Shown piece after piece: positions 1 through 64,000 of a stretch of 64,000 nt of DNA (within the stretch, counting starts at the first letter, position 1; each line of letters starts with the position of its first letter). The DNA lies in the NCBI GenBank assembly GCA_027923505.1, contig BROI01000024.1:310001-374000 (forward strand), given 5' to 3'. The position numbers were made by a program, and so were the translations under genes. The notes beneath the pieces were generated by a model that was not told the DNA's origin, did no database searches, and saw only the letters and a list, made by a program, of their open reading frames with translations. The DNA is from Mayamaea pseudoterrestris. Taxonomy: Eukaryota; Bacillariophyta; Bacillariophyceae; Sellaphorales; Sellaphoraceae.

Positions 1-673
1 AGTCGTAACCGCCATAGTCCTTTTGCTTGACCTTGTGGAGCTTGATGCGAACTTCGTCCGACTTGATGATCAGCTTGCACTGCTCGGGGTCAATATCCTT
101 CTCCAGATTGTCTTTATACAAGCGATAAGACTTGCCGTTGAGGTCGTTGACAATCAAGTCAAAGGACGACTTGGTATAGTGGCATTGAACATTCTCCTTT
201 GGAATCTTGCCGACTCCAGCCAGAGGCACGTAAACTGTGACGAACGGAGCATTGTAGCCGCCGGCGTCAAAGGAGAAGCGATCAATGGAGGTGTACTGCT
301 TGGATCCAGCCGCAGAGGCATCGACGGATGCATTCACTGGTGTCATGGTGATGGGCCGCGGAGGAGATATTGGTGCAGCAGAAGTCGCAGGCTGCTTTTT
401 CGACGGTGAACTTTGCGGACTAGCCGATGGACTCTCCGGCTCCTTCATGTGCGCATTCTTCTCCATGCGCTTCAAGGCTTCCGACTCGCGACGAAGCTTC
501 TTCGCAAGGGCTTGAAGATGAAGACGAGCCGTCGGACGGTCCATGCTTTCGAGTGCCTTTTCAATGGCCAAGGCGTCGAGCAAACGTTCCTGGCTCGGAA
601 GATCCTGATCCTCCTCGACCTCGTCATCGGCGACGGAGTCAGTATCCATTTCGACTTCTTCGACAGACACCAT
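1..673 (-). CDS. CACYBP: Calcyclin-binding protein / SIAH-interacting protein, partial (3' end beyond left edge)
   Basis: Reading leftwards from the ATG at 673-671, the frame stays open to base 1, giving about 224 residues with no stop, so the C-terminus lies outside the window. Residues about 25-75 form a charged helical region rich in Leu, Lys and Arg, as in the SIAH-binding helical hairpin. A Ser/Pro/Ala linker follows. From about residue 135 comes a CS (p23/Hsp20-like) domain with FVTVYVPLAGV, SFDLIVNDLNGKSY and VRIKLHKVK. In animals CacyBP/SIP bridges the SIAH1 E3 ligase, SKP1 and S100 proteins; the diatom role is inferred. It is divergent from the gene starting at 894, with a 220-bp spacer. 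Confident from the combination of helical N-terminus and CS domain. Confidence 0.85.
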   Translation of the reverse strand, partial: MVSVEEVEMDTDSVADDEVEEDQDLPSQERLLDALAIEKALESMDRPTARLHLQALAKKLRRESEALKRMEKNAHMKEPESPSASPQSSPSKKQPATSAAPISPPRPITMTPVNASVDASAAGSKQYTSIDRFSFDAGGYNAPFVTVYVPLAGVGKIPKENVQCHYTKSSFDLIVNDLNGKSYRLYKDNLEKDIDPEQCKLIIKSDEVRIKLHKVKQKDYGGYD

Positions 674-893
674 TGTGTTTAGTTTCTTTTTTGAAGATGA
701 TCGTAAGAAATGTAGCTGTCCCTTGCAATGGGAAGTTGTGCGTGTTGCTTGCGAACTGGTGGTGGATCTTTGCGATGCGCGCGACGGCGCGCCATCCGCG
801 ACACGTGGAACATGAGCGACTCTTGGAGTACCAATCAGACACGAAGCGCGACTCGACGCGGTCATTTTCTTTGTGGGCGATGACACTTTCACC

Positions 894-1428
894 ATGAGGA
901 TCACCAGCCGTCGGAACTTGTGCTTGCTTCTATGCATAACTATTACTATATCGGCGACTGCTCGTGAACATGTAGAGACAACGGTAAGCCAAAATTCGGA
1001 GCTGGGAAATGGCATTTTGCCTTACATAACTGTTTCAAAACATACGTCACGGCTGACTGACAAAGTTCACAACATTTCGTTCATCACTATCGCCAACTTA
1101 TTACTGTTTTCTTTCAATACAGCGACAAGAAATCTTAGCTGGTCGCAAGAAGCGAATTGAGCAGCTCGAGACCATACTCAATGATGCCAAACAACGCCTC
1201 GACGATCACAAAACCGGCAAGCGATTATTGGAAGAATTGGAAACACTCAAGCTTGAAAAGAAGATTGAAATATTCCAACGCAAACTGGAGCAAATGCAAA
1301 GGGTTCCAGATGATTTGGAGATTGAGAGACTACTGAATCGAGAGAGAATTCGAAACGAACGAGTCGATGACAGAAGGAAACGTGAGGATCCTAGCTACTA
1401 TCGAGCCGAGATGGAAGATGAGTTATAA
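894..1428 (+). CDS. Small secreted coiled-coil protein, two exons
   Basis: Not a recognised family. Exon 1 (894-983) encodes MRITSRRNLCLLLC followed by a hydrophobic stretch and ATA-REH, a plausible signal peptide. The donor is gtaagcc at 984 and the acceptor ends at 1122 (139-nt intron). Exon 2 (1123-1428) continues in phase 0, giving about 131 residues. Exon 2 is almost entirely charged helix (RQEILAGRKKRIEQLETIL, KLEKKIEIFQRKLEQMQ), a predicted coiled coil, ending in an acidic tail. The intron separates the signal peptide from the mature protein. The 3' end faces the SLC25 gene at 1494. The intron and the signal peptide are inferred; the long open charged frame is seen directly. Confidence 0.65.
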
Positions 1429-1493
1429 CATACTTGAAAGTGGGTACTTGCGTGTTCCTACGTTCAAAGCAATGACATAAGAAAGAATAAGAG

Positions 1494-2776
1494 TTATTTT
1501 CCTAGTAATCGCGAGCGTCGCTCCGAGTCGGATTCCATCAGCATCTTCACCGTATCGTAGGCTGTAAAGCTGATTGAGAATGCAATGGGACCCTTCATCC
1601 AGTTCATGGAAACGCCCTTGAAAAAGCCTCGCACTCCTTGCTCTTGGTACAAGTCTTTTATTATCTTGCCAACCGAAGGTGGCTTCATTAAATCTCGTGC
1701 ATGCGCTTCACCCAGTGAACTCAACGCAGTATCATTGCCTACCAAACCAAAGGTTTGCATCCGCCGTCGAACAACCTCCATGGGATATGTACTTGTTTGT
1801 GCAAATAAACCAGCGAATGCTCCGCATTGCATTCGCTCAATCGTTGTCAGTTCGCGTCCCGTTAGCATTTGTATCTGTTAATGATAAAGAAATAACGTTA
1901 CATCATACATCTTTTCGCTGCGACCACGCACTTAACTGAAGCGTATACACTCACCTCTCGCTTGGCTTGCTCATTGAGCGAAAACGCGATTCCCGAGTAC
2001 GGCAATATACCCAAAACAGTCGGCGAAATCCCCCGAAACAACCCCCTCCACCCAAACAAGACATACGTTTGCCGTAACACACCAACAAACCCCAAGTTGC
2101 GCACATGCTTGTGCTTCCGCCGCACCGCCAGCTGCGCCCGCGTCAAGTCGAGCGGATACGTGCACACGACGCTCGTCGTGCCCGCCACCATGCCGGCCAC
2201 TAGACTTTCCAGCGGCGTCAAGCCGCCCTTGAACAACACGTGGCCGTTGCGCTCCACCATGCCCGACTTATTCGTCGTCACGCCGAGTGACTCGTGTTTG
2301 CGCAAAAAGTGCGACTTGACGCGGTCAAAGGTCATGAACTGAATGCCAGCGTAGGGAAAGACGCGAATCATGGTGGCGAGATTGCCCTTCCACAGTGCCG
2401 TGACGCCTTCGTCGCGCACAATATTGCGGACAACGCTTGGAACGCTCCATAGATGAAACTTGACGGATGATATTTGATAAAGAATTTTGATGCGATCAAA
2501 GGGAGCTACGACTGACTTGGCCAGCATGCCCGATAAACCGCCGGCAATCATGTTGCGAAGTTCCTTGGGCAAGTGGTCGACGGGAATGGGCATGGTTGGT
2601 CGAGTCACCACTGGATGAAAGGCTCGTTCGTAGTTATTGTCGTCAGTGCTGTACGGTGCTTTTGTTACTATAAAGTCGTCCTTCTCGGCAAGTGATGTTA
2701 AATCATCTGGATCCTCCAGTGCCTGCGGCATGGATGTTCGTCTCTGAACGACAACGGTTGATGGAGGACGACTCAT
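1494..2776 (-). CDS. Mitochondrial carrier family protein, CoA/adenine-nucleotide type (SLC25A42/SLC25A16-like)
   Basis: Two exons: 2776-1955 and 1874-1494, joined across an 80-nt intron (donor gtgagt, acceptor taacag) in phase 0, giving 400 residues. Three carrier repeats are visible, each with a Px[DE]xx[KR]-type motif: APFDRIKI (about residue 92), YPLDLTRAQ (about 212) and YPMEVVRRRM (about 300). The stretch LWKGNLATMIRVFPYAGIQF is typical of the CoA/ADP branch (SLC25A42, SLC25A16, yeast Leu5). An N-terminal extension of about 80 residues, rich in Ser/Thr/Asp, precedes the first helix and is unusual in length. Expected to exchange CoA or related nucleotides across the mitochondrial (or another organelle) inner membrane. 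The substrate is inferred from family likeness only. Confidence 0.88.
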
Positions 2777-3108
2777 GGTGATTGAGATTTTGTCACAAGT
2801 AACAGCGACTCACCCCTGACTGCTAGTCAGTCGCAAGCTACTCGAGACCTAGAGACGATTACAGAAAGTTGCTAACCGTTTATTAGAGCAACTCGATCAT
2901 CATGGTGGGTTCGTCGTCGCCGTCGAGCGAGGATGACGCAACGCATCCATTCGGCGAACTTGAGTACCGATGCGAATGGATTGAGTCTCGCTACGATGCC
3001 TTTCATCGTGACATCATCGATCCATCGCGAGATGACGACCATCGAAAGGATCACCTTCAAGACTGCTCTCCCATACACCCTGCTGTTTACTCTACCTTCT
3101 TTATAATA

Positions 3109-3621
3109 ATGAAAATTCACGTTGCACTCATCAGTTCAGCACTAGCTGCATCAGTATCGGCCTTTGCGCCGCAACTACTACAGCAGCAGCAACACTTGGC
3201 CGCATCATCATCAACGCGCCTTTACATGTTTGGAGGCGCCGGCGCCGGCGTTCCGTCGGAGGACGACCCCGAGGAGCAGCAAGCCATGGCGGCGGCCGCC
3301 AAGCAAATGGGAATTCCGCTCGACGAGTACAAGCTTGGCATGCGGGCGCGCAACAAGCTCATGGCGCAGCTTGACTCGGCGCGGTGCCAAACGGGTGACG
3401 CGGGGACTGTGGCGATTGAGCGAGACGCGCATAATCCGCCCAAGCATTTGGAAGTGACCGTTACGGAAGCTGGAAAGGCACTGGGAGCGGAGCAAGTGGC
3501 AAAGAAGCTAGTGGTGGCTCTCAAGGATGCGGCTGCCGCGTCGAAAAAGAAGCGGGCCGAGGCGCAACAAGACATGATGAAGTTTATCAGTGATGAAATG
3601 AAAGCGGCTGGTAAAGCTTAA
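3109..3621 (+). CDS. Plastid-targeted YbaB/EbfC-like nucleoid-associated protein
   Basis: The start at 3109 gives 170 residues beginning MKIHVALISSALAASVSAFAPQ, a signal peptide ending in the SAFAP motif used by diatoms for plastid import. The mature part begins near MFGGAGAG and is small, helical and charged. Its pattern GTVAIERDAHNPPKHLEVTV, followed by a long C-terminal helix (KKLVVALKDAAAASKKKRAE), resembles bacterial YbaB, which binds DNA as a dimer and coats nucleoids. An in-frame ATG at 2902 would add 69 residues and bury the signal peptide, so it was not chosen. Divergent from the SLC25 gene. The YbaB assignment rests on pattern and size, not on an alignment; another small plastid protein is possible. 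Confidence 0.6.
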   Translation: MKIHVALISSALAASVSAFAPQLLQQQQHLAASSSTRLYMFGGAGAGVPSEDDPEEQQAMAAAAKQMGIPLDEYKLGMRARNKLMAQLDSARCQTGDAGTVAIERDAHNPPKHLEVTVTEAGKALGAEQVAKKLVVALKDAAAASKKKRAEAQQDMMKFISDEMKAAGKA

Positions 3622-3795
3622 ATTAGAGGAATTGCATTGTACAATGACAGCGTAAACGATTGTGATCGGATGTTTGTTAGAAGATTCTGAGCTACTTAGT
3701 TTTAACAAAACAATTAGACTTGTATAGGATACGACACACGACGAATGATAAGTGACACGTCATTTATTATATTACAACAAACCATAGTTTAATGT

Positions 3796-5025
3796 TTACG
3801 AGTTAAACCAGTAAGAGATGAGCACGTAGCCAATGATCATCATGTAAAAGCCAGCGTTGGAATTGCCTTTGCTGTCGCCTCCCTTGAGTTGCTGGACGGC
3901 TTGGGCAATGTTCGTGCCATTGTGCTGCAGTCGTTCCTGCAACTCCCGCAGCTTACCCGTTGGAGTCGCCCGAACAGGTCCACCAGTGACTCCGTCCGAG
4001 ACGAGTCGACCGTTGGGTCCAGGAGCACCGCCGCCTCCATGAACTTGGATCGTATTGACACCAATCTGGACCTCCCGAAGGACGAGTAGCACATCCTTGT
4101 TCTGCTCCTGCAATGCCAAAAGTAGCATTCTCGTTTGTGCATCCAAATCGACATACAAATATGCGCCTAGCGAACGACATCCATTCATAAAGGCAGGAAA
4201 GAGCGAATGCAACAGCCAGACAACTTCATGTTCCGTCATGGTAGGGAACAACCAGGTTGGAAGAGGATTCGATTGTGAAGTCATGAGCGCCACCTCGACT
4301 ACCAACATGCCCATGAGTCCAGTCAATATCCAGTTTCGTGCTTCTCCACTCTTCTTTCCCAAGGTGAGCAAAAATGCCATCATTCCGTAGGAAACATAGT
4401 AAATTGCAGTCTCCAACAGAAACTGTGTTTCGTCGTATCGCTTGTTACTCTTGATGCCTTCCTTTCCAAACTTGTTGTAGACTTCTCGTAGCTCCAAATC
4501 CATAATGACATCGTACGCTTGCTTAATGGTGTTGAATTGTTCGGTAGCGTCAGGACTGGGATTCTTGTCGGGATGCAGCTCGAGACTTAGTTTCTTGTAG
4601 GCTCGCTTGATATCCAAGGGGCTCGACGTTCTTGTGACGTCCAGCATGGCGTAGTAATTTGGACCCCGGTCCTTCATTTCGAGACCTAAAGTTGAAAAGA
4701 ATGCATCAGGTTAGCTAGAAGGCGGGTGACGGACGAACACAAATTGAAGATACACGTGGAGCGACTCGACCATGCCAAAGAACATTCAAAATGGGACCAA
4801 ACAGCAAATTACAGCCCTACTATTTCACGCAGCCAGCAAACACATACCAGTCTTGATCGCTGCTATACCCGCTAGAAAGGCTATTGCGTATATAATACTC
4901 TTTTTTCGTTCGAACCGACCAGGTCGAAGAATCCATGCCACGACGGGATGAATGATAAAGGCGTAGAAGAAGAAGCCCATGAGCCCCGACAAGTCATCGC
5001 CCGAGTCATGAGAAGAGTCGCTCAT
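3796..5025 (-). CDS. Membrane J-domain (DnaJ/Hsp40) co-chaperone, probably ER
   Basis: Exon 1 is 5025-4848 and exon 2 is 4685-3796. The split glycine codon (G|GT) restores the frame across a 162-nt intron, giving 355 residues. The N-terminus has two hydrophobic segments (about residues 16-32 and 43-58) separated by RPGRFERKK. A J-domain follows (about 67-130) with YYAMLDV, KRAYKKLSLELHPDKNP containing the essential HPD, and AYDVIMDLELREVYNKFG. Two further hydrophobic stretches come after it, and the protein ends in a tail anchor (MMIIGYVLISYWF). TM-J-TM order recalls Sec63, but the Brl domain is absent and the protein is short. It presumably recruits an Hsp70 at the ER or a secondary-plastid membrane. 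Divergent from lysyl-tRNA synthetase, 304 bp apart. Confidence 0.85.
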
Positions 5026-5329
5026 GGTGCTATTCTATGTGTAATGCAGAATGGGACACAACAACAGAGGTGATGGACTCGCAAGACTTCGACGATGATG
5101 GAGTGATGGCGCGCGAGTGTGCAGCGCCGCGCCGACGTTTCGTGGAGAGAGCTCTGTCCCGCCTACGGTTTCAGTCACGAGGGTGAGGCTGATGACACCG
5201 ATGCGACTTTTCTCTTGATGGCTGCCATCCAGCCATCGCGACAATCAGCTCATCTTCTACTCCCGCAGATCCTGCTCCAGTACATACTTACATTAGAAGC
5301 ATTGATCACAAATAAACACCTTAGATCTA

Positions 5330-7348
5330 ATGGTCAAAAGAAGCGGCAAGCAGAAAGTTACTCAGCAGCGTGGCATAGCTGGAATGACGCTGATGCTACT
5401 TTTTGCCCGGCCCATGACGGCATTCATTCAACATGGCCGATTGGCGACTCGCATACGACCTATCATTCAAAGTGTACCAAGAATAATGCATATGAGTACA
5501 TCATCGACCGATCAGGACGAGCTACAAGAAAAGGTTCGACTAAAAGGAGACGAAATACGACAACTCAAAGCGGACGGCATTGACAAGACAGCACTCGCAC
5601 CCCATGTCGCGGAACTGGTATCTTTAAAGGCGCAGCTACCACAAGATCCAGCAACGATAACGAAAGAGTCTTCGGCTGCACCAAAGAAGGAACAACAAAA
5701 GCAAAGCAAAAAGCAATCTCCAGCTGCCAAAACAGCAGCACCAGATGTTGAATTGACAACGTCGGAACTTCGAGCCAATCGACTCGCCAAGGTGGAAGCC
5801 ATGCGACAAGCTGGCATAAAACCGTTTGAATATTCCTATCAAACGACCCACACGGCAATGCAGCTAGCGACAGATTATGACGGCAAATTGGGACCTGGCG
5901 AGGAAGACACTGAAATGGTCGGAGACGTTTCAGTGGCAGGACGAATCATGACGCGACGAGTCTTTGGAAAGTTGGCCTTTTTCACCGTTCAAGATGAATC
6001 TGGAATCATGCAGATTCAGTTTGACAAGAATCGTTTGGGTGATGCCTTTCAGGTAAGTCTCATGTACAAGCGAGCTGCTTGTGGTGATAGGCATGTCACC
6101 CACCCACACACCTGACACTTCTTCATTCCGGTTATGCAGCAACTCAAAGACTGGACAGACGGCGGCGACATCATTGGAGCAAAAGGCACCATACGGAGGA
6201 CTGACAAAGGAGAGCTTACCGTTTACGCAAAAGAATGGAAAATGCTTACCAAGTCGATCCTTCCTCTACCCGACAAGTATCATGGTTTGACGGACATTAC
6301 CAAGCGGTATCGCTCGCGTCACGTTGACTTGATCGTAAATCCTGGCGTACGAGACGTGTTTCGAAAGCGAGCGTTGATGACATCCAAACCTCGCCGTATC
6401 TTGGACGACAAGGGCTTTTTGGAGATTGAAACGCCAGTGCTACACACTCAAAGTGGCGGTGCCGAGGCCAAACCGTTTGAAACGTACCATAACTCTATGG
6501 ACATGGATTTAACGTTACGCATCGCCACGGAGCTACATTTGAAGCGCCTCATTGTCGGCGGATTTGACAAAGTTTACGAGCTTGGACGGATCTTTCGCAA
6601 CGAAGGCATATCTACGAGACACAATCCAGAGTTTACTTCGGTGGAACTATACCAGGCATACGCGGACTATAACGACATGATGGATTTGACGGAAGAGCTT
6701 GTCTGTGAGATTGCAAAGGATGTTTGCGGAGGGCTTGTTTTGCCGTACGCTGAACATACGATTAGCTTGGAACGGCCATGGCGTCGGGTTACCATGTACG
6801 ATATTGTCAAGGAAGAAATTCCGGGCTTTGATTTCGAGTCGCTAGACGCCCAAGATCCGGAGTCTTTGGTATTGGCCAAGGATGCTGCTGCGAAAGCTGG
6901 CGTACCCAACGTCGCGGCGCTGAATTCGATTGGAGAAGTTGTCAACACTTGCTTCGAGGAACTGTGCGAGGCCAAGCTGATTCAACCCACATTTGTCATT
7001 GACTATCCAGTGGAAGTAAGTCCTCTAGCGAAACCGCATCGAACAAAGCCGGGTCTCGTCGAGCGTTTCGAGCTGTTCGCGGTAGGCCGCGAGCACGCCA
7101 ACTCGTTCAGCGAATTGACGGATCCAGTGGATCAGCGGGTACGGTTTGAGGCACAGGCGGCCAAGAAAGCAGCAGGAGACGACGAGGCATGTGACGTGGA
7201 TGAAGACTTTCTGTTGGCGCTGGAGCAAGGAATGCCGCCGACGGGTGGTTTGGGAATTGGCATTGACCGCTTGGTGATGCTTCTCACAAACTCGCCTTCG
7301 ATACGAGATGTAATTGCATTCCCTCTGCTAAAGCCAGATGCAAACTAG
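5330..7348 (+). CDS. KARS: Lysyl-tRNA synthetase, class II, with WHEP-like N-terminal helix
   Basis: Exons 5330-6052 and 6140-7348, 87-nt intron (gtaagt/tgcag), phase 0, 643 residues. The order is: a hydrophobic N-terminus ([16 protein letters not shown]), a charged helical hairpin (about residues 63-105, [20 protein letters not shown]) resembling a WHEP domain, a Lys/Ala linker, the OB-fold anticodon-binding domain (from about 195), and the class II core with motif 2 [16 protein letters not shown] (about 392) and motif 3 [13 protein letters not shown] (about 611). It charges tRNA-Lys. The presequence ends at TA-F, like a plastid-import signal, and in-frame Met codons just after it (MHMSTSS) could start a cytosolic form. 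Dual targeting of one synthetase by alternative starts is known in diatoms; here it is inferred. Confidence 0.95.
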
Positions 7349-7553
7349 TTTCAAAGTTGTTTAAAACATAAGCATAATGTTATATTTATGTTTTTGCTCC
7401 GGTAGGTCCGCCGCCATGCCGCGAACTTGACCACCGTGCTGTTGGCACGCGTCACTCTCCGCCTTGGTCATGGCGACCGCTGCAGTGAAGGACGTTGCAT
7501 GAACAGGACATGCGCTCGGGAAAAGGAACGAGAACTTATCGTCCGTTGTTGAA

Positions 7554-8411
7554 CTAGAGCATTTCGCTCGGACTATCGAAAAGCTTGACATAATCCTCCG
7601 CCATGGCCATCCCGCTGTCGACAAACAGCTTGTCAACCGTCGCGCTCATGATGACTTTTGTCGCCGGCGAGTCGAGATCGTAGGGATATCGATTGAGCTC
7701 CTTGCTGGCGCTTGGAGAGAGGAGTACGTCGCCATGGTCCATTGCAAAGACGCTGGTCAAGCAGACTGGTAGTGGGCCGTCATTGTGCAATGAATTAGCG
7801 ACAAGTTCGGAACACTTGACGGCAGAGGAACGAATTGAAGACGGACAGTAAACGCTGCGCAACGACGACCTGGGCGTAGCAGGAGGGGTCGTTTGAGTAC
7901 TAGAAGATGGATTAGGTGTAATGATCACTGCATTGTCTTGTGCGGCAAGGTCAATGCTCCCGTCGACCGTGTCGTTGCAATCGGAAAGGTTGAACTCGAC
8001 ACTGAACCCTTCCGAACCTATATCATCTTCTACTTCATTTCCATGGGTCTCATCAAAGTTGAACATGGGCAAGTCTTGGAGAAACTGATCAAATCCTGAA
8101 TCATTGTCGTTAGAATGACTGCTGGAGTAAAAGATCTTGGTCGTCGGCATTGCCGAGAATGTGCCATCGGACAGCGAAGACAAGTCGCTTTCGGAAGAGT
8201 TTTCTCGATTCATGCGAGACGCCTTCCAATTCATGATGGACCTTGTAAAGACGTAAAAGAAGGCAGGCAGTACTAAGTATTGAGGAAGCACGAAGCGGCG
8301 CTTTGCCATGGTCGTCGAGAAAAATGACGCTGCGCGATCTTCCCATGTGCGCCGGCCGAGCTCAACACACTGCGACACGTGGATTGCGCGCGCCGCGAAC
8401 CATTCGACCAT
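7554..8411 (-). CDS. Unknown protein with one N-terminal membrane segment and an acidic Ser/Thr-rich tail
   Basis: No family recognised. The ATG at 8411 gives 285 residues; a second in-frame ATG at 8312 (MAKRRFVLPQYL) would give about 252 and puts a hydrophobic segment (YLVLPAFFYVFTRSI) close to the start, so the true start is uncertain. The rest is polar and acidic: SSESDLSSLSDG, a run of Asp/Asn/Phe around residues 105-150, and TTPPATPRSS, which could be proline-directed phosphorylation sites. The 8411 start lies only 88 bp from the NUDC start on the other strand, so the two genes must share a promoter. The open frame of 285 codons, in strand alternation with real neighbours, supports it being a gene. 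Confidence 0.55.
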   Translation of the reverse strand: MVEWFAARAIHVSQCVELGRRTWEDRAASFFSTTMAKRRFVLPQYLVLPAFFYVFTRSIMNWKASRMNRENSSESDLSSLSDGTFSAMPTTKIFYSSSHSNDNDSGFDQFLQDLPMFNFDETHGNEVEDDIGSEGFSVEFNLSDCNDTVDGSIDLAAQDNAVIITPNPSSSTQTTPPATPRSSLRSVYCPSSIRSSAVKCSELVANSLHNDGPLPVCLTSVFAMDHGDVLLSPSASKELNRYPYDLDSPATKVIMSATVDKLFVDSGMAMAEDYVKLFDSPSEML

Positions 8412-8499
8412 GGCCGTCAAAAGGCGCTTCGCACAGAACGAAGAGCTAAACTACTCTCTACGACTATAGCAAACAGGCAACTCATTACACAACTGCAAC

Positions 8500-9507
8500 A
8501 TGCCGCAAGACTTTGCAGAGGACGACCGATTCGATGGCTTGTATTTGAACGTTGCGAATCAGACGCGCGGCATTGATCCCTTGCTCGACACGGTGTTTTC
8601 CTTTCTTCGTCGCAAGACGGACTTTTTCGCTGGCCCTCCTGGATCGGAGAATGGGACGGAGGTTGCAATCCAGAAAGTGCAGGAAGTTTGTCGAAAGCAT
8701 GCAACGCTGTATCAGCAGAGTCAGCAAAAGACAAAGAAGAAGCCAAAGGTTAACGCTGCAAAGAAGGCTGCTGGAAAGAAGGCTGAGAATGCTGCCGATA
8801 TTATTGAAATGAATGCTACAGGCGGATTCGACGTTTCTGCTGCTGAAACATTCAAGTCTCATGCACCGGCTGCAACAGAGACGTCGCCGGAGAAGCCAAA
8901 GGAGACTGCTTCTGCTGCGCCGACATCTACCAAAGACGCAACCGGCCCCGACGATGACGCAAGCAAGGACAAGGATGATCCAGGCCCGCCGCCGATTGGA
9001 AACGGCGGCACTGTAGAAGGCAAGTACGTTTGGACGCAGACGCTGTCGGAAGTGACAGTGACTGTTCCAGTTCCAGATGGTACGCGAGGAAAGGATTTGA
9101 ACGTTGTCATTGCCAAGAAGCACCTCAAGGTTGGTCTTCGCACGCAACCTGACTCGTTTATTGTGAATGAGCCGTTGACAAAGCCTATCATTATTGACGA
9201 CTCGTTCTGGACCGTGGAAGACGGCAATCGACTGGTGATTAACTTGCAAAAGGTGAATCAAATGGAGTGGTGGGACAGCGTGTGCGAATCGGATCCAAAG
9301 ATTAACGTGCGCGCCGTGCAGCCCGAGAACTCGTCACTGTCGGATTTGGATGGCGAGACTCGCAAGACGGTGGAAAAAATGATGTACGATCAGCGACAAA
9401 AGGCGCTGGGAAAGCCGACGAGCGACGAGGCGTCCAAGTATGAGGCACTTGAAAAGTTTAAGCGAGAACACCCAGAGCTTGACTTTTCGAATGCCAAGAT
9501 TTCGTAA
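8500..9507 (+). CDS. NUDC: Nuclear distribution protein NudC
   Basis: Single exon, 335 residues, starting at the ATG at 8500. The N-terminus (residues 1-75) matches the NudC N-domain (DDRFDGLYLNVANQTRGIDPLLDTVFSFL). A long Lys/Ala/Glu-rich linker leads to the CS/p23-like domain (about 168-260) with YVWTQTLSEVTVTVPVP, DDSFWTVEDGNRLVINLQK and the NudC signature MEWWDSVCESDPKINV. The C-terminal helix with KMMYDQRQKALGKPTSDE is also diagnostic. NudC is an Hsp90-linked co-chaperone needed for dynein/LIS1 function and cytokinesis. It shares a very short divergent promoter with the unknown gene ending at 7554. Confidence 0.95.
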   Translation: MPQDFAEDDRFDGLYLNVANQTRGIDPLLDTVFSFLRRKTDFFAGPPGSENGTEVAIQKVQEVCRKHATLYQQSQQKTKKKPKVNAAKKAAGKKAENAADIIEMNATGGFDVSAAETFKSHAPAATETSPEKPKETASAAPTSTKDATGPDDDASKDKDDPGPPPIGNGGTVEGKYVWTQTLSEVTVTVPVPDGTRGKDLNVVIAKKHLKVGLRTQPDSFIVNEPLTKPIIIDDSFWTVEDGNRLVINLQKVNQMEWWDSVCESDPKINVRAVQPENSSLSDLDGETRKTVEKMMYDQRQKALGKPTSDEASKYEALEKFKREHPELDFSNAKIS

Positions 9508-9691
9508 GCATGGTACAGTTGCAACTGACTACCTATGACTATCTGATTATTATCGTTAGCTGTTAGTTCTATCGTTGTTATTGAAAGGTAGTCTGGCCGC
9601 TTATTGCGACAAGTCATGTGCGCAGTTTGCTGCACATGCATTAGCAATCCACAAGCAAAATGAAACTCATGGCATCATTTTACTTGATCGC

Positions 9692-10498
9692 CTAGTCTCT
9701 CCGACCGCGACGCCCCTTCTTGTTCGTCATGAGATCCCAAACGTTTGGAATGTCAACGTCCTGCTTTTTCGTCTTTATCGGCGTTGGATCAAGCTCACCC
9801 TTGGCAACTCCATACGCTACCCGAGACCCTAGCAGCAAGAGCCCCATGCCACAGACGCCAAAGAATCCCGATGACAAGCTAATTAGTCCCATGACAACGT
9901 TGCGAAACACGGAAGCGACGCGCTGCACAAAGTAAACGTTTGTTTCCACTGGATGCGTCGCAAACACTTCGGCTAGATAGGAAGTCAACAGCCATAGTCC
10001 TCCAGCAGCAACTAATGCAAAGAAAGCTCCACTGATCGCCACGACTGGATTGACTCCATTCAAGTCCTTGGCCTCGTCAATCGACGCTTGCCGCTCCTCA
10101 TCCGTCTTGGTGGATGCAAAACTATTGAGTCCCATCTTTTCTCCAATGCTTGATTTGCTTCCGTATAGTTCCTTTCGCTTCATTTCTTCCAGTTCCGCCT
10201 GGAGTCGTTCGTTGACGGTTCGTGTGGCGGCCATGCCTGTTTGTTGTGGATCATTTGATGGATCGGAGTCCTGCTGTTTGACGACGGAAGCTAGAGGTCC
10301 GAGGATTTCATCGTCAGCGCTGTTGTCATCAATAGACTTTGCATTTAATTGAATGTGAGTGCGTTGCATGACATGCATAGTTGGTATTGCTCGTCGTCGT
10401 TGCGAAATCAGTATGACAGAAGGTGAAAAGGTGTCACCCATCGTTGGCAGCAGTGCGAGCACAAGTGGAACAAACGAGGTTCTTGATAGATGGCTCAT
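9692..10498 (-). CDS. Plastid-targeted two-helix membrane protein, DUF3082-like
   Basis: 268 residues from the ATG at 10498. The N-terminus has a hydrophobic stretch (FVPLVLALLPTMGDT) followed by F-SPS, consistent with a bipartite plastid signal with Phe at +1. The middle is polar (about residues 50-145, with a charged helix RLQAELEEMKRKELYG). The C-terminal third has two hydrophobic spans, AISGAFFALVAAGGLWLLTSYL and FRNVVMGLISLSSGFFGVCG, then GLLLLGSRVAYGVAKGELDPTP. This layout and the terminal GxxxLDPTP resemble the uncharacterised DUF3082 family of cyanobacteria and plastids. Function is unknown. Thylakoid or plastid inner membrane is the likely location. The family match is from memory of the pattern and needs a profile search. 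Confidence 0.55.
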   Translation of the reverse strand: MSHLSRTSFVPLVLALLPTMGDTFSPSVILISQRRRAIPTMHVMQRTHIQLNAKSIDDNSADDEILGPLASVVKQQDSDPSNDPQQTGMAATRTVNERLQAELEEMKRKELYGSKSSIGEKMGLNSFASTKTDEERQASIDEAKDLNGVNPVVAISGAFFALVAAGGLWLLTSYLAEVFATHPVETNVYFVQRVASVFRNVVMGLISLSSGFFGVCGMGLLLLGSRVAYGVAKGELDPTPIKTKKQDVDIPNVWDLMTNKKGRRGRRD

Positions 10499-10844
10499 CG
10501 CTTTTCAGTCTAATTACACAAGAATGTCTCACTCCCGATATGTCATTCGACTGGCGTCGTTCTGTACGATATTGTTCAAGCAGTAGGTACTTCTTGTAGA
10601 ATGTGGTCATGGTGAACGAATGGCGCGACAAACATTTGTGTACCGTTACGATTGAATGACGTTTCTTAAGTGGCGCGCTCGTCCGTCCGGCGTCCGCAAG
10701 GATCGCGACAACCACGAGACCCACCTCATTGGCGACTTTAACTTGGTCACGCGATGCTCCGACGAGCAATAGTCCATCGAACATCCGACTCATCATCGCG
10801 CGCTGCAACTCCATCCAAACCCGCGCATTCACCAAGAGACGCGC

Positions 10845-13174
10845 ATGCTCAGTAGAAGTCTACTTGGCTGGACTTTTCTATTTGCACCTCTCCGTCTGTC
10901 AACACTGACTAATCGAGTTTTTGCACTTCGCCCATCAACCACCCACAAAAGTCGATCCCACTTTTCGACGACGACCAGCAGCACCTTGCAATCACATCAG
11001 CAAACTTTCTCGACTACTACTACCTCTTCCATCAGCATGTCGAGCCGAATCGAACAAGCCTTTACGGCTGCCAAGGAGCGCAACGAAGCTGCCTTTATTG
11101 CCTTTATCACTGCTGGATACCCGTCGGCCAAAGGTGAGTTGCTTATGGCAAACAGCGTGACAGAATCTGGAGAAAATTTGGCTCACGTACGATTGTTATA
11201 ACATTTCAAATGACAGACACTCCTGCCATTCTCATGGCCATGCAGGAGGGCGGCGCCTCGGTCATTGAGCTTGGCATTCCCTACACGGATCCCCAAGCCG
11301 ATGGCGCCACCATTCAGCACACCAACCAAGTCGCCATCAAGGGAGGAACTTCGGAAATTCCGCAATGCTTGAGCATGGTCACCAAGGCTCGTGACATGGG
11401 ACTGACAGTTCCGGTGGTACTCATGGGTTACTACAATCCGTTTCTGCAGTATGGAATTGACAAGCTGTGTCAAGACACCAAGTCGGCTGGCGCCGATGGC
11501 TACATTGTCGTAGATCTGCCACCGGAGGAAGGCATTGAGCTAAACAAGGCGTGTCTTAAGCATGGACTGTCCAACGTTCCACTCGTGGCTCCCACGAGCA
11601 GTGACTCCCGCATCGAGTCGCTGGCGAACATGGCGTCCACCTTTTTGTACTGCGTCTCCGTGACGGGTGTGACGGGTGCGCGCGACTCGCTGCCGGCGGA
11701 TTTGGAGGAGTTTATTGCGCGGGTGCGTTCCAAGACGGAACTTCCACTGGCGGTTGGTTTTGGTGTATCGAACCCAGACATGGTGCAGGGTATTTCCAAC
11801 TTGGCGGATGGTGTTGTGGTTGGAAGTGCCATATTAAAGGCCATGGACAAGCTTGGCGATGACGCCACGACGGAGGAGCGAGCCGGCATCATTCGCGAAA
11901 TTGTTGCGCATTTGAAATCGGGATGCAACCAAACGAATCCAACGAATCAGGCGACAAAGATGATGCAAGTACCAGCTGAATGGTCAGATGCCGCTAAGCC
12001 GAGTCACTTTGGTAACTTTGGCGGGCAATACATTCCAGAGACACTTTCGGTTGCTTTTGAAGAAATTGAAAAGGCGTACAATGAAATCAAGGATGATCCA
12101 GCGTTTTTGGCCGAGCTTGACGTGTATCGCCGCGACTTTGTCGGCGGACCGACACCGCTCCACAAGGCCGATCGTTTGACCGAATACGCTGGAGGTGCCA
12201 CTATCTGGTTGAAGCGCGAGGATTTGGCGCACACGGGAGCTCACAAGATCAACAACGCAGTTGGTCAGGCACTACTTGCCAAGCGACTAGGAAAGCCTCG
12301 CATCATTGCCGAGACTGGAGCTGGACAACATGGTGTCGCGACAGCGACCATTTGCGCCAAGTTGGGTTTGGAATGCATTGTATACATGGGCGCCGTCGAT
12401 TGCGAGCGACAAAAGCTAAATGTATTTAGAATGAACACTCTTGGGGCCAAGGTTGTGCCGGTGCAGGATGGACAAAAGACGCTCAAGGACGCTATTAACG
12501 AGGCCATGCGCGACTGGGTGACCAATGTGCGAGACACGCACTACTTGATTGGATCTGCTGTTGGTCCACACCCGTTCCCGACAATTGTCCGCGATTTCCA
12601 AAGCATCATGGGTAAAGAAATTAAGTGGCAAATGCAGGAAAAGGCTGGCAAGCTGCCAGATGCTGTTGTCGCCTGCGTTGGCGGAGGATCTAATGCGATT
12701 GGAGCATTCCATCCGTTTGTGAATGATCCTGAAGTAGCCTTGTACGGTTGCGAGGCTGCAGGTCACGGTATTGAAGTGGATGAGCAACATTGTGCGACAT
12801 TGAGCAAAGGGACACCAGGTGTCTTGCAAGGTGCTTTGACTTACGTCATTCAGCAAAAATCAGGCCAAACATTGAATACGCATTCCATCTCTGCTGGTCT
12901 CGATTACCCTGGTGTAGGTCCTGAGCATGCGTTCTTGAAGGACAGCGGCAGGGCTAAGTACGTCCCTGTTACCGACGACGAAGCGTTGGAAGGATTTAAG
13001 ATGATGTGCAAATACGAAGGAATCATTCCTGCGCTCGAAACCAGTCATGCGATTTACTACGCCATTAAGCTGGCCAAGGAACTCGGCCCAGGCAAGGACC
13101 TTGTGATCAACATGAGTGGCCGGGGCGACAAGGACATGCCCCAGGTTGCTCGCATCATGGGCGTTGAAGTTTAA
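10845..13174 (+). CDS. TRP5: Bifunctional tryptophan synthase, alpha-beta fusion
   Basis: Exons 10845-11133 and 11217-13174 (83-nt intron, split Asp codon), 748 residues. The alpha domain (about 65-330) makes indole from indole-3-glycerol phosphate; its catalytic signature [13 protein letters not shown] is present. The beta domain (about 360-748) condenses indole with serine; it shows [12 protein letters not shown], the PLP lysine in HTGAHKINN (about residue 440), [10 protein letters not shown], and the PLP-phosphate loop GGGSNAIG. The alpha-then-beta order is that of fungal TRP5. The N-terminus (about 60 residues, hydrophobic then Ser/Thr-rich, with NRVFALRP) looks like a plastid presequence with Phe at +1. 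An internal MSSRIEQAF could start a form without it. No active-site residue appears missing. Confidence 0.96.
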
Positions 13175-13197
13175 AGACTGTTACTTTTCTTGTCATA

Positions 13198-14865
13198 CTA
13201 AGTAGTTAAGCATGGACTATCAGATTTTTTAAATAGTATCGATTCGTAATTAGTGCATATTGAACCATGAAGTTGCATCAAATAAGTCTGCATGCTTTCG
13301 GCCCGTGGTGACAGCTGAGCTAGAAGGACGGCTTCCATATCGTAGTAGAGCTCGTGACTGACATTGGCAACGGCATTTGTGAAACGTCCCGCCCTGCCGG
13401 CAAGGTCTCCCGCTGCGGCGACATCGGCGGCGTCTGCTCGAGAGTCCCTGGGACTGCCAACTCTCATGGACCTGCAGCGGGAATGTTGGCTTCTGCGGAT
13501 TTGCACTGACGCTGACCGGATTGGAGCTGGACGATTAGACTTGCGAGTGTAGGCGTCAACCTGAGCCTTGACAAAAGCCTTTAAGCGACCTAGAGCTGGG
13601 CGGCTCGGCTGATCATGCGATTTGTTGCACTTGAGATTGGCGCACTTGCCCTTGATAAAGTAATTGAGGCAAAGAGGAATCTTGTCCCCATTTCTCAAAA
13701 CAGTAGGGCAGTGAACATAACATTTCGGGGAAAAGATTTCGCGAAACGGAGCCGGAAGCTTCAAGTCATCGCTGACGCGCTTCGAATAAACCTTCTTTCG
13801 GCGAACTACCGTCTTCTGCCGCTTATTGCTCGAATGACTCGCTACGTCAATGCTCATCTGCTCGTGAGCCCGTTTCTTGTCGTTGGCAGCTTGCATGCGA
13901 CGAGATGGAAGGTGATCCATCATGCATTGGGAATGAAGGTAAGACTTGTGCGAGTTCGAGTATAAACCATCTACAATCACTTGGAGCTGGTCGAGCATTG
14001 ATATATCGCGTTGGGTGATTTTACGGCAATCTTCCATATGTGCGTTGATGACCGCGTCAACAGCGTTGCACAAGTTGGCTAAATAGTCCACATCCTGAGA
14101 CAAACCGGCCGCAATCATTGACTCTTGTTCCATGATTGCTTTCTTGAAAGCGCGCAATCGACTGCCCACCAAAGATGTCACGCGGTCGTTTTTCGCGACA
14201 TTTGCAAAGATGTCAAACAGAATGGCGTATCGGTCTAAGCCAGTGCCAAATTCTTCCAGCGTGTCCGGGAAGTGATACTCGAGTGTATGCATTTCCTTTA
14301 CATAATCAGTATCATAGTTGTTGCACATCTCCAAGTACATGTTTTCCAAGCAAATGCTGCGATGTTTCGGCACCTTCATGAAAAGCATAAGCGAAACATG
14401 AAGGTTCGAAACGCGAATGGGAGGAATTGCCATTTGGTTGACGAGCAATGTCGAGAGACCTCTGCAAGCGAAGAACACAGGATCATGGCTCTCGAACACC
14501 TGGTCAAGGTAGTATGCGGCTTCAAGTTTCGTATCGCCATAAAAGCGACAATGAAAGTCATTTGGTTGTGCTGGTGTGACTCCCAACGAATTGGTGGCGA
14601 GCCGAAGCATCATGGTTTGATTGAAGGGAAGTAGCTCGTAGAAACCAGTCGAGGTGAAAAGTTGCAGCAGAGCAACGAGCCCTTTTTCATGGCGTCCCTC
14701 CTGCTGAAGAAACAGATCCATAGTCGAGCGGAACTGCTGCAAAAGGTTTGCCTTGGTCATTCCGTCAGCAACAAGGGTCTGGTTCTTGCTGTTCGCGGTG
14801 GTCGACGATGCGTCCTGCTCGTTCGATCCTGGATTAATAGAGTAAATATTGTCTGGCAAAGGCAT
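13198..14865 (-). CDS. Gag-like / CCCH-finger protein, single long frame
   Basis: From the ATG at 14865 (MPLPDNIY) the protein is 555 residues; the frame is open further upstream, with ATGs at 15066 and 15054, but those would crowd the E2F promoter. The body is helical. Near residue 175 is LMLFMKVP, comparable to INVFMMVPP in the retroelement Gag of this window. After a basic stretch (KKRAHE, NKRQKTVVRRKKVYSKR) comes a finger-like segment, CLNYFIKGKCANLKCNKSH (C-x8-C-x4-C-x3-H), comparable to CMAYHLRGKC in the same Gag. The C-terminal region is Arg/Ser/Ala-rich. There is no polymerase and no flanking repeat. It may be an exapted gag-like gene, a solo remnant, or an RNA-binding protein. It looks unbroken. 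Confidence 0.5.
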   Translation of the reverse strand: MPLPDNIYSINPGSNEQDASSTTANSKNQTLVADGMTKANLLQQFRSTMDLFLQQEGRHEKGLVALLQLFTSTGFYELLPFNQTMMLRLATNSLGVTPAQPNDFHCRFYGDTKLEAAYYLDQVFESHDPVFFACRGLSTLLVNQMAIPPIRVSNLHVSLMLFMKVPKHRSICLENMYLEMCNNYDTDYVKEMHTLEYHFPDTLEEFGTGLDRYAILFDIFANVAKNDRVTSLVGSRLRAFKKAIMEQESMIAAGLSQDVDYLANLCNAVDAVINAHMEDCRKITQRDISMLDQLQVIVDGLYSNSHKSYLHSQCMMDHLPSRRMQAANDKKRAHEQMSIDVASHSSNKRQKTVVRRKKVYSKRVSDDLKLPAPFREIFSPKCYVHCPTVLRNGDKIPLCLNYFIKGKCANLKCNKSHDQPSRPALGRLKAFVKAQVDAYTRKSNRPAPIRSASVQIRRSQHSRCRSMRVGSPRDSRADAADVAAAGDLAGRAGRFTNAVANVSHELYYDMEAVLLAQLSPRAESMQTYLMQLHGSICTNYESILFKKSDSPCLTT

Positions 14866-15129
14866 GTTATCAAACGTTGAGCAAATGACTGTCTTGCAGG
14901 AGTTTTTCGGCGAAATAATGAGAGAGGAGCCGGGATGTTGGTCATTACGCAATTGTTCCGTCGGGCATCGATCTTCTCGTCTTGGATGCGAACAAGTCGA
15001 GGAACGATCACACGAACGGAGTACCGCTACGACGACTACCGGCCGGCGCGGCATCCGCGCCAGCATCGCTACTCGAAACCCAAGCGTTTCGCTGCTGCAG
15101 CATGAAAGCAAAATGGCGCTAAAAACCGC

Positions 15130-15141
15130 TTGGCGCCAAAC
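15130..15141. promoter_or_regulatory. Palindromic E2F-type site in the E2F gene's own promoter
   Basis: The sequence TTGGCGCCAAA lies 34-44 bp upstream of the E2F start codon. Read on the minus strand it contains TTTGGCGC, an exact match to the E2F consensus TTTSSCGC. E2F genes in animals and plants often regulate themselves through such sites. The site also lies upstream of the divergent gag-like gene. Confidence 0.5.
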
Positions 15142-15173
15142 TTGAGCTTGTCGCTGAATCTTCCTTTCTTCTC

Positions 15174-16431
15174 ATGAATCCTTCCAATCAGATACCACCA
15201 GAAGCAGCGTCTGCTGCGGCAGTGTCGCTGCATGTTATTCAAAATGAAATTTTGCGAGAGGAGCCTCTCCTGGAAGCTGGCGCTGCAGAGACCGAGCCTG
15301 CAGCAGCTGCACCTGCCGTTTTGGAAACGCGTAAAATCCGCAAGGCGTCGTCGCGCAAACCCATCGTCTTGGTCGATTCGCAGGGGCAGGAAAAGACGTA
15401 CGGAAGCGCTCTTGGAGCGCTGACGCGCAAGTTTGTGGATATCATTCAAGTGAGTCTATTATTGGGGCCATGAGGTTAAACACGAACGCCTCATGATATA
15501 TATGTCCGACGCTCACCCTTTCCATGCAATCTTTATTAAAGTCGTCACAAAGCGGATCAATCGACATGAATGAAACTGCAGCCTTTCTTCAAGTTCCCAA
15601 ACGACGCATATATGACATTACAAACGTTTTGGAAGGTGTCGGGGTGAGTTCAGCGAAAGAAACAGATTTATGCCGATGGACATCATCGAATCTGACAGTC
15701 TATTGCCTATTGCTCACCTTTTCTTCTCTAACGTGATGTTTCAGATTCTAGAAAAACGAAGCAAGAACACAGTGGCATGGAAGGGATCAGAAGCCATTTT
15801 GGGGTCAGCCCTCGACGTAGACGTCAAGGAGCAGCTTGATACGCTTCGTCGCGATATAAATGCATATGCCAACGAGGAGGAATTGCTCGACCAATGGATG
15901 GCGCAGCTGTCCAAGAGTAATTCGACTCCAGCGTCAATGAGCTGCAGCGATGTTATTGAAGCATTCTTTCATCAAGCTGGAATGCAACCAGCGAACAAGG
16001 AAGACTTGGTCGACGAACTGAGCCGACCGCGGCAGTCGTTGCTGGCGATTCATGGTCCTCACGAGTGCTTGGTGCAGATCCCATCACCAGAATACGAAGG
16101 CCAATGTAACCGGCAGCTCTTTGTTGGAACCATGGATGCGATTGACAAGTTTGACGGCAATGAAGGTTCGTTGACTGGCAAGAAGCGCAAGCTTTCCTAC
16201 GAGCGATTGATGAGTTCCAAAACAGCGTCGCGATCCGATAATCATGTCAGCGTCTTTGTGTTATCAACATATTTTGACGACAAGGAGCAAAAGGTCATGT
16301 TTTCGGATCTCAAGGCTTTATCGAACGATGAAGCAAAGCAGGAGCGAAGTACCAGCTGGGATCTGGCCGAGACGCTGGCCAACGACGAAGGCGTTTCTGA
16401 CTTTATTGTTGCAGAAGAAGAAGCTGTCTGA
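15174..16431 (+). CDS. E2F: E2F-family transcription factor
   Basis: Three exons: 15174-15449, 15542-15643, 15745-16431 (all phase 0), 354 residues. The joins rebuild the winged-helix DNA-binding domain (about residues 78-140): LTRKFVDIIQ, then SSQSGSIDMNETAAFLQV, RRIYDITNVLEGVG, then ILEKRSKNTVAWKG. The first and second introns therefore split the DNA-binding domain. A leucine-containing dimerisation helix follows (LDTLRRDINAYANEEELL), then a marked-box-like region (VQIPSPE). The C-terminus WDLAETLANDEGVSDFIV matches the retinoblastoma-binding motif (LxxxEGxSDLF). It would pair with a DP protein to control G1/S genes under Rb. It is canonical E2F rather than the atypical double-domain type. 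Confidence 0.93.
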
Positions 16432-16551
16432 TTTTTATGATTATTTGTTTGTAATTACATAGTTACATGTCGAGCTTTGTGATACTGTAGTGTTTCGTGT
16501 CGGTTTGCGATCGACAACACTCAGTCTCGTCTCCAAAATGCGTTTGATGTC

Positions 16552-16791
16552 TCAAATTTCAACTCGACTAGCTGGCGATCGAGACACTGCTCGCATGACA
16601 ACTACTAGCACTCCCAGGGCAGCGACTCCAACGCCAATGGCCGAGGCTTGCCGCTTCATGCGCGTCGGCCATGATTCATGGCTGCTCCGATAGAGGCTGA
16701 GCTCGTCCTCGTTCACCTTGACTCCCACGTAGCATCCAGCGGCAAAGACAATTACGTGAGATGCAATCATTCCCCTGACAAGGTTCGTCAT
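16552..16791 (-). CDS. Small single- or double-pass membrane protein
   Basis: 79 residues from the ATG at 16791; the frame is open upstream, but that part is poor in Met starts and reads like promoter sequence. The first hydrophobic span is MIASHVIVFAAGCYVGV, followed by KVNEDELSLYR, a basic stretch (RMKRQ), and a second span IGVGVAALGVLVVVMRAV. Small-residue and Gly-rich helices (GxxxG-like) resemble small mitochondrial inner-membrane proteins, but no family is recognised. It sits tail-to-tail with E2F and head-to-head with the R3H gene (261 bp). Confidence 0.5.
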   Translation of the reverse strand: MTNLVRGMIASHVIVFAAGCYVGVKVNEDELSLYRSSHESWPTRMKRQASAIGVGVAALGVLVVVMRAVSRSPASRVEI

Positions 16792-17052
16792 GATTGCTGC
16801 TACCGGTACAGTGCTTTCTTTTATAATTATGAGGAAGAGGGATAACGACGAGTGAATTTGGGTGTTCGCCATTGCTGGATGCTGCAGGTCCGATCGGTAC
16901 TGGTTGCGACAGATAGACGTTTTCAAAACTCGCAACATGAGGTCGAGATGGCGCGCCAACTAACATAACGCGAGATTCCGATCGAATCATCGAACCTTTG
17001 CTAGTGCTTTCAGATCCGTCTGTTTACCTCTAGCAAGCAGTGATTACCAGTA

Positions 17053-18258
17053 ATGCAGGAACCAAATGGCAATATCCGATTCCCCAGTCCAAATCTCACA
17101 GTCGCAGCGCTCCGGCGCGCCTCTCCGAGTCAGCACCTTCCAGTCACTCGGACTCTGCGTATTACTGAAGCGGAACTCTCGTCACGCGAAGTGACTCCAC
17201 TTCGCGTCACTCTCGAAGACTTGACCATGCGACCACGATCCAATCCAAGGTCAAGGACGCCCATGCGATACGAGAGTCCATTGAATCACAGCGAGTTTCG
17301 TCGAGAGTCGCTTGGAGCCGAAGATGAAGCGAGGCAATCGCCGCCTCAGCGCATTACCATTCGGCCATTGGCCGGTGCAGCAGTCGGAACGACGAATAGA
17401 GTAAGATCAAAATTTATTTGGACGATGAGTTATGGAGGGTGCGTATATATTGATCGGTTCTCTCACTTGCACCTTCATTTCGTTACACAGATCCGCGAGG
17501 ATCGCCCCGTGACACCCAAATCACGAAAGCAAGGTCCTTCCCATCGCAAGATGCGCCGATGGAACAATGATCACTTCAACAGCCTTGCCAGTGAGATTGC
17601 ATCGTCCTCGCGTGGCGTTGCCAATGTATTGCTCAAGGCTCAGGGAGACGCTCATTTGTACAAAAACTTTGTCGACTTTAAAGACAAGGAATCTCAAGCT
17701 TTTAACATGTTAATGACGGACGCTAGATTTGAGAGTCTACGTGACAGGTTTTTGGATGGTGAAATGCCAATGGTGGATGTGCCTCGTTCGTCCAAGTCTC
17801 TGGAAAGTACCAACGAGTTGAGCGCGAGAATTATGATCGATCGGATTGATCCACGATTGAAGCGAGTCGTATTCAGAGCGGGATCAAACTCGCAACCTGC
17901 CTTGCTTGTTATGAAGCGACTGGAAAAGTTTGTTGTGCGTGTATTTGCGGGTGCTTTGTCGTTGGAGGATGACCGCTTGGCTGACCTGCTGTTAGCGCCA
18001 CCTTCCGTTCACGAGCTTGAATCTTCGCGTTATAGATGCCAGTTCTTGTTTCACGCTGAACTCCCCTCAGGAGGCTTTCATCGACTCTTGCTGCAAGCTA
18101 TTTGCCAGTTCCATGGTCTTCAAGTCGTCTCGAAAACGATGGATGTTCGTATCGGAAGTGAAAGTCAGGCCATAGCGTTGACAGTGACTGGTTTAATTGC
18201 TTTGGAAGATAAGTTTCTTCTGTGCGATGAGTTTGGCGCAGATGATTGCAGTGTCTAG
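17053..18258 (+). CDS. R3HDM4-like protein with R3H-associated and R3H domains
   Basis: Likely exons are 17053-17400 and 17491-18258. The 90-nt segment between them begins gtaaga and ends ttacacag and keeps the frame, so the frame reads through it, but its residues (WTMSYGGCVYIDRFSHLHLHF) are unlike the surroundings. Spliced length is 371 residues. The N-terminal 100 are Arg/Ser/Pro-rich. RKMRRWNNDHF and LYKNFVDFKDKESQAF fit the R3H-associated N-terminal domain. The C-terminal LEKFVVRVF and FHRLLLQAICQFHGLQVVSKT align by eye with human R3HDM4 (FERLLLHAVCQY). The R3H hallmark R-x3-H is R-x3-Q here. R3H domains bind single-stranded nucleic acids, so loss of the His may weaken this. Confidence 0.7.
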   Translation: MQEPNGNIRFPSPNLTVAALRRASPSQHLPVTRTLRITEAELSSREVTPLRVTLEDLTMRPRSNPRSRTPMRYESPLNHSEFRRESLGAEDEARQSPPQRITIRPLAGAAVGTTNRVRSKFIWTMSYGGCVYIDRFSHLHLHFVTQIREDRPVTPKSRKQGPSHRKMRRWNNDHFNSLASEIASSSRGVANVLLKAQGDAHLYKNFVDFKDKESQAFNMLMTDARFESLRDRFLDGEMPMVDVPRSSKSLESTNELSARIMIDRIDPRLKRVVFRAGSNSQPALLVMKRLEKFVVRVFAGALSLEDDRLADLLLAPPSVHELESSRYRCQFLFHAELPSGGFHRLLLQAICQFHGLQVVSKTMDVRIGSESQAIALTVTGLIALEDKFLLCDEFGADDCSV

Positions 18259-18392
18259 CGTATTGGTGCAGCAATTGGAGACGCTCGATTAAACGATATT
18301 TCAAGAATTACTGTTAAAATACGTTAAATAAACACATCAAAGCATTCGCGTCAACGCCAAAAACAGACTCAACAGCGCCCATATAATTTAAA

Positions 18393-20331
18393 CTATGCGG
18401 TTCCGTTCTCATCAGCCAGTTTGGCTTGATTCATTGCTCTCCACTGTAGTGTCGCGTCACCAATCTGCTGCGCAATCTTGCGGGCGGCACTTGGTGCCCC
18501 TTTGGCATGCGCCGCTCGACTCAACATTTCTCGCTTGTCGTCGTCTGTCAGCCACATGCAAACCTCCTCGGCAATGCCCAAGGGATCAGAATCTTGGCAG
18601 TAGGCGCCAAAACCAGCCTCCACAACGTAGTCGACGTTTCCCTCCTCTTGGCCAGGCAAGTAGGAGGTGAGCATGATTGGCAGCGACAGTGCAGCAGCTT
18701 CTGCAATCGTTCCTGGTCCCGCTTTCGACACCAACACATCCGCAGCAACCATATACTCGGCAATGTTTTCTAGAAAGCCCAAACTGACAACATGTACCTT
18801 GCCATAATCGACTGAATTTTGGGACATGGGTGATTGAACAGCATCCGAGTCGGACAGTATCGAATTAACTTCAATGACGTTGCTATCTGGCGATTGATCG
18901 CCCTTGGTTTCTTCTACTGGGGCAGACATGAAATGCTGGCTGTCCGGAAGTGGTGCCATCATGGCAGTTTTGAGGCTTCCGCGGCTAAGCATTCGCCGAA
19001 GGTTCGTGACAGTGCTTCCACTATTGATACATCCAGGCGTCAACATGGAGCTTCCGCAGGCATTGTCGACTGCAAATATCTGTGAAAGGTTGCTGCTGCG
19101 TTCCTTGGCGGCCATCCAGCGCTTATACACGGAACGCCACTCCTTGTGTTCCAATTCATTCTTGAGCTTTTCGTTACGTCCACAAATCACCATGACCAAA
19201 GCATCAATTCCTTGCGAGACAAGTTCACAATACAAAGCATCCACAATACGTTCCAGTGACCCTACTCCTTCGCCACCTCCCATGACTAGAATCGTCCTCC
19301 GATCATCATACGGCAGTTCCAACTCGCGGCGAACCTTGCGCTGATACTCCATTCCCTCCAGACTCATGCGATCACCCAAACCTTCCGCCTGCACTGCAAA
19401 GTCATGTCGAATCGGCAAGCCACTCAACACTAGCTTTTCCTGCGGCACCCTTCCTCGAATCATGGCCAACTCCTGCACCTGCTCACTGCCTACAAACATT
19501 TTCTCCACTCCATTCGCAAACCACAGACAGTGCGCCGACCCCAGATCCGTCACCACTGTAAACATGGGCAAGTGTACACCCGTCTCCTTGCTAATCTTGT
19601 GGCACGACAGCACCGGCACGTTGCACATGAGCGGATGCACGCTCACCACAACGTCGGGATTATACTGCTGGATGGATCGTCGGACGGCGCGCTCGCACAT
19701 TAACTTCAAGTGGGCGTCGGCAATCATTTCAAAGGCGCGCGAGTTGGAGACCGAGTAGACGAGCTTCCACTGCGTGGGATGAGTGGACAAGTGCTTGTAG
19801 TAGCTCACGAGTGAATTGTAGGGAGGGACGCAGTCCTTTTCGACAATGTCGAGCAAGTTGTAGGTTGATCCGGGATATAGTAGTTGGAACTGCTTGCCGA
19901 GTGACTCGGCGCTGGCGCGGTGTCCGCCGCCAGTGTCGGAGGATAGAAAGAGAACATTTAAGGCATTGGGATTATTCTCCAGTGCTTGTTCTGTGGCAGC
20001 GTCGCTGCCATTGGTGATGGGTGTCGGTGACGGAGCAGTCTGCTCAAGATACAATGTGATCGGAATGCACAATGACATGGTTTAGTAATTGCGATTTCGT
20101 GATCATGAATTGTATCAATGAACGTAATGACAAAGAGGCGATTCGAATCGCGCAGATGACAGCAGATTCGGATCAACCTGTATCATTATTCACACGTCTC
20201 GCTTGCTGCTCTCCACTGCAGTTATTACGACTTACCTCTTGTTGACTATCATCTTCCATCTTGACTGGAGCCTCATGTTCAGCCATGACTGTAGCCTTTT
20301 TCAATCCGAGTAGAGCCTTGATTCCCGCCAT
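18393..20331 (-). CDS. MGD1: Monogalactosyldiacylglycerol synthase (GT28)
   Basis: Exon 1 is 20331-20236 and exon 2 is 20039-18393, with a 196-nt intron (gtaagt/gagcag), phase 0, 580 residues. It transfers galactose from UDP-galactose to diacylglycerol to make MGDG, the main thylakoid lipid. Visible marks are LFLSSDTGGGHRASAESL (about 58), DVVVSVHPLMCNVP, VVTDLGSAHCLWF, LSGLPIRHDF, VMGGGEGVGSLE, and the UDP-binding SKAGPGTIAEA with GQEEGNVDYVV. A Ser-rich insertion of about 100 residues (roughly 345-445) separates the last two halves of the C-terminal Rossmann fold; plant MGD lacks it. Exon 1 (MAGIKALLGLKKATVMAEH) is not a signal peptide, so plastid targeting is unclear. The other reading, start at 20078, skips exon 1. 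Confidence 0.9.
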
Positions 20332-20829
20332 GGTCGAAAGGAAAAACGGCAGCCAGCGCGTATGTTGTGCATCGGTCGTTTGGTCGAGGCGTTTCCGCGA
20401 GGCAAATGAACGACGTGGCTGGCGCGGAGGGGCTTATCTTGAAGTTTAACGGCAACCGAATCCAATGCCGTTTCTCGAGCGATTCGTGATTACTGTGTGT
20501 CCGAGGTTTATCCTCGCTAGTACTGAGGTATGGAGTTTTTTTTGGTTAAATCCGGGTCTTTTCCGGGTTTTGATAAAAAAAGTCCTTAAATAAATGCCGT
20601 CGGGGCTTAAGTAAAAAAAATATCCCTGCTCAAAGTCTACAGCAAGGTTTAAATCGTCATACAGAAAAGTACTATCGTGCACGGAAAAGACATAAATCTA
20701 TGTTAGTACTTATTAGGGGTACTTTTAATTAAGCCCACACAATGTTACACACTGTTTTTATTTATGGCCTGTTTTGTAGATACCTTTTTTACTTATGTAT
20801 TATGACCCTTACGTACGTCAAGCCGTAAA
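20332..20829. other. AT-rich spacer, no gene seen
   Basis: The first part is the MGDG synthase promoter. The rest contains short homopolymer runs and a local repeat of CCGGGT elements around 20549-20570. No open frame with a convincing start or family likeness was found. Confidence 0.4.
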
Positions 20830-21480
20830 AATGAACTCGCACTGGTTTTAAAGCACGACGCTCCTTTGGCAATGTGCAAACGGTTCGTATGCAACTTGGA
20901 TGGCCCAATGACAGCATTCAACACTTATTCCATCCTTTAATATGCAAGCGGCAACGGTTCCTGATGTCTATAATGGTTATATGATTGGCGCTGGCTTTTG
21001 AAACGAATTTGCTGAAGCATTACAGTGAGGGACTGCCCCTTTGGCAATGTGCAAATTGCAAATGGTTTGCCTGCAACTAGGAAGGCCCAATAACAGCAAT
21101 CAACACGTGTTCCATCCTTTATTACACATGCGGCAACGGTTCTGACGTCTATAGTGGTGTATGTGGTCGGCGCTGGCTTCTGAAACAAATTTGCTGCAAC
21201 ATTCAGTGGGGGACTGCCACTTTTGCATTTGTGTAAACGGTTCGCCTGCAACCATGATGGCTCCATAACAACAATCAATACCCTTCCAACCTTTAGTATA
21301 CGAGCGGCAACGGATCCTGCCACTTCTTGCAGTTTATATGGCTGGCTTTTTTTAAGGTGAATTTGCTGAAGCATGCAATGGGGGACTGCTCCAATTGCAA
21401 AAACCAATAAACACTTGCAACCAATTTGGCTTAACTGTATACAACCTTTTATAAATAAAGAAAAAATAGCATTCATACAA
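20830..21480. repeat. Tandem array A, about 175-bp period, 3-4 degenerate units
   Basis: Units start near 20865, 21039, 21220 and 21391, judged by the recurring TTTGGCAATGTGCAAA and the downstream GCGGCAACGGTTC and AATTTGCTGAAGCAT blocks. Spacing is about 171-181 bp. The units are clearly diverged (many point differences), so the array is old. The period is not a multiple of three and short frames across it are not conserved. Its sequence is different from array B next to it. Confidence 0.85.
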
Positions 21481-21589
21481 TGATGTTATATTTATTGGTG
21501 CTGGTTTAGTAGTAAAAAGGCTAATCCTCTCCGATTAAGGCATCTGCATCTGTTTCCTTCCACCAACCAGCCAATGCCATTGTACCAGC

Positions 21590-24500
21590 TACATCCTGGT
21601 AGCGCACCTTAAACAAGGATGTTAGCACCACTCTGGCTGGAATGGGCATTCACATGGCTCAAGGGATGGACATTTGAAAGGCATGGCTTGCAGCTGCTGG
21701 CTGACACTGGTGACAAGTTATCACTAAGCACATGCCTGTCTACTGAGTCACCAGCCAGTCAACTTATCCTGTAGCGCACCTTAGACAAGGATGCTAGCAC
21801 CATTTGGCTTGATTTGAGCATACATATGGCTCAAGGGATGGGCTTTTGAAAGGCATGGCTTATTGCAGCTGGTGGCTGATACTGGTGACAAGTTATCACC
21901 AATCACATGCCATTCTACTGAGTCACCAGCCTGTCCTCTTCTCCTGTAGAACACCTGTAATAAAGATGTTAGCACAATTCTGGCTTGATTTGGGCACACA
22001 TGTGGCTCAAGGGTTAGGCATTTGAAAGGCATGGCAGCTGCTGGCTGAGACTGGTGACAAGTTATCACCAATCACATTCCAGTCTACTGAGACACCAGTC
22101 AGTCCCCTTATCCCATAACGCACCTTACATGGATGTTAGCACCATTCTGGCTTGAATTGGTCATTCACATGTCTCAAGGGATGGGCATTTGCAAGGCATG
22201 GCTTGCAGCTGCTGGCTGAGAACTGGTGACAATTTATTACCAATCACATTGCAGTCTACTGAGACACCAGACAGTCCTCTTATCCTGTAGCGCTCCTAAC
22301 ATAAGGATGTTTAGACCATTTTGGCTTGAAATGGGCATTCACATGGCTCAAGGGATGGGCATTTGAATGGCATGGCTTGCAGCTGCTGGCTGAGACTGGT
22401 GACAAGTTATCACCAATCACATTGCAGTCTACTGATACACCAGCCAGTCAACTTATCCTGTAGCGCACCTTAGACAAGGATGTTAGCACCATTCTGGCTT
22501 AAATGGGCATTCACATGGCTCAAGGGAAGGGCATTTGAAAGGCATGGCAGCTGCTGGCTGAGACTGATGACATGTTATCACCAATCACAATGCAGCATAC
22601 TGAGACACCAGCCAGTCCTCCTATTCTGTAGCGCTTCCTTTATTATGGATGTAAGCATAATTTTGGCTTGATTTAGACATACACATGGCTCAAGGGATGG
22701 GCATCTGAAAGGCATGGCAGCTGCTGGCTGAGACTGTGGACAAGCCAATCACATTGCAGTCTACTGAGACACCAGACAGTCCATTTATCCTGTAGCACAC
22801 CTTCAAAAATGATGTCAGTACATTTCTGGCTTGATTTGGGCATACATGTGGCTCAAGGGATGGGCAGTTGAAAGGCATGGCTGGCAGCTGGTGGCTGTGA
22901 CCGGTGACAAGTTATCACCCATCACAATGCAGTCTTCTGAGACACCAGCCAGTCAACTTATCCTGAAGCGCACCTGACATAAGGATGTATGCACCATTCT
23001 GGCTTGAATTGGGCATTCACATGGCTCAAGGGATGGGCATTTGAATGGCATGGCTTGCAGCTGCTTGCTGAGACTGGTGATGAGTTACCACCAATCACAT
23101 TGCAGTCTACTGAAACACCAGCCAGTCAACTAATCCTTTTGCGCACCTTAGACATGGATGTATGCACCACTCTGGTTTGAGATGGGCATTCGCATTGCTC
23201 AAGGAATGGGCATTTGAAAGGCATGGCTTGCAGCCGCTTGCTGGGACTGGTGACAATTTATCACCAATCACATTGCAGCCTACTGAGACACCAGTCAGTC
23301 CTCCTATCCTGTAGCGCACCTTAAACAAGGATGTTAGCACCATTCTGGCTTGAATTGGGCATTCACATGGCTAAAGGGATGGGCATTTGAAAGGCATGGC
23401 TTGCAGCTGCTGGCTAAGACTGGTGACAAGTTATCAACATTCACATTGCAGTCTACTGAAACACCAGCCAGTCAACTTATCCTGTAGCACACCTAAGACA
23501 AGGATGTAAACACCATTCTGTCTTGAAATGGTCATTCACATGGCTCAAGGGAAGGGCATTTGAAAGGCATGGTAGCTGCTGGCTGAGACTGGTGTCAACT
23601 TATCACCCAATCACAATGCAGTCTACTGTTGCACTCATTAAACAAGAATGTTAGCACCATTCTGGCTTGAATTAGTCATTCAAATGGCTCAAGGGATGGA
23701 CATTTGAAAGGCATGGCTTGCAGCCGCTTGCTAAAACTGGTGACAAGTTATCACCAATCACATTGCAGTCTACTGAGACACCAGTCGGTCCTCTTATCCT
23801 GTAGCGCTCCATAATTAAGGATGTCAGTACTATTCTGGCTTGATTTGGGCATACATGTGGCTCAAGGGATGGGCAGTTGAAAGGCATGGCTGGCAGCTGC
23901 TGGCTGAGACTGTGGACAAGGTATCACCCATCACATTGCAGTCTACTGAGACACCAGCTAGTCCTCTTATCCTGTAGCGCACCTGACATAAGGATGTATA
24001 CACCATTTTAGCTTAAAATGGGCATTGAAATGGCTCAAGGGATGGGCATTCGAATGGCATGGCTTGCAGCTGCTGGCTGAGACTGGTGACGAGTTATCAC
24101 CAATCACATTGCAGTCTACTGATACACCAGCCAGTCAACTTATCCTTTAGCGCAACTTAGACAAGGATGTAAGCACCATTTTAAATTGAGATGGGCATTT
24201 GCATGGCTCAAGGGATGGGCATTTGAAAGGCAATGCTTGCAGCCGCTTGCTGAGACTGGTGACGAGTTATCACCAATTACATTGCAGTCTACTGAAACAC
24301 CAGCCAGTCAACTTAACCTATAGCGCACCTTAAACAAGGATGTATGTACCACTCTTAATTGAGATGGGCATTTGCATGGCTCAAGGGATGGGCATTTGAA
24401 AGACATGGCTTGCAGCCACTTGCAGAGACTGGTGACAAATTATCATCCAATCACATTGCAGTCTACTGAGACACCAGTCAGTCCTCTTATCCTGTAGCGC

Positions 24501-25030
24501 ACCTTAAACAAGGATGTTAGCACCATTCTGGCTTGAATTGGGCATTCACATGGCTCAAGGGATGGGCATTTGATTGGCATGGCTTGCAGCCGCTTGCTGA
24601 GACTGGTGACAAGATATCACCAATCACATTGCAGTCTACTGAGACACCACTCAGTCCTCTTATCCTGTAGCGCACCTTAAACAAGGATGTTAGCACCATT
24701 CTGGCTTGAAATGGTCATTCACATGGCTCAAGGGATGGGCATTTGAAAGGCATGGCTTGCAGCCGCTGGCTGAGACTGGTGACAAGTTATCACCAATCAC
24801 ATTGCAGTCTACTGAGACACCAGTCAGTCCTTTTATCCTGTAGCGCACCTTAAACAAGGATGTTAGCACCATTCTATCTTGATTTGGGCATTCACATGGC
24901 TCAAGGGATGGCCATTTGAAAGGCATGGCTTGCAGCTGCTGGCTAAGACTGGTGACAAGTTATCACCAATCACATTGCAGTCTACTGAGACACCAGCCAG
25001 TCCTCTTATCCTGTTGCGCACCTTAAATAA
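21590..25030. repeat. Tandem satellite array B, about 172-bp period, about 20 units
   Basis: The block AAGGATGTTAGCACCATTCT recurs near 21617, 21789, 21964, 22132, 22306, 22478, 22646, 22810, 22983, 23155, 23328, 23501, 23648, 23819, 23990, 24166, 24339, 24510, 24683 and 24856, all head to tail. Typical spacing is 168-176 bp; one unit near 23.5-23.65 kb is shortened to about 147 bp. Each unit carries GGCTCAAGGGATGGGCATT, GCTTGCAGCTGCTGGCTG, a GGTGA-N7-TCACC inverted repeat and CAGTCTACTGAGACACCAG. Units at the right end look most alike, suggesting recent homogenisation there. 172 is not divisible by three, so the many 60-100 residue frames in it are chance products. Confidence 0.93.
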
Positions 25031-25608
25031 GGTATAAGGTCAAAATTGTCCCTAATTTTGCTACAAGGACAGCTGCCTGTGGTGGTTGTGTACTCAGTAG
25101 CTGCATACAATGCCATGGCATGGGTGATGGGCACTGCAGCTAACAGAGGTGTTCCTGCAAGCCTACTCATGCAGTCGTGGGTCTTGTACATTGTTGCTGC
25201 CTGACACATCCTTGACAATGGCTGCTGCTGATATCTGGAGATTGAATGAAGGCTTCTGCAAGCCCACTGGCTCATAGGATAGCTAATGCAGGATTTACCA
25301 ATCCTCACAAAGAAACGCCATTGTCCTCGTCTGTACACAAAACAGTATAGATATCATTTTTCACTAATACAGTAAAAACATAGTACGTATTCGATGTAAC
25401 TTGAACCTATAAACCGAGCCCCCTGAACTGAATCGTTCCGCTACTCAACAAGTTAAGATCCGTTTTTTCTTCCAATTTTCTTCCAACCCCCAAATAATGT
25501 TCGATGAACAAGCAGCACAATTACCAATGTCTCAAAGTCTTTGTGTGTGTGTATGATAATAAAAAGTACAAATAGACTTCTTTGTTATTCAACACAAACA
25601 CTATTTTT
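25031..25608. other. Spacer between satellite and TM-protein gene
   Basis: The first 300 bases contain a minus-strand open stretch of about 110 codons with no recognisable family and a boundary inside the last satellite unit; it is treated as chance. The remainder is the 3' flank of the gene ending at 25609, AT-rich, with a GTGTGTGTGT run near 25542. No RNA gene was seen. Confidence 0.4.
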
Positions 25609-27096
25609 CTAAAACGCGACCGTGTCGGCGTTTGAATCTACGCCACTGTAGCTTCTGTCTAGCCCCTTGACGACGTATTCCTGGCATTCAAAAGTTCGCC
25701 CCCGCTCATCCACCTCAAAGGACTCGAACAACTCAATGTCATGATCCGTCGTGTGGCTTGCATTTAACCGGCTGCCATGGTAACGTGACTTTTCTGGCGT
25801 CGTTTGTGGCGAATACGCTGGAACAGACAACCCATCATCGTTAAACGAGTCATCCTGAAAGGTTTCATCGCTAAGTCGCACATTGTCGACGGAAACGTTC
25901 AAGGTTCGCTGGGTCGACATGATTTTGATGCGGTCCACCAAGCTTTCGGACGGTTTGCGGCGCTTTTGACGCTGGCGGCGGACAATGACGCCGGCAGCGG
26001 TTCCCGCGAGGGCAACGACGGCCATGGATAAAAAGATGACGCCTGTTGGCTTTCGGTCGCCGGTGGTACTATTGCTTGTTTCAGTGTTTGACGTTACCAC
26101 ATCGTCGTCAGATTCTTGGGCAGCTACCTTATCGGGTGCATAGATAACAGCATCGATCAACTCCACAGCGGTCAAGTTCCGGAATACACTTGGCATTGCG
26201 TCAATGGCGTCAAGAATTAAGGCATCTTCGTATTTAGATGGCCCATCATACGTCAACCGCAGCACTGAATATACTTGGTAGCAAGCAAGCGTATCATTAT
26301 CACCAATGTCAGAGTTGCTTCCACTGCAAGGCTCTTCCGTCAAGGATGGAACATATAGCTTTATTTCATCAATCTGAAGAGGACATTCGGAGGAGTTTGT
26401 GACGGTTGTGTTAATGCTAGCGTCAGTGAATCCTCCCAGCTGGCGTTCCAAGCGAGTTCCAACGACTCCATGGATTTTGCTGCCAATGCGCATGGCGGCG
26501 CTTTCATTACTCGCAATGATCTCATATGTCACTTCGAGCCATGATTCAATTGACTGTGAGCTAGAGCAGTTGAAAGTAGCGGCATTGTCGGTTGCAGTGA
26601 CGTTTTCCATGGCATCGTCACCGTCAAGAATCAATGCTCCCTGATCGGCCTGATCGTCATCGTCATTCTGATCAGGTACAACTTCTTCCGTGTCCTCAAC
26701 ATCCGATGGTGTCTCATCCTTATTCTTGTCATCGTCTCCCGCATCATCGTCATCAACTTCTTCAGCTCTGGTCCTGTCTTCTCTTAGCTCTTTGGTGGGC
26801 GATACTGTCGGGGAGTCTGTCCTCTTCACATCGTTTGCCACTGCATCCTTGTTGTCATTTCCTTGTTCTGGTGGGGCAACGTCTTTTTCGTTCCTGTCAG
26901 TCGTCTCTTCTGGCGCAGCATCCTCCTTGTCGCTTCCTGGACCTTGCAGTCGCCTCTTCACTGCAGCACCTTGGATGCTTGATGGACGAACTTGCCAAGT
27001 GTTGTTGGCTTGTCGGATGCCTGATCCGGCCCGAGCGATTGGTGCCAATGCGGAAATAGATATCAGGAGTGATAATAAGTTGTTGATAGACTTCAT
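25609..27096 (-). CDS. Secreted/TM protein A: signal peptide, acidic stalk, Cys-bearing ectodomain, TM, tail
   Basis: Single exon, 495 residues. The start MKSINNLLSLLISISALAPIARA is a clean signal peptide. Residues about 45-170 are extremely acidic and Pro/Thr-rich (DDDDAGDDDKNKDE). The ectodomain (about 175-345) has Cys pairs, several NxS/T sites, YSVLRLTYDGPSKYEDAL and MPSVFRNLTAVELIDA. The TM segment is about 354-372 (GVIFLSMAVVALAGTAAGVIV), followed by RRQRQKRRK and a polar cytoplasmic tail of about 120 residues. The pattern LxxxYxGP...DAL...FP/PSxF recurs in TM protein B, so the two are probably paralogues. No known family. A cell-surface or silica-vesicle role is possible but unproven. 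Confidence 0.8.
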   Translation of the reverse strand: MKSINNLLSLLISISALAPIARAGSGIRQANNTWQVRPSSIQGAAVKRRLQGPGSDKEDAAPEETTDRNEKDVAPPEQGNDNKDAVANDVKRTDSPTVSPTKELREDRTRAEEVDDDDAGDDDKNKDETPSDVEDTEEVVPDQNDDDDQADQGALILDGDDAMENVTATDNAATFNCSSSQSIESWLEVTYEIIASNESAAMRIGSKIHGVVGTRLERQLGGFTDASINTTVTNSSECPLQIDEIKLYVPSLTEEPCSGSNSDIGDNDTLACYQVYSVLRLTYDGPSKYEDALILDAIDAMPSVFRNLTAVELIDAVIYAPDKVAAQESDDDVVTSNTETSNSTTGDRKPTGVIFLSMAVVALAGTAAGVIVRRQRQKRRKPSESLVDRIKIMSTQRTLNVSVDNVRLSDETFQDDSFNDDGLSVPAYSPQTTPEKSRYHGSRLNASHTTDHDIELFESFEVDERGRTFECQEYVVKGLDRSYSGVDSNADTVAF

Positions 27097-27428
27097 TTGC
27101 TTATATCTTGGTGCTGATGCTTGGATCTGGGCTAGCGAAATGCCAATTGGACTGCTGTCAAGAACGTGAAGGACGATTAAAATGAATTGCGATCGGCTTT
27201 TTCGAAATGCCGATCTTCACGGGCGCGCGCCTATGAACGGAAAGATTCGAGTCGTATCGGTACCGTAACACTTTAGCTACCTACAGTACGTCGTATCGAA
27301 GTCGTACGGTACAGTTCGGGAGTTACTTGAACCTTAGAGAAAAGATGGTCTAAGTCGGTCTCTATATTGCTGACTACCAACAAGTATAGTTGACATTACG
27401 TATGTTCATACTATTCAGTTTTTTGAGC

Positions 27429-29423
27429 CTACAGATCAACCGTGTCATCGCAGTCAAAGAGTGACCTCGACCGGCTAAAGTACAAGGACGGACTCGAACT
27501 TGACCGCGAAACATCGTGAGTCGTGTCGCTGACATACATGGAATTTTGGTCGACCCGCGAAACCTCTGTGGGACTAGTTCGAGACCGCTGCAAAAGCTTC
27601 TTGTCCGAGTTGTTGTAGAACTTGGCGTTGCGCTCCCGGTCATCCACTGCGTCCATTGTTTCCACGTGCACGCGAGTAATTCGACCCGCTGGAGTCATGA
27701 TCACATCGTACAAGACCGAGTGATCCGCATAATCACTCTCGTTGGCGAGAATGGGTGATCCTTGGACAGAAAAGGACCGAACGCTGGCATCGTGCGATGA
27801 AGTAGGCGACGATGGAGGAGATTCAAACTTGTTGAGTGGCATTGCTTTTTGCGACAAAATTCGAAGAGACTCGGTTTGTGGTGGACCGCGCTGCGGTGGA
27901 GGGTTGGTGTAGCGCTCGTGAATAGATTTACCCGTTGCCAGGATGGTAGCTTGACTGGAGTAAGCATGGCTGTAGTCATCGTCGCTGACACCCGACGATT
28001 CGTCATCCATCTTGTTTGCACAGTGAAAGAACGCGCTATCGAAAGACTGATTGTCTCCGGCCGTACTTTCCGTATCCTTTGGGGATAGCCGCTGAGTGTC
28101 CTTGCTCGGGGCTTGCTCGACGTCCGGCGTCATGTTCAGTTGACGCGTCTTGCCTCGATCCTGACGCTTCTTGATGAAGAAAATGATCAACAGAATCACC
28201 GTCAATATAATCGCTAGCAAGAAGCATGTGACAAAAATTCGGGCAGCCTTGCTCATGGATGTTCTTCCTGGCTTGCCTTGGTTGTCGTTGAGAGTCGAGT
28301 CATCATTGCCAGTGCTATTACCATCGCTTTCTCCGTCAGCCTTGCCGCCGCCTGTAGTCGCGTCATCAATAGGTGGTTCATCCCGTCCGGAATTTTCAGT
28401 CTTACCATCCGTCGCTCCGCCAGAATCTGCCTGTGACTTGCCACCTGCATCGGATGTCTGTCCTTCCGTGTCCTTCTTTGGACTGTTCGTAGTCTCGCCT
28501 CCCTTGCTCGCATCGTCTTCCGCTTTGCCGCCAGTGTTATCATCATCAGTCTTCTTGCCGCCTGCGCCTGCGTTATCATCATCATTCTTCTTGCCGCCGG
28601 CATCGTCGCCAACTTCATTTTTCATATTTCCCGCTTCGCTTAGCGGAACAAGTGTTGCATTAAGGAATTCAATCTCGTTCGAGCCCGACATGGTGGAAAA
28701 GGCAGTTGGAAACAAATCCAGCGCCGTTTGGAGCATTTGCTCCATCTCGTCCCTCGGCCCAGTGTAGTCTAGCATCAAGCCAGCCGCCATGCGAAAGCAA
28801 CTATCCGAAGAAGAGGTTTGAGACTCAAGCGTACAAGATTCAGTTTGCAGATTTGGCTGTTCGTAGTCAATGTTTTGTACGCTAGCCTTGGTGCAGTCAA
28901 TGCCATCCGTCACCAAGTCACTTGCAAACACTTTTTGCACCGTCTTCTCCACATAGTCGCCTACTTTGCTGGCGTCGTCTTCATCCGACGCTCCAACTTT
29001 GAAGCTATATTCGAGTGACAGAGTCATTGAGACGCAGGGGACTGCATCGTTGACAGTAGATGGTGCCGCCGCATCAGGTGGAGTATCCGATGGCGATGCT
29101 GCTACATCGGTTACAGACGGACCACTGCTTGAGTCATCTGGAGCTGACAGCGTTCCAACATTCATATCTCCGTGTGATGAATCTGCAGTGTTTGCATCTC
29201 CAGCGCCAGTCTCAGACGGAGTAGGTGCGCCAAATTGCGGTCCTGCTGGACCTTTTCTTTTCTTGTCGTCCTGCTTCATCACTCGAGTTGCTGCAGCTGG
29301 ATCGCGACGAAGAAAATGGTGCGGATCCGCTCCAACAAGTCGGCGTCCATGTTTGACTGCAAATACTGTCTCCAGAGAAGAGACAAGCAGTAGCAACGCG
29401 AGTAACGTCGTTTGATTCCTCAT
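27429..29423 (-). CDS. Secreted/TM protein B, paralogue-like neighbour of A
   Basis: The ATG at 29423 (MRNQTTLLALLLLVSSLETVFA) gives 664 residues; the open frame upstream lacks a better start. After the signal peptide come a Pro/Ser/Asp-rich stretch (about 50-125), an ectodomain (about 128-275) with Cys residues, AGLMLDYTGPRDEMEQML and LFPTAFSTMSG matching the layout in protein A, then about 150 residues of low complexity with repeated GGKK/DDDN blocks. The TM segment is FVTCFLLAIILTVILLIIFFI (about 400-420), followed by KKRQDRGK and a long Ser-rich tail. Same strand as protein A, 332 bp apart, so tandem duplication is likely. Function unknown. Confidence 0.8.
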   Translation of the reverse strand: MRNQTTLLALLLLVSSLETVFAVKHGRRLVGADPHHFLRRDPAAATRVMKQDDKKRKGPAGPQFGAPTPSETGAGDANTADSSHGDMNVGTLSAPDDSSSGPSVTDVAASPSDTPPDAAAPSTVNDAVPCVSMTLSLEYSFKVGASDEDDASKVGDYVEKTVQKVFASDLVTDGIDCTKASVQNIDYEQPNLQTESCTLESQTSSSDSCFRMAAGLMLDYTGPRDEMEQMLQTALDLFPTAFSTMSGSNEIEFLNATLVPLSEAGNMKNEVGDDAGGKKNDDDNAGAGGKKTDDDNTGGKAEDDASKGGETTNSPKKDTEGQTSDAGGKSQADSGGATDGKTENSGRDEPPIDDATTGGGKADGESDGNSTGNDDSTLNDNQGKPGRTSMSKAARIFVTCFLLAIILTVILLIIFFIKKRQDRGKTRQLNMTPDVEQAPSKDTQRLSPKDTESTAGDNQSFDSAFFHCANKMDDESSGVSDDDYSHAYSSQATILATGKSIHERYTNPPPQRGPPQTESLRILSQKAMPLNKFESPPSSPTSSHDASVRSFSVQGSPILANESDYADHSVLYDVIMTPAGRITRVHVETMDAVDDRERNAKFYNNSDKKLLQRSRTSPTEVSRVDQNSMYVSDTTHDVSRSSSSPSLYFSRSRSLFDCDDTVDL

Positions 29424-29675
29424 GGTGACAAGCAGGTTTGGTTTTTGAATGGCATTGGACGTTTCTTGCGCGAACCGGCCGGCGCGTAGTGCACGCGTCC
29501 TACCGTTTTTGACAAGTACCGAAGCGACACGGAACATTCCTGCGACGACGTCACCAATGCGCGCATCATTCGGACCGTTCGTTCCTTCATTTCCACCAAA
29601 CAAGGACAAGCTCGAAGCAAGACGAACATACAGCTTTGTTGTAGCAGCATTGCTCTCAATTACTAGTATTTCAAA

Positions 29676-30958
29676 ATGTTGACAATATACTCGAGACCCT
29701 CGTCAATGTCGCGTGAGAATAAATTGACGGACGTTTTACTAGGAGCGTCCGGAGCCTTTGTTGCTTCCGTCCTGGCGGTGCAAGTCTTGACGGAAGCCGA
29801 TCCGTGGGGGAAATGCTTGCGATTCTGGCGTCAACTGGGAGCTCATGTACGTTACAAGGAGTATATGAAAATATAGTGATAAAGAGTTTGCTATTGCGAT
29901 GATTTGCAGAGTCAGTGACGTCTCATGACTCTCCTCTCCATTTCATGTAGGAAAAGCAACTGACTTCATCGCACTCCGTGAATGACGGAATAGACGAATA
30001 CAGCAAACTCCACAACCAAGGCACCGCCAAGGATCGTACAACAAACTACCAAGCCTTGGTGAATGCCTACTACGATTTAGCGACACTCTTTTACGAGTGG
30101 GGTTGGGGCGCTTCCTTTCATTTTTCCTTTCAGTTTCGCGAGGAATCCTTCGCCGAGTCGATTCGTCGGCACGAGCACGTACTGGCGGCGCAACTCGTCG
30201 ACTGCTACGGTCCCTCAAAACACGTTTTGGACGTTGGCTGCGGCATTGGAGGTCCCATGCGCAACATTTCCAAGTTTCTCGGCGGCTGCCGCGTGACGGG
30301 CATTACCCTCAACCAGTACCAGGTGAATCGCGGCAATGAGCTCAACGCGCAGGATCCACACTGCGCTTCGACATGCAAGTCCGTTCAAGGAGATTTTATG
30401 AAACTGCCCTTTGATACAGACTCGCTGGACGGTGCCTACGCGATTGAAGCCACGTGCCATGCACCGGATCGCGTCAAGTGCTACCAGGAAATGCTGCGCG
30501 TCGTCAAGCCAGGAGCCACGGTTGCCATTTACGAGTGGTGCATGACCGAGTCCTACAATGCTTCCAGCACGAAACATCAGCAACTAAAAAAGGATATTGA
30601 GCAAGGCAATGGCTTGCCTGATATAATTGACACCAAGGCGTGTCTGCAAGCCATGAAAGACGCTGGTTTTGACATTGTTTCGGAAGCAGACTTGGCCTTG
30701 ACCAAGCACGTGCAACCATGGGAAACGCCATTGATGCCGTCATGGAACATTTTTTCGCAACGCTTCCAGTTCAACTGGTTGGGAGGACATATTACGAACG
30801 CGGCCATTCACTTGCTGGAGATTGTTCGCATTGCGCCCAAGGGAACCGTCAAGACGCAAAAGGTGCTGCAGACGGGTGGATTCGCTTTGAGGGATGCCGC
30901 GCAGGAGGGAATCTTTACGACCATGTATCTGATGGTGGGACGCAAGCCAGTGGCGTGA
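29676..30958 (+). CDS. SMT1: Sterol C-24 methyltransferase
   Basis: Exons 29676-29846 and 29951-30958, 104-nt intron (gtacgt/tgtag), phase 0, 392 residues. It transfers a methyl group from S-adenosylmethionine to C-24 of a sterol such as cycloartenol (ERG6/SMT family). Visible marks are an N-terminal hydrophobic span in exon 1, YEWGWGASFHFSFQF (the SMT-specific YExGWG block, about residue 98), the SAM motif LDVGCGIGGPMRNI (about 150), GITLNQYQV, AIEATCHAPD, and YEWCMTESYN. The C-terminal sterol-methyltransferase domain carries the final LMVGRKP. Probably ER-bound. The intron separates the membrane anchor from the catalytic part. Divergent from TM protein B at 252 bp. Confidence 0.95.
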
Positions 30959-31223
30959 GCGAAATGAACGTGACGGTTGGTGGGGTGAGTGTTAGGCTTT
31001 CGTTGATTCTCAACGACATGTATGAGCAAGGGATTTGGGTGTGTTGTCGTTTCCGTACATTATTAACTACATTACAGTATAGTTTGTGCACGCTTGTATC
31101 ACAGCAAAGAGTTTTTGACAACTACCGAAGCGACATGGATCGGAATGGAGTCCACGAACATCCATGCGGTGATGCCATCTTGGCGTCTCGTCCATTCATG
31201 TCACTCTGCAAGCAAGGTAGCAA

Positions 31224-31925
31224 ATGAAACAAGCCGATGAAACAGTAATGAAGACCAACGACGCTCTAGACTTGAAGACAACAGCAATAATCTTGGAGGA
31301 ACCTTCCGTTATGATTGAGGATCACGAAGAATTTCCCCACCTTGGCTTGGCACCATCTGCCAAGGAGATTGCAGATTCTGGATGGGTCAATCTTGCTCGC
31401 TCCTTCGTGCTTCCAATGAACACGAAATTATTACGGCACTGCGCATCATCGCCAGACATGCGGAGAGTACTTCCCATGCTGCGAGAGGTACATGATGATA
31501 ATGACGATGAAGCCGCGGAAGTTGATGGCGGCTGCGGCGACGAAAGCTTCACCCTAATTTCAACCGAGGAAGCAGATGCAGGTTTGAATGGATCGCGGAT
31601 TAGCTTTCGGGACGCCATATTGATTAAGGCGCGCAATAAAGACGAGAGTGATGGCGATGAAGCATTGTCTCCGTCGCGTCCTCGCATTCGTCCGGCCAAG
31701 TACATTGTCGTGCAGCAAAGCATGACGAGATGTAGCAGAAGCACGGGCGATTTGCAATCGATGGATTCAGAAGTCATGGGTGAAACAGATGCCATGGACT
31801 ATTATCATCGAAAGGCGCTTGGAGCTAAGGGTCGTGTCAGTGGATTGCGTATGCGGCCCGATGAAATGAAGCGAAAAGAAATGACGCTGAACAAAAAGAA
31901 CTTGCAACGGGCCAGTCAAGCATGA
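31224..31925 (+). CDS. Unknown acidic protein with a basic C-terminal motif
   Basis: 233 residues from the ATG at 31224. No family is recognised and no TM or signal peptide is seen. The N-terminal half contains SAKEIADSGWVNLARSFVLP and a Cys-poor acidic stretch (HDDNDDEAAEVDGG). SFRDAILIKARN lies near residue 132. The C-terminal 45 residues are strongly basic and look constrained (DYYHRKALGAKGRVSGLRM, then RPDEMKRKEM and NKKNLQRA). The frame, a plausible start and the composition support a coding gene. Same strand as the sterol methyltransferase, 265 bp downstream, which is one of the few tandem pairs here. Confidence 0.6.
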   Translation: MKQADETVMKTNDALDLKTTAIILEEPSVMIEDHEEFPHLGLAPSAKEIADSGWVNLARSFVLPMNTKLLRHCASSPDMRRVLPMLREVHDDNDDEAAEVDGGCGDESFTLISTEEADAGLNGSRISFRDAILIKARNKDESDGDEALSPSRPRIRPAKYIVVQQSMTRCSRSTGDLQSMDSEVMGETDAMDYYHRKALGAKGRVSGLRMRPDEMKRKEMTLNKKNLQRASQA

Positions 31926-32262
31926 TGATATCTTTAGAGTCGATTAGAGTAGTTAATTGTGTATGCAATATTAAAAAGGTTTCTGTGATCTTTGGTGATG
32001 TTTTGCATTTAGCATGAAAGGGTTTTGTGGGATCGGCAAGCTGCCTTGGGCGCAGTACTACCGGTATTACTGAGCTTGATTGTTAGTAACCTATAATGGA
32101 GCTTGTGCCCAAAACTACGTAAAAGATTGAACCGCCAAAAGCCATTATATAGTACTCTAATACGGATATAGCATGAGATGCCGCGATGTAAGAAGCCGTG
32201 CGAAAGAAATTGTAACATGCATCTTGTAGTCATCTATTTTAGCCTGAACTATCTACTCTTCA

Positions 32263-34546
32263 CTATCTTACGGATTCTGCATCGCAAAGTGACTCGTGCA
32301 GATTTGAATGATAAGGCATGGCAACAATGGATCCATTCCGGCCCATCACCACTTGGCGCTTGTTGCCCCGCATCCTCCTCCGCAAAACGGCCATCGCCAA
32401 AAAGACGAACGTGCAAACAGATGCCGCAAATCCAATCGCCACGTGCTGCTGCGATGTACCTTGTTGCGACAAGGCCGTCACGGTGGTTGGCTCTCGACTC
32501 TGCGCTGCCGCTGCCGACGTTGAGTAGGTCACACTCGAAGTTGAAGCAAATGGATTTGCCGCTGGCAGAGCGGCCAACTCCGTCGTAAGCTCGGTCACCA
32601 TGGGCTGCTGAAAGGCCACTTGGAGAAGCGAGTCCAAGTCAATTGTTACTGGAAGCGCACTTGGGTCCGAGTCGTTTGTGAATACAGCCGTTGCTTGATA
32701 AGCGATGCGTGCTGGATTAGCGGTACAGCCAAATGATTCAACGTTAAAAGTATCAAGACTAACAAATGGATTTGTTGCAAAGAAATCTGTAAACGCAGTC
32801 TGGAGGTACGTTCTGGTAATTTCAGCTGCTGCATCGCAATCCTCTGCTGATGGGCTGCCAGTGACTCCTTCGTACGTTGCAGAAAAAGGTGTGGCGTCCA
32901 CAGATGAACCGCCTGGGCCTGGAGTTGTTATTGTGGTTGGACCTGCTGCGGGTGTCTCTGAAGCTTGTGGTGGCGTTGAGGCAACCGGGGAAGCTTGCGG
33001 CGCCTCGCTGGCTGTGCCTGAAGTTGGCGCAGAGGTCGTCACTGTAGGTTGTACCACGGGTGACGTTACCGGAGGCACGCTAATCATACTTGTGCTTGGC
33101 GCCGATGTGGTTACTACTGGCGATGCAACTGGCGTAAGGCCAGCGGTCGGTGCTGTTGTCTCAAAAACGGGCTGCTGCAGAATCGGTGCCACTGATGGCA
33201 CTTCGGTATTTGCCGTTGGTGCAGGAGGGTTTGTCACTGGAGAGGCTACAGGTGCTTCGATGGCGGTTGGAGCTGTTGTCGAGAATATAGGTGACTGCAG
33301 TATTGGCGCCACTGATGGCGCTTGAGCACTGGCAGTTGGAGCTGTTGTAGAGAAGATGGGTGATTGCAGTATTGGGGCCACTGGCGCTTGAGCATTTGAT
33401 GTCGGTGCTTGCGAAAACACTGGAGACGCCACTGGCGTGCTGATTGTCGGGACGGCAGGCGCGGTGGACGGCGCCTTTGCTGTTGGCGTCGATGGCAATA
33501 TCTGCGATGTGGGTGCTGCAGTATTAGGCGCCGACGAAGGCATAGCAATTTTTCCTTTTGCAACCTTGCTGGTGGTTGGGCTTGGCGGTATGGAAGTGCA
33601 CTCCGCTTTCGATCCTTTTATTTTCTTTGGACCTGCTCCAATACAGCCCTTGATAAGTTTACTCTGCTTCTTGGAGTCAACTGAACTAGTAGATGAAGGT
33701 GCTGTACCAACAGGCGTGGCTCTCAGTGAGTAAACTACATAAATAACTGATGTTGTCTTGATCATTCGATGACGTACCTGGTGACAGGGTAGGATAGGTA
33801 GCAGCTTTGCTCTTACTTTTCTTGCTTGGACCTCCTTCGCAATTCATTGAAGGAAATCCCTTTTTGCTGTAATCGCCTGAGCATGTAGGTGCTGATCGCG
33901 AAAAAGGTCCTCACACGGTAAGTCTCACTAGTCCAGATGATGAAAAATTCGAATTCGATATGATAGGGACGTACCTTGTGAAAGACTCGGAGCTTGTGTA
34001 ACAGGCATAAGTACACTGCCTCCTTTGGAAACCTTGGAGCTGTAGACTGATGATGGGGCTGTGCGCGTAGCGAAGCGAGGCGAGCAAATTGATGAGTGAG
34101 CATGCAAACATGCAAACAGTAGAAGATGCCCGCACCTATCGGTCTATCCAACACCACACGTACCTGGCGATATAGTTGGAAACCAACCCTTTGAATGTTT
34201 CGCTTTTTTGCTCTTTTTCGATTGATTTATTGTACTCGGGGCTGCAAGGCAGAAGACTTATTTGTCAGAACTTTGATGCTGTGAAAGTCGGCAGAGGAAA
34301 CACGGAACGCAGCGTCAATGACGAGAACAAAGACGTACCTGGTGATATAGACGGCATTGGTATTTCCCCCCTTGAACCAAAGTTCTTGGATGAAGCTCCC
34401 TGCTTTGAAGCATCCTTTTTCTTGGTGTGCTCAAAGATATTCTGTAACAGCCGCGATCGCGCTATAGTCGACCTTGCTGCGTCAACGTGCACGGTTCCCA
34501 CTAAGAGCAATATCCAAACCCAGCACTGTCGATTCCTCATGCTCAT
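32263..34546 (-). CDS. Secreted/TM protein C with Lys/Ser modules encoded by symmetric micro-exons
   Basis: Five exons read on the minus strand: 34546-34339, 34241-34164, 34058-33975, 33876-33778 and 33719-32263. All four introns are in phase 1, all donors are gtacgt, and all joins keep the frame, giving 641 residues. Exon 1 encodes a signal peptide (RNRQCWVWILLLVGTVHVDA) and a KKKDASKQG stretch ending ISPG. Exons 2-4 (26, 28 and 33 codons) are Ser/Lys-rich, with KKSKKAKHSK and KKSKSK, and exons 2 and 4 end in ISPG and LSPG. Exon 5 carries KKIKGSK, about 230 residues of Pro/Thr/Ala repeats (SVAPILQSPIFSTTAPTA type), a globular part (about 440-560), a TM segment (VAIGFAASVCTFVFLAMAV) and a short basic tail. 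KxxK motifs recall silaffins. The start could also be the ATG at 34540. Confidence 0.72.
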
Positions 34547-35250
34547 TTTTATTTTATTCAACATCCAATGTCTCTCTTGGGTTGCCATTGTCGCTCCTTT
34601 CTGGGGTGCTCGATGTTGCTTGTTTGTTGCAAAGTGTGAAACGGACGATGTTGGCCCAATTTTTGAAATAGCCGTTGAATTTCTAGCTGGCGTCAACCGG
34701 GACTCACAATTTCGGTCGCGGAATCCAACTCGTTTTTTGTACCGCGAACGCCATGGCGATTCCATTTGCTTGGTCAACTTTCATTTCATCAGCTCTTTGC
34801 CACTCATTCCCACATGCAATGGACTAATCTGGGCGGGCGAGGGGGGTTTAGGTGCTGAGTGGTAGTGACAAGATTCACATACATGAATACCGATGACCGA
34901 CAAGCAACGCTGTCGGACTGAAAAGTTTGGCGTCGAAACAGTTGTAAGTATATTATATCGAGCACATGGAACAAGATGATGTAATGAATAATCAAAGCGA
35001 CGGGTTGACATTATATCATATAACTTCGAGTGACGCCCATTCGTTAATCAGCCGCATCTAAGCGTGATTTTGGTCCGAGCTTTTGTCGCATGCCTAAACG
35101 ACAATGATAATAAATACTGCAACTGGGTCTTATTCACATTATATTCCATGGCAATAGTGATTTTATCTTATCTTTCTATCGAAATTATTATGCAAAAATC
35201 AGAGCCATGCAACCCTGAGCTCATGTCAACACAGAACCAACGTCATTGAT
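34547..35250. other. Intergenic, nothing recognised
   Basis: About 700 bp between the start of TM protein C and the stop of the next minus-strand gene. Short open stretches on both strands lack good starts and family likeness. AT content rises towards 35,100-35,250. Confidence 0.4.
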
Positions 35251-36918
35251 TTAAGTAAAACCAAGGTGAGTGCCGTAGACAAAGATGCTTGCCAACATGA
35301 ACAGCCATCCTCGATTAGCTTCACTCTCCATGGCAATCTTGATACCCGTCACCTCTTCCGTCGCCGGTGTCTTGCCTCCGATGTGCTTCGTCTTGAACTT
35401 ACAATACGCCATGGCAACGCTGCCCGCGAGCAGGACAATTCCAACGGCGCAAGCACCAAGATTGATCCATGGCAAACCCGAAAAGAAAATCGCCAATGTA
35501 CTGTATGAAACCAACTTGGTCTGCCACGAGCAATTCTTGGTGCCCGTCAAAACCCTATAGGCCAGAACAGTGCCCAGCAAGCACCAAACGGAATGGACGG
35601 CGTAGCAAGGCGTGCTAGTGACGCCTCCAAACACGGCCGCGCCCCAACCATACACACTCCACCATGCTGGTATGACCATGCTCACGGTGAAGGACTTTGC
35701 TTGCTCGTAAACAAAAGTCGGGCCGCTCGCCATCAATAGTTGATGCATGAAAGAATACCAAGTGTCGGTAGTCGCAGCCGCAACAACCTCTTCGGTGACA
35801 GGAGCCGAAGAAAGTGAAGGCATGTATGTCTTCAATACTTGATGCACAGAAGAATACCAGGTGCGATAAGTCGCAGCCGCAACAACCTCTTTGGTAACAG
35901 GAGCCGAAGAAAGCCAAGGCAAGTACTGCTTCAAGTACCCGAAAAGCAATCCTTCCTTGCACTGGTTGGACAAGTAACCGTTAAAACCATGCAAGGCTCC
36001 CTCCGCATTGAATCCATTATTTCCGCGATACATTCCAATCACGACGCGAGTAAGCATCTGAACACCAATCATGACGACCAACTGATCAGCAATTCCCTCA
36101 AACGTTTTGGCTCGTGCCTCTTTAATTTTGTCAAGCCAATCCTTGTCTTCGCGCGCAGCCTGCGCCTGCTCCTTGTGGCGACGCTCGGCGTCGACGCGAT
36201 TTTGAGCGCATTGGCGCTCCATGGATTGCATGCGACGGACTTCCTGAAACTCGGAAAACATTAGATGCTGCCGCGACTGGTGGCTGTCATGGACGGCGGT
36301 GAAAATCGCGTCGGCTGACACTTGCAAACCCACGCTGGCGAGTTTTTGTTGGAACATGTCCGTCTGGTCAATGACAATATGCATGTCGGCCAGGGCGTCC
36401 TGGCGAGTGTAGTTGTCTCGCGCCAATTGACCAAGAGTCGCCGGCGTGACGACTTGAATGCGGTTGCCGGTCAGTGTACGAGGCGGCGGCGTGTGATGCG
36501 CGACCGGGAGGTCGTCGGCATCGAACGAAACAACATTGACTAGTCCATTTCCGTGGCAATGGTCATTCTCGGCGATGGAATGAGTCTGATACTTTGAAGG
36601 AGTCGTGAAACTCGAGTTGTTGTTGTTGCTTGGAGCTTCGTTCATGCTGTTGTTCATGTTTATGTCTTGAATCTTTCTCTTAAATGCCTTGCTTGCTTGT
36701 GTGACCTTGCTGGCTTGCTTGACTTGTCGTAGCGTGAAGATAGTCGCAGCGAACGTCCTTGATAACGTCGAATGCGATTGAATGCCTGTCTTTGTGAGGC
36801 TTGCGTTCGCGTGTTTTGTGTCGTCTCGAAGCATCCCACGCTGAACGGATTGATGGAAACGGACCGGTCGAATCGTGTCACGATCACGCAAACGAGTCAA
36901 GCAAAGGTGCGGGATCAT
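35251..36918 (-). CDS. Unknown protein with coiled coil, a 33-residue duplication and several TM segments
   Basis: 555 residues from the ATG at 36918; a later ATG near residue 88 (MNNSMNEAP) could be the real start, because the first 85 residues are basic and low in complexity. Residues about 225-275 are a charged helix (MERQCAQNRVDAERRHKEQ), a likely coiled coil. A 33-residue unit is repeated twice around residues 330-395 (PWLSSAPVTKEVVAAAT and PSLSSAPVTEEVVAAAT, each followed by TWYS). The C-terminal 150 residues hold about four hydrophobic spans (WWSVYGWGAAVFGG, LLGTVLAYRVL, LGACAVGIVLLAGSVAMAY, LFMLASIFVYG). No family recognised. A membrane protein of unknown location. Confidence 0.6.
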   Translation of the reverse strand: MIPHLCLTRLRDRDTIRPVRFHQSVQRGMLRDDTKHANASLTKTGIQSHSTLSRTFAATIFTLRQVKQASKVTQASKAFKRKIQDINMNNSMNEAPSNNNNSSFTTPSKYQTHSIAENDHCHGNGLVNVVSFDADDLPVAHHTPPPRTLTGNRIQVVTPATLGQLARDNYTRQDALADMHIVIDQTDMFQQKLASVGLQVSADAIFTAVHDSHQSRQHLMFSEFQEVRRMQSMERQCAQNRVDAERRHKEQAQAAREDKDWLDKIKEARAKTFEGIADQLVVMIGVQMLTRVVIGMYRGNNGFNAEGALHGFNGYLSNQCKEGLLFGYLKQYLPWLSSAPVTKEVVAAATYRTWYSSVHQVLKTYMPSLSSAPVTEEVVAAATTDTWYSFMHQLLMASGPTFVYEQAKSFTVSMVIPAWWSVYGWGAAVFGGVTSTPCYAVHSVWCLLGTVLAYRVLTGTKNCSWQTKLVSYSTLAIFFSGLPWINLGACAVGIVLLAGSVAMAYCKFKTKHIGGKTPATEEVTGIKIAMESEANRGWLFMLASIFVYGTHLGFT

Positions 36919-37480
36919 AATACATCATCGCCAATGACCGTTCCAAGGCTTTGGTTCATGTGCATGCCTCCATGGTGATGATTTACAAAATAATTAGGTC
37001 CCTCTTGTTTTACGTTATTGCTGCGCGCGATGCAATATGAAATCATGAGATTGCTCATCAAGACGGTAGAAATCTCGGTGCGTTATACTTTCTCGGCTCG
37101 AGGCGGCATTTGATATGAAGCTCTACTGGTAATCGAAACCAGTATGAGTTTGCTGGACATGTTAAATGTGCTTTGATAGAGGGACGGCCTTGCCTCTCTT
37201 TACAGAACTGACCTCCATGGTGATGTCGAAGGCTCGTCGTCATTCGCGTCACATTTTCGTGAGAGGGTCATCGTGAAAACTGGAGCAAAAACAGCTGACA
37301 CGTCATGAATAAATGTCAAGAGTCATTGCAGCGTCGCCGAAACGATCGCTCCAACCATAACCGCCGAGCCTCCACTGCTGCAAGTCTATCTGCACTTGAC
37401 AAGCTATCATCATACCTCTTGTGTACGCTTGTCTTGGATTGTTACATTAGCCAATCGGTTCATTCAAAGATTATCTAATT
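36919..37480. other. Divergent intergenic region, nothing recognised
   Basis: 562 bp between two genes that start away from each other, so it holds both promoters. A CGTCATGAATAAATGTCAAG stretch near 37,300 was noted, but no defined site or RNA gene can be claimed. Confidence 0.4.
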
Positions 37481-40400
37481 ATGCAGCCAGCAAACGATGC
37501 ATTCTATTTCCCTCCAGTCGCGGAACCGCAGCAGCCAGCAATCAGCGAGCAGCAGCATACAAGTATTGCACCAGACGTTGACGACGACGACACCTTGGCG
37601 GCGCAACTGAGCGAGATTCTCTTTGGAGGAGCCTCCGGAGAGGAAGAGGTGGAGGCACCAATGTCGGGCGCCTTTGTGAATGCCATGGGCTCCTTTGCCG
37701 TTGGCAGCGCGACACCATCCTTTGATGCCGATTGGAATCCAGCGGCGCCCTTGGAGTTTCCGCCAAAGCATACGCAGCAATCTACTGCACCGAATACAAT
37801 GTCCAGTCAGACGACTACAGCTCCTGCGAAAGCATCAACGGCTCATTTTCTTGTATTATGCTCGGGCATGTCACTCAAGCGAGAGAGCGTTGCCAACCAG
37901 GAAATGGCATACACCATACTCGACGGCTTGAATCTTCCTTACGACAAGCTGGATGGAGCAGAACCAGTCAACAAGGACAGGCGGAACGAACTCTTTGACA
38001 TTTCGGGTATCCGCGGCCAGTATCCGCAATTCTTTATCGTGCATCAAGGCGTCACGACATATTTTGGCGACTGGGAATACTTTCAATATGCAAACGATGA
38101 AGGCATTCTTGGGAGCTCGCTCATGCAAATGCAAGATACATCAAGTCAAGATGCATCTACATCGTCCTCGCTTCCTCCAGGTCGATCCCCGGACTTGGAC
38201 GCGCTAGACCCGGTTCCTCCTTTGTCCCCAAAGATGGAAGGGGGCGACAGCACTGGAGACGATGGTGCCTTTGGAGCTGTTCGTCGCAACTCAAAGGTCA
38301 ACATTCTAGGAATGCATCAAACAAGTAGCGGCACTGCCGCCAAGGAACAGTCGCCGCCCCGCGTGTCAAAGATTGTTGCTCCAAAAATGTACATGAACAA
38401 GCGTGACGGACGAATGAACAATTTTGTTGGTCATCAGTCGGCATCAAGCTTGTCAGTTCCCAGCGACGTTGCGCATCAGGCGCGAAATGATCTGAATCGC
38501 AATTTTGCTGGTCATCAGTCGGCGTCAAGCTTATCTGTACCCAGATTCTTTGCAAATAAGGCTGAATTGCAAAGCAAAGGAGATTATGCGCCATCGCCTA
38601 CGAGGCAAATGTCGAGAAAGTCCGCTCCGTCGTCGTTCAGCAAGAGCGAGTCTGCGTTAGCCTACAAACCAGTAACCATTCCGCAGAAAGAGTATACTCA
38701 AGAGTCTTTGGCAGATTTTGGGACTGGTGAAAATAGTGAAGCTGATAGAAGGCCACCAGTTCCTCGACGACCTTCCAAGCTATCGATCCCTGATGTGTTT
38801 GGAGGTAACGCTTCAAGTTCCAGCTTGACTGGACCGAAACAGCAACCTCGTCGTTGGTCGAAGAAAGTTTCTGCTCCCGATACGTTAGGCGGTCAAGATT
38901 CGCAGGGATCATTGGACTTGACCATGTTGGAAAAGTCTGACCATGCCCCGAAATCACCGCATCGCGGATCTAGGAGCAATTCCATAACAGGCAAAAGTGC
39001 TCAAAATGCGGAGATTGCATCTGGTGTCGCTAAAGTGGAGGCAGAGAAAGCTGTAGATCAGGAATCGCCTCGTCGTGCTTCGGGAAGACTCTTCGTTCCG
39101 GCAACGTTTCGCCAAAGAGCAGAGGTGCAAGCGAATCCGGGCTGCGAAAACAACGACGTCCCTGTGGTGGAAGAAACTGAGCGTGATACTCCGTATTCAG
39201 GCTCGCCACGACGGGACTCCAGGAGGCCTAGCATGTCTAGCAGTTTCGGCTCACAAATGAAAAACGACGACTCGGCAGCCGAAATGATTGCAAGCTGTAG
39301 TGCAAGCTGTAGCAGCATTGATGTGCAATCCTTTCGGGGAGTTGATAATGTTGCAAAACATGGCTCGCCGCGTCGTTCTTCATCTAAGCTAGTTATTCCG
39401 AACACCTTTGGCGGAGCTGCTGCTTCTGTGCATGGAAAAAAGGCGGCCCCACGACGCTCGTCGAAAAAGCTGGTCATTCCTGCGACTTTTGCTGCTGCGC
39501 ATGATCCAAAACAACCCGGTGGACCACCACCCAAGCCGCCAAATCACGTTTCGCCTCGCCGGTTATCAAAGAATATTATACTTCCGGAAGCCTTTCCGAA
39601 AAGTTCGTCTTCTGAATCAAAAGCATCTCCTGACGAAGAGGTCATACCGCCTGCTTCTATTGCGACAAGCGAGATGTCTGATCTGTCACTTGCCTCCGAT
39701 GTTACAGGACTTGAGCAAGATACACCTGCTGTTTCGTCAAAGCCACTTGCAAGGCATGAACGCAGACCTAGCAAATTAAATATTCCGGGCATCTTTGGCA
39801 GCAGTGCGTCGAGTGGAATGGACCATTTGAGACTGCCAGACACTAAAAGTCTGCAGCAGAAAGATGCACCAGCGATGTCATCCATACCATTTGCGAAGCA
39901 TGTACACAGACCCAGCAATTTAGATACATCAGGAATAGGTGGTGATGGTGGTGCAATAAATGGAGTGGATGCTACGGCAACGTTTGATACAATAAGCTCG
40001 GAACAGGATGCAATCGAAGTGTCACTTACATCACCTGTTAAACATGAACGCAGGCCCAGCGAGCTGGCTAGGTCATCAAACCAGATGTATGTTTTGCCAA
40101 CAGCTGACATGAATGGTTCTGAACGAAACAGTCCAGTGGCCAGGTCGAGTTTGTTTGGAAAGCCAGAGCGCGGACCAAGGAAATTGGTTATTCCCGGAGC
40201 TTTCGGTGGGAGCGCATCAAGCGCAATGGATGCATCATCAGTGTCATCCGCCAACCTCGAGCATGAAGTGCCCGCGCCAGCGGCGTCGAAGCCAGTTGCG
40301 AAGCACGAGCGTCGACCAAGCAAGTTGTCCATCTCTGGACCAATGGGCGGTAGTATCTTTAGCGAAAATGAGTTATTACCTCCACAAGATGCGACTACCC

Positions 40401-40891
40401 TGGAAGAAGAGGATACGTCAGCCGCCGTGATTGCGCAACCACTCATAAGGCACGAGCGTAGGCCCAGCAAACTAGCCATTCCTGGAGTCTTTGGCGGAAG
40501 TGCTTCCAGTGGTATGGATGTCATGACAGGTTCCTCTCGTAGTATTACTTCGCCTTCAAAGGCGAGAAAGTACATTCCTGCTACAGTTGGCAATGCTGCC
40601 AAGCATGCCGACTCGCCACCTCCGCCGCCTCCCTTACTTCCAGATCAACCTGCTGTGCCCGGTAAGGCAGTTGTAACTTTATCCGCCAAAACCAACGATG
40701 ATTTACCGTCAGACGAAGAGGAGATCGAAAGGGCGACTACGGTCGAACATGCTGATACTGAACCTGACGCCAACCCCATAATGCCGGTCGCTGGGCCATC
40801 GCCCGGGCCCAGAAAGAAACTAGTCATTCCCGGAGCCTTTGCCAAGTCGACCGAGCCGCCAAGAAAGTTTGGTGGAGGCGTTGGTTGGTAA
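37481..40891 (+). CDS. SH3BGR/thioredoxin-fold protein with a long array of RRxSKLxIPxxFGG repeats
   Basis: Single exon, 1136 residues from the ATG at 37481. Residues 1-120 are acidic and Ala/Pro-rich. Residues about 122-208 form a glutaredoxin-like SH3BGR domain (FLVLCSGMSLKRES, GLNLPYDKLDG, RGQYPQFFIVHQG, YFGDWEYFQYANDEG) without a CxxC active site. The remaining 900 residues are disordered-looking and contain about 15-19 copies of a degenerate motif, consensus (P/E)RRxSKLxIPxxFGGSASS, for example RRPSKLSIPDVFGG, RRSSSKLVIPNTFGG, ERRPSKLNIPGIFG and PRKKLVIPGAFAKS at the end. RRxS is a basophilic (PKA/AGC-type) kinase consensus. A 27-residue unit with GHQSASSLSVP is duplicated near 38,429 and 38,510. 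A proline run (SPPPPPPLLP) lies near residue 1047. A scaffold role is inferred. Confidence 0.8.
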   Translation: MQPANDAFYFPPVAEPQQPAISEQQHTSIAPDVDDDDTLAAQLSEILFGGASGEEEVEAPMSGAFVNAMGSFAVGSATPSFDADWNPAAPLEFPPKHTQQSTAPNTMSSQTTTAPAKASTAHFLVLCSGMSLKRESVANQEMAYTILDGLNLPYDKLDGAEPVNKDRRNELFDISGIRGQYPQFFIVHQGVTTYFGDWEYFQYANDEGILGSSLMQMQDTSSQDASTSSSLPPGRSPDLDALDPVPPLSPKMEGGDSTGDDGAFGAVRRNSKVNILGMHQTSSGTAAKEQSPPRVSKIVAPKMYMNKRDGRMNNFVGHQSASSLSVPSDVAHQARNDLNRNFAGHQSASSLSVPRFFANKAELQSKGDYAPSPTRQMSRKSAPSSFSKSESALAYKPVTIPQKEYTQESLADFGTGENSEADRRPPVPRRPSKLSIPDVFGGNASSSSLTGPKQQPRRWSKKVSAPDTLGGQDSQGSLDLTMLEKSDHAPKSPHRGSRSNSITGKSAQNAEIASGVAKVEAEKAVDQESPRRASGRLFVPATFRQRAEVQANPGCENNDVPVVEETERDTPYSGSPRRDSRRPSMSSSFGSQMKNDDSAAEMIASCSASCSSIDVQSFRGVDNVAKHGSPRRSSSKLVIPNTFGGAAASVHGKKAAPRRSSKKLVIPATFAAAHDPKQPGGPPPKPPNHVSPRRLSKNIILPEAFPKSSSSESKASPDEEVIPPASIATSEMSDLSLASDVTGLEQDTPAVSSKPLARHERRPSKLNIPGIFGSSASSGMDHLRLPDTKSLQQKDAPAMSSIPFAKHVHRPSNLDTSGIGGDGGAINGVDATATFDTISSEQDAIEVSLTSPVKHERRPSELARSSNQMYVLPTADMNGSERNSPVARSSLFGKPERGPRKLVIPGAFGGSASSAMDASSVSSANLEHEVPAPAASKPVAKHERRPSKLSISGPMGGSIFSENELLPPQDATTLEEEDTSAAVIAQPLIRHERRPSKLAIPGVFGGSASSGMDVMTGSSRSITSPSKARKYIPATVGNAAKHADSPPPPPPLLPDQPAVPGKAVVTLSAKTNDDLPSDEEEIERATTVEHADTEPDANPIMPVAGPSPGPRKKLVIPGAFAKSTEPPRKFGGGVGW

Positions 40892-41170
40892 GTGTGCTTG
40901 CTTGCTTTTTATATAAGGCGTATGACCATCGACACGTTGTTACGGCGGCCCCTGAGCCGGGTGGTCGACGACGAATCTGCCGCGCCAAAAAATGAGGACG
41001 AGCGAGAGTAAATTAAAAGATTTGTAATAGTTACATTGAATGTAAAGTTGATATTTCTTATCTATCTCTCATTTATTGTTAATACTACGATTTATTGGGT
41101 ACAGTATGGTAGAAGAAGATGCTTTGCAGCGTACACCGACAGTGAAGCTGCCATTAGATAAATTTATCAT

Positions 41171-42388
41171 TCAAAACCCAGGTGGCGTGCCGGCAGAGTA
41201 TTTGACAATGCCCAAAACTTTATATCGTTCACCCATTTCTTCCGGCGACGCCAACCGCACCATGGCTTGATACAAGTCTTCGGCTTCATCTTCCGTCGTC
41301 TTGTCATCCTCGATAGCATTCAAAACTCGCTCTTGCATACCCATGGCCATGAGAAAGTCACCCTGCGTCACTGGCCCGTACGCGCGAACTGTATTTTGGT
41401 CATCACCTGCTGTTTCGCTCGTCGTCACTGTTCCATTCCTTTGTTTCCTGCTATTATTCACGGCATGTTTCAAAGCAGCAAAATCAACGTCAGCGGTTAT
41501 ATCTACCAGTCCTGGTTGCGACAAGAAACCAAGCTGCTCGTGTCGTGAAAACGCGCGCAACGAGTCGGCGCTTCCAGATTGTCCATAGTCTATGAACAAA
41601 GCCGCTCCTCCCCCCGCACTCTGCTCCAAATATCGTGACAAGTCTTGCACCATGAGAATGCCTTCCGGATTGACTTCCATGACGCTGCCAACAGGAATGT
41701 TTTCCGAGTCATTGGTTAAATATCCATGTTCGTCCACGTCCAGCAAGGTTTGTAAAGCTGGGGTCACTTCGGGCGCCAGTACAAGCACCAAGCGAGGCTT
41801 TGGCTCGGTCACAGCTTGGTTGGATGTCGCATTCTTGTCAATTACACTAGTGGATGAGGCGTTTAAATATATTGCAACGTCTTGATCCTGGTCGTCACTA
41901 GGCAAACTGACAAGACGCTCCCTCCAGTAGCCTTCCGGAGTCTTTTCAAAGCTATAGACGGGCAACGCATCCAGGAATTCTTGTCCAATGCAGTAGGTTG
42001 CCATTGGCCCATCTTTCGAAACGTCATAATGTTTCGCCATCCATTGTTCAAACGCAGTGAAAGTGGCATGCCAGTGCACCGAGATTGTGTGCGTTGGCGT
42101 TGGAGTTGAATCAGCATCGTTCCCAACAACAACAGATGCCACACGCTCGCCACTTGCATCATCATCATTGTCATGAAACTCGTACACTTTTCCACTTTCC
42201 TCACCAAGCTCCTGTAGACGCTCCTTTTGCATGTTCCGCAGCCTTTGGCTCGACGTTTCCACAAAGTGAATGTGTTTGCAGCCAGCGTCAAAGTCTGGAA
42301 CGGCCGACTGAAATCGCACCAAATCGCGCATCAAGGTTCCCTTGCCGGGTCCGCACTCGAGCCACTGCCAGGCAAGTATATTATTATG

Positions 42389-42430
<42 letters not shown>

Positions 42431-43279
42431 TGTAGTGCCGTCAATATTGTCATGATGCGCCGCAGTCGCTGTCGCCGTCGCCGCTGACCTTGCCTGCGCC
42501 TGCAAATGCTGCGTCGCGAACCAAACGCCCAAGCATTCGCCAAAGACTTGCGACACTTCCGGGGCCGTGACAAAGTCGCCGCCAATAATGGTAATGGCGT
42601 CAGTGGCAGAAACTGCTGCTGTAGCATTCTTGTCGAGTGTATCATGATTGTCGTAATCATCATTGTCACTATCAAAGTCTTCTCTGTCAGCTGCTGCAAA
42701 ATGACTCGTGGCGTTGATATAGTAGCCATGCTCGGGATGCGTCAAGCACAGTCGCATATAGTCGGCCGTACTCATGGGCCTGCCTAAAACGCTGAGCAGC
42801 GGCAGTATCACGTGCGTCCAGAGCGGCGTGGGCGGTTCATACGACGCTGCGACAAGACTCGACGACAATGACAATGCTGATCCGCCATGAGTATGCGGGT
42901 CATACAAGTCAATCGCATGTGATGACGCCATGAACACGGAGGACGAATTGTTAGTACTCGTCGCGCTTGTCCATGCGTGTCGCGAAAGGTTGGTCCGGGG
43001 CAGCAGCAGCAGAGGATGAAGTTGCTGTTTCAATGGCTGCAATCGAGAAGGAGTAGCAGTTACGAATTCCTTGTTTGTATTAGTTTCGTCAGTCTTACTT
43101 TCACTCGTTTCATGCTTGCCACTCTCATGGTTGGCTCGCTTTTGACGCGACGTTGTTCCAAAGAAATGATGGTGAAAAAATGACGAAAGAAATGGCGGCG
43201 CAGCAGGTATTCGACGTCGTTGCTCCTGCCAGAAGCTGCTCCTTTTATGAAGCAGATTCAGTCGATTCATTCTATACAT
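41171..43279 (-). CDS. NDUFAF7: Mitochondrial complex I assembly methyltransferase NDUFAF7 (MidA family)
   Basis: I chose the ATG at 43279 (MYRMNRLNLLHKRSSFWQ), which gives 702 residues with a basic, amphipathic mitochondrial presequence; an ATG at 43384 would add 35 residues. The catalytic part starts near residue 165 with RPMSTADYMRLCLTHPEHGYY, followed by GGDFVTAPEVSQVFGE, the SAM-binding WLECGPGKGTLMRDL, IGQEFLDALPVY, FIDYGQ and LVDITADVDF. These are diagnostic for the DUF185/MidA family, which methylates an arginine in the NDUFS2 subunit during complex I assembly. Ser/Asp-rich insertions (including a poly-Ser tract of about 14) make it longer than the human protein (about 440). The retroelement begins about 145 bp upstream of this start. 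Confidence 0.93.
42390..42428. repeat. CTG/CAG trinucleotide tract, about 13 units, inside NDUFAF7
   Basis: A pure CTG run on the plus strand (AGC on the coding strand) encodes poly-serine between the SAM-binding block and the preceding Ala-rich loop. It lies in an insertion relative to the usual MidA core, so length changes are probably tolerated. Confidence 0.9.
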
Positions 43280-44055
43280 TGAAACTGTCTCTGTGTAGGA
43301 ACTCCTCGCGCAAGGATTGCCATGGTTGTCATGAGATGAACGAGTGTCGTACCGGTTTGGGTAACCGGTACGACGTAAGGTCATTTTTGGGTCACGCGAG
43401 TTGTTGCTCAACAAGAGAAGTCGCGGGTTTCCCCGTCTTAGCCACTACTTCCAGCTACAGGGTTTTAAGGATGGCACACAGCTGGGTGGAGAGTAAGGCA
43501 TTTTACTTAATTTGCCTCCTCGCCGCCCCAAGGCGTGCGCCGAGGGACGGGAGGGTGGGTGCACTTAATTCTATCTTCTTTCCTTGTCAAAAGCAGCACT
43601 CGAGGCAGCTCTCTAAAGGAATCAAAGGACAAGCGACTGTAGCAACAACAACAGGAGGGGCTGCTTGGAAGGAGCTTGCCTTCTTCAAAAGAATGGCTCC
43701 GAGCAGGGCGAAGGAGGATCAAAGGATGCTCTTCAACACGCTCAGGGGCTTATCTGCAACCACGCAGCTTTCAAAGCCGTATGGTGTCGCCACGCTGGCG
43801 ACTGTAACATATAGTGTAGTCTTTTCCTTCCGCTTTCAGCTGCGGCAAAGACGGGTTTCCCCGTCTTAGCCACTACTTCCAGCTACAGGGTTTTAAGGAT
43901 GGCACACAGCTGGGTGGAGAGTAAGGCATTTTACTTAATTTGCCTCCTCGCCGCCCCAAGGCGTGCGCCTCCTTGCCACCCACTTTTCATCTTGGAGGAC
44001 AAAGGACACCCAAAGAGACGGGTGGGAAACGAGCGAAGCGAGTGTGGTGGGTAGG

Positions 44056-45204
44056 TTAGATGGGCTGCTGCGGGACAAAGGTGCCAGGGACCAGATTGTA
44101 GGTGCCACCTTGGACCATGCGAGCAGCGTAGCCGGTGGTGTGAGCAGCAGTGCCATGCAGGTAGCGTAGCATTGCGTCAGAACGCCAGCGGCCCATCAAT
44201 TTTATAATATTGTCATCGCAGCCGCCATTGAGGAGAGCCATAGCACCACCAGCGCGCAGGGAGCGAGCCTCAATGTCGGAGGGGTCTAAGCCCAGGGTAG
44301 GACCAAGTGCAATGACAGCATTGCGAAGGGTGCGCGTAATCTCCCCATTCTTGACGCCAAGAGGACGATTAGCACACCAGTAGGTTGCAAGCGGTGTGTG
44401 GGCAGTAGCACCATGCTCACGCAAATAAAGAATGCGCCGAGCAGCAGCAAGCACCGGACAGCAATGGAACAAGCCAGTGCGGCCTTGGCTAATGACTTCA
44501 CCGCGGACACCATTTTTCTGATTATCAAATGTGAACGACACCTGGGAAGCCGCCAACAAATCTGCAGCTGGTGCAGCAAAGAGATCAAGACGGCGGGAAC
44601 CCAGACAGAGTTGGACTGCACCTAGGCGTAGTGGTGGGGTGTTGCCACCGTGGGTGCCAGTGTACTCACCAGGGCGCATCAAGAAGAAGAAACCCAGGGT
44701 GATGATGTCGGCAAAGGTTTGCAGGGCAGGTGAGCCTGGTCCAGAATAGGCTTGGGCCAGGATGTGTTGCACAATGGTGACCGGAATTGGTTTGACGCGA
44801 GTAGGGGCTGGATCTTCGCGGTGCCAGCATTTAAATTGTTGCTGCAGCCGGTAGTCAATTTTGCCACAGGAATCTTGTCGAATGTCGTGGGACCCCATGC
44901 GGGCGAACGTCTGGCCCACCGCACGGATGGCGTCCGCCACTGTTGCAGCGCGGACGGGTTGACCGCTGGCGGAGAGTCGGCCATCGCGGTAACGGGTTGC
45001 CCAGACTTGGAGAGTTGGGACTGGGTCATCCAAGGTTTTGAGGAAAGGGTCGAGATGGTGTTCAAGACAGAAGTCACACCATGAGGCCCAATGCTTGTCC
45101 GCGGAGGCGGCTCTTGAAGGAACGACTCCGGCACGGATCTGGTCTTGGACAGTGCGGTAATCATGGTAGAAAGCATCTCGGGTCGTGGTTGGTACAGTTG
45201 CCAA
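44056..45204 (-). CDS. Element tyrosine recombinase
   Basis: About 382 residues. The C-terminal half carries the tyrosine-recombinase signature: ARSLRAGGAMALLNGG (the R of the R-x-x-R region) and GRWRSDAMLRYLH with a candidate catalytic Tyr. In DIRS-type elements this enzyme inserts a circular DNA copy without making target duplications. It overlaps the end of the RT frame. Confidence 0.88.
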   Translation of the reverse strand: MATVPTTTRDAFYHDYRTVQDQIRAGVVPSRAASADKHWASWCDFCLEHHLDPFLKTLDDPVPTLQVWATRYRDGRLSASGQPVRAATVADAIRAVGQTFARMGSHDIRQDSCGKIDYRLQQQFKCWHREDPAPTRVKPIPVTIVQHILAQAYSGPGSPALQTFADIITLGFFFLMRPGEYTGTHGGNTPPLRLGAVQLCLGSRRLDLFAAPAADLLAASQVSFTFDNQKNGVRGEVISQGRTGLFHCCPVLAAARRILYLREHGATAHTPLATYWCANRPLGVKNGEITRTLRNAVIALGPTLGLDPSDIEARSLRAGGAMALLNGGCDDNIIKLMGRWRSDAMLRYLHGTAAHTTGYAARMVQGGTYNLVPGTFVPQQPI

Positions 45205-47888
45205 GGTAGAGGCTGTGGGTAATGAGTGTTAAAGTAGGTGAGTAATTCAGAGTCAGACAAATGCCACAAACGGGAGGCCTTGTCCGCCATTTCATTCACT
45301 GGACCAGGAATGTAATCATGGAGTGGAACATAGCGATGTGTGCGTTGATGCAAGGACTGGCATCTGAGTAGGTATGCTGCTGGGCCAGTGGAGGTAGTGG
45401 AGCCCTTGCGCTGCCAAGCGACAGCTGGAGTGTTGTCGTGGGAGGTGTGAATGGTGCGCTCACGGATGTCAAAATTGTGTGCCAAAACATCATGATGGAG
45501 AACCGTCCCAAACAATTCCAAATCACTATTGGTAATAGTGCCATGTGGGTTGTCAAAACTCACCAAGTCCGCCTCAATGTGAGGAGGGAACCTGGCACGC
45601 CACAAGATTGGTTGTAGGGCATTGGTGGGCATGGAGACAAAGGCCACGGCCCCAGCGCCACGACCAGATGCATCAGTAGTGCCCACAATAGCCGGGTCAT
45701 CAGGAATCAATTCAGCAATGCGTGTTGGTCGTGTCTCTAGACCAGCCGCAATCCATCGAAAATCTTCCAGAAAGTCATGCACTGCCTGGGTCAACCGCAA
45801 ACGACCAGAGTGACCATCAGGATGGCGAAAGGCCTCTTGCAAGGAACTGAACAGACCACGGCTGCCAGGAATGGCCAAGGACATGGAGCGCAGCTCGCCC
45901 AAGAACTTGTGCCACTGCTTGGTGGCAATGCGGCGCCGAGTAGGAGGGATACTAGCTAGGATCTCACGTAGGCGTTCCAGGCGATGGGCTGGCAATGCAA
46001 CAGTCATGGCAACGGTATCAACCAACCAACCCAGGACTTGCTTGCGAGTGGTCCAAGCACCATCTCCTTTGAGTAACTTCTTGACAGACACTGGTTCTTG
46101 ACGAGCAGGTAAGTCAGTGGGCTCCAGTGGGCGTAGAACTTGGTCAAATGTGTGCAGGAGAACACGTTGCAACCTTAGCAGCCGATCCGGATTGCCTTGG
46201 GCTAAAGCAATCAAGTCATCCACATACAAGTCATTGTATGCAACAGGACGCTGGAGGATATCAGAGCGCTGGCGTGGAGCAGGAAGAGGCGCCACACTAG
46301 GATCATTGATGGGCGTATCCTCCACAGTCACAACAGGTGGGACAGAGCCGTGTGCGGGCACACTTCCAGGCAGGGGTGTTGGAGTGGTGGTAGCTGGTAA
46401 GGTTTGAGCTTGTAACTCCAGACGGTGAGGCGGTGGTGACTTGGCACCACACTGGAAGGCTTGATTGGCTAAGTCACAAATGGTCTCTGTCACTGCACAG
46501 AAATAGGGTGGAGAATGAATCCAACCCATAGGCAGTGTGAGTGGAAAAGCAATCAGAGGCTCCTCACCAGCACACTGAGGAAACAAGACACCAAGCTTGG
46601 GGATATCTCCAGGCAGCAAACGCACACGGTAAAATCCATCAGCAATATCCAACTTGGACATGTGGACGGGCCCATAGCGGGGGTTGGCTCGAGCAATGCG
46701 TTGCAGCAAACGATAAAAAGTGCGGCCAAACTGCATGGACTCCAGTGGCGCAACTGCAGCAGTGTCATCATTGACCCCAAAGTAGCTGTAGTCAGAGATG
46801 GTCCGAGGTCGCCGGTCTCGCTGAGGCACAACACCAAGAGGACTGAGTCGGAGTTGTTCCATTCCAAGGACCTGTGAGGCTGGTAGGACGGTCCAGTGGC
46901 CTTTCTTGATCATGTCAGTGAACTCCTCCCGCAGAAAAGCAGTGTGTTCAAAGGCAGACTTGTGAGGGCCCCTCTTGAGCGCCATTTGCTTTTGTGCTAG
47001 TGTCCAAGGCTTTTTCTGCATAATGGCTGGTGCGCCACGTGCATCCAATTGGTGTAGCAAATGTGCAGCTGGATGATCCAGATCCTTGACGCTGGGCTGT
47101 AAGTCAGAGGCGCCGCGGCTGGCCTCCACAAAAGCACGCCAATCCGGAGACAAAGCAAGACGTGCAGATGCCTCCTGAACCAGCTGCCCCAATTCATCAT
47201 CAAGTAGTTGCAAGGATGAGGTGTTGGTGTGTGTAGGCAACTTGGATGTAGAAAGACTGCCAGGCAAAGTGTAAGGAGGTGCAGATGCCTTTGGGGAGAC
47301 CAGGTCATGTGCCTTTGGCTGAGAGGCCCAGTGTGGAGCCCAGCCAGTTGCCATGGCAGGTAACTGTGCAGGTGCAGCAGTGGCTTCCATTGAGAGTGGA
47401 GCAGCCTTGCTGAATGCCAAGTGTGGTGCCATGGTAGGAGCAGCCTTGCTGGCAACCAAGTGTGGAGCCATGGCTTGGTGTGACACCACAACTGGGGAGG
47501 CGCCAGTACATGGGACTGGAGCAGCCACTGGAGAGGCATCAGCGGTGTGAAGGCCTGGAGAAGCCACATCCTCAGGTGCGACGGCGACAGACGATTCAAG
47601 GGGGCCTGGAGAAGCCACAGCCTGGTGTGTAGGTGTGACGGCAACAGATGGATTGGTGCTAGGAGCCAAGGTTGGACGACACTCAGGGTGGACAACTTGA
47701 CGACTTGCTTGGAGTTGACTTGCTTGGACTTGGACCAGGGACGCAGTGGGACCGGGGACAGAGGCCAATTTGATTACATTCCTGGCAGCAGTAGGCAAGA
47801 GACGTGGTGTGGGCAGTAACAATGGTTCTTTCTGCACAACATGCACGCCAGCTTGCTTACCAAGTTCAGGAGATAGGACAGGTGACAC
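44679..47888 (-). CDS. Element reverse transcriptase and RNase H
   Basis: About 1,069 residues. The N-terminal 250 are Pro/Ala-rich linker sequence. The RT core shows the catalytic LYVDDLIAL, preceded by ISDYSYFGVND and GWIHSPPYFC. An RNase H part follows with TTDASGRGAGAVAF and later ADKASRLWHL, of the DIRS type. The given start is a non-ATG codon, so the exact beginning is uncertain. Confidence 0.88.
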   Translation of the reverse strand: MSPVLSPELGKQAGVHVVQKEPLLLPTPRLLPTAARNVIKLASVPGPTASLVQVQASQLQASRQVVHPECRPTLAPSTNPSVAVTPTHQAVASPGPLESSVAVAPEDVASPGLHTADASPVAAPVPCTGASPVVVSHQAMAPHLVASKAAPTMAPHLAFSKAAPLSMEATAAPAQLPAMATGWAPHWASQPKAHDLVSPKASAPPYTLPGSLSTSKLPTHTNTSSLQLLDDELGQLVQEASARLALSPDWRAFVEASRGASDLQPSVKDLDHPAAHLLHQLDARGAPAIMQKKPWTLAQKQMALKRGPHKSAFEHTAFLREEFTDMIKKGHWTVLPASQVLGMEQLRLSPLGVVPQRDRRPRTISDYSYFGVNDDTAAVAPLESMQFGRTFYRLLQRIARANPRYGPVHMSKLDIADGFYRVRLLPGDIPKLGVLFPQCAGEEPLIAFPLTLPMGWIHSPPYFCAVTETICDLANQAFQCGAKSPPPHRLELQAQTLPATTTPTPLPGSVPAHGSVPPVVTVEDTPINDPSVAPLPAPRQRSDILQRPVAYNDLYVDDLIALAQGNPDRLLRLQRVLLHTFDQVLRPLEPTDLPARQEPVSVKKLLKGDGAWTTRKQVLGWLVDTVAMTVALPAHRLERLREILASIPPTRRRIATKQWHKFLGELRSMSLAIPGSRGLFSSLQEAFRHPDGHSGRLRLTQAVHDFLEDFRWIAAGLETRPTRIAELIPDDPAIVGTTDASGRGAGAVAFVSMPTNALQPILWRARFPPHIEADLVSFDNPHGTITNSDLELFGTVLHHDVLAHNFDIRERTIHTSHDNTPAVAWQRKGSTTSTGPAAYLLRCQSLHQRTHRYVPLHDYIPGPVNEMADKASRLWHLSDSELLTYFNTHYPQPLPWQLYQPRPEMLSTMITALSKTRSVPESFLQEPPPRTSIGPHGVTSVLNTISTLSSKPWMTQSQLSKSGQPVTAMADSPPAVNPSALQQWRTPSVRWARRSPAWGPTTFDKIPVAKLTTGCSNNLNAGTAKIQPLLASNQFRSPLCNTSWPKPILDQAHLPCKPLPTSSPWVSSS

Positions 47889-48038
47889 AGTAGATTTAAA
47901 ACGTTTACTACTGGGCGACTTAATTACTGGAACTACTTCTTCATTTTCGACAACTGGACCTGCGACTCTGGATGGTGGAACAGCAGAGGTTGCAGGCGTC
48001 AGCGGATTATAACATATAGGGATCCGCCCGCCGGACCG

Positions 48039-50192
48039 TCAATTGCGGGGCTCAAGATGCTCCAATGCCCAAGCCAACAAGGCATCATCAGCTGCCTGAC
48101 TATGCTTGATGTGGTCGGCTTTGCGCTTGCACAACGAGTCACATTTGCCACGCAAATGATAAGCCATGCAGGGAGCAGTAGCGAGTCCTGGGATGCTATC
48201 CTTGGTGGGCCAACTCTTGTCCTCGGGATTCTTCCTCATCAAGCGGAGTTGGCGCTTGTCCTTCTGGAAGGCTTCAAAGGCTGGGTTGTAATCCAGGTTG
48301 ATGACCACCGCATTCGCCTTGGTAGAAGGACTGTTGCCGCTTGCACCCGTCAAAGTAGAAGCCGCGGTGGTATGAGTGCCTTTGCTGTTGACACTGCTAC
48401 CAACCTTGATGGATCCTGGGATGTCGGCTGCCTTGTTGAGTTGCTTGCTTAGTTGAGTGCAATACTTGGCAGGCAAAGGAGGCAGGACAGAGAGATTGCC
48501 AATTTCCAAGTCCTCCATGACACTGGCCAGATCCGGGACGGCCTTGTAGGTGGGAGAAGTCTCCATAGTCTTGAACCAACGGTGGAAGCGGACTTGGACT
48601 GCTCGCAGCATGAGGGAGGGTCCCTGCTCACCAAGGCTAGCCAAGGCGTGCTGATAGGTAGGAATGTTGGCTTCAAATGTCTTGGTCCAATGCTCCAACG
48701 TGCAGACAAGCTCATGATCTTCCCCAAAGTACTGTGTGAGGAGGATTAGGTAGGCCCGGCACATGCGTGCTGCCAGGAAGTAGTTGGTTGGCAGCACCAC
48801 TTTGGAAGTAACAGCCTGGAGTTCCTTAGTATCTTGGTAGGTGATTGCATGACCGCCACTTAGGATGTCGTCATGCGCCTGCGCCGCTTGGAGGACTTCA
48901 GCTGACATGTTTGAGCCTTGGAGAACAGTCAGATTGGGTGGTACCATCATGAAGACATTGATGCCTCCACTAAAATCATCCTTGTCGGCGCCTGCAAAGT
49001 CTCCATCTTGAAGCCGTCGGCTAATGTGCGGCGTCACAATAGGAGCATAGTCTTGGTTACCCGCTGCCACCGCACCCTCAACTAGATGGTCTTGCACTAC
49101 CTTGCGCTTGTCCTTGTCAGCCGTGGCGGCGAGGAGGTGGTGCAGTTCGGGATAGCCACTTGGTGAAGCAATGCGTAGCATGATGCTAGTGCGCCGTAAT
49201 TGTGTCGCAGTTAAAATGTCGGAGACTTTCTTGGGTGCCTTGGCTGCGCCCGGCGCGAGCCTCTTCACGGGCTCGGCCTCGGCTGCATCCTTAGCTTGGC
49301 GCTCCAAAAGGTTGACCAAAGCACTTTGATTTGGATCGGGTTGGGCGAACAAGTCCGGCAAGAGGCGCCGCAAGTTGGTCGAGGTGAACCGGGCCACATC
49401 GGCATCCCAGCTCGGAGCGGCTCGTGCAATTCCTGGAATAGTAGGCACTCCATCAGCGGCTCGGCAAGTAACCAATAGCTTTAGCCAAGTGCAAAGGTTG
49501 GTCAAGACATGTTCCAGCCCCGCATCAATAATAGCCGGCGCCAAACGGTCGAAGAATTCGCGCCGCGTAAAACCCTGCCCAATCACCAGCGGTGCGAACC
49601 GCACGGGCAAGGCCTGAACCATCCGCGCACGACCTTGGACAATGGTCGCATCGTCTTCGTCAACCGGCTGCAATGGAGGCAAATACTCAGTGCCAGCAGG
49701 CAAGCCTTGCAATCGCTCCATTGTTTGTGCCAATGTTGCTGGCACATTTGTGAAGTGCCCGTTCAATGGACTGAGATGAAAATCTGCCACCGTCAGTTCG
49801 ACGAGGCCTGCCGTGCCTTGGAAAACCTCCGTACCAAAACCGATGACTCGATTGTCCCAGCGGTTGGTGCGACCTGCAACGGCAAGGTACCGCTGGGCCC
49901 CGACAATGGCGTGAATGCAACCATGCATAGGCTGGTCGGCCTCGACCAAGGCAGCAACAAGAATGGGAGCGGTCTCCAAGGGCGTGTCGACCAAACCTTT
50001 AAAGCAATCAGCTGCAGTTAAAGGAGGATCGGCAGTGCGAGTGAGACCGTTCAAACCATTGTATTCACCGTTCAAAGGATCATTACTTGCCTGACTGTAA
50101 CGGGCAAGGAAGGTGACCGTAGGGAGAGTGGCCCCGGCAAAAGGAATGGCGGCGGCTGCGGCAGCGGCGTCGGCTCCATTGACGGCGGCCAT
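48039..50192 (-). CDS. Element Gag-like protein
   Basis: About 717 residues from the ATG at 50192, eight bases inside repeat A1, in a good context (gccATGG). It is helical and Ala-rich, with INVFMMVPP in the middle and a C-terminal finger-like CMAYHLRGKC followed by Cys and His residues before the end. It is expected to package the element RNA. A related finger is seen in the host-locus gene at 13,198-14,865. Confidence 0.75.
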   Translation of the reverse strand: MAAVNGADAAAAAAAIPFAGATLPTVTFLARYSQASNDPLNGEYNGLNGLTRTADPPLTAADCFKGLVDTPLETAPILVAALVEADQPMHGCIHAIVGAQRYLAVAGRTNRWDNRVIGFGTEVFQGTAGLVELTVADFHLSPLNGHFTNVPATLAQTMERLQGLPAGTEYLPPLQPVDEDDATIVQGRARMVQALPVRFAPLVIGQGFTRREFFDRLAPAIIDAGLEHVLTNLCTWLKLLVTCRAADGVPTIPGIARAAPSWDADVARFTSTNLRRLLPDLFAQPDPNQSALVNLLERQAKDAAEAEPVKRLAPGAAKAPKKVSDILTATQLRRTSIMLRIASPSGYPELHHLLAATADKDKRKVVQDHLVEGAVAAGNQDYAPIVTPHISRRLQDGDFAGADKDDFSGGINVFMMVPPNLTVLQGSNMSAEVLQAAQAHDDILSGGHAITYQDTKELQAVTSKVVLPTNYFLAARMCRAYLILLTQYFGEDHELVCTLEHWTKTFEANIPTYQHALASLGEQGPSLMLRAVQVRFHRWFKTMETSPTYKAVPDLASVMEDLEIGNLSVLPPLPAKYCTQLSKQLNKAADIPGSIKVGSSVNSKGTHTTAASTLTGASGNSPSTKANAVVINLDYNPAFEAFQKDKRQLRLMRKNPEDKSWPTKDSIPGLATAPCMAYHLRGKCDSLCKRKADHIKHSQAADDALLAWALEHLEPRN

Positions 50193-50581
50193 GGAGGAAT
50201 GCACTTAATTCTATCTTCTTTCCTTGTCAAAAGCAGCACTCGAGGCAGCTCTCTAAAGGAATCAAAGGACAAGCGACTGTAGCAACAACAACAGGAGGGG
50301 CTGCTTGGAAGGAGCTTGCCTTCTTCAAAAGAATGGCTCCGAGCAGGGCGAAGGAGGATCAAAGGATGCTCTTCAACACGCTCAGGGGCTTATCTGCAAC
50401 CACGCAGCTTTCAAAGCCGTATGGTGTCGCCACGCTGGCGACTGTAACATATAGTGTAGTCTTTTCCTTCCGCTTTCAGCTGCGGCAAAGAGACGGAAAA
50501 GCCCGTCACCACACCGAATTCTGTAAACCAAAGTCGTCCTCTCTCTCTCGCTCCACAATCAGCAATAGTCAAGCCAACATC

Positions 50582-51691
50582 ATGGTCCGACGTTTAGCAG
50601 AGAATGGGCATGTGAAGCGCTCCATCAAAATTCCCGATGTATTTTTGGCGAATGACGCCAAGCCGATTCGAAGCATGGCTTCGCCACATACGCCGGTCCT
50701 TCCCTACTTGGCCATGGCGGAATTCGCCAAGCAGCGGGAGCATGACATTAGAGAAAGCATGGCGCAGCGTCAGGCAAAGGAAAGTGCAAAAGTTGCTGTG
50801 CAGGAGGCTACCAATGATGGAACAATGGATAAGTTGCACAATAATGAGCAGCTGGAGTCAACATGCACGACTGCTCTTTTGCAAGCACCAGAATCAATTA
50901 ATTCACAGCCGATCAATGTGAACGAATCAAATGATCATCAGGAAGAGGAACCAAATCACTTTACTGCACGGCGTTACCAATCAAAGCCAATTCCTTGGTC
51001 GGATCGCAAGGGCACGTCGGCTCCTCGACCCGACGAAACGCAGGCATTTGCAGTCCAGCAGGGTAGATACACTGCCGCAGACGAAGTTGCTTCTTTGACG
51101 ACGCCAGTGGCACCTGCTGTTACGGAAAGCCCTCTGCGACCTGCCCCTGGTGAAGTCTACATTAATGAGCAAGGTCGAAGGGTACGACTTGTGAAGAAGG
51201 TTCAACCTCGACAAACGAATGAAGCCGCCAAGACTTTTGATGGCACACCCACCAAGCCAAGAAAGGCCAAAAGCAATTCACCACCTCGGCAAGGAGGAGC
51301 TCCAAACTCTCCTAGCAAATCCAAGGGTAACAATTCGAATCCAAGTAATAGCACTGGCCCCAACAAGAAGAAGCGGCGCAAAAAGCCCCGGACATACACT
51401 GACCCCAACGTAATGGACTATCCAACCAGCATTGGCATTCCATCCGACTTGGAGGAGCGAAGCGTTCAGTCCGAGCTCAACATGTTGAGTCTGGGTGACT
51501 TGACGCCCATGGAGATGGCCAAAATGGATCCGCCACTGACGCCGCCATGCACGCCGGATAGCAAGGACTCGACAACCTCACGGACCATGTCGTTTTCGAC
51601 GCGCACGGCCGGACGAAACTTGTTTGGTAGTAGAATGGGCGAAGAAGCTGAAGCAACTGATGCTGTGAATTGTAATTGTGTCATTATGTGA
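50582..51691 (+). CDS. CaaX-box (CVIM) protein with an N-terminal KRSIKIPDVF motif
   Basis: I chose the ATG at 50582 (MVRRLAENGHVKRS), giving 369 residues, because the open frame upstream runs into the retroelement repeat. No globular domain is seen; the protein is Pro/Ser/Lys-rich with a helix near residues 48-85. KRSIKIPDVFLANDA near the N-terminus matches the repeat of the SH3BGR protein at 37,481 (RRPSKLSIPDVFGGNAS). A central basic block (NKKKRRKKPR) could be a nuclear or membrane-binding signal. The C-terminus NCNCVIM is a classic farnesylation box (CVIM is also the end of human KRAS4B), with a nearby extra Cys for possible palmitoylation. It is predicted to be lipid-anchored; function unknown. 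Divergent from NDUFAF7 before the insertion. Confidence 0.75.
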   Translation: MVRRLAENGHVKRSIKIPDVFLANDAKPIRSMASPHTPVLPYLAMAEFAKQREHDIRESMAQRQAKESAKVAVQEATNDGTMDKLHNNEQLESTCTTALLQAPESINSQPINVNESNDHQEEEPNHFTARRYQSKPIPWSDRKGTSAPRPDETQAFAVQQGRYTAADEVASLTTPVAPAVTESPLRPAPGEVYINEQGRRVRLVKKVQPRQTNEAAKTFDGTPTKPRKAKSNSPPRQGGAPNSPSKSKGNNSNPSNSTGPNKKKRRKKPRTYTDPNVMDYPTSIGIPSDLEERSVQSELNMLSLGDLTPMEMAKMDPPLTPPCTPDSKDSTTSRTMSFSTRTAGRNLFGSRMGEEAEATDAVNCNCVIM

Positions 51692-52040
51692 TGACGATGC
51701 AACAGGGAGTTGATGGAGGCCATCGCTGCGAGCAGCAATTGCAATTTTTGAAGCTTCGAATTAGTGTCGTTAATGAAATTGTTGTTGCTATAAGCTAGTC
51801 AGTATATGAACACCTACGCAACTGCGCTCTGTACGTAACGTAACATCCAAGTCGTATAATGGAGAAAGTTTGCGTTAAAACTCTCTAGCAATATTCTACT
51901 ATCAATGAATACATATTAGAGCAAAAAACATGAACTGTTGAGTATCGACGCGCCGTAGCAACTGGTAACGTTAATGAGGTAACGTGTTACTAGTTCAAAG
52001 TCATTTGCTAACCAATTCCTGCTTGATCCCTTTGTGCTGG

Positions 52041-53897
52041 CTACCTCAGAAAGACTGTGTATCGCTCTTCGCCCCACAACTGCTCGTCTGTTCCAAGCCA
52101 TTGGTTGGCGTCAACAATGACTTCTGCACCATCATTCTCTTCCTGATCGAGCGGCATGTTGTATTTCGCACGATCCACGTCATCCTTGACAGCAGCAATG
52201 CAGATGTTTTCAATTTGACGACTGACCAGCCTGTGATCCAAAGGTTTCGGTAATAAATCCAAAAGTCGCTCCTTGGGCGCTGCATAATTTGGCAAACCCT
52301 TGCCTACCGTGACAATTATAGGTGGCTCGAAGGAAGGGTCAACCGGCAGTGGTATTCGATCAATGCAAACCCTACCACCTCGTCCGATTCTTGGTCTGTT
52401 ACGGAATCGCGTACTTTGCTCTAAATGCGAATCGACGTATGTTGCAACGTTGGGTACAGAGTCACACCAACTCGTCTTGTACGACTCTCTCGTCGACAAT
52501 GGCTGTAAAAAGTTGGGCGCAGGCTCTCCAAAGTTACGACCAGCAACATTTAAGGCGGCGCTTGCGTCTTGTCCTTCGACTGCATTTTGTCGATTCCCAA
52601 TCGCACCAACCCGACCTTGTCCATTACCAGATGTGTCAAACCCACGGCCTGCTGCTCCAGTACTCCTGCACCGCTTATTTTTTCGCCCGTGCAAGTCAAT
52701 CAATGCCGACTCTTCCAGCTCACGCTTGACTGCGGCTCGACTACTAGTCGTCCGTCGCGGTCGGCCCGATGTATCCACCACATTCGACAAACGCTGCCGA
52801 AACAAGTCAATCCGCAGCTGACACTGCGTCCGCTGAAGCTCCTCCCGCCGCTTGACGAGCCGCAGCACGGTCCGCAGCGATTCAAAGTCGTTGCGCAGCT
52901 GCTGCAACTTTTCAAAGGCTGCAAAATCGTTTTGCCGCTTTTTGCGGAGTCGATACTTTTCCTTTTCACGTGGACGAAAGACTAAATGGGGGTTGGTGTC
53001 TTCCGTCGATGTGACGGGCCAGTAGTTGCGCAGCAGTGGGCGCTTGAGTTTGGAGCGCTTCTGCACCCAGTAGTGGTAAACGTCCTGCATCACCGTGCGG
53101 CTCGTGACGGGCGTAGAAACAGAGGCTCCAGGTAGATGATTGCGCAAGACTGGCGTGGGAAACAGTTCCGTCAGTTGAGGTATTCTTTCGAGAATGAACT
53201 GTTCCGCCTGCTGCATAGTAACAATTGATTCAAAGCCAGTCTTCTTCTCGAGGACATCAAGCATTGTTTCGAATAGTGTGATTGATAGTTGCGGAGGTCT
53301 ATATATTGGTTCCAAGGATGCGAGAAAACTAAGGTCAGACATATCCTTGTCCTTTTGCTCGTCTTCCATCGCTCCATTGTTAGCTTCATCTACTACAAGG
53401 TCTACAGCTCCTCCAAACTTTGTGTTGCTCTCCAGCCATTCTTCATCCTCCAAATCAGCAACGTAGTCGAGTCGCGCCATGAATTCGTCCGACGTGACTC
53501 GATGGTAGCGCACGTAGGAGCGAGGCAGCTCATAGTTGGCCGGAACGTCGCGATGGTACGTGTCATTCACTGTCAAGTGCGGCACTGGAATTTCCAGTTT
53601 TGGTCGAGGAACAACCAGTGGAGTCTGGAACATAAAATAAAATGATGATGCAGACACTTAGTGAGCAATGCGAATATCCGATTGCCTGCAAGAGCTCACA
53701 ATAACATATTTTTCACTCACAGCCGTCGAAATGGCATCGCCCAGGTCTTGCACGGAAACGGTCCGAACGGAACCATTGACTTCAAAGTGCAAAATGTCGT
53801 CGACGGTGCGAACGACGGCAATCTTTTTATAGACGTTGAGAGCAGACGGTGCGACTATCGTGGCTGTCGACATGCTGCTACTCTTTGTGGCTGTCAT
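52041..53897 (-). CDS. EPL1: Enhancer of polycomb-like protein (NuA4 acetyltransferase subunit)
   Basis: Exon 1 is 53897-53721 and exon 2 is 53624-52041; the 96-nt intron (gtgagt/ttccag) is in phase 0, giving 586 residues. The EPcA domain is recognisable: RYHRVTSDEFMARLDYVADLEDEEW, a bipartite helical part with TMQQAEQFILERIPQL, then VYHYWVQKRSKLKRPLLRNYW and the basic helix FRPREKEKYRLRKKRQND followed by LRTVLRLVKRREELQ. In yeast, Epl1 holds Esa1, Yng2 and Eaf6 as the Piccolo NuA4 histone H4/H2A acetyltransferase core. The C-terminal 250 residues are less conserved. Nuclear. Divergent from the bestrophin-like gene at 274 bp. Confidence 0.9.
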
Positions 53898-54171
53898 ACT
53901 ATATGAATTGATGTGTAACAAATAATAAAGACGGAATGTAAATTGCAATTTGCAAGTTGTCTCGTATGTCGTGTTTCGCTGTGGGTGATCGCTCGTCATG
54001 GTGGCGTCGACTTTCGCCGATTTGATTGGCTACGTGAGTACCGCTACGATAACTATTGCGCGCAGGCGCGGCAGACGATGATCCGTTTTCGAATTACCCT
54101 CATCACAAACGTATCAGAAGATATCACAGCCAAGCATCAGCCATCGGCATAATACACCAACATCTTTTACA

Positions 54172-55404
54172 ATGAATGAAGCTCAGCAGAATCATGATCC
54201 AAGCATCCATACAGATCTTCCCGAGATACCTGCTCCTTTGCTGAGCGCCAAGAACGACGCGACAACTGACAAACAGCATCATGAACAACATTTTCTTGAC
54301 GAAACACTCGCAAAGCGCGAACGCAAAATCCGACGCGACGCCGTCCACAATGCCATTTTGCTCGCACCCGTCAACTTTGTCGCGGCCCTGGTCGTTTTTA
54401 TCATGCACATTGTGTCGCTCGAAATGTTAGTGAGCGTGGTGCTGACAGTCACATTGACAATCTACTTGTTTCAACGAATCAGCGACAGTCCCGAGTCACT
54501 CGATGGCAGCATTATGGACTTTGTGCTCTTGTCGTTCGCCGTCATTATTCCTCTCTCCAATACGGTTCAAATGGCCTTTCGGAGACGCGAGCAAGCCCTT
54601 TCTCTCATGGCGAGCTTTCGAGCCACGGAGGTGGAAATATTCCTATCGCACGCATCCTGGGATTGGAACCAAGTGCCAGGCAATTCACATGAAAGCGGTC
54701 GGACGAAGTCAACCGTCGACTGGGCGGAGCATGCGAGTGGCATTTTGGATGAGCTCTTGGCGATTGCCAACGAAATGGCGCGATATTTGACGCTCCCATC
54801 ATCAACAAGGGCACGACACAAGTCCTTGTCGTTCTTTGTCGCGGAAGCACGAAACACCCAAGCCGTGGCGGACGAGCTGCACAAGTCGGTGGTCAAGCGC
54901 ATGGCGATTGTGGCCGACTATTGCGAAATACTCAAGCGCGAAGGCATTCCTGGAAACGAGGCTGCTCGCATTCGACAGTGGGAACGATTCTTGCTCGACT
55001 ACATTGAAAAGCTGCGCATGCTCAAAATGTATCGCACGCCGCAAGCGTTGCGAAGCTTTGGTCGCTTGTTTTCCTTGTTGTTGCCAGCGTTTTACTGTCC
55101 CTTTTTCGCAGAAATGTCATACAAGCTGAATTCGTTGCCGTTTGGTATCGCCTTTGCCGTCATTGCATCCGTGGCGTTGACAGGTCTCTTTGAGACTGTC
55201 AGTCAGTTTGAAGATCCGTTTGCGGCGGAAGCTAGCGTTTTGGACGGCATTCATGTGCACGAGGAACTTGTGGGAAACCTCACGCCGCAGTTACTCATGC
55301 TCATGGACAAGTACTTTTCTACTGCTGCGGCCAGTGTTCGTCTCGATGAATTACAACTAGACGCTGGTCCGCCCAGGACTGGCGTGCGGTTTCTCGGAGA
55401 GTAA
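54172..55404 (+). CDS. Bestrophin-like (RFP-TM) putative anion channel
   Basis: Single exon, 410 residues. Hydrophobic spans lie near residues 62-82, 84-102 and 114-132, then after a long helical cytosolic part at about 300-320 and 326-346. YRTPQALRSFGRLFSLLLPAFYCPFFAE and FEDPFAAEASVLDGIHV resemble the plant/algal and bacterial bestrophin-like group, in which the second motif follows the last helix. Such proteins conduct chloride or bicarbonate, in some algae at thylakoids for carbon concentration. No signal peptide or plastid presequence is seen, so plasma membrane or ER is as likely. The assignment rests on motif memory; the alternative is another multi-pass protein of unknown function. 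Confidence 0.55.
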   Translation: MNEAQQNHDPSIHTDLPEIPAPLLSAKNDATTDKQHHEQHFLDETLAKRERKIRRDAVHNAILLAPVNFVAALVVFIMHIVSLEMLVSVVLTVTLTIYLFQRISDSPESLDGSIMDFVLLSFAVIIPLSNTVQMAFRRREQALSLMASFRATEVEIFLSHASWDWNQVPGNSHESGRTKSTVDWAEHASGILDELLAIANEMARYLTLPSSTRARHKSLSFFVAEARNTQAVADELHKSVVKRMAIVADYCEILKREGIPGNEAARIRQWERFLLDYIEKLRMLKMYRTPQALRSFGRLFSLLLPAFYCPFFAEMSYKLNSLPFGIAFAVIASVALTGLFETVSQFEDPFAAEASVLDGIHVHEELVGNLTPQLLMLMDKYFSTAAASVRLDELQLDAGPPRTGVRFLGE

Positions 55405-55484
55405 TTAAATATCACGATTCTGTATATAATATTAGATAGTGCATATGTTCAACTCTGTATTGCTTACACTGTACTCGTTCAATC

Positions 55485-56849
55485 CTATATATCGCCATGA
55501 ACGCGCACACGATACACGCAGGTGTAAGCGTCGTTTCCGTAATTATCCAAAATTTCAAACTTGACACCCGCAAAAGTCCCCGCCAATGCATCCGTAGGAT
55601 TCGGCGCCGCGCACGTACTCGCTTCCACCGCGCACGAGCCATCCTCTTGGTTGACTAAGAAAGTTTGCACACCACCCGCAGTGACATTATAGTTGAAGGA
55701 TGCAATGAGCGATGGCTTTGCTGGATCGAATCCGAGTCCATCGCATCCACGTTCACATGCTGGCAGCCCATACACTTTAATTTTCCGTGGAGCGCTTCCA
55801 TACGTCACCTTGTTTTCGTCCGCCGCCTGTGCGAGCAACTGTAATGGTGCGTGTTCCATGGATATGGCATTGATCCTGACGGGGTGTGCGAGTCGAATGA
55901 CGACGGACCCAAAGGTTCCAGCCATGGGCCAGCAGGATCCTGGCAGTACGCTCGGATTGAGAATGGTTTCGGGAGGAGCAACGCTCGTGCCTCGCGTCCA
56001 ACCAAGCGCATGAGCCATCGAGCTGTGTACAGAAAACGACCAGTCTTTCCAGTTGCGTGACAGCAAGTACTTCTCCCAGTCTTGCGGCATTAGTCGCTCC
56101 AAAAGAGGACTCGCCAGCGAAATACTCTTTTTGGTAGGCGCCTCATACGTTGGACTCGTGTATTGATGCACAATCGTGCCGTCGGAAGCATGATCGTACA
56201 TGCCAATGCCGTCGCGCGAAAACGTGACCAACCGTTGCAAAACGGCCGACGCTGCCTCGTCGGGACGAAGACAAGCAGCATCTTGCGCTACATGGATCGT
56301 TTCCTCCTGCTGCGCGGCAGATACAATGGTAGAGGCATTCTCCTGCGCCGCATTGGTGGCGGCCAATATTTGCGCCGTGCACCACTCCTGCAAGAGTTGT
56401 TCGCTGGCGGCAAGAATGGTTTGCGGATCAAGCATTTCCTCGACAAGCTCCTTTTGCTCATTCGTCATTTTCAAAACGACTGCTTCATTTTGCAATGCTT
56501 GAAACGTTGCCACATTGTCTCGTCGCTCCACTTCAGATGAAACAATGGAGTCGAGTTTGTGTGACAACGCTTGGAGCGCTGCAGCGTTTTGCCTGCGAAT
56601 CATGATTTCAACGTCACGCTGAGTATCTGCGATCGTATTTAAATCATTATTCATTGCGTCCATTTGATTAAATAGTTCTTGTGATTCTTGCATCGTTGAA
56701 TACATTGCATTGTAGGCATGTTCGTATTGTTGCTGCGTTTGCGAAACATCGAGAAATCCAAGGTCGACTGCTTGCAAATCGGCTGACTCATATAAAAGGC
56801 ATTGCAGCAGTAAAGTTATTGATAAAAGCCTTGATTGTAAGGACGGCAT
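55485..56849 (-). CDS. SUN-domain protein
   Basis: The ATG at 56849 (MPSLQSRLLSITLLLQCLLYES) gives 454 residues. The hydrophobic N-terminus is either a cleaved signal peptide or an anchor. Residues about 35-150 are a long coiled coil (QSQELFNQMDAMNNDL, RRDNVATFQALQNEAVV). The SUN (Sad1/UNC-84) domain occupies about 285-452: LNPSVLPGSCWPMAGTFGSV, RLAHPVRINAISMEHAP, SAPRKIKVYGLP and VKFEILDNYGNDAYTCVYRV. Canonical SUN proteins span the inner nuclear membrane and bind KASH peptides in the perinuclear space (LINC complex). Here no further TM is visible, so topology is unsure; the SUCO/Slp1 branch is the alternative. Divergent from LSM7 at 196 bp. Confidence 0.88.
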   Translation of the reverse strand: MPSLQSRLLSITLLLQCLLYESADLQAVDLGFLDVSQTQQQYEHAYNAMYSTMQESQELFNQMDAMNNDLNTIADTQRDVEIMIRRQNAAALQALSHKLDSIVSSEVERRDNVATFQALQNEAVVLKMTNEQKELVEEMLDPQTILAASEQLLQEWCTAQILAATNAAQENASTIVSAAQQEETIHVAQDAACLRPDEAASAVLQRLVTFSRDGIGMYDHASDGTIVHQYTSPTYEAPTKKSISLASPLLERLMPQDWEKYLLSRNWKDWSFSVHSSMAHALGWTRGTSVAPPETILNPSVLPGSCWPMAGTFGSVVIRLAHPVRINAISMEHAPLQLLAQAADENKVTYGSAPRKIKVYGLPACERGCDGLGFDPAKPSLIASFNYNVTAGGVQTFLVNQEDGSCAVEASTCAAPNPTDALAGTFAGVKFEILDNYGNDAYTCVYRVRVHGDI

Positions 56850-57045
56850 GGTCAATTAACGTATTTTGACGAGACAATGGTTGAGAATGAGCGGCAGTGC
56901 GCCATGGTGAAGATCGCGCCATTGGATCGAGTGGAGCGATGCAAAACCACTGCGACTTGAATGAAACGAGCGCTGCGATTCACCATGAGAAACCCGCGCC
57001 GCTGAATCTTTCAAACGTTTGCTTTCCATCAATAGCAGCAGCAAC

Positions 57046-57504
57046 ATGAGTAAACTAGCAGCACCAGCAGCAGCAAAAGCAAGCAGTACGCTTCCAAAGA
57101 AGGAGTCGATTTTGGAACTATCCAAACTGCAGGATCAACTCGTCCGCGTCAAGTGCATTGGTGGTCGCGAGCTGCTGGGAATTTTGCGCGGCTACGATGA
57201 GCTTGTCAATCTCGTATTGGACGAATGCGACGAGTTTCTGAGAGGTAAATGATGCTATTCATGGATTTAGTTAGTGTCGTGAGCAAGGAGCCTCGCTAGC
57301 TACCTTAATCACGTCTCTCTTCGCAACCTCACCCCGTATTTACTACTTCTTTTTTTTGCAGACGAATCGCACCAAGTCACCGATCAAAAGCGAAGATTAG
57401 GACTCGTCGTCATTCGAGGAACGCAAGTTTCAGTCGTGGCGCCAAATGATGGCGTGGAAGAGATTGCGAATCCGTTTGTAGCGGCAGCAGAGGATGATGA
57501 ATGA
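57046..57504 (+). CDS. LSM7: U6 snRNA-associated Sm-like protein LSm7
   Basis: Exons 57046-57244 and 57362-57504, 117-nt intron (gtaaat/ttgcag), split codon G|AC, 113 residues. After an Ala-rich N-terminus, Sm1 reads SILELSKLQDQLVRVKCIGGRELLGILRGYDELVNLVLD and Sm2 reads RRLGLVVIRGTQVSVVAP, followed by NPF, all typical of LSm7. LSm7 is in the LSm1-7 ring (cytoplasmic mRNA decay) and the LSm2-8 ring (U6 snRNP in splicing). The intron lies between the two Sm motifs. Confidence 0.95.
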
Positions 57505-57607
57505 GGCTTTGAAATAGTAGATAGTTCAAGTCTATAGTCTATATACCTTCTAAGTGTTATCGTTTATCCTGATATAAGTTTCTGCGAGCAAAGAATGACT
57601 GGCATTC

Positions 57608-59855
57608 TCAATGGGCAAGCAGTTTTTCGACTCGAATCGAGTAGCCTTGTCCAATGTTTAGCTCGTGCGATTCGCCAAACTCATTCTCGTGCAACAGCCT
57701 CCAGCCGTTCCTTGCCTCCGATCCGTGAGAATGCAGCTCCATGTCATTTTCCATCAATCGCCACTTGTCCATGATCCACTCCGGAATTGTGTCATTCGAT
57801 TTAATAGTCGTCGTCGACAAGCTTCGCCGGTTACCAAAGGGTGAACTCGTTTCCGGAGGAAGCGTGGCAGACCCAGGCACTGTTCCATATAGCTGCGCGA
57901 GAAACTCAAAGTTGGTGACATCGGGCTGCATATTGACGCTTGGATTGTTGGTGTAGTCCATGCAATTGCCTGTAATTTCATGTACGAGAGCAATCCATAG
58001 TTAGTCCAAACTCAAATTGTCGTTACATCTCAACAAATCTATGGCAAGAGATGACGTACCAAGATCAGCATTGTAAAAGTTTTCGTCAGAATGTGGCAAA
58101 CCAAATCCTGCAAAGTGTCAATCAAATACGGCAATGGTGAGACAAGGCGACCGTGCGCGGCGCCAAACAATGACACTTTAAAACCATGCAACAACACTCA
58201 CCATGGCCAACTTCGTGACACATTGTATATGTCTTTTGGTCGTCATCCGTTCCTTTCAGATAGTACTCATTCATACGCGCCGCGCTGGCAAAAATGTATC
58301 CATCCATCAACAACACCTTGTTAATGCCCTTCCATCTCGTGTCACCATAGTCGCCGTTGCACACTTTGAGTTTGTAGTTGAGCGGCGTGCACGAAAAGTC
58401 ATAGTCCGTCGCCGATGTCGACAGCGTCAAGGCATCCGGCGTGCCCTGATCCCACTGATCCACCGCGTGATAGAAAAAGTCGTACCAACTCTCCTCCGTC
58501 GCGCGCACCACTTCGAGCGCCAATCCACTGCCGTCGGATCGCCATCGGTTCGCCTGGTTGGGATTCTGCGCGGTAAAGGGATCCTCCTTCTTAAAGTCTT
58601 CGGGTGACGGAAAAAACTTGTTGCCACCCTTGTTGCCAAGGAAATACCACAATATACCAGCTGCCACTGCCGAAAGCTGTCGTGCGAGAAGATAAGCATG
58701 AGAAAATATAATGTGCGGCACACAACTAAACTATCACGCAACACATTACGTTCAGTCCACACACACATTACATTCACTCCAAATAATACGCACCAGAAAC
58801 GTTGGCACAATGAGACTCAGTACGCGCTTGCACGAGCACGTGCGAGGCGGTTCCGCTGATGCATGTCGCTGCTGCTGCTGACGCTGATTAACGCGCTGCT
58901 GCTCCGCCTTGGCCAACTCGCGCGCCAAGTGCTCATCCAGCAGCTCCTGCTCCAATTGGCGCGCTAAATCATAGTCCGTCTTGTTTTGTTCCGTCGCTGA
59001 CGTTTCCGAGTTGCTTCGACTCGTCAGCGGCGTGGACGAACGTTTCGATTGTTGCTTCAAACGGCGGGCAACATCCTCCTCATCCATGGCGCGCTGCAGC
59101 TCGCGGGCGAGTGCAACGTCGGCGTTCAAATCAATGGGTTTGCTACTATTGCTGCGACTATTCGACGGTTCGTTCGTATTTGCAACTCTGGCGCTGCGAA
59201 AGAGTGATTGCTCGAGGCGTTTCGAGTATTCTTCGTCCGTTTGCACGTTGCTACTAGGCGGCTTGTTTGTCGCATGCGATTGCTCATTTCCACGCCGCGC
59301 AGCGTTCGACGGCGACCTTCGCAACGCTCGCTCCTCCTCGCGAAAGGTTTTCTCCAAGCGTCGGGCAAACTCCTCGTCCGTTTCAGCCGGCGTTTGCATG
59401 AGTGGTTTGTGGTTGCTAATTCGTTGCTGCTGCTGCTGCGGCATGGGTTCAGCATTTGCTGCTGCTAAAGTTAGTGGTGGCGGTCGCTCGCGCAGACTTT
59501 TTACCTTGGTGGACCTTGCAATCGTTGCCGTGGGTATTGACGCGGCAGCTTGGGTCGTCGTCGCCGGCATGTTTTGGCGCACGCTGCTACTGGTCCTTCG
59601 CGCCGACGTTCCGTGCACCATCGTATTGCTGCTGCTATTGTGGCGCGACACTGCTCGTCGCGTCGGCTGCTCGGAAACGGGCATGCCTGGAACAAGTATA
59701 TTGTTATCGCTACTACTTCGTCGTGGTCTCGCATTAGAATGACTCGGTGCGCGCTGCGCATGTCGCTGCGAGCTATACTCTCGGGAAAACTCCTCCTGCA
59801 ATGCACGAGCCAGCGCTTCGTCATCGAGCTGCTGGTCCAAGTCTTCGACGCGCAT
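57608..59855 (-). CDS. Membrane-anchored metzincin metalloprotease with ubiquitin-interaction-like repeats
   Basis: Exons 59855-58794, 58676-58202, 58107-58060 (16-codon micro-exon) and 57969-57608 join in frame to 648 residues. The N-terminal 350 residues carry six short motifs of the form Dx(L/F/Y)ARxLQxE: DEALARALQEEF, DEEFARRLEKTF, DEEYSKRLEQSL, DVALARELQRAM, DYDLARQLEQEL and DEHLARELAKAE, similar to UIM/MIU helices. A TM segment is rebuilt across intron 1 (VLSLIVPTFL then LSAVAAGILWYFL). The C-terminal protease (about 390-580) has WYDFFYHAVDQWDQGTPDAL, the zinc site HEVGHGFGLPH (HExxHxxGxxH, completed by the micro-exon) and a Met-turn CMDYTNNP. Predicted type II: motifs cytosolic, protease lumenal or outside. 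Confidence 0.85.
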
Positions 59856-60224
59856 ATTGTTGTTGTCAAGTATTGTAGATTGTATAGTATAGTTTAGGTG
59901 ACTCTCTCTCGTTATATAACGGTCGCTGATAGTAGTAAGGCAACTGGCACATTCGGAAGGGCGCGATTTGCGGCCCTGTTTCTCCATCTCGCGCTCCAAA
60001 CGACTCGCTGGTCATGTGGGGGAAGCGAAACGAACGCCCGCGAGTTGACAGGCTGGCGCGCGTGTTTTTAGGAACAGTCAAGTAACGTTGCGACATGCGC
60101 ACCATGACGCGGAAGATGCTTTTCACCATGACGACGACCGCGCACCATTTCGAGACTTCGCCAAGGTCTCCTATAACTACTCTCAGCAGCATTCGACATT
60201 TTATTCATCTCTATCGACTATAAC

Positions 60225-61253
60225 ATGTTCCAGCGAGAAGGCCTCACTCTCCTTCCAACGCAGCAGCCGCTGAATGCTGCTGCGGCGACGACGACGACGA
60301 CGACGACGACTGTCACTCCAACGCCGCCAAAAGCCTCCTTCTCGGAAACGGCCCTCCAGTGGATCCAACGCACCAAGCGAAGACGATTCATTTCCGGCGA
60401 AATCAATGATCCAGATGCCGCCGCCTGGGCCTTTTTTAGTAGGAAAGAGACGGGGATTTCCTTTGTCAATGCGGCGTTGCATGCGAAACAACAAGGAGCA
60501 GAATCTGTTTTAACAGCTAATGAAGGCACCTTCTCAAATAATATGCATGCGACTGCAGCATCCAACGCATTCATCTTTGACCAACTGCCCGTGATTGAGA
60601 TTCGAGGCAGTTGCGCCGCGACGTGGACCTTGCTGACGCTGGCGGCTCGCTTTGTCGTGGACACGAGGCCCTCGCGGTTTATATCAGCAGCAGCAGCAGC
60701 GGCGGCTATTAGCGCGAACAAACATGAGAAACTTCCCCAAGTCATATTCATGGACTCGACCTACGAATATTCGATTGCGCAACTAACAAATGTTGTGAGA
60801 TCGACGCTGCTAAAGCAGCAGACACATCAAAGCGTGGAGGAGGAGCAGTTGGCGCACGATTTACGCGAGTGTTTGTCGCGCATTCACCTTGCATCCTTGA
60901 CGGAATCGTACGAAGCCGTGGCGCTCCTGGAACTGTTTCGAACAGCGCTTGCGCCGAGTCAGTTCAATCATCCAACGCTGGTACTATGGGACGGTTTTTT
61001 GGATACCATTAACAACCAGCCGAGCCGGATGGATGTGGTGCGGCAAACGTCGCGGCTGCTGCGTGACTGTTCCGTAGTCTTTGCGTCAGCCTCGCGGCTC
61101 AGTCGCAGCCAACATGACTGGGACAAGTATGTGACGCATCGGATGAAACTGGATCGCAATCCGTCCGAGGAGGGACACGAGTATTTGGCGAGTGTGCATG
61201 ATGGTAGTATCAAGATTCCGTTTTCAGTGTCCTTGGCAGGGATACTTTCATAA
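60225..61253 (+). CDS. XRCC2-like RAD51 paralogue with degenerate Walker A
   Basis: Single exon, 342 residues. After a poly-Thr tract and SETALQWIQRTKRRR, the RecA-like core shows LPVIEIRGSCAATWTLLTLAARFVV in the Walker A position, then VIFMDSTYEYSIAQL, LSRIHLASLTESYEAVALLE, a Walker B-like TLVLWDGFLDTINNQP, and RLLRDCSVVFASASRL. The order fits XRCC2, which acts in homologous recombination with RAD51 and other paralogues. The usual GxxGxGKT is replaced by GSCAATWT, with no lysine, so ATP binding is doubtful. XRCC2 is assigned by layout; another RecA-fold relative is possible. Ends tail-to-tail with HSP60. Confidence 0.6.
   Translation: MFQREGLTLLPTQQPLNAAAATTTTTTTTVTPTPPKASFSETALQWIQRTKRRRFISGEINDPDAAAWAFFSRKETGISFVNAALHAKQQGAESVLTANEGTFSNNMHATAASNAFIFDQLPVIEIRGSCAATWTLLTLAARFVVDTRPSRFISAAAAAAAISANKHEKLPQVIFMDSTYEYSIAQLTNVVRSTLLKQQTHQSVEEEQLAHDLRECLSRIHLASLTESYEAVALLELFRTALAPSQFNHPTLVLWDGFLDTINNQPSRMDVVRQTSRLLRDCSVVFASASRLSRSQHDWDKYVTHRMKLDRNPSEEGHEYLASVHDGSIKIPFSVSLAGILS
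60283..60309. repeat. CGA/ACG trinucleotide tract, about 9 units
   Basis: A short run of ACG on the plus strand encodes poly-threonine near the N-terminus of the XRCC2-like protein. It lies outside the RecA core. Confidence 0.85.
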
Positions 61254-61386
61254 TGCTTACAGTCAATGATGAGACGAAAAAAGTTTAGTTTCAGCAGTTG
61301 GCTCTACCTTATATTGTTCAGAAAGTACTACAAGAGGTAAAAGTGTTTATTAAAATGGTTGCTAAAGTGTACACGGCAATGCCATT

Positions 61387-63276
61387 TTACATCATGCCGC
61401 CCATTCCACCCATACCTCCCATGCCTGGTGGCATTCCACCGCCGCCTCCTTCCACCTTCTTGTCGACAATCATTGACTCTGACGTAGTGAGAAGTCCGGC
61501 AACTGATGCAGCATCCAGCAGACCAGTTCGTGGAACCTTTGTTGGATCAATAATACCAGACTTGATCATGTCGACGTACTCGCCCTTTTGTGCGTCAAAT
61601 CCCCAGTTGACATCGACACCATCCTTGATGAGCTCACCAACAATGACAGCTCCTTCCTCGCCAGCATTCATGGCAATAGTGGAAAGTGGTGCTCTCAGTG
61701 CGCGTTGGATAATTTGAACGCCAATTCGTTGATCCATGTTAATGGCACTCTCCGCAATGGCGTCAAGCTTGGTGGAGCAGTACAGCAAGGCCTTGCCACC
61801 TCCCGGCACGATGCCTTCCTCAACGGCCGCACGGGTAGCGTTCAAGGCATCAACGACGCGGTCCTTCTTCTCCTGCACCTCAATTTCAGACGCGCCACCA
61901 ACCTTGATGACGGCAACTCCGCCCGACAACTTAGCGAGGCGTTCCTGCAACTTTTCACGCTCATAGTCGGACTTGGTCGTTTCGATCGAGTTTCGGATCA
62001 ACTCGCATCGCTCCTCCATGCCAGCCTTGTCACCGAGACCATCTTGGATAATGGTATCATTCTTGGAAATGGAAGCCTTCTTGGATCGACCCAAGTGTTC
62101 CGGCCGGACTTCCTCCAGCTTGAGGCCAATGTCTTCCGAAATGACAGTTCCGCCAGTCAAAAGGGCAATATCCTGCATGGTCGCCTTGCGGTTGTCTCCA
62201 AAGCCAGGCGCCTTGACGGCGCAAACCTTGATTCCGGCGCGAAGCTTGTTCACGACAAGAGTTGCAAGCGCCTCACTCTCAACATCCTCGGCAATAATCA
62301 GCAAGGATGACTGCGACTTGATGACGGACTCGAGCAAAGGGACTAGTTGCTGCAGGTTGCTAACCTTCTTTTCAACCAACAAAATCAAAGGATTCTCAAG
62401 CTCGCAAGTTTGCGTCTTGGCATCCGTGATAAAGTAGGGGCTAATGTAACCACGGTCAAACTTCATACCCTCGACAACGTTAAGCTCATTTTCAATCGTC
62501 TTGCCGTCTTCAACCGTAATGACGCCTTCCTTGCCAACCTTTTCCATGGCATCGGCAATCAAGTTTCCAATCTCCGAGTCCGAGTTTGCCGAAATGGTTC
62601 CAACCTGCGACACTTCCTCCTTTGACGAAATGGGTCGACTAATTTCACCAAGAGTCTTGACGACACTATCCACTGCCAGCTGAATACCCCGACGCAAGTC
62701 TTGCGGATTCAGTCCAGCCGCCACCGCCTTGCATCCCTCCGAGTAAATGGCCCGCGCCAAGACAGTCGCCGTCGTGGTGCCATCTCCCGCTAAATCGTTC
62801 GTTTTGGAAGCAACACTCTTGATGAGTTGGGCGCCCATGTCCTCAAAGGGATCCTCAAAGTCAATCGACTTGGCCACAGTCACGCCGTCCTTGGTAATCT
62901 TGGGAGGTCCGTAGGGTTGCTGGATAATGGCGTTGCGGCCCTTGGGTCCAAGAGTTACCTGGAATAGTGGAGCAAATGATAACGTTACGTGAGAGACTCA
63001 TTCGTTGTTCTTTCGCGGCGACTGCATGTTCGATTGTTCTGCGCAAAAGACTGCCAATCGCCCTAATACAGTCATCTTCATTAGTTCAACCATATTACTA
63101 TACAAACATTTTCTTGTACATACCTGCACGGCATCCGCCAGCGTGTTGACTCCGGCCAGCATGGCGTTGCGTCCGTCGACGCCAAACTTGATTTCCTTGG
63201 CGAATCCGCGGGAAACGACGCGCGTGCTGCGGGCAGCCACGCGGGCTCCCGTCTTGTGTAGTGCAGAAAGCATCAT
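61387..63276 (-). CDS. HSP60: Mitochondrial chaperonin HSP60 (Cpn60)
   Basis: Exon 1 is 63276-63124 and exon 2 is 62958-61387; the 165-nt intron (gtatgt/ttccag) is in phase 0, giving 574 residues. The presequence [32 protein letters not shown] is Arg-rich and ends at RGFAKE, a typical mitochondrial cleavage region. Group I chaperonin marks are [24 protein letters not shown], the allosteric and hinge regions, and the C-terminal Gly-Met tail ([17 protein letters not shown]). It folds imported proteins with Hsp10. The intron falls right after NTLADAVQ. Divergent from the FCP gene, 333 bp apart. Confidence 0.97.
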
Positions 63277-63447
63277 GTTTATAATATAACGAATGAGTTA
63301 ATAAGTTACGGAAGAACGCGAAATGTACTCGAGTCAAGTCTGCTGGTTTGAAAGAACTTGTGTGTGATGAGCGAAAAACCAAAAGCGACGCGCTTGGTTG
63401 GTCGTCGAACGCTTTCACGTGGAAGCAGGTGGCGAAAGAGCCTGACA

Positions 63448-63455
63448 TGACGTCA
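63448..63455. promoter_or_regulatory. CRE-type palindrome TGACGTCA between HSP60 and FCP
   Basis: A perfect TGACGTCA lies 155 bp upstream of the FCP start and 172 bp upstream of the HSP60 start. It is the core bZIP (CREB/ATF) site. TGACGT-type elements are known to give CO2/cAMP-responsive control in diatom carbon-concentrating genes. Which gene it serves here is unknown. Confidence 0.4.
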
Positions 63456-63609
63456 TCGAATGAGACAGCGTCGCAGCGGTGAAGAAATCGAGTCACGCGT
63501 CATGCTCGTGTCACGCGCAAACTTGAATCCGCGATCTTTCCGTTTTCTTCAAAAAGCAAACCTTGACACTTGGCTTGCTCGGGCTTCTTACAATATCTGC
63601 TGCAACATC

Positions 63610-63914
63610 ATGATGAAGTCTGCCATTCTCTTCACGGTCTTATCATCGGCTGCTGCCTTTGCGCCGGTGCAAACCTCCAGCGCCAAGTCGACGTTGGAAG
63701 CGTACGTTTCTTCATTCTTGTCGATGTTGCATCTTCGTTCGTATCAATGTTCCAATGACAGTCGATTCTCACATGTCTTTCGTCGCTCACTCCAATTCGC
63801 AGAGGCAAGGCTGACCTTCAAGTCATTGCGGAAAAAGCGAATCCATTGGTCAAGTTTTATGATCCGCTCTCGCTTGCGGACGCTGACTTTTGGGGCTTTG
63901 GCAATGAAGCAACG
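63610..63914 (+). CDS. Fucoxanthin chlorophyll a/c-binding (LHC) protein, partial
   Basis: Exon 1 (63610-63701) and exon 2 (63803-63914) join through a split Ala codon over a 101-nt intron; a further donor gtgcgt follows at 63915 and the next exon lies beyond the window. The first residues, MMKSAILFTVLSSAAAFAPVQ, are a signal peptide with the AAFAP plastid motif. The mature start NPLVKFYDPLSLADADFWGFGNEAT is the N-terminal region of stramenopile FCPs, just before the first TM helix (usually IGFLRxAEIKHGRVAM). It binds fucoxanthin and chlorophylls a and c in thylakoid antenna complexes. The subfamily cannot be decided from this fragment. Confidence 0.85.
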
Positions 63915-64000
63915 GTGCGTGTGAATTTAGGTTATCTTCAACACGGACATGCGCGTAGAGTAAATTATAGGAATAGCTAACAAACTCCATATTTACATAT

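Follow-up and report, generated by a model that had tools for sequence, protein, structure and literature searches.

Introduction

Ubiquitin-guided membrane proteolysis is already known as an idea from RHBDL4, which works via a UIM (PMC10920636). In the accounts cited here, the cytosolic UIM of this protease helps capture ubiquitylated membrane substrates, and the cuts fall in the transmembrane (TM) or luminal parts of these substrates (PMC10920636, PMC5559722). A second precedent is the plant ubiquitin-activated metallopeptidase DA1: when its UIMs are mutated, DA1 is described as poorly ubiquitylated and an E3 ligase stays uncleaved (PMC5322733). The inverted UIM, or MIU, gave the MINDY family its name (PMC4942677), and the MIU of MINDY is described as tandem (PMC8550791). 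Together, RHBDL4 and DA1 make plausible the mechanism that we propose below for a gene in a 64,000-nucleotide stretch of DNA (the window).

The predicted product of this gene would resemble RHBDL4 in combining a membrane protease with a predicted cytosolic ubiquitin-binding motif, a topology which in the window protein rests on charge and cysteines. RHBDL4, however, has several TM helices and a UIM and cuts as a serine intramembrane protease, whereas the window protein would be a zinc metzincin that spans the membrane once and carries seven MIU-type motifs. DA1 is not known to have a TM segment, and it is built of LIM and DA1-like peptidase domains with UIMs rather than MIUs, whereas the window protein carries MIU-type motifs and shows neither a LIM nor a DA1-like domain at Pfam E-values up to 10; a separate DA1-like gene, L050, is present in the genome. 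The likeness to DA1 lies in the placement of N-terminal ubiquitin-binding helices, predicted ones in our case, on a zinc metallopeptidase (PMC5322733). With MINDY-1/2 the array shares the LA dipeptide, the acidic flank, the second Leu and the tandem copies, but MINDY-1/2 carry a tandem MIU on a cysteine DUB and the window protein has seven motifs on a membrane metzincin. Finally, the M10 matrixins and M12B reprolysins share with it the HExxHxxGxxH site, the Met-turn and weak profile matches around the active site, although the scores of the window protein fall short of all cut-offs in Pfam and NCBIfam.

No metzincin that carries MIUs or UIMs in an array was named among the matches listed from the open-licence PubMed Central literature, and none with an MIU array is known to us. 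A previous sequence-only reading of this DNA had called the combination new. The idea behind it has its precedents in RHBDL4 and DA1.

Gene model and motif array

Rebuilt from the sequence, the gene lies on the minus strand, 59855-57608, and its four exons encode 648 amino acids plus a stop. The introns, of 117, 94 and 90 nt, are all GT-AG. Some 63 nt upstream of the ATG chosen for the gene is a TATA-like TTATATAA. This GT-AG model bears out the sequence-only reading, which had proposed four exons and one protein with the motifs, a TM segment and a metzincin site. The features run as follows, all on the minus strand:

58794..59855, minus: exon 1, residues 1-354, disordered tail with the MIU-like array and the first half of the TM segment (gene model, predicted helices)
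59796..59822, minus: MIU-like motif 1, DEALARALQ (pattern match), in predicted helix 3-32
59352..59378, minus: MIU-like motif 2, DEEFARRLE (pattern match), in predicted helix 160-180
59211..59237, minus: MIU-like motif 3, DEEYSKRLE, the weakest copy, with Ser in place of the key Ala, in predicted helix 207-225
59094..59120, minus: MIU-like motif 4, DVALARELQ (pattern match), in predicted helix 243-272
59055..59081, minus: MIU-like motif 5, EEDVARRLK, 13 residues past motif 4 in the same predicted helix
58950..58976, minus: MIU-like motif 6, DYDLARQLE (pattern match), in predicted helix 287-333
58911..58937, minus: MIU-like motif 7, DEHLARELA, 13 residues past motif 6 in the same predicted helix
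58638..58823, minus: span of the TM anchor, about residues 345-367, VLSLIVPTFL + LSAVAAGILWYFL, intron 1 included (hydropathy)
58677..58793, minus: intron 1, 117 nt, GTGCGT...CAG, interrupting the TM segment (gene model)
58202..58676, minus: exon 2, completing the TM segment and encoding the N-terminal part of the metzincin domain, with the active-site helix at its end (gene model)
58203..58217, minus: HEVGH, the first two zinc ligands and the catalytic Glu (alignment)
58060..58107, minus: exon 3, FGLPH with the third zinc ligand (gene model, alignment)
57608..57969, minus: exon 4, which encodes the Met-turn (C-M-D-Y-T) and a conserved C-terminal region and includes the stop (gene model, alignment)

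The tail (344 residues) contains seven [DE]xx[LFYVIM][AS][RK]xL motifs, starting at residues 12, 160, 207, 246, 259, 294 and 307; the sequence-only reading had counted six, one too few. Shuffled tails held 0.018 motifs on average, and seven were reached in none of 20,000 shuffles. At the DNA level, a stricter pattern matched four times in the window, each time inside the metzincin gene, while 100 shuffles gave a mean of 0.05 matches and none had four. AlphaFold2, run on exon 1 as one sequence with no alignment (mean pLDDT 60.9, pTM 0.24), predicted the five helices given above, which cover all seven motifs, two of the helices being double. The 10-residue pLDDT means of the motif blocks were 66-97, with the minimum at motif 3, and 164 of the 354 residues, mostly in linkers, were below 50.

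Metzincin domain and paralogues

By its motifs, the window protein is a metzincin and would be catalytically active. Its zinc site reads HEVGHGFGLPH, followed by the Met-turn CMDYT. A tblastn-type search identified three paralogues in the genome: two in tandem on contig C11 (C11A and C11B; 329 and 322 aa) and one on C5 (504 aa). Their cores are 49-51% identical to that of the window protein, and a hydrophobic segment precedes the catalytic domain in all of them. The HExxHxxGxxH site is conserved in all four proteins, which have HExGHxFGLPHxDE in common; the Met-turn is CMDY in three of them, including the window protein, and CLDY in C11A. Thus the full metzincin site named in the sequence-only reading is present here and kept in the three paralogues, one of which has Leu at the Met-turn. 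The phase-1 intron inside HExGH-G occupies the same position in all three paralogues, which supports the catalytic part of the gene model.

The motif array is absent from all three paralogues. They are therefore ready-made controls, and the role of the array is directly testable. As a separate observation, the C11 tandem pair (L017, C11:277-280 kb) has glycine/cysteine-containing N-termini, MGGQRNSC and MGGSKGC, directly before the anchor.

Profile matches of the protease were weak. The best Pfam match of the window protein was Reprolysin_3, with 18.4 of the 22.4 bits needed; its core, scanned separately, fell short as well, and the best E-value among the four family members was 1.1e-5, for Reprolysin_5. 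The best PDB matches spanned about 27-34 residues around the zinc site, and a model of exon 2 alone (pLDDT 35.9) was unusable for the fold. Outside the genome, no relative was confirmed in IMG/VR, the GTDB genomes or phages, and the active-site DNA pattern had no match in IMG/VR; these collections are prokaryotic and viral, so the absence says little about other algae.

Membrane anchor and predicted topology

Only one stretch of the protein, residues 342-368, has a 19-residue mean hydropathy above 1.6 (best value 2.34, at residues 345-363). The charge flanking the TM core is +4 in the 20 residues before it and +1 after it. The corresponding values of C11B (+1, -3) and C5 (+2, -1) agree in direction, and those of C11A (+1, +2) run slightly the other way; the anchor of C5 is weak, with a best 19-residue mean of 1.15. 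Behind the anchor, each of the four proteins has exactly four cysteines, all of them aligned, which fits two disulfides outside the cytosol. There are also N-glycosylation sequons after the TM segment: one in the window protein (residue 587), two in C11A, one in C11B and four in C5. The four invariant cysteines and the charge favour an N-in orientation, with the array probably in the cytosol and the protease on the extracytoplasmic side. On the other side of the balance are the single sequon of the window protein, the charges of C11A and the weak anchor of C5.

Proposed function

The explanation that we put first, and to which we give about an even chance, is that of a type II single-pass metzincin whose cytosolic MIU array binds ubiquitin and holds the protease beside ubiquitylated membrane proteins. 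The N-terminal 344 residues would lie in the cytosol as a flexible tail bearing seven helical motifs of the MIU type that bind ubiquitin, and the catalytic domain would face the lumen of the ER, the Golgi or the endosome, or the cell surface. The array would bind ubiquitin through avidity, and once bound it would keep the protease near ubiquitylated membrane proteins, whose luminal parts the ectodomain might then cut, or it might cut other luminal substrates. If this is true, a cytosolic ubiquitin mark could direct proteolysis by a zinc protease outside the cytosol, and the RHBDL4 idea would then also hold for an enzyme that crosses the membrane once and has a large array for avidity. More tentatively, the protein may be a transmembrane coincidence detector, in which the seven-fold MIU array would read ubiquitin on the cytosolic tails of substrates and couple this to ectodomain cutting by the metzincin. 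Such a detector would have originated by the addition of an MIU array to one of the four paralogous membrane metzincins.

The array could also serve the protease itself. According to this rival explanation, which we consider possible at clearly less than even chances, it would be a sorting device that takes the enzyme to the endosome or vacuole, where luminal substrates need no ubiquitin. The route, on which we are equally hesitant, would be coupled mono-ubiquitylation of the tail or the engagement of ubiquitylated sorting complexes. The architecture and the sequence evidence are the same as for substrate recruitment, and the tail offers 12 lysines; coupled mono-ubiquitylation is known for UIM proteins and is discussed, in the source cited, for DA1 and epsin (PMC5322733). 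On the other hand, seven copies seem, in our judgement, to be beyond the needs of a simple sorting signal, and three paralogues manage without the array. Sequence cannot decide between substrate recruitment and self-sorting.

Comparison of the motifs with MIUs

Both recruitment and sorting take the motifs to bind ubiquitin, and their resemblance to the MIU suggests that they may do so. The key Ala is found in six of the seven motifs, and all seven have L, F, Y or V just before it and a second Leu behind it. Against the likeness stand the Ser that motif 3 has for this Ala and the residue after the second Leu, which is Gln in only two motifs, Glu in three, and Lys and Ala in one each. Substitution of Ala179 or Ala450 of RNF168 is described to lower ubiquitin binding by its MIUs (PMC2699339), and the MINDY-1 MIU mutant L415A/A416G is described to capture less ubiquitylated protein (PMC4942677). 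For ZUFSP, the source calls L240 and Q241 highly conserved, and reports that the double mutant cut chains like the wild type (PMC5824887).

A Pfam scan of the tail and of five fragments covering all motifs returned no ubiquitin-binding family. The Pfam UIM model (PF02809) matched eight places in the genome, two of them in the MINDY-3/4 and MINDY-1 frames, and none in the metzincin gene, and UIM identity was rejected for the motifs. The sequence-only reading had spoken of an array of ubiquitin-interaction-like helices: the array holds, a Pfam UIM does not, and the likeness is to the inverted motif.

We then compared the motifs with 177,635 PDB sequences. A profile of the seven motifs gave 12 weak matches, headed by the UBZ finger of polymerase eta (3wup, E 0.9), which the literature cited describes as structurally characterised (PMC5824887), with the MINDY-1 MIU peptide (5mn9, E 7.8) at rank 12. 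After the profile had been extended by six motifs that occur in other proteins of the genome, MINDY-1 (TDLELAQQLQQEE) came first of 11 matches, still weakly (E 0.3); part of this rise is circular, since the genome's own MINDY-1 homologue supplied two of the added motifs. With an 18-residue profile, E-values of 0.3-7.8 are not significant when taken alone, and since designed coiled coils appear in both lists at similar E-values, these searches are suggestive only. Motif 1 alone had no PDB match, and motifs 6-7 had two chance-like ones. The MIU tail of the genome's MINDY-1 homologue retrieved only designed repeat proteins and missed the human MINDY-1 peptide, so single-sequence searches are insensitive here.

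The genome itself offered another comparison. In the 30.6 Mb genome, the strict DNA pattern D..[LF]A[RS].[LF][QE] occurs 37 times, four times here and 33 times elsewhere, against 10 occurrences of the reversed pattern. We examined 29 of the 33 outside matches, leaving out four on C32, C34, C37 and C39. Fourteen of the 29 fall in 13 frames of at least 150 aa, and 15 in shorter frames or none; the Pfam scan took in 10 of the 13 long frames. The tight form [DE]xxLARxLQ, picked after the matches were known, occurs in seven long frames outside the metzincin gene, four of which are MINDY_DUB, MINDY-3/4, CUE or DA1-like:

L042: MINDY_DUB (tight form, Pfam)
L034: MINDY-3/4 (tight form, Pfam)
L027: CUE, with a score exactly at the cut-off (tight form, Pfam)
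L024/L050, L050:1058-3577 (C4), minus: single-frame protein of 840 aa with LIM and DA1-like (E 6e-27) domains and three motifs near the N-terminus
L033 (C10): BRO1 (tight form, Pfam)
L043 (C18): near copy of L033 (tight form, sequence likeness)
L037/L051, C15:365 kb: large low-complexity protein with DEELARRLQEELEIE and no Pfam match (tight form)

The tight form is also found in two short frames, L046 (67 aa) and L077 (54 aa). Four of the other six long frames were scanned with Pfam and had no ubiquitin-system domain above the cut-off; L036 had STI1- and ubiquilin-like matches, both under the cut-off. L029 and L041 were judged by eye to be a kinase and an acetyl-CoA synthetase. The motifs of the DA1-like protein L024/L050 sit where plant DA1 carries UIMs. 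The near-identical L033 and L043 end in DSDLARELQERLNCG plus two residues, which places an MIU-like motif at the extreme C-terminus. Elsewhere in the genome, one protein carries DUF6824 (Pfam), a domain frequent among stramenopiles, diatoms included; like the photosynthetic gene content, this would fit the ochrophyte origin implied in the sequence-only reading.

A profile built on seven motifs of the MINDY, CUE and DA1-like proteins scored six stretches of the tail (3.9-11.3 bits each, 27.7 bits in total) and missed motif 3. The best of 1000 shuffles reached 8.8 bits (687 were reported), and the tail of the C5 paralogue 3.1. We take the recurrence in ubiquitin-system proteins as the best evidence that the motifs may be of the MIU kind, though the search pattern was itself derived from the metzincin gene.

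Alternatively, the tail may consist of charged amphipathic helices for oligomerisation or for another partner, the MIU likeness being convergence in a short, easily reached pattern. The designed coiled coils in both PDB lists are in keeping with this, as is a looser genome pattern, whose 27 matches (control, 12) lie mostly in short frames or in long frames unrelated by eye. What makes this explanation improbable in our view is that the motif also occurs in the genome's two MINDY genes and in CUE and DA1-like proteins, and that the profile from these proteins, found as they were with the gene-derived pattern, separates the tail from all 1000 shuffles.

Array and protease as one predicted gene

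For the window protein as proposed, array and protease must come from one gene, a join which is predicted from the splice consensus. We enumerated the GT-AG pairs between 59000 and 58500 with introns of 40-400 nt. Thirty-eight joins keep the frame, and in every one of them six or more motifs stay in the reading frame of the protease. These joins use 16 donor hexamers, of which only GTGCGT and GTGTGT fit GTNNGT, the donor form in eight of the nine introns modelled across the four-member metzincin family; the chosen intron 1 has GTGCGT. The chosen join of exons 1 and 2 yields one good TM segment. In its own frame, exon 2 has no ATG until the middle of the catalytic domain. Given this and the 38 joins, a break into two genes near 58.7 kb, which the sequence-only reading had feared, is unlikely.

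Two transcripts from the locus could nevertheless be imagined, one for an MIU protein that ends in a retained intron 1 (tail ...VLSLIVPTFLVRIIWSECNVCVD) and one for a separate protease. The exon 1 frame indeed continues into intron 1 and stops shortly after, so that retention would give a hydrophobic C-terminus. We hold this to be very unlikely: a separate protease would have no in-frame ATG in exon 2 before the middle of the catalytic domain, the two halves combine into one good TM segment, the intron 1 donor follows the family's GTNNGT, and in the paralogues TM segment and protease share one frame. The stretch in question is window 58752-58823 (minus), where retention of intron 1 would produce an array protein with the hydrophobic end described.

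A version raised in the sequence-only reading, in which the protease would act from a plastid-associated compartment in plastid (SELMA-like) quality control, was rejected as highly improbable. The genome is photosynthetic (53 Chloroa_b-bind matches) and ochrophytes have SELMA, but the protein starts with an MIU-like helix instead of the signal peptide that forms the first part of a bipartite plastid-targeting sequence. No 19-residue window beginning before residue 342 exceeds a hydropathy of 1.6, so that nothing points to a signal peptide at the N-terminus.

Neighbouring genes

Rfam and tRNA scans of the 64,000-nucleotide window found nothing. The metzincin gene is neighboured by a SUN-domain (Sad1_UNC) protein at window 55485-56855 (minus), by an LSM-domain protein with its first exon at 57046-57249 (plus) and by a cpn60 chaperonin at 61387-62997 (minus). 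Divergent to the metzincin gene, at 60225-61250 (plus), lies an open frame without a Pfam match.
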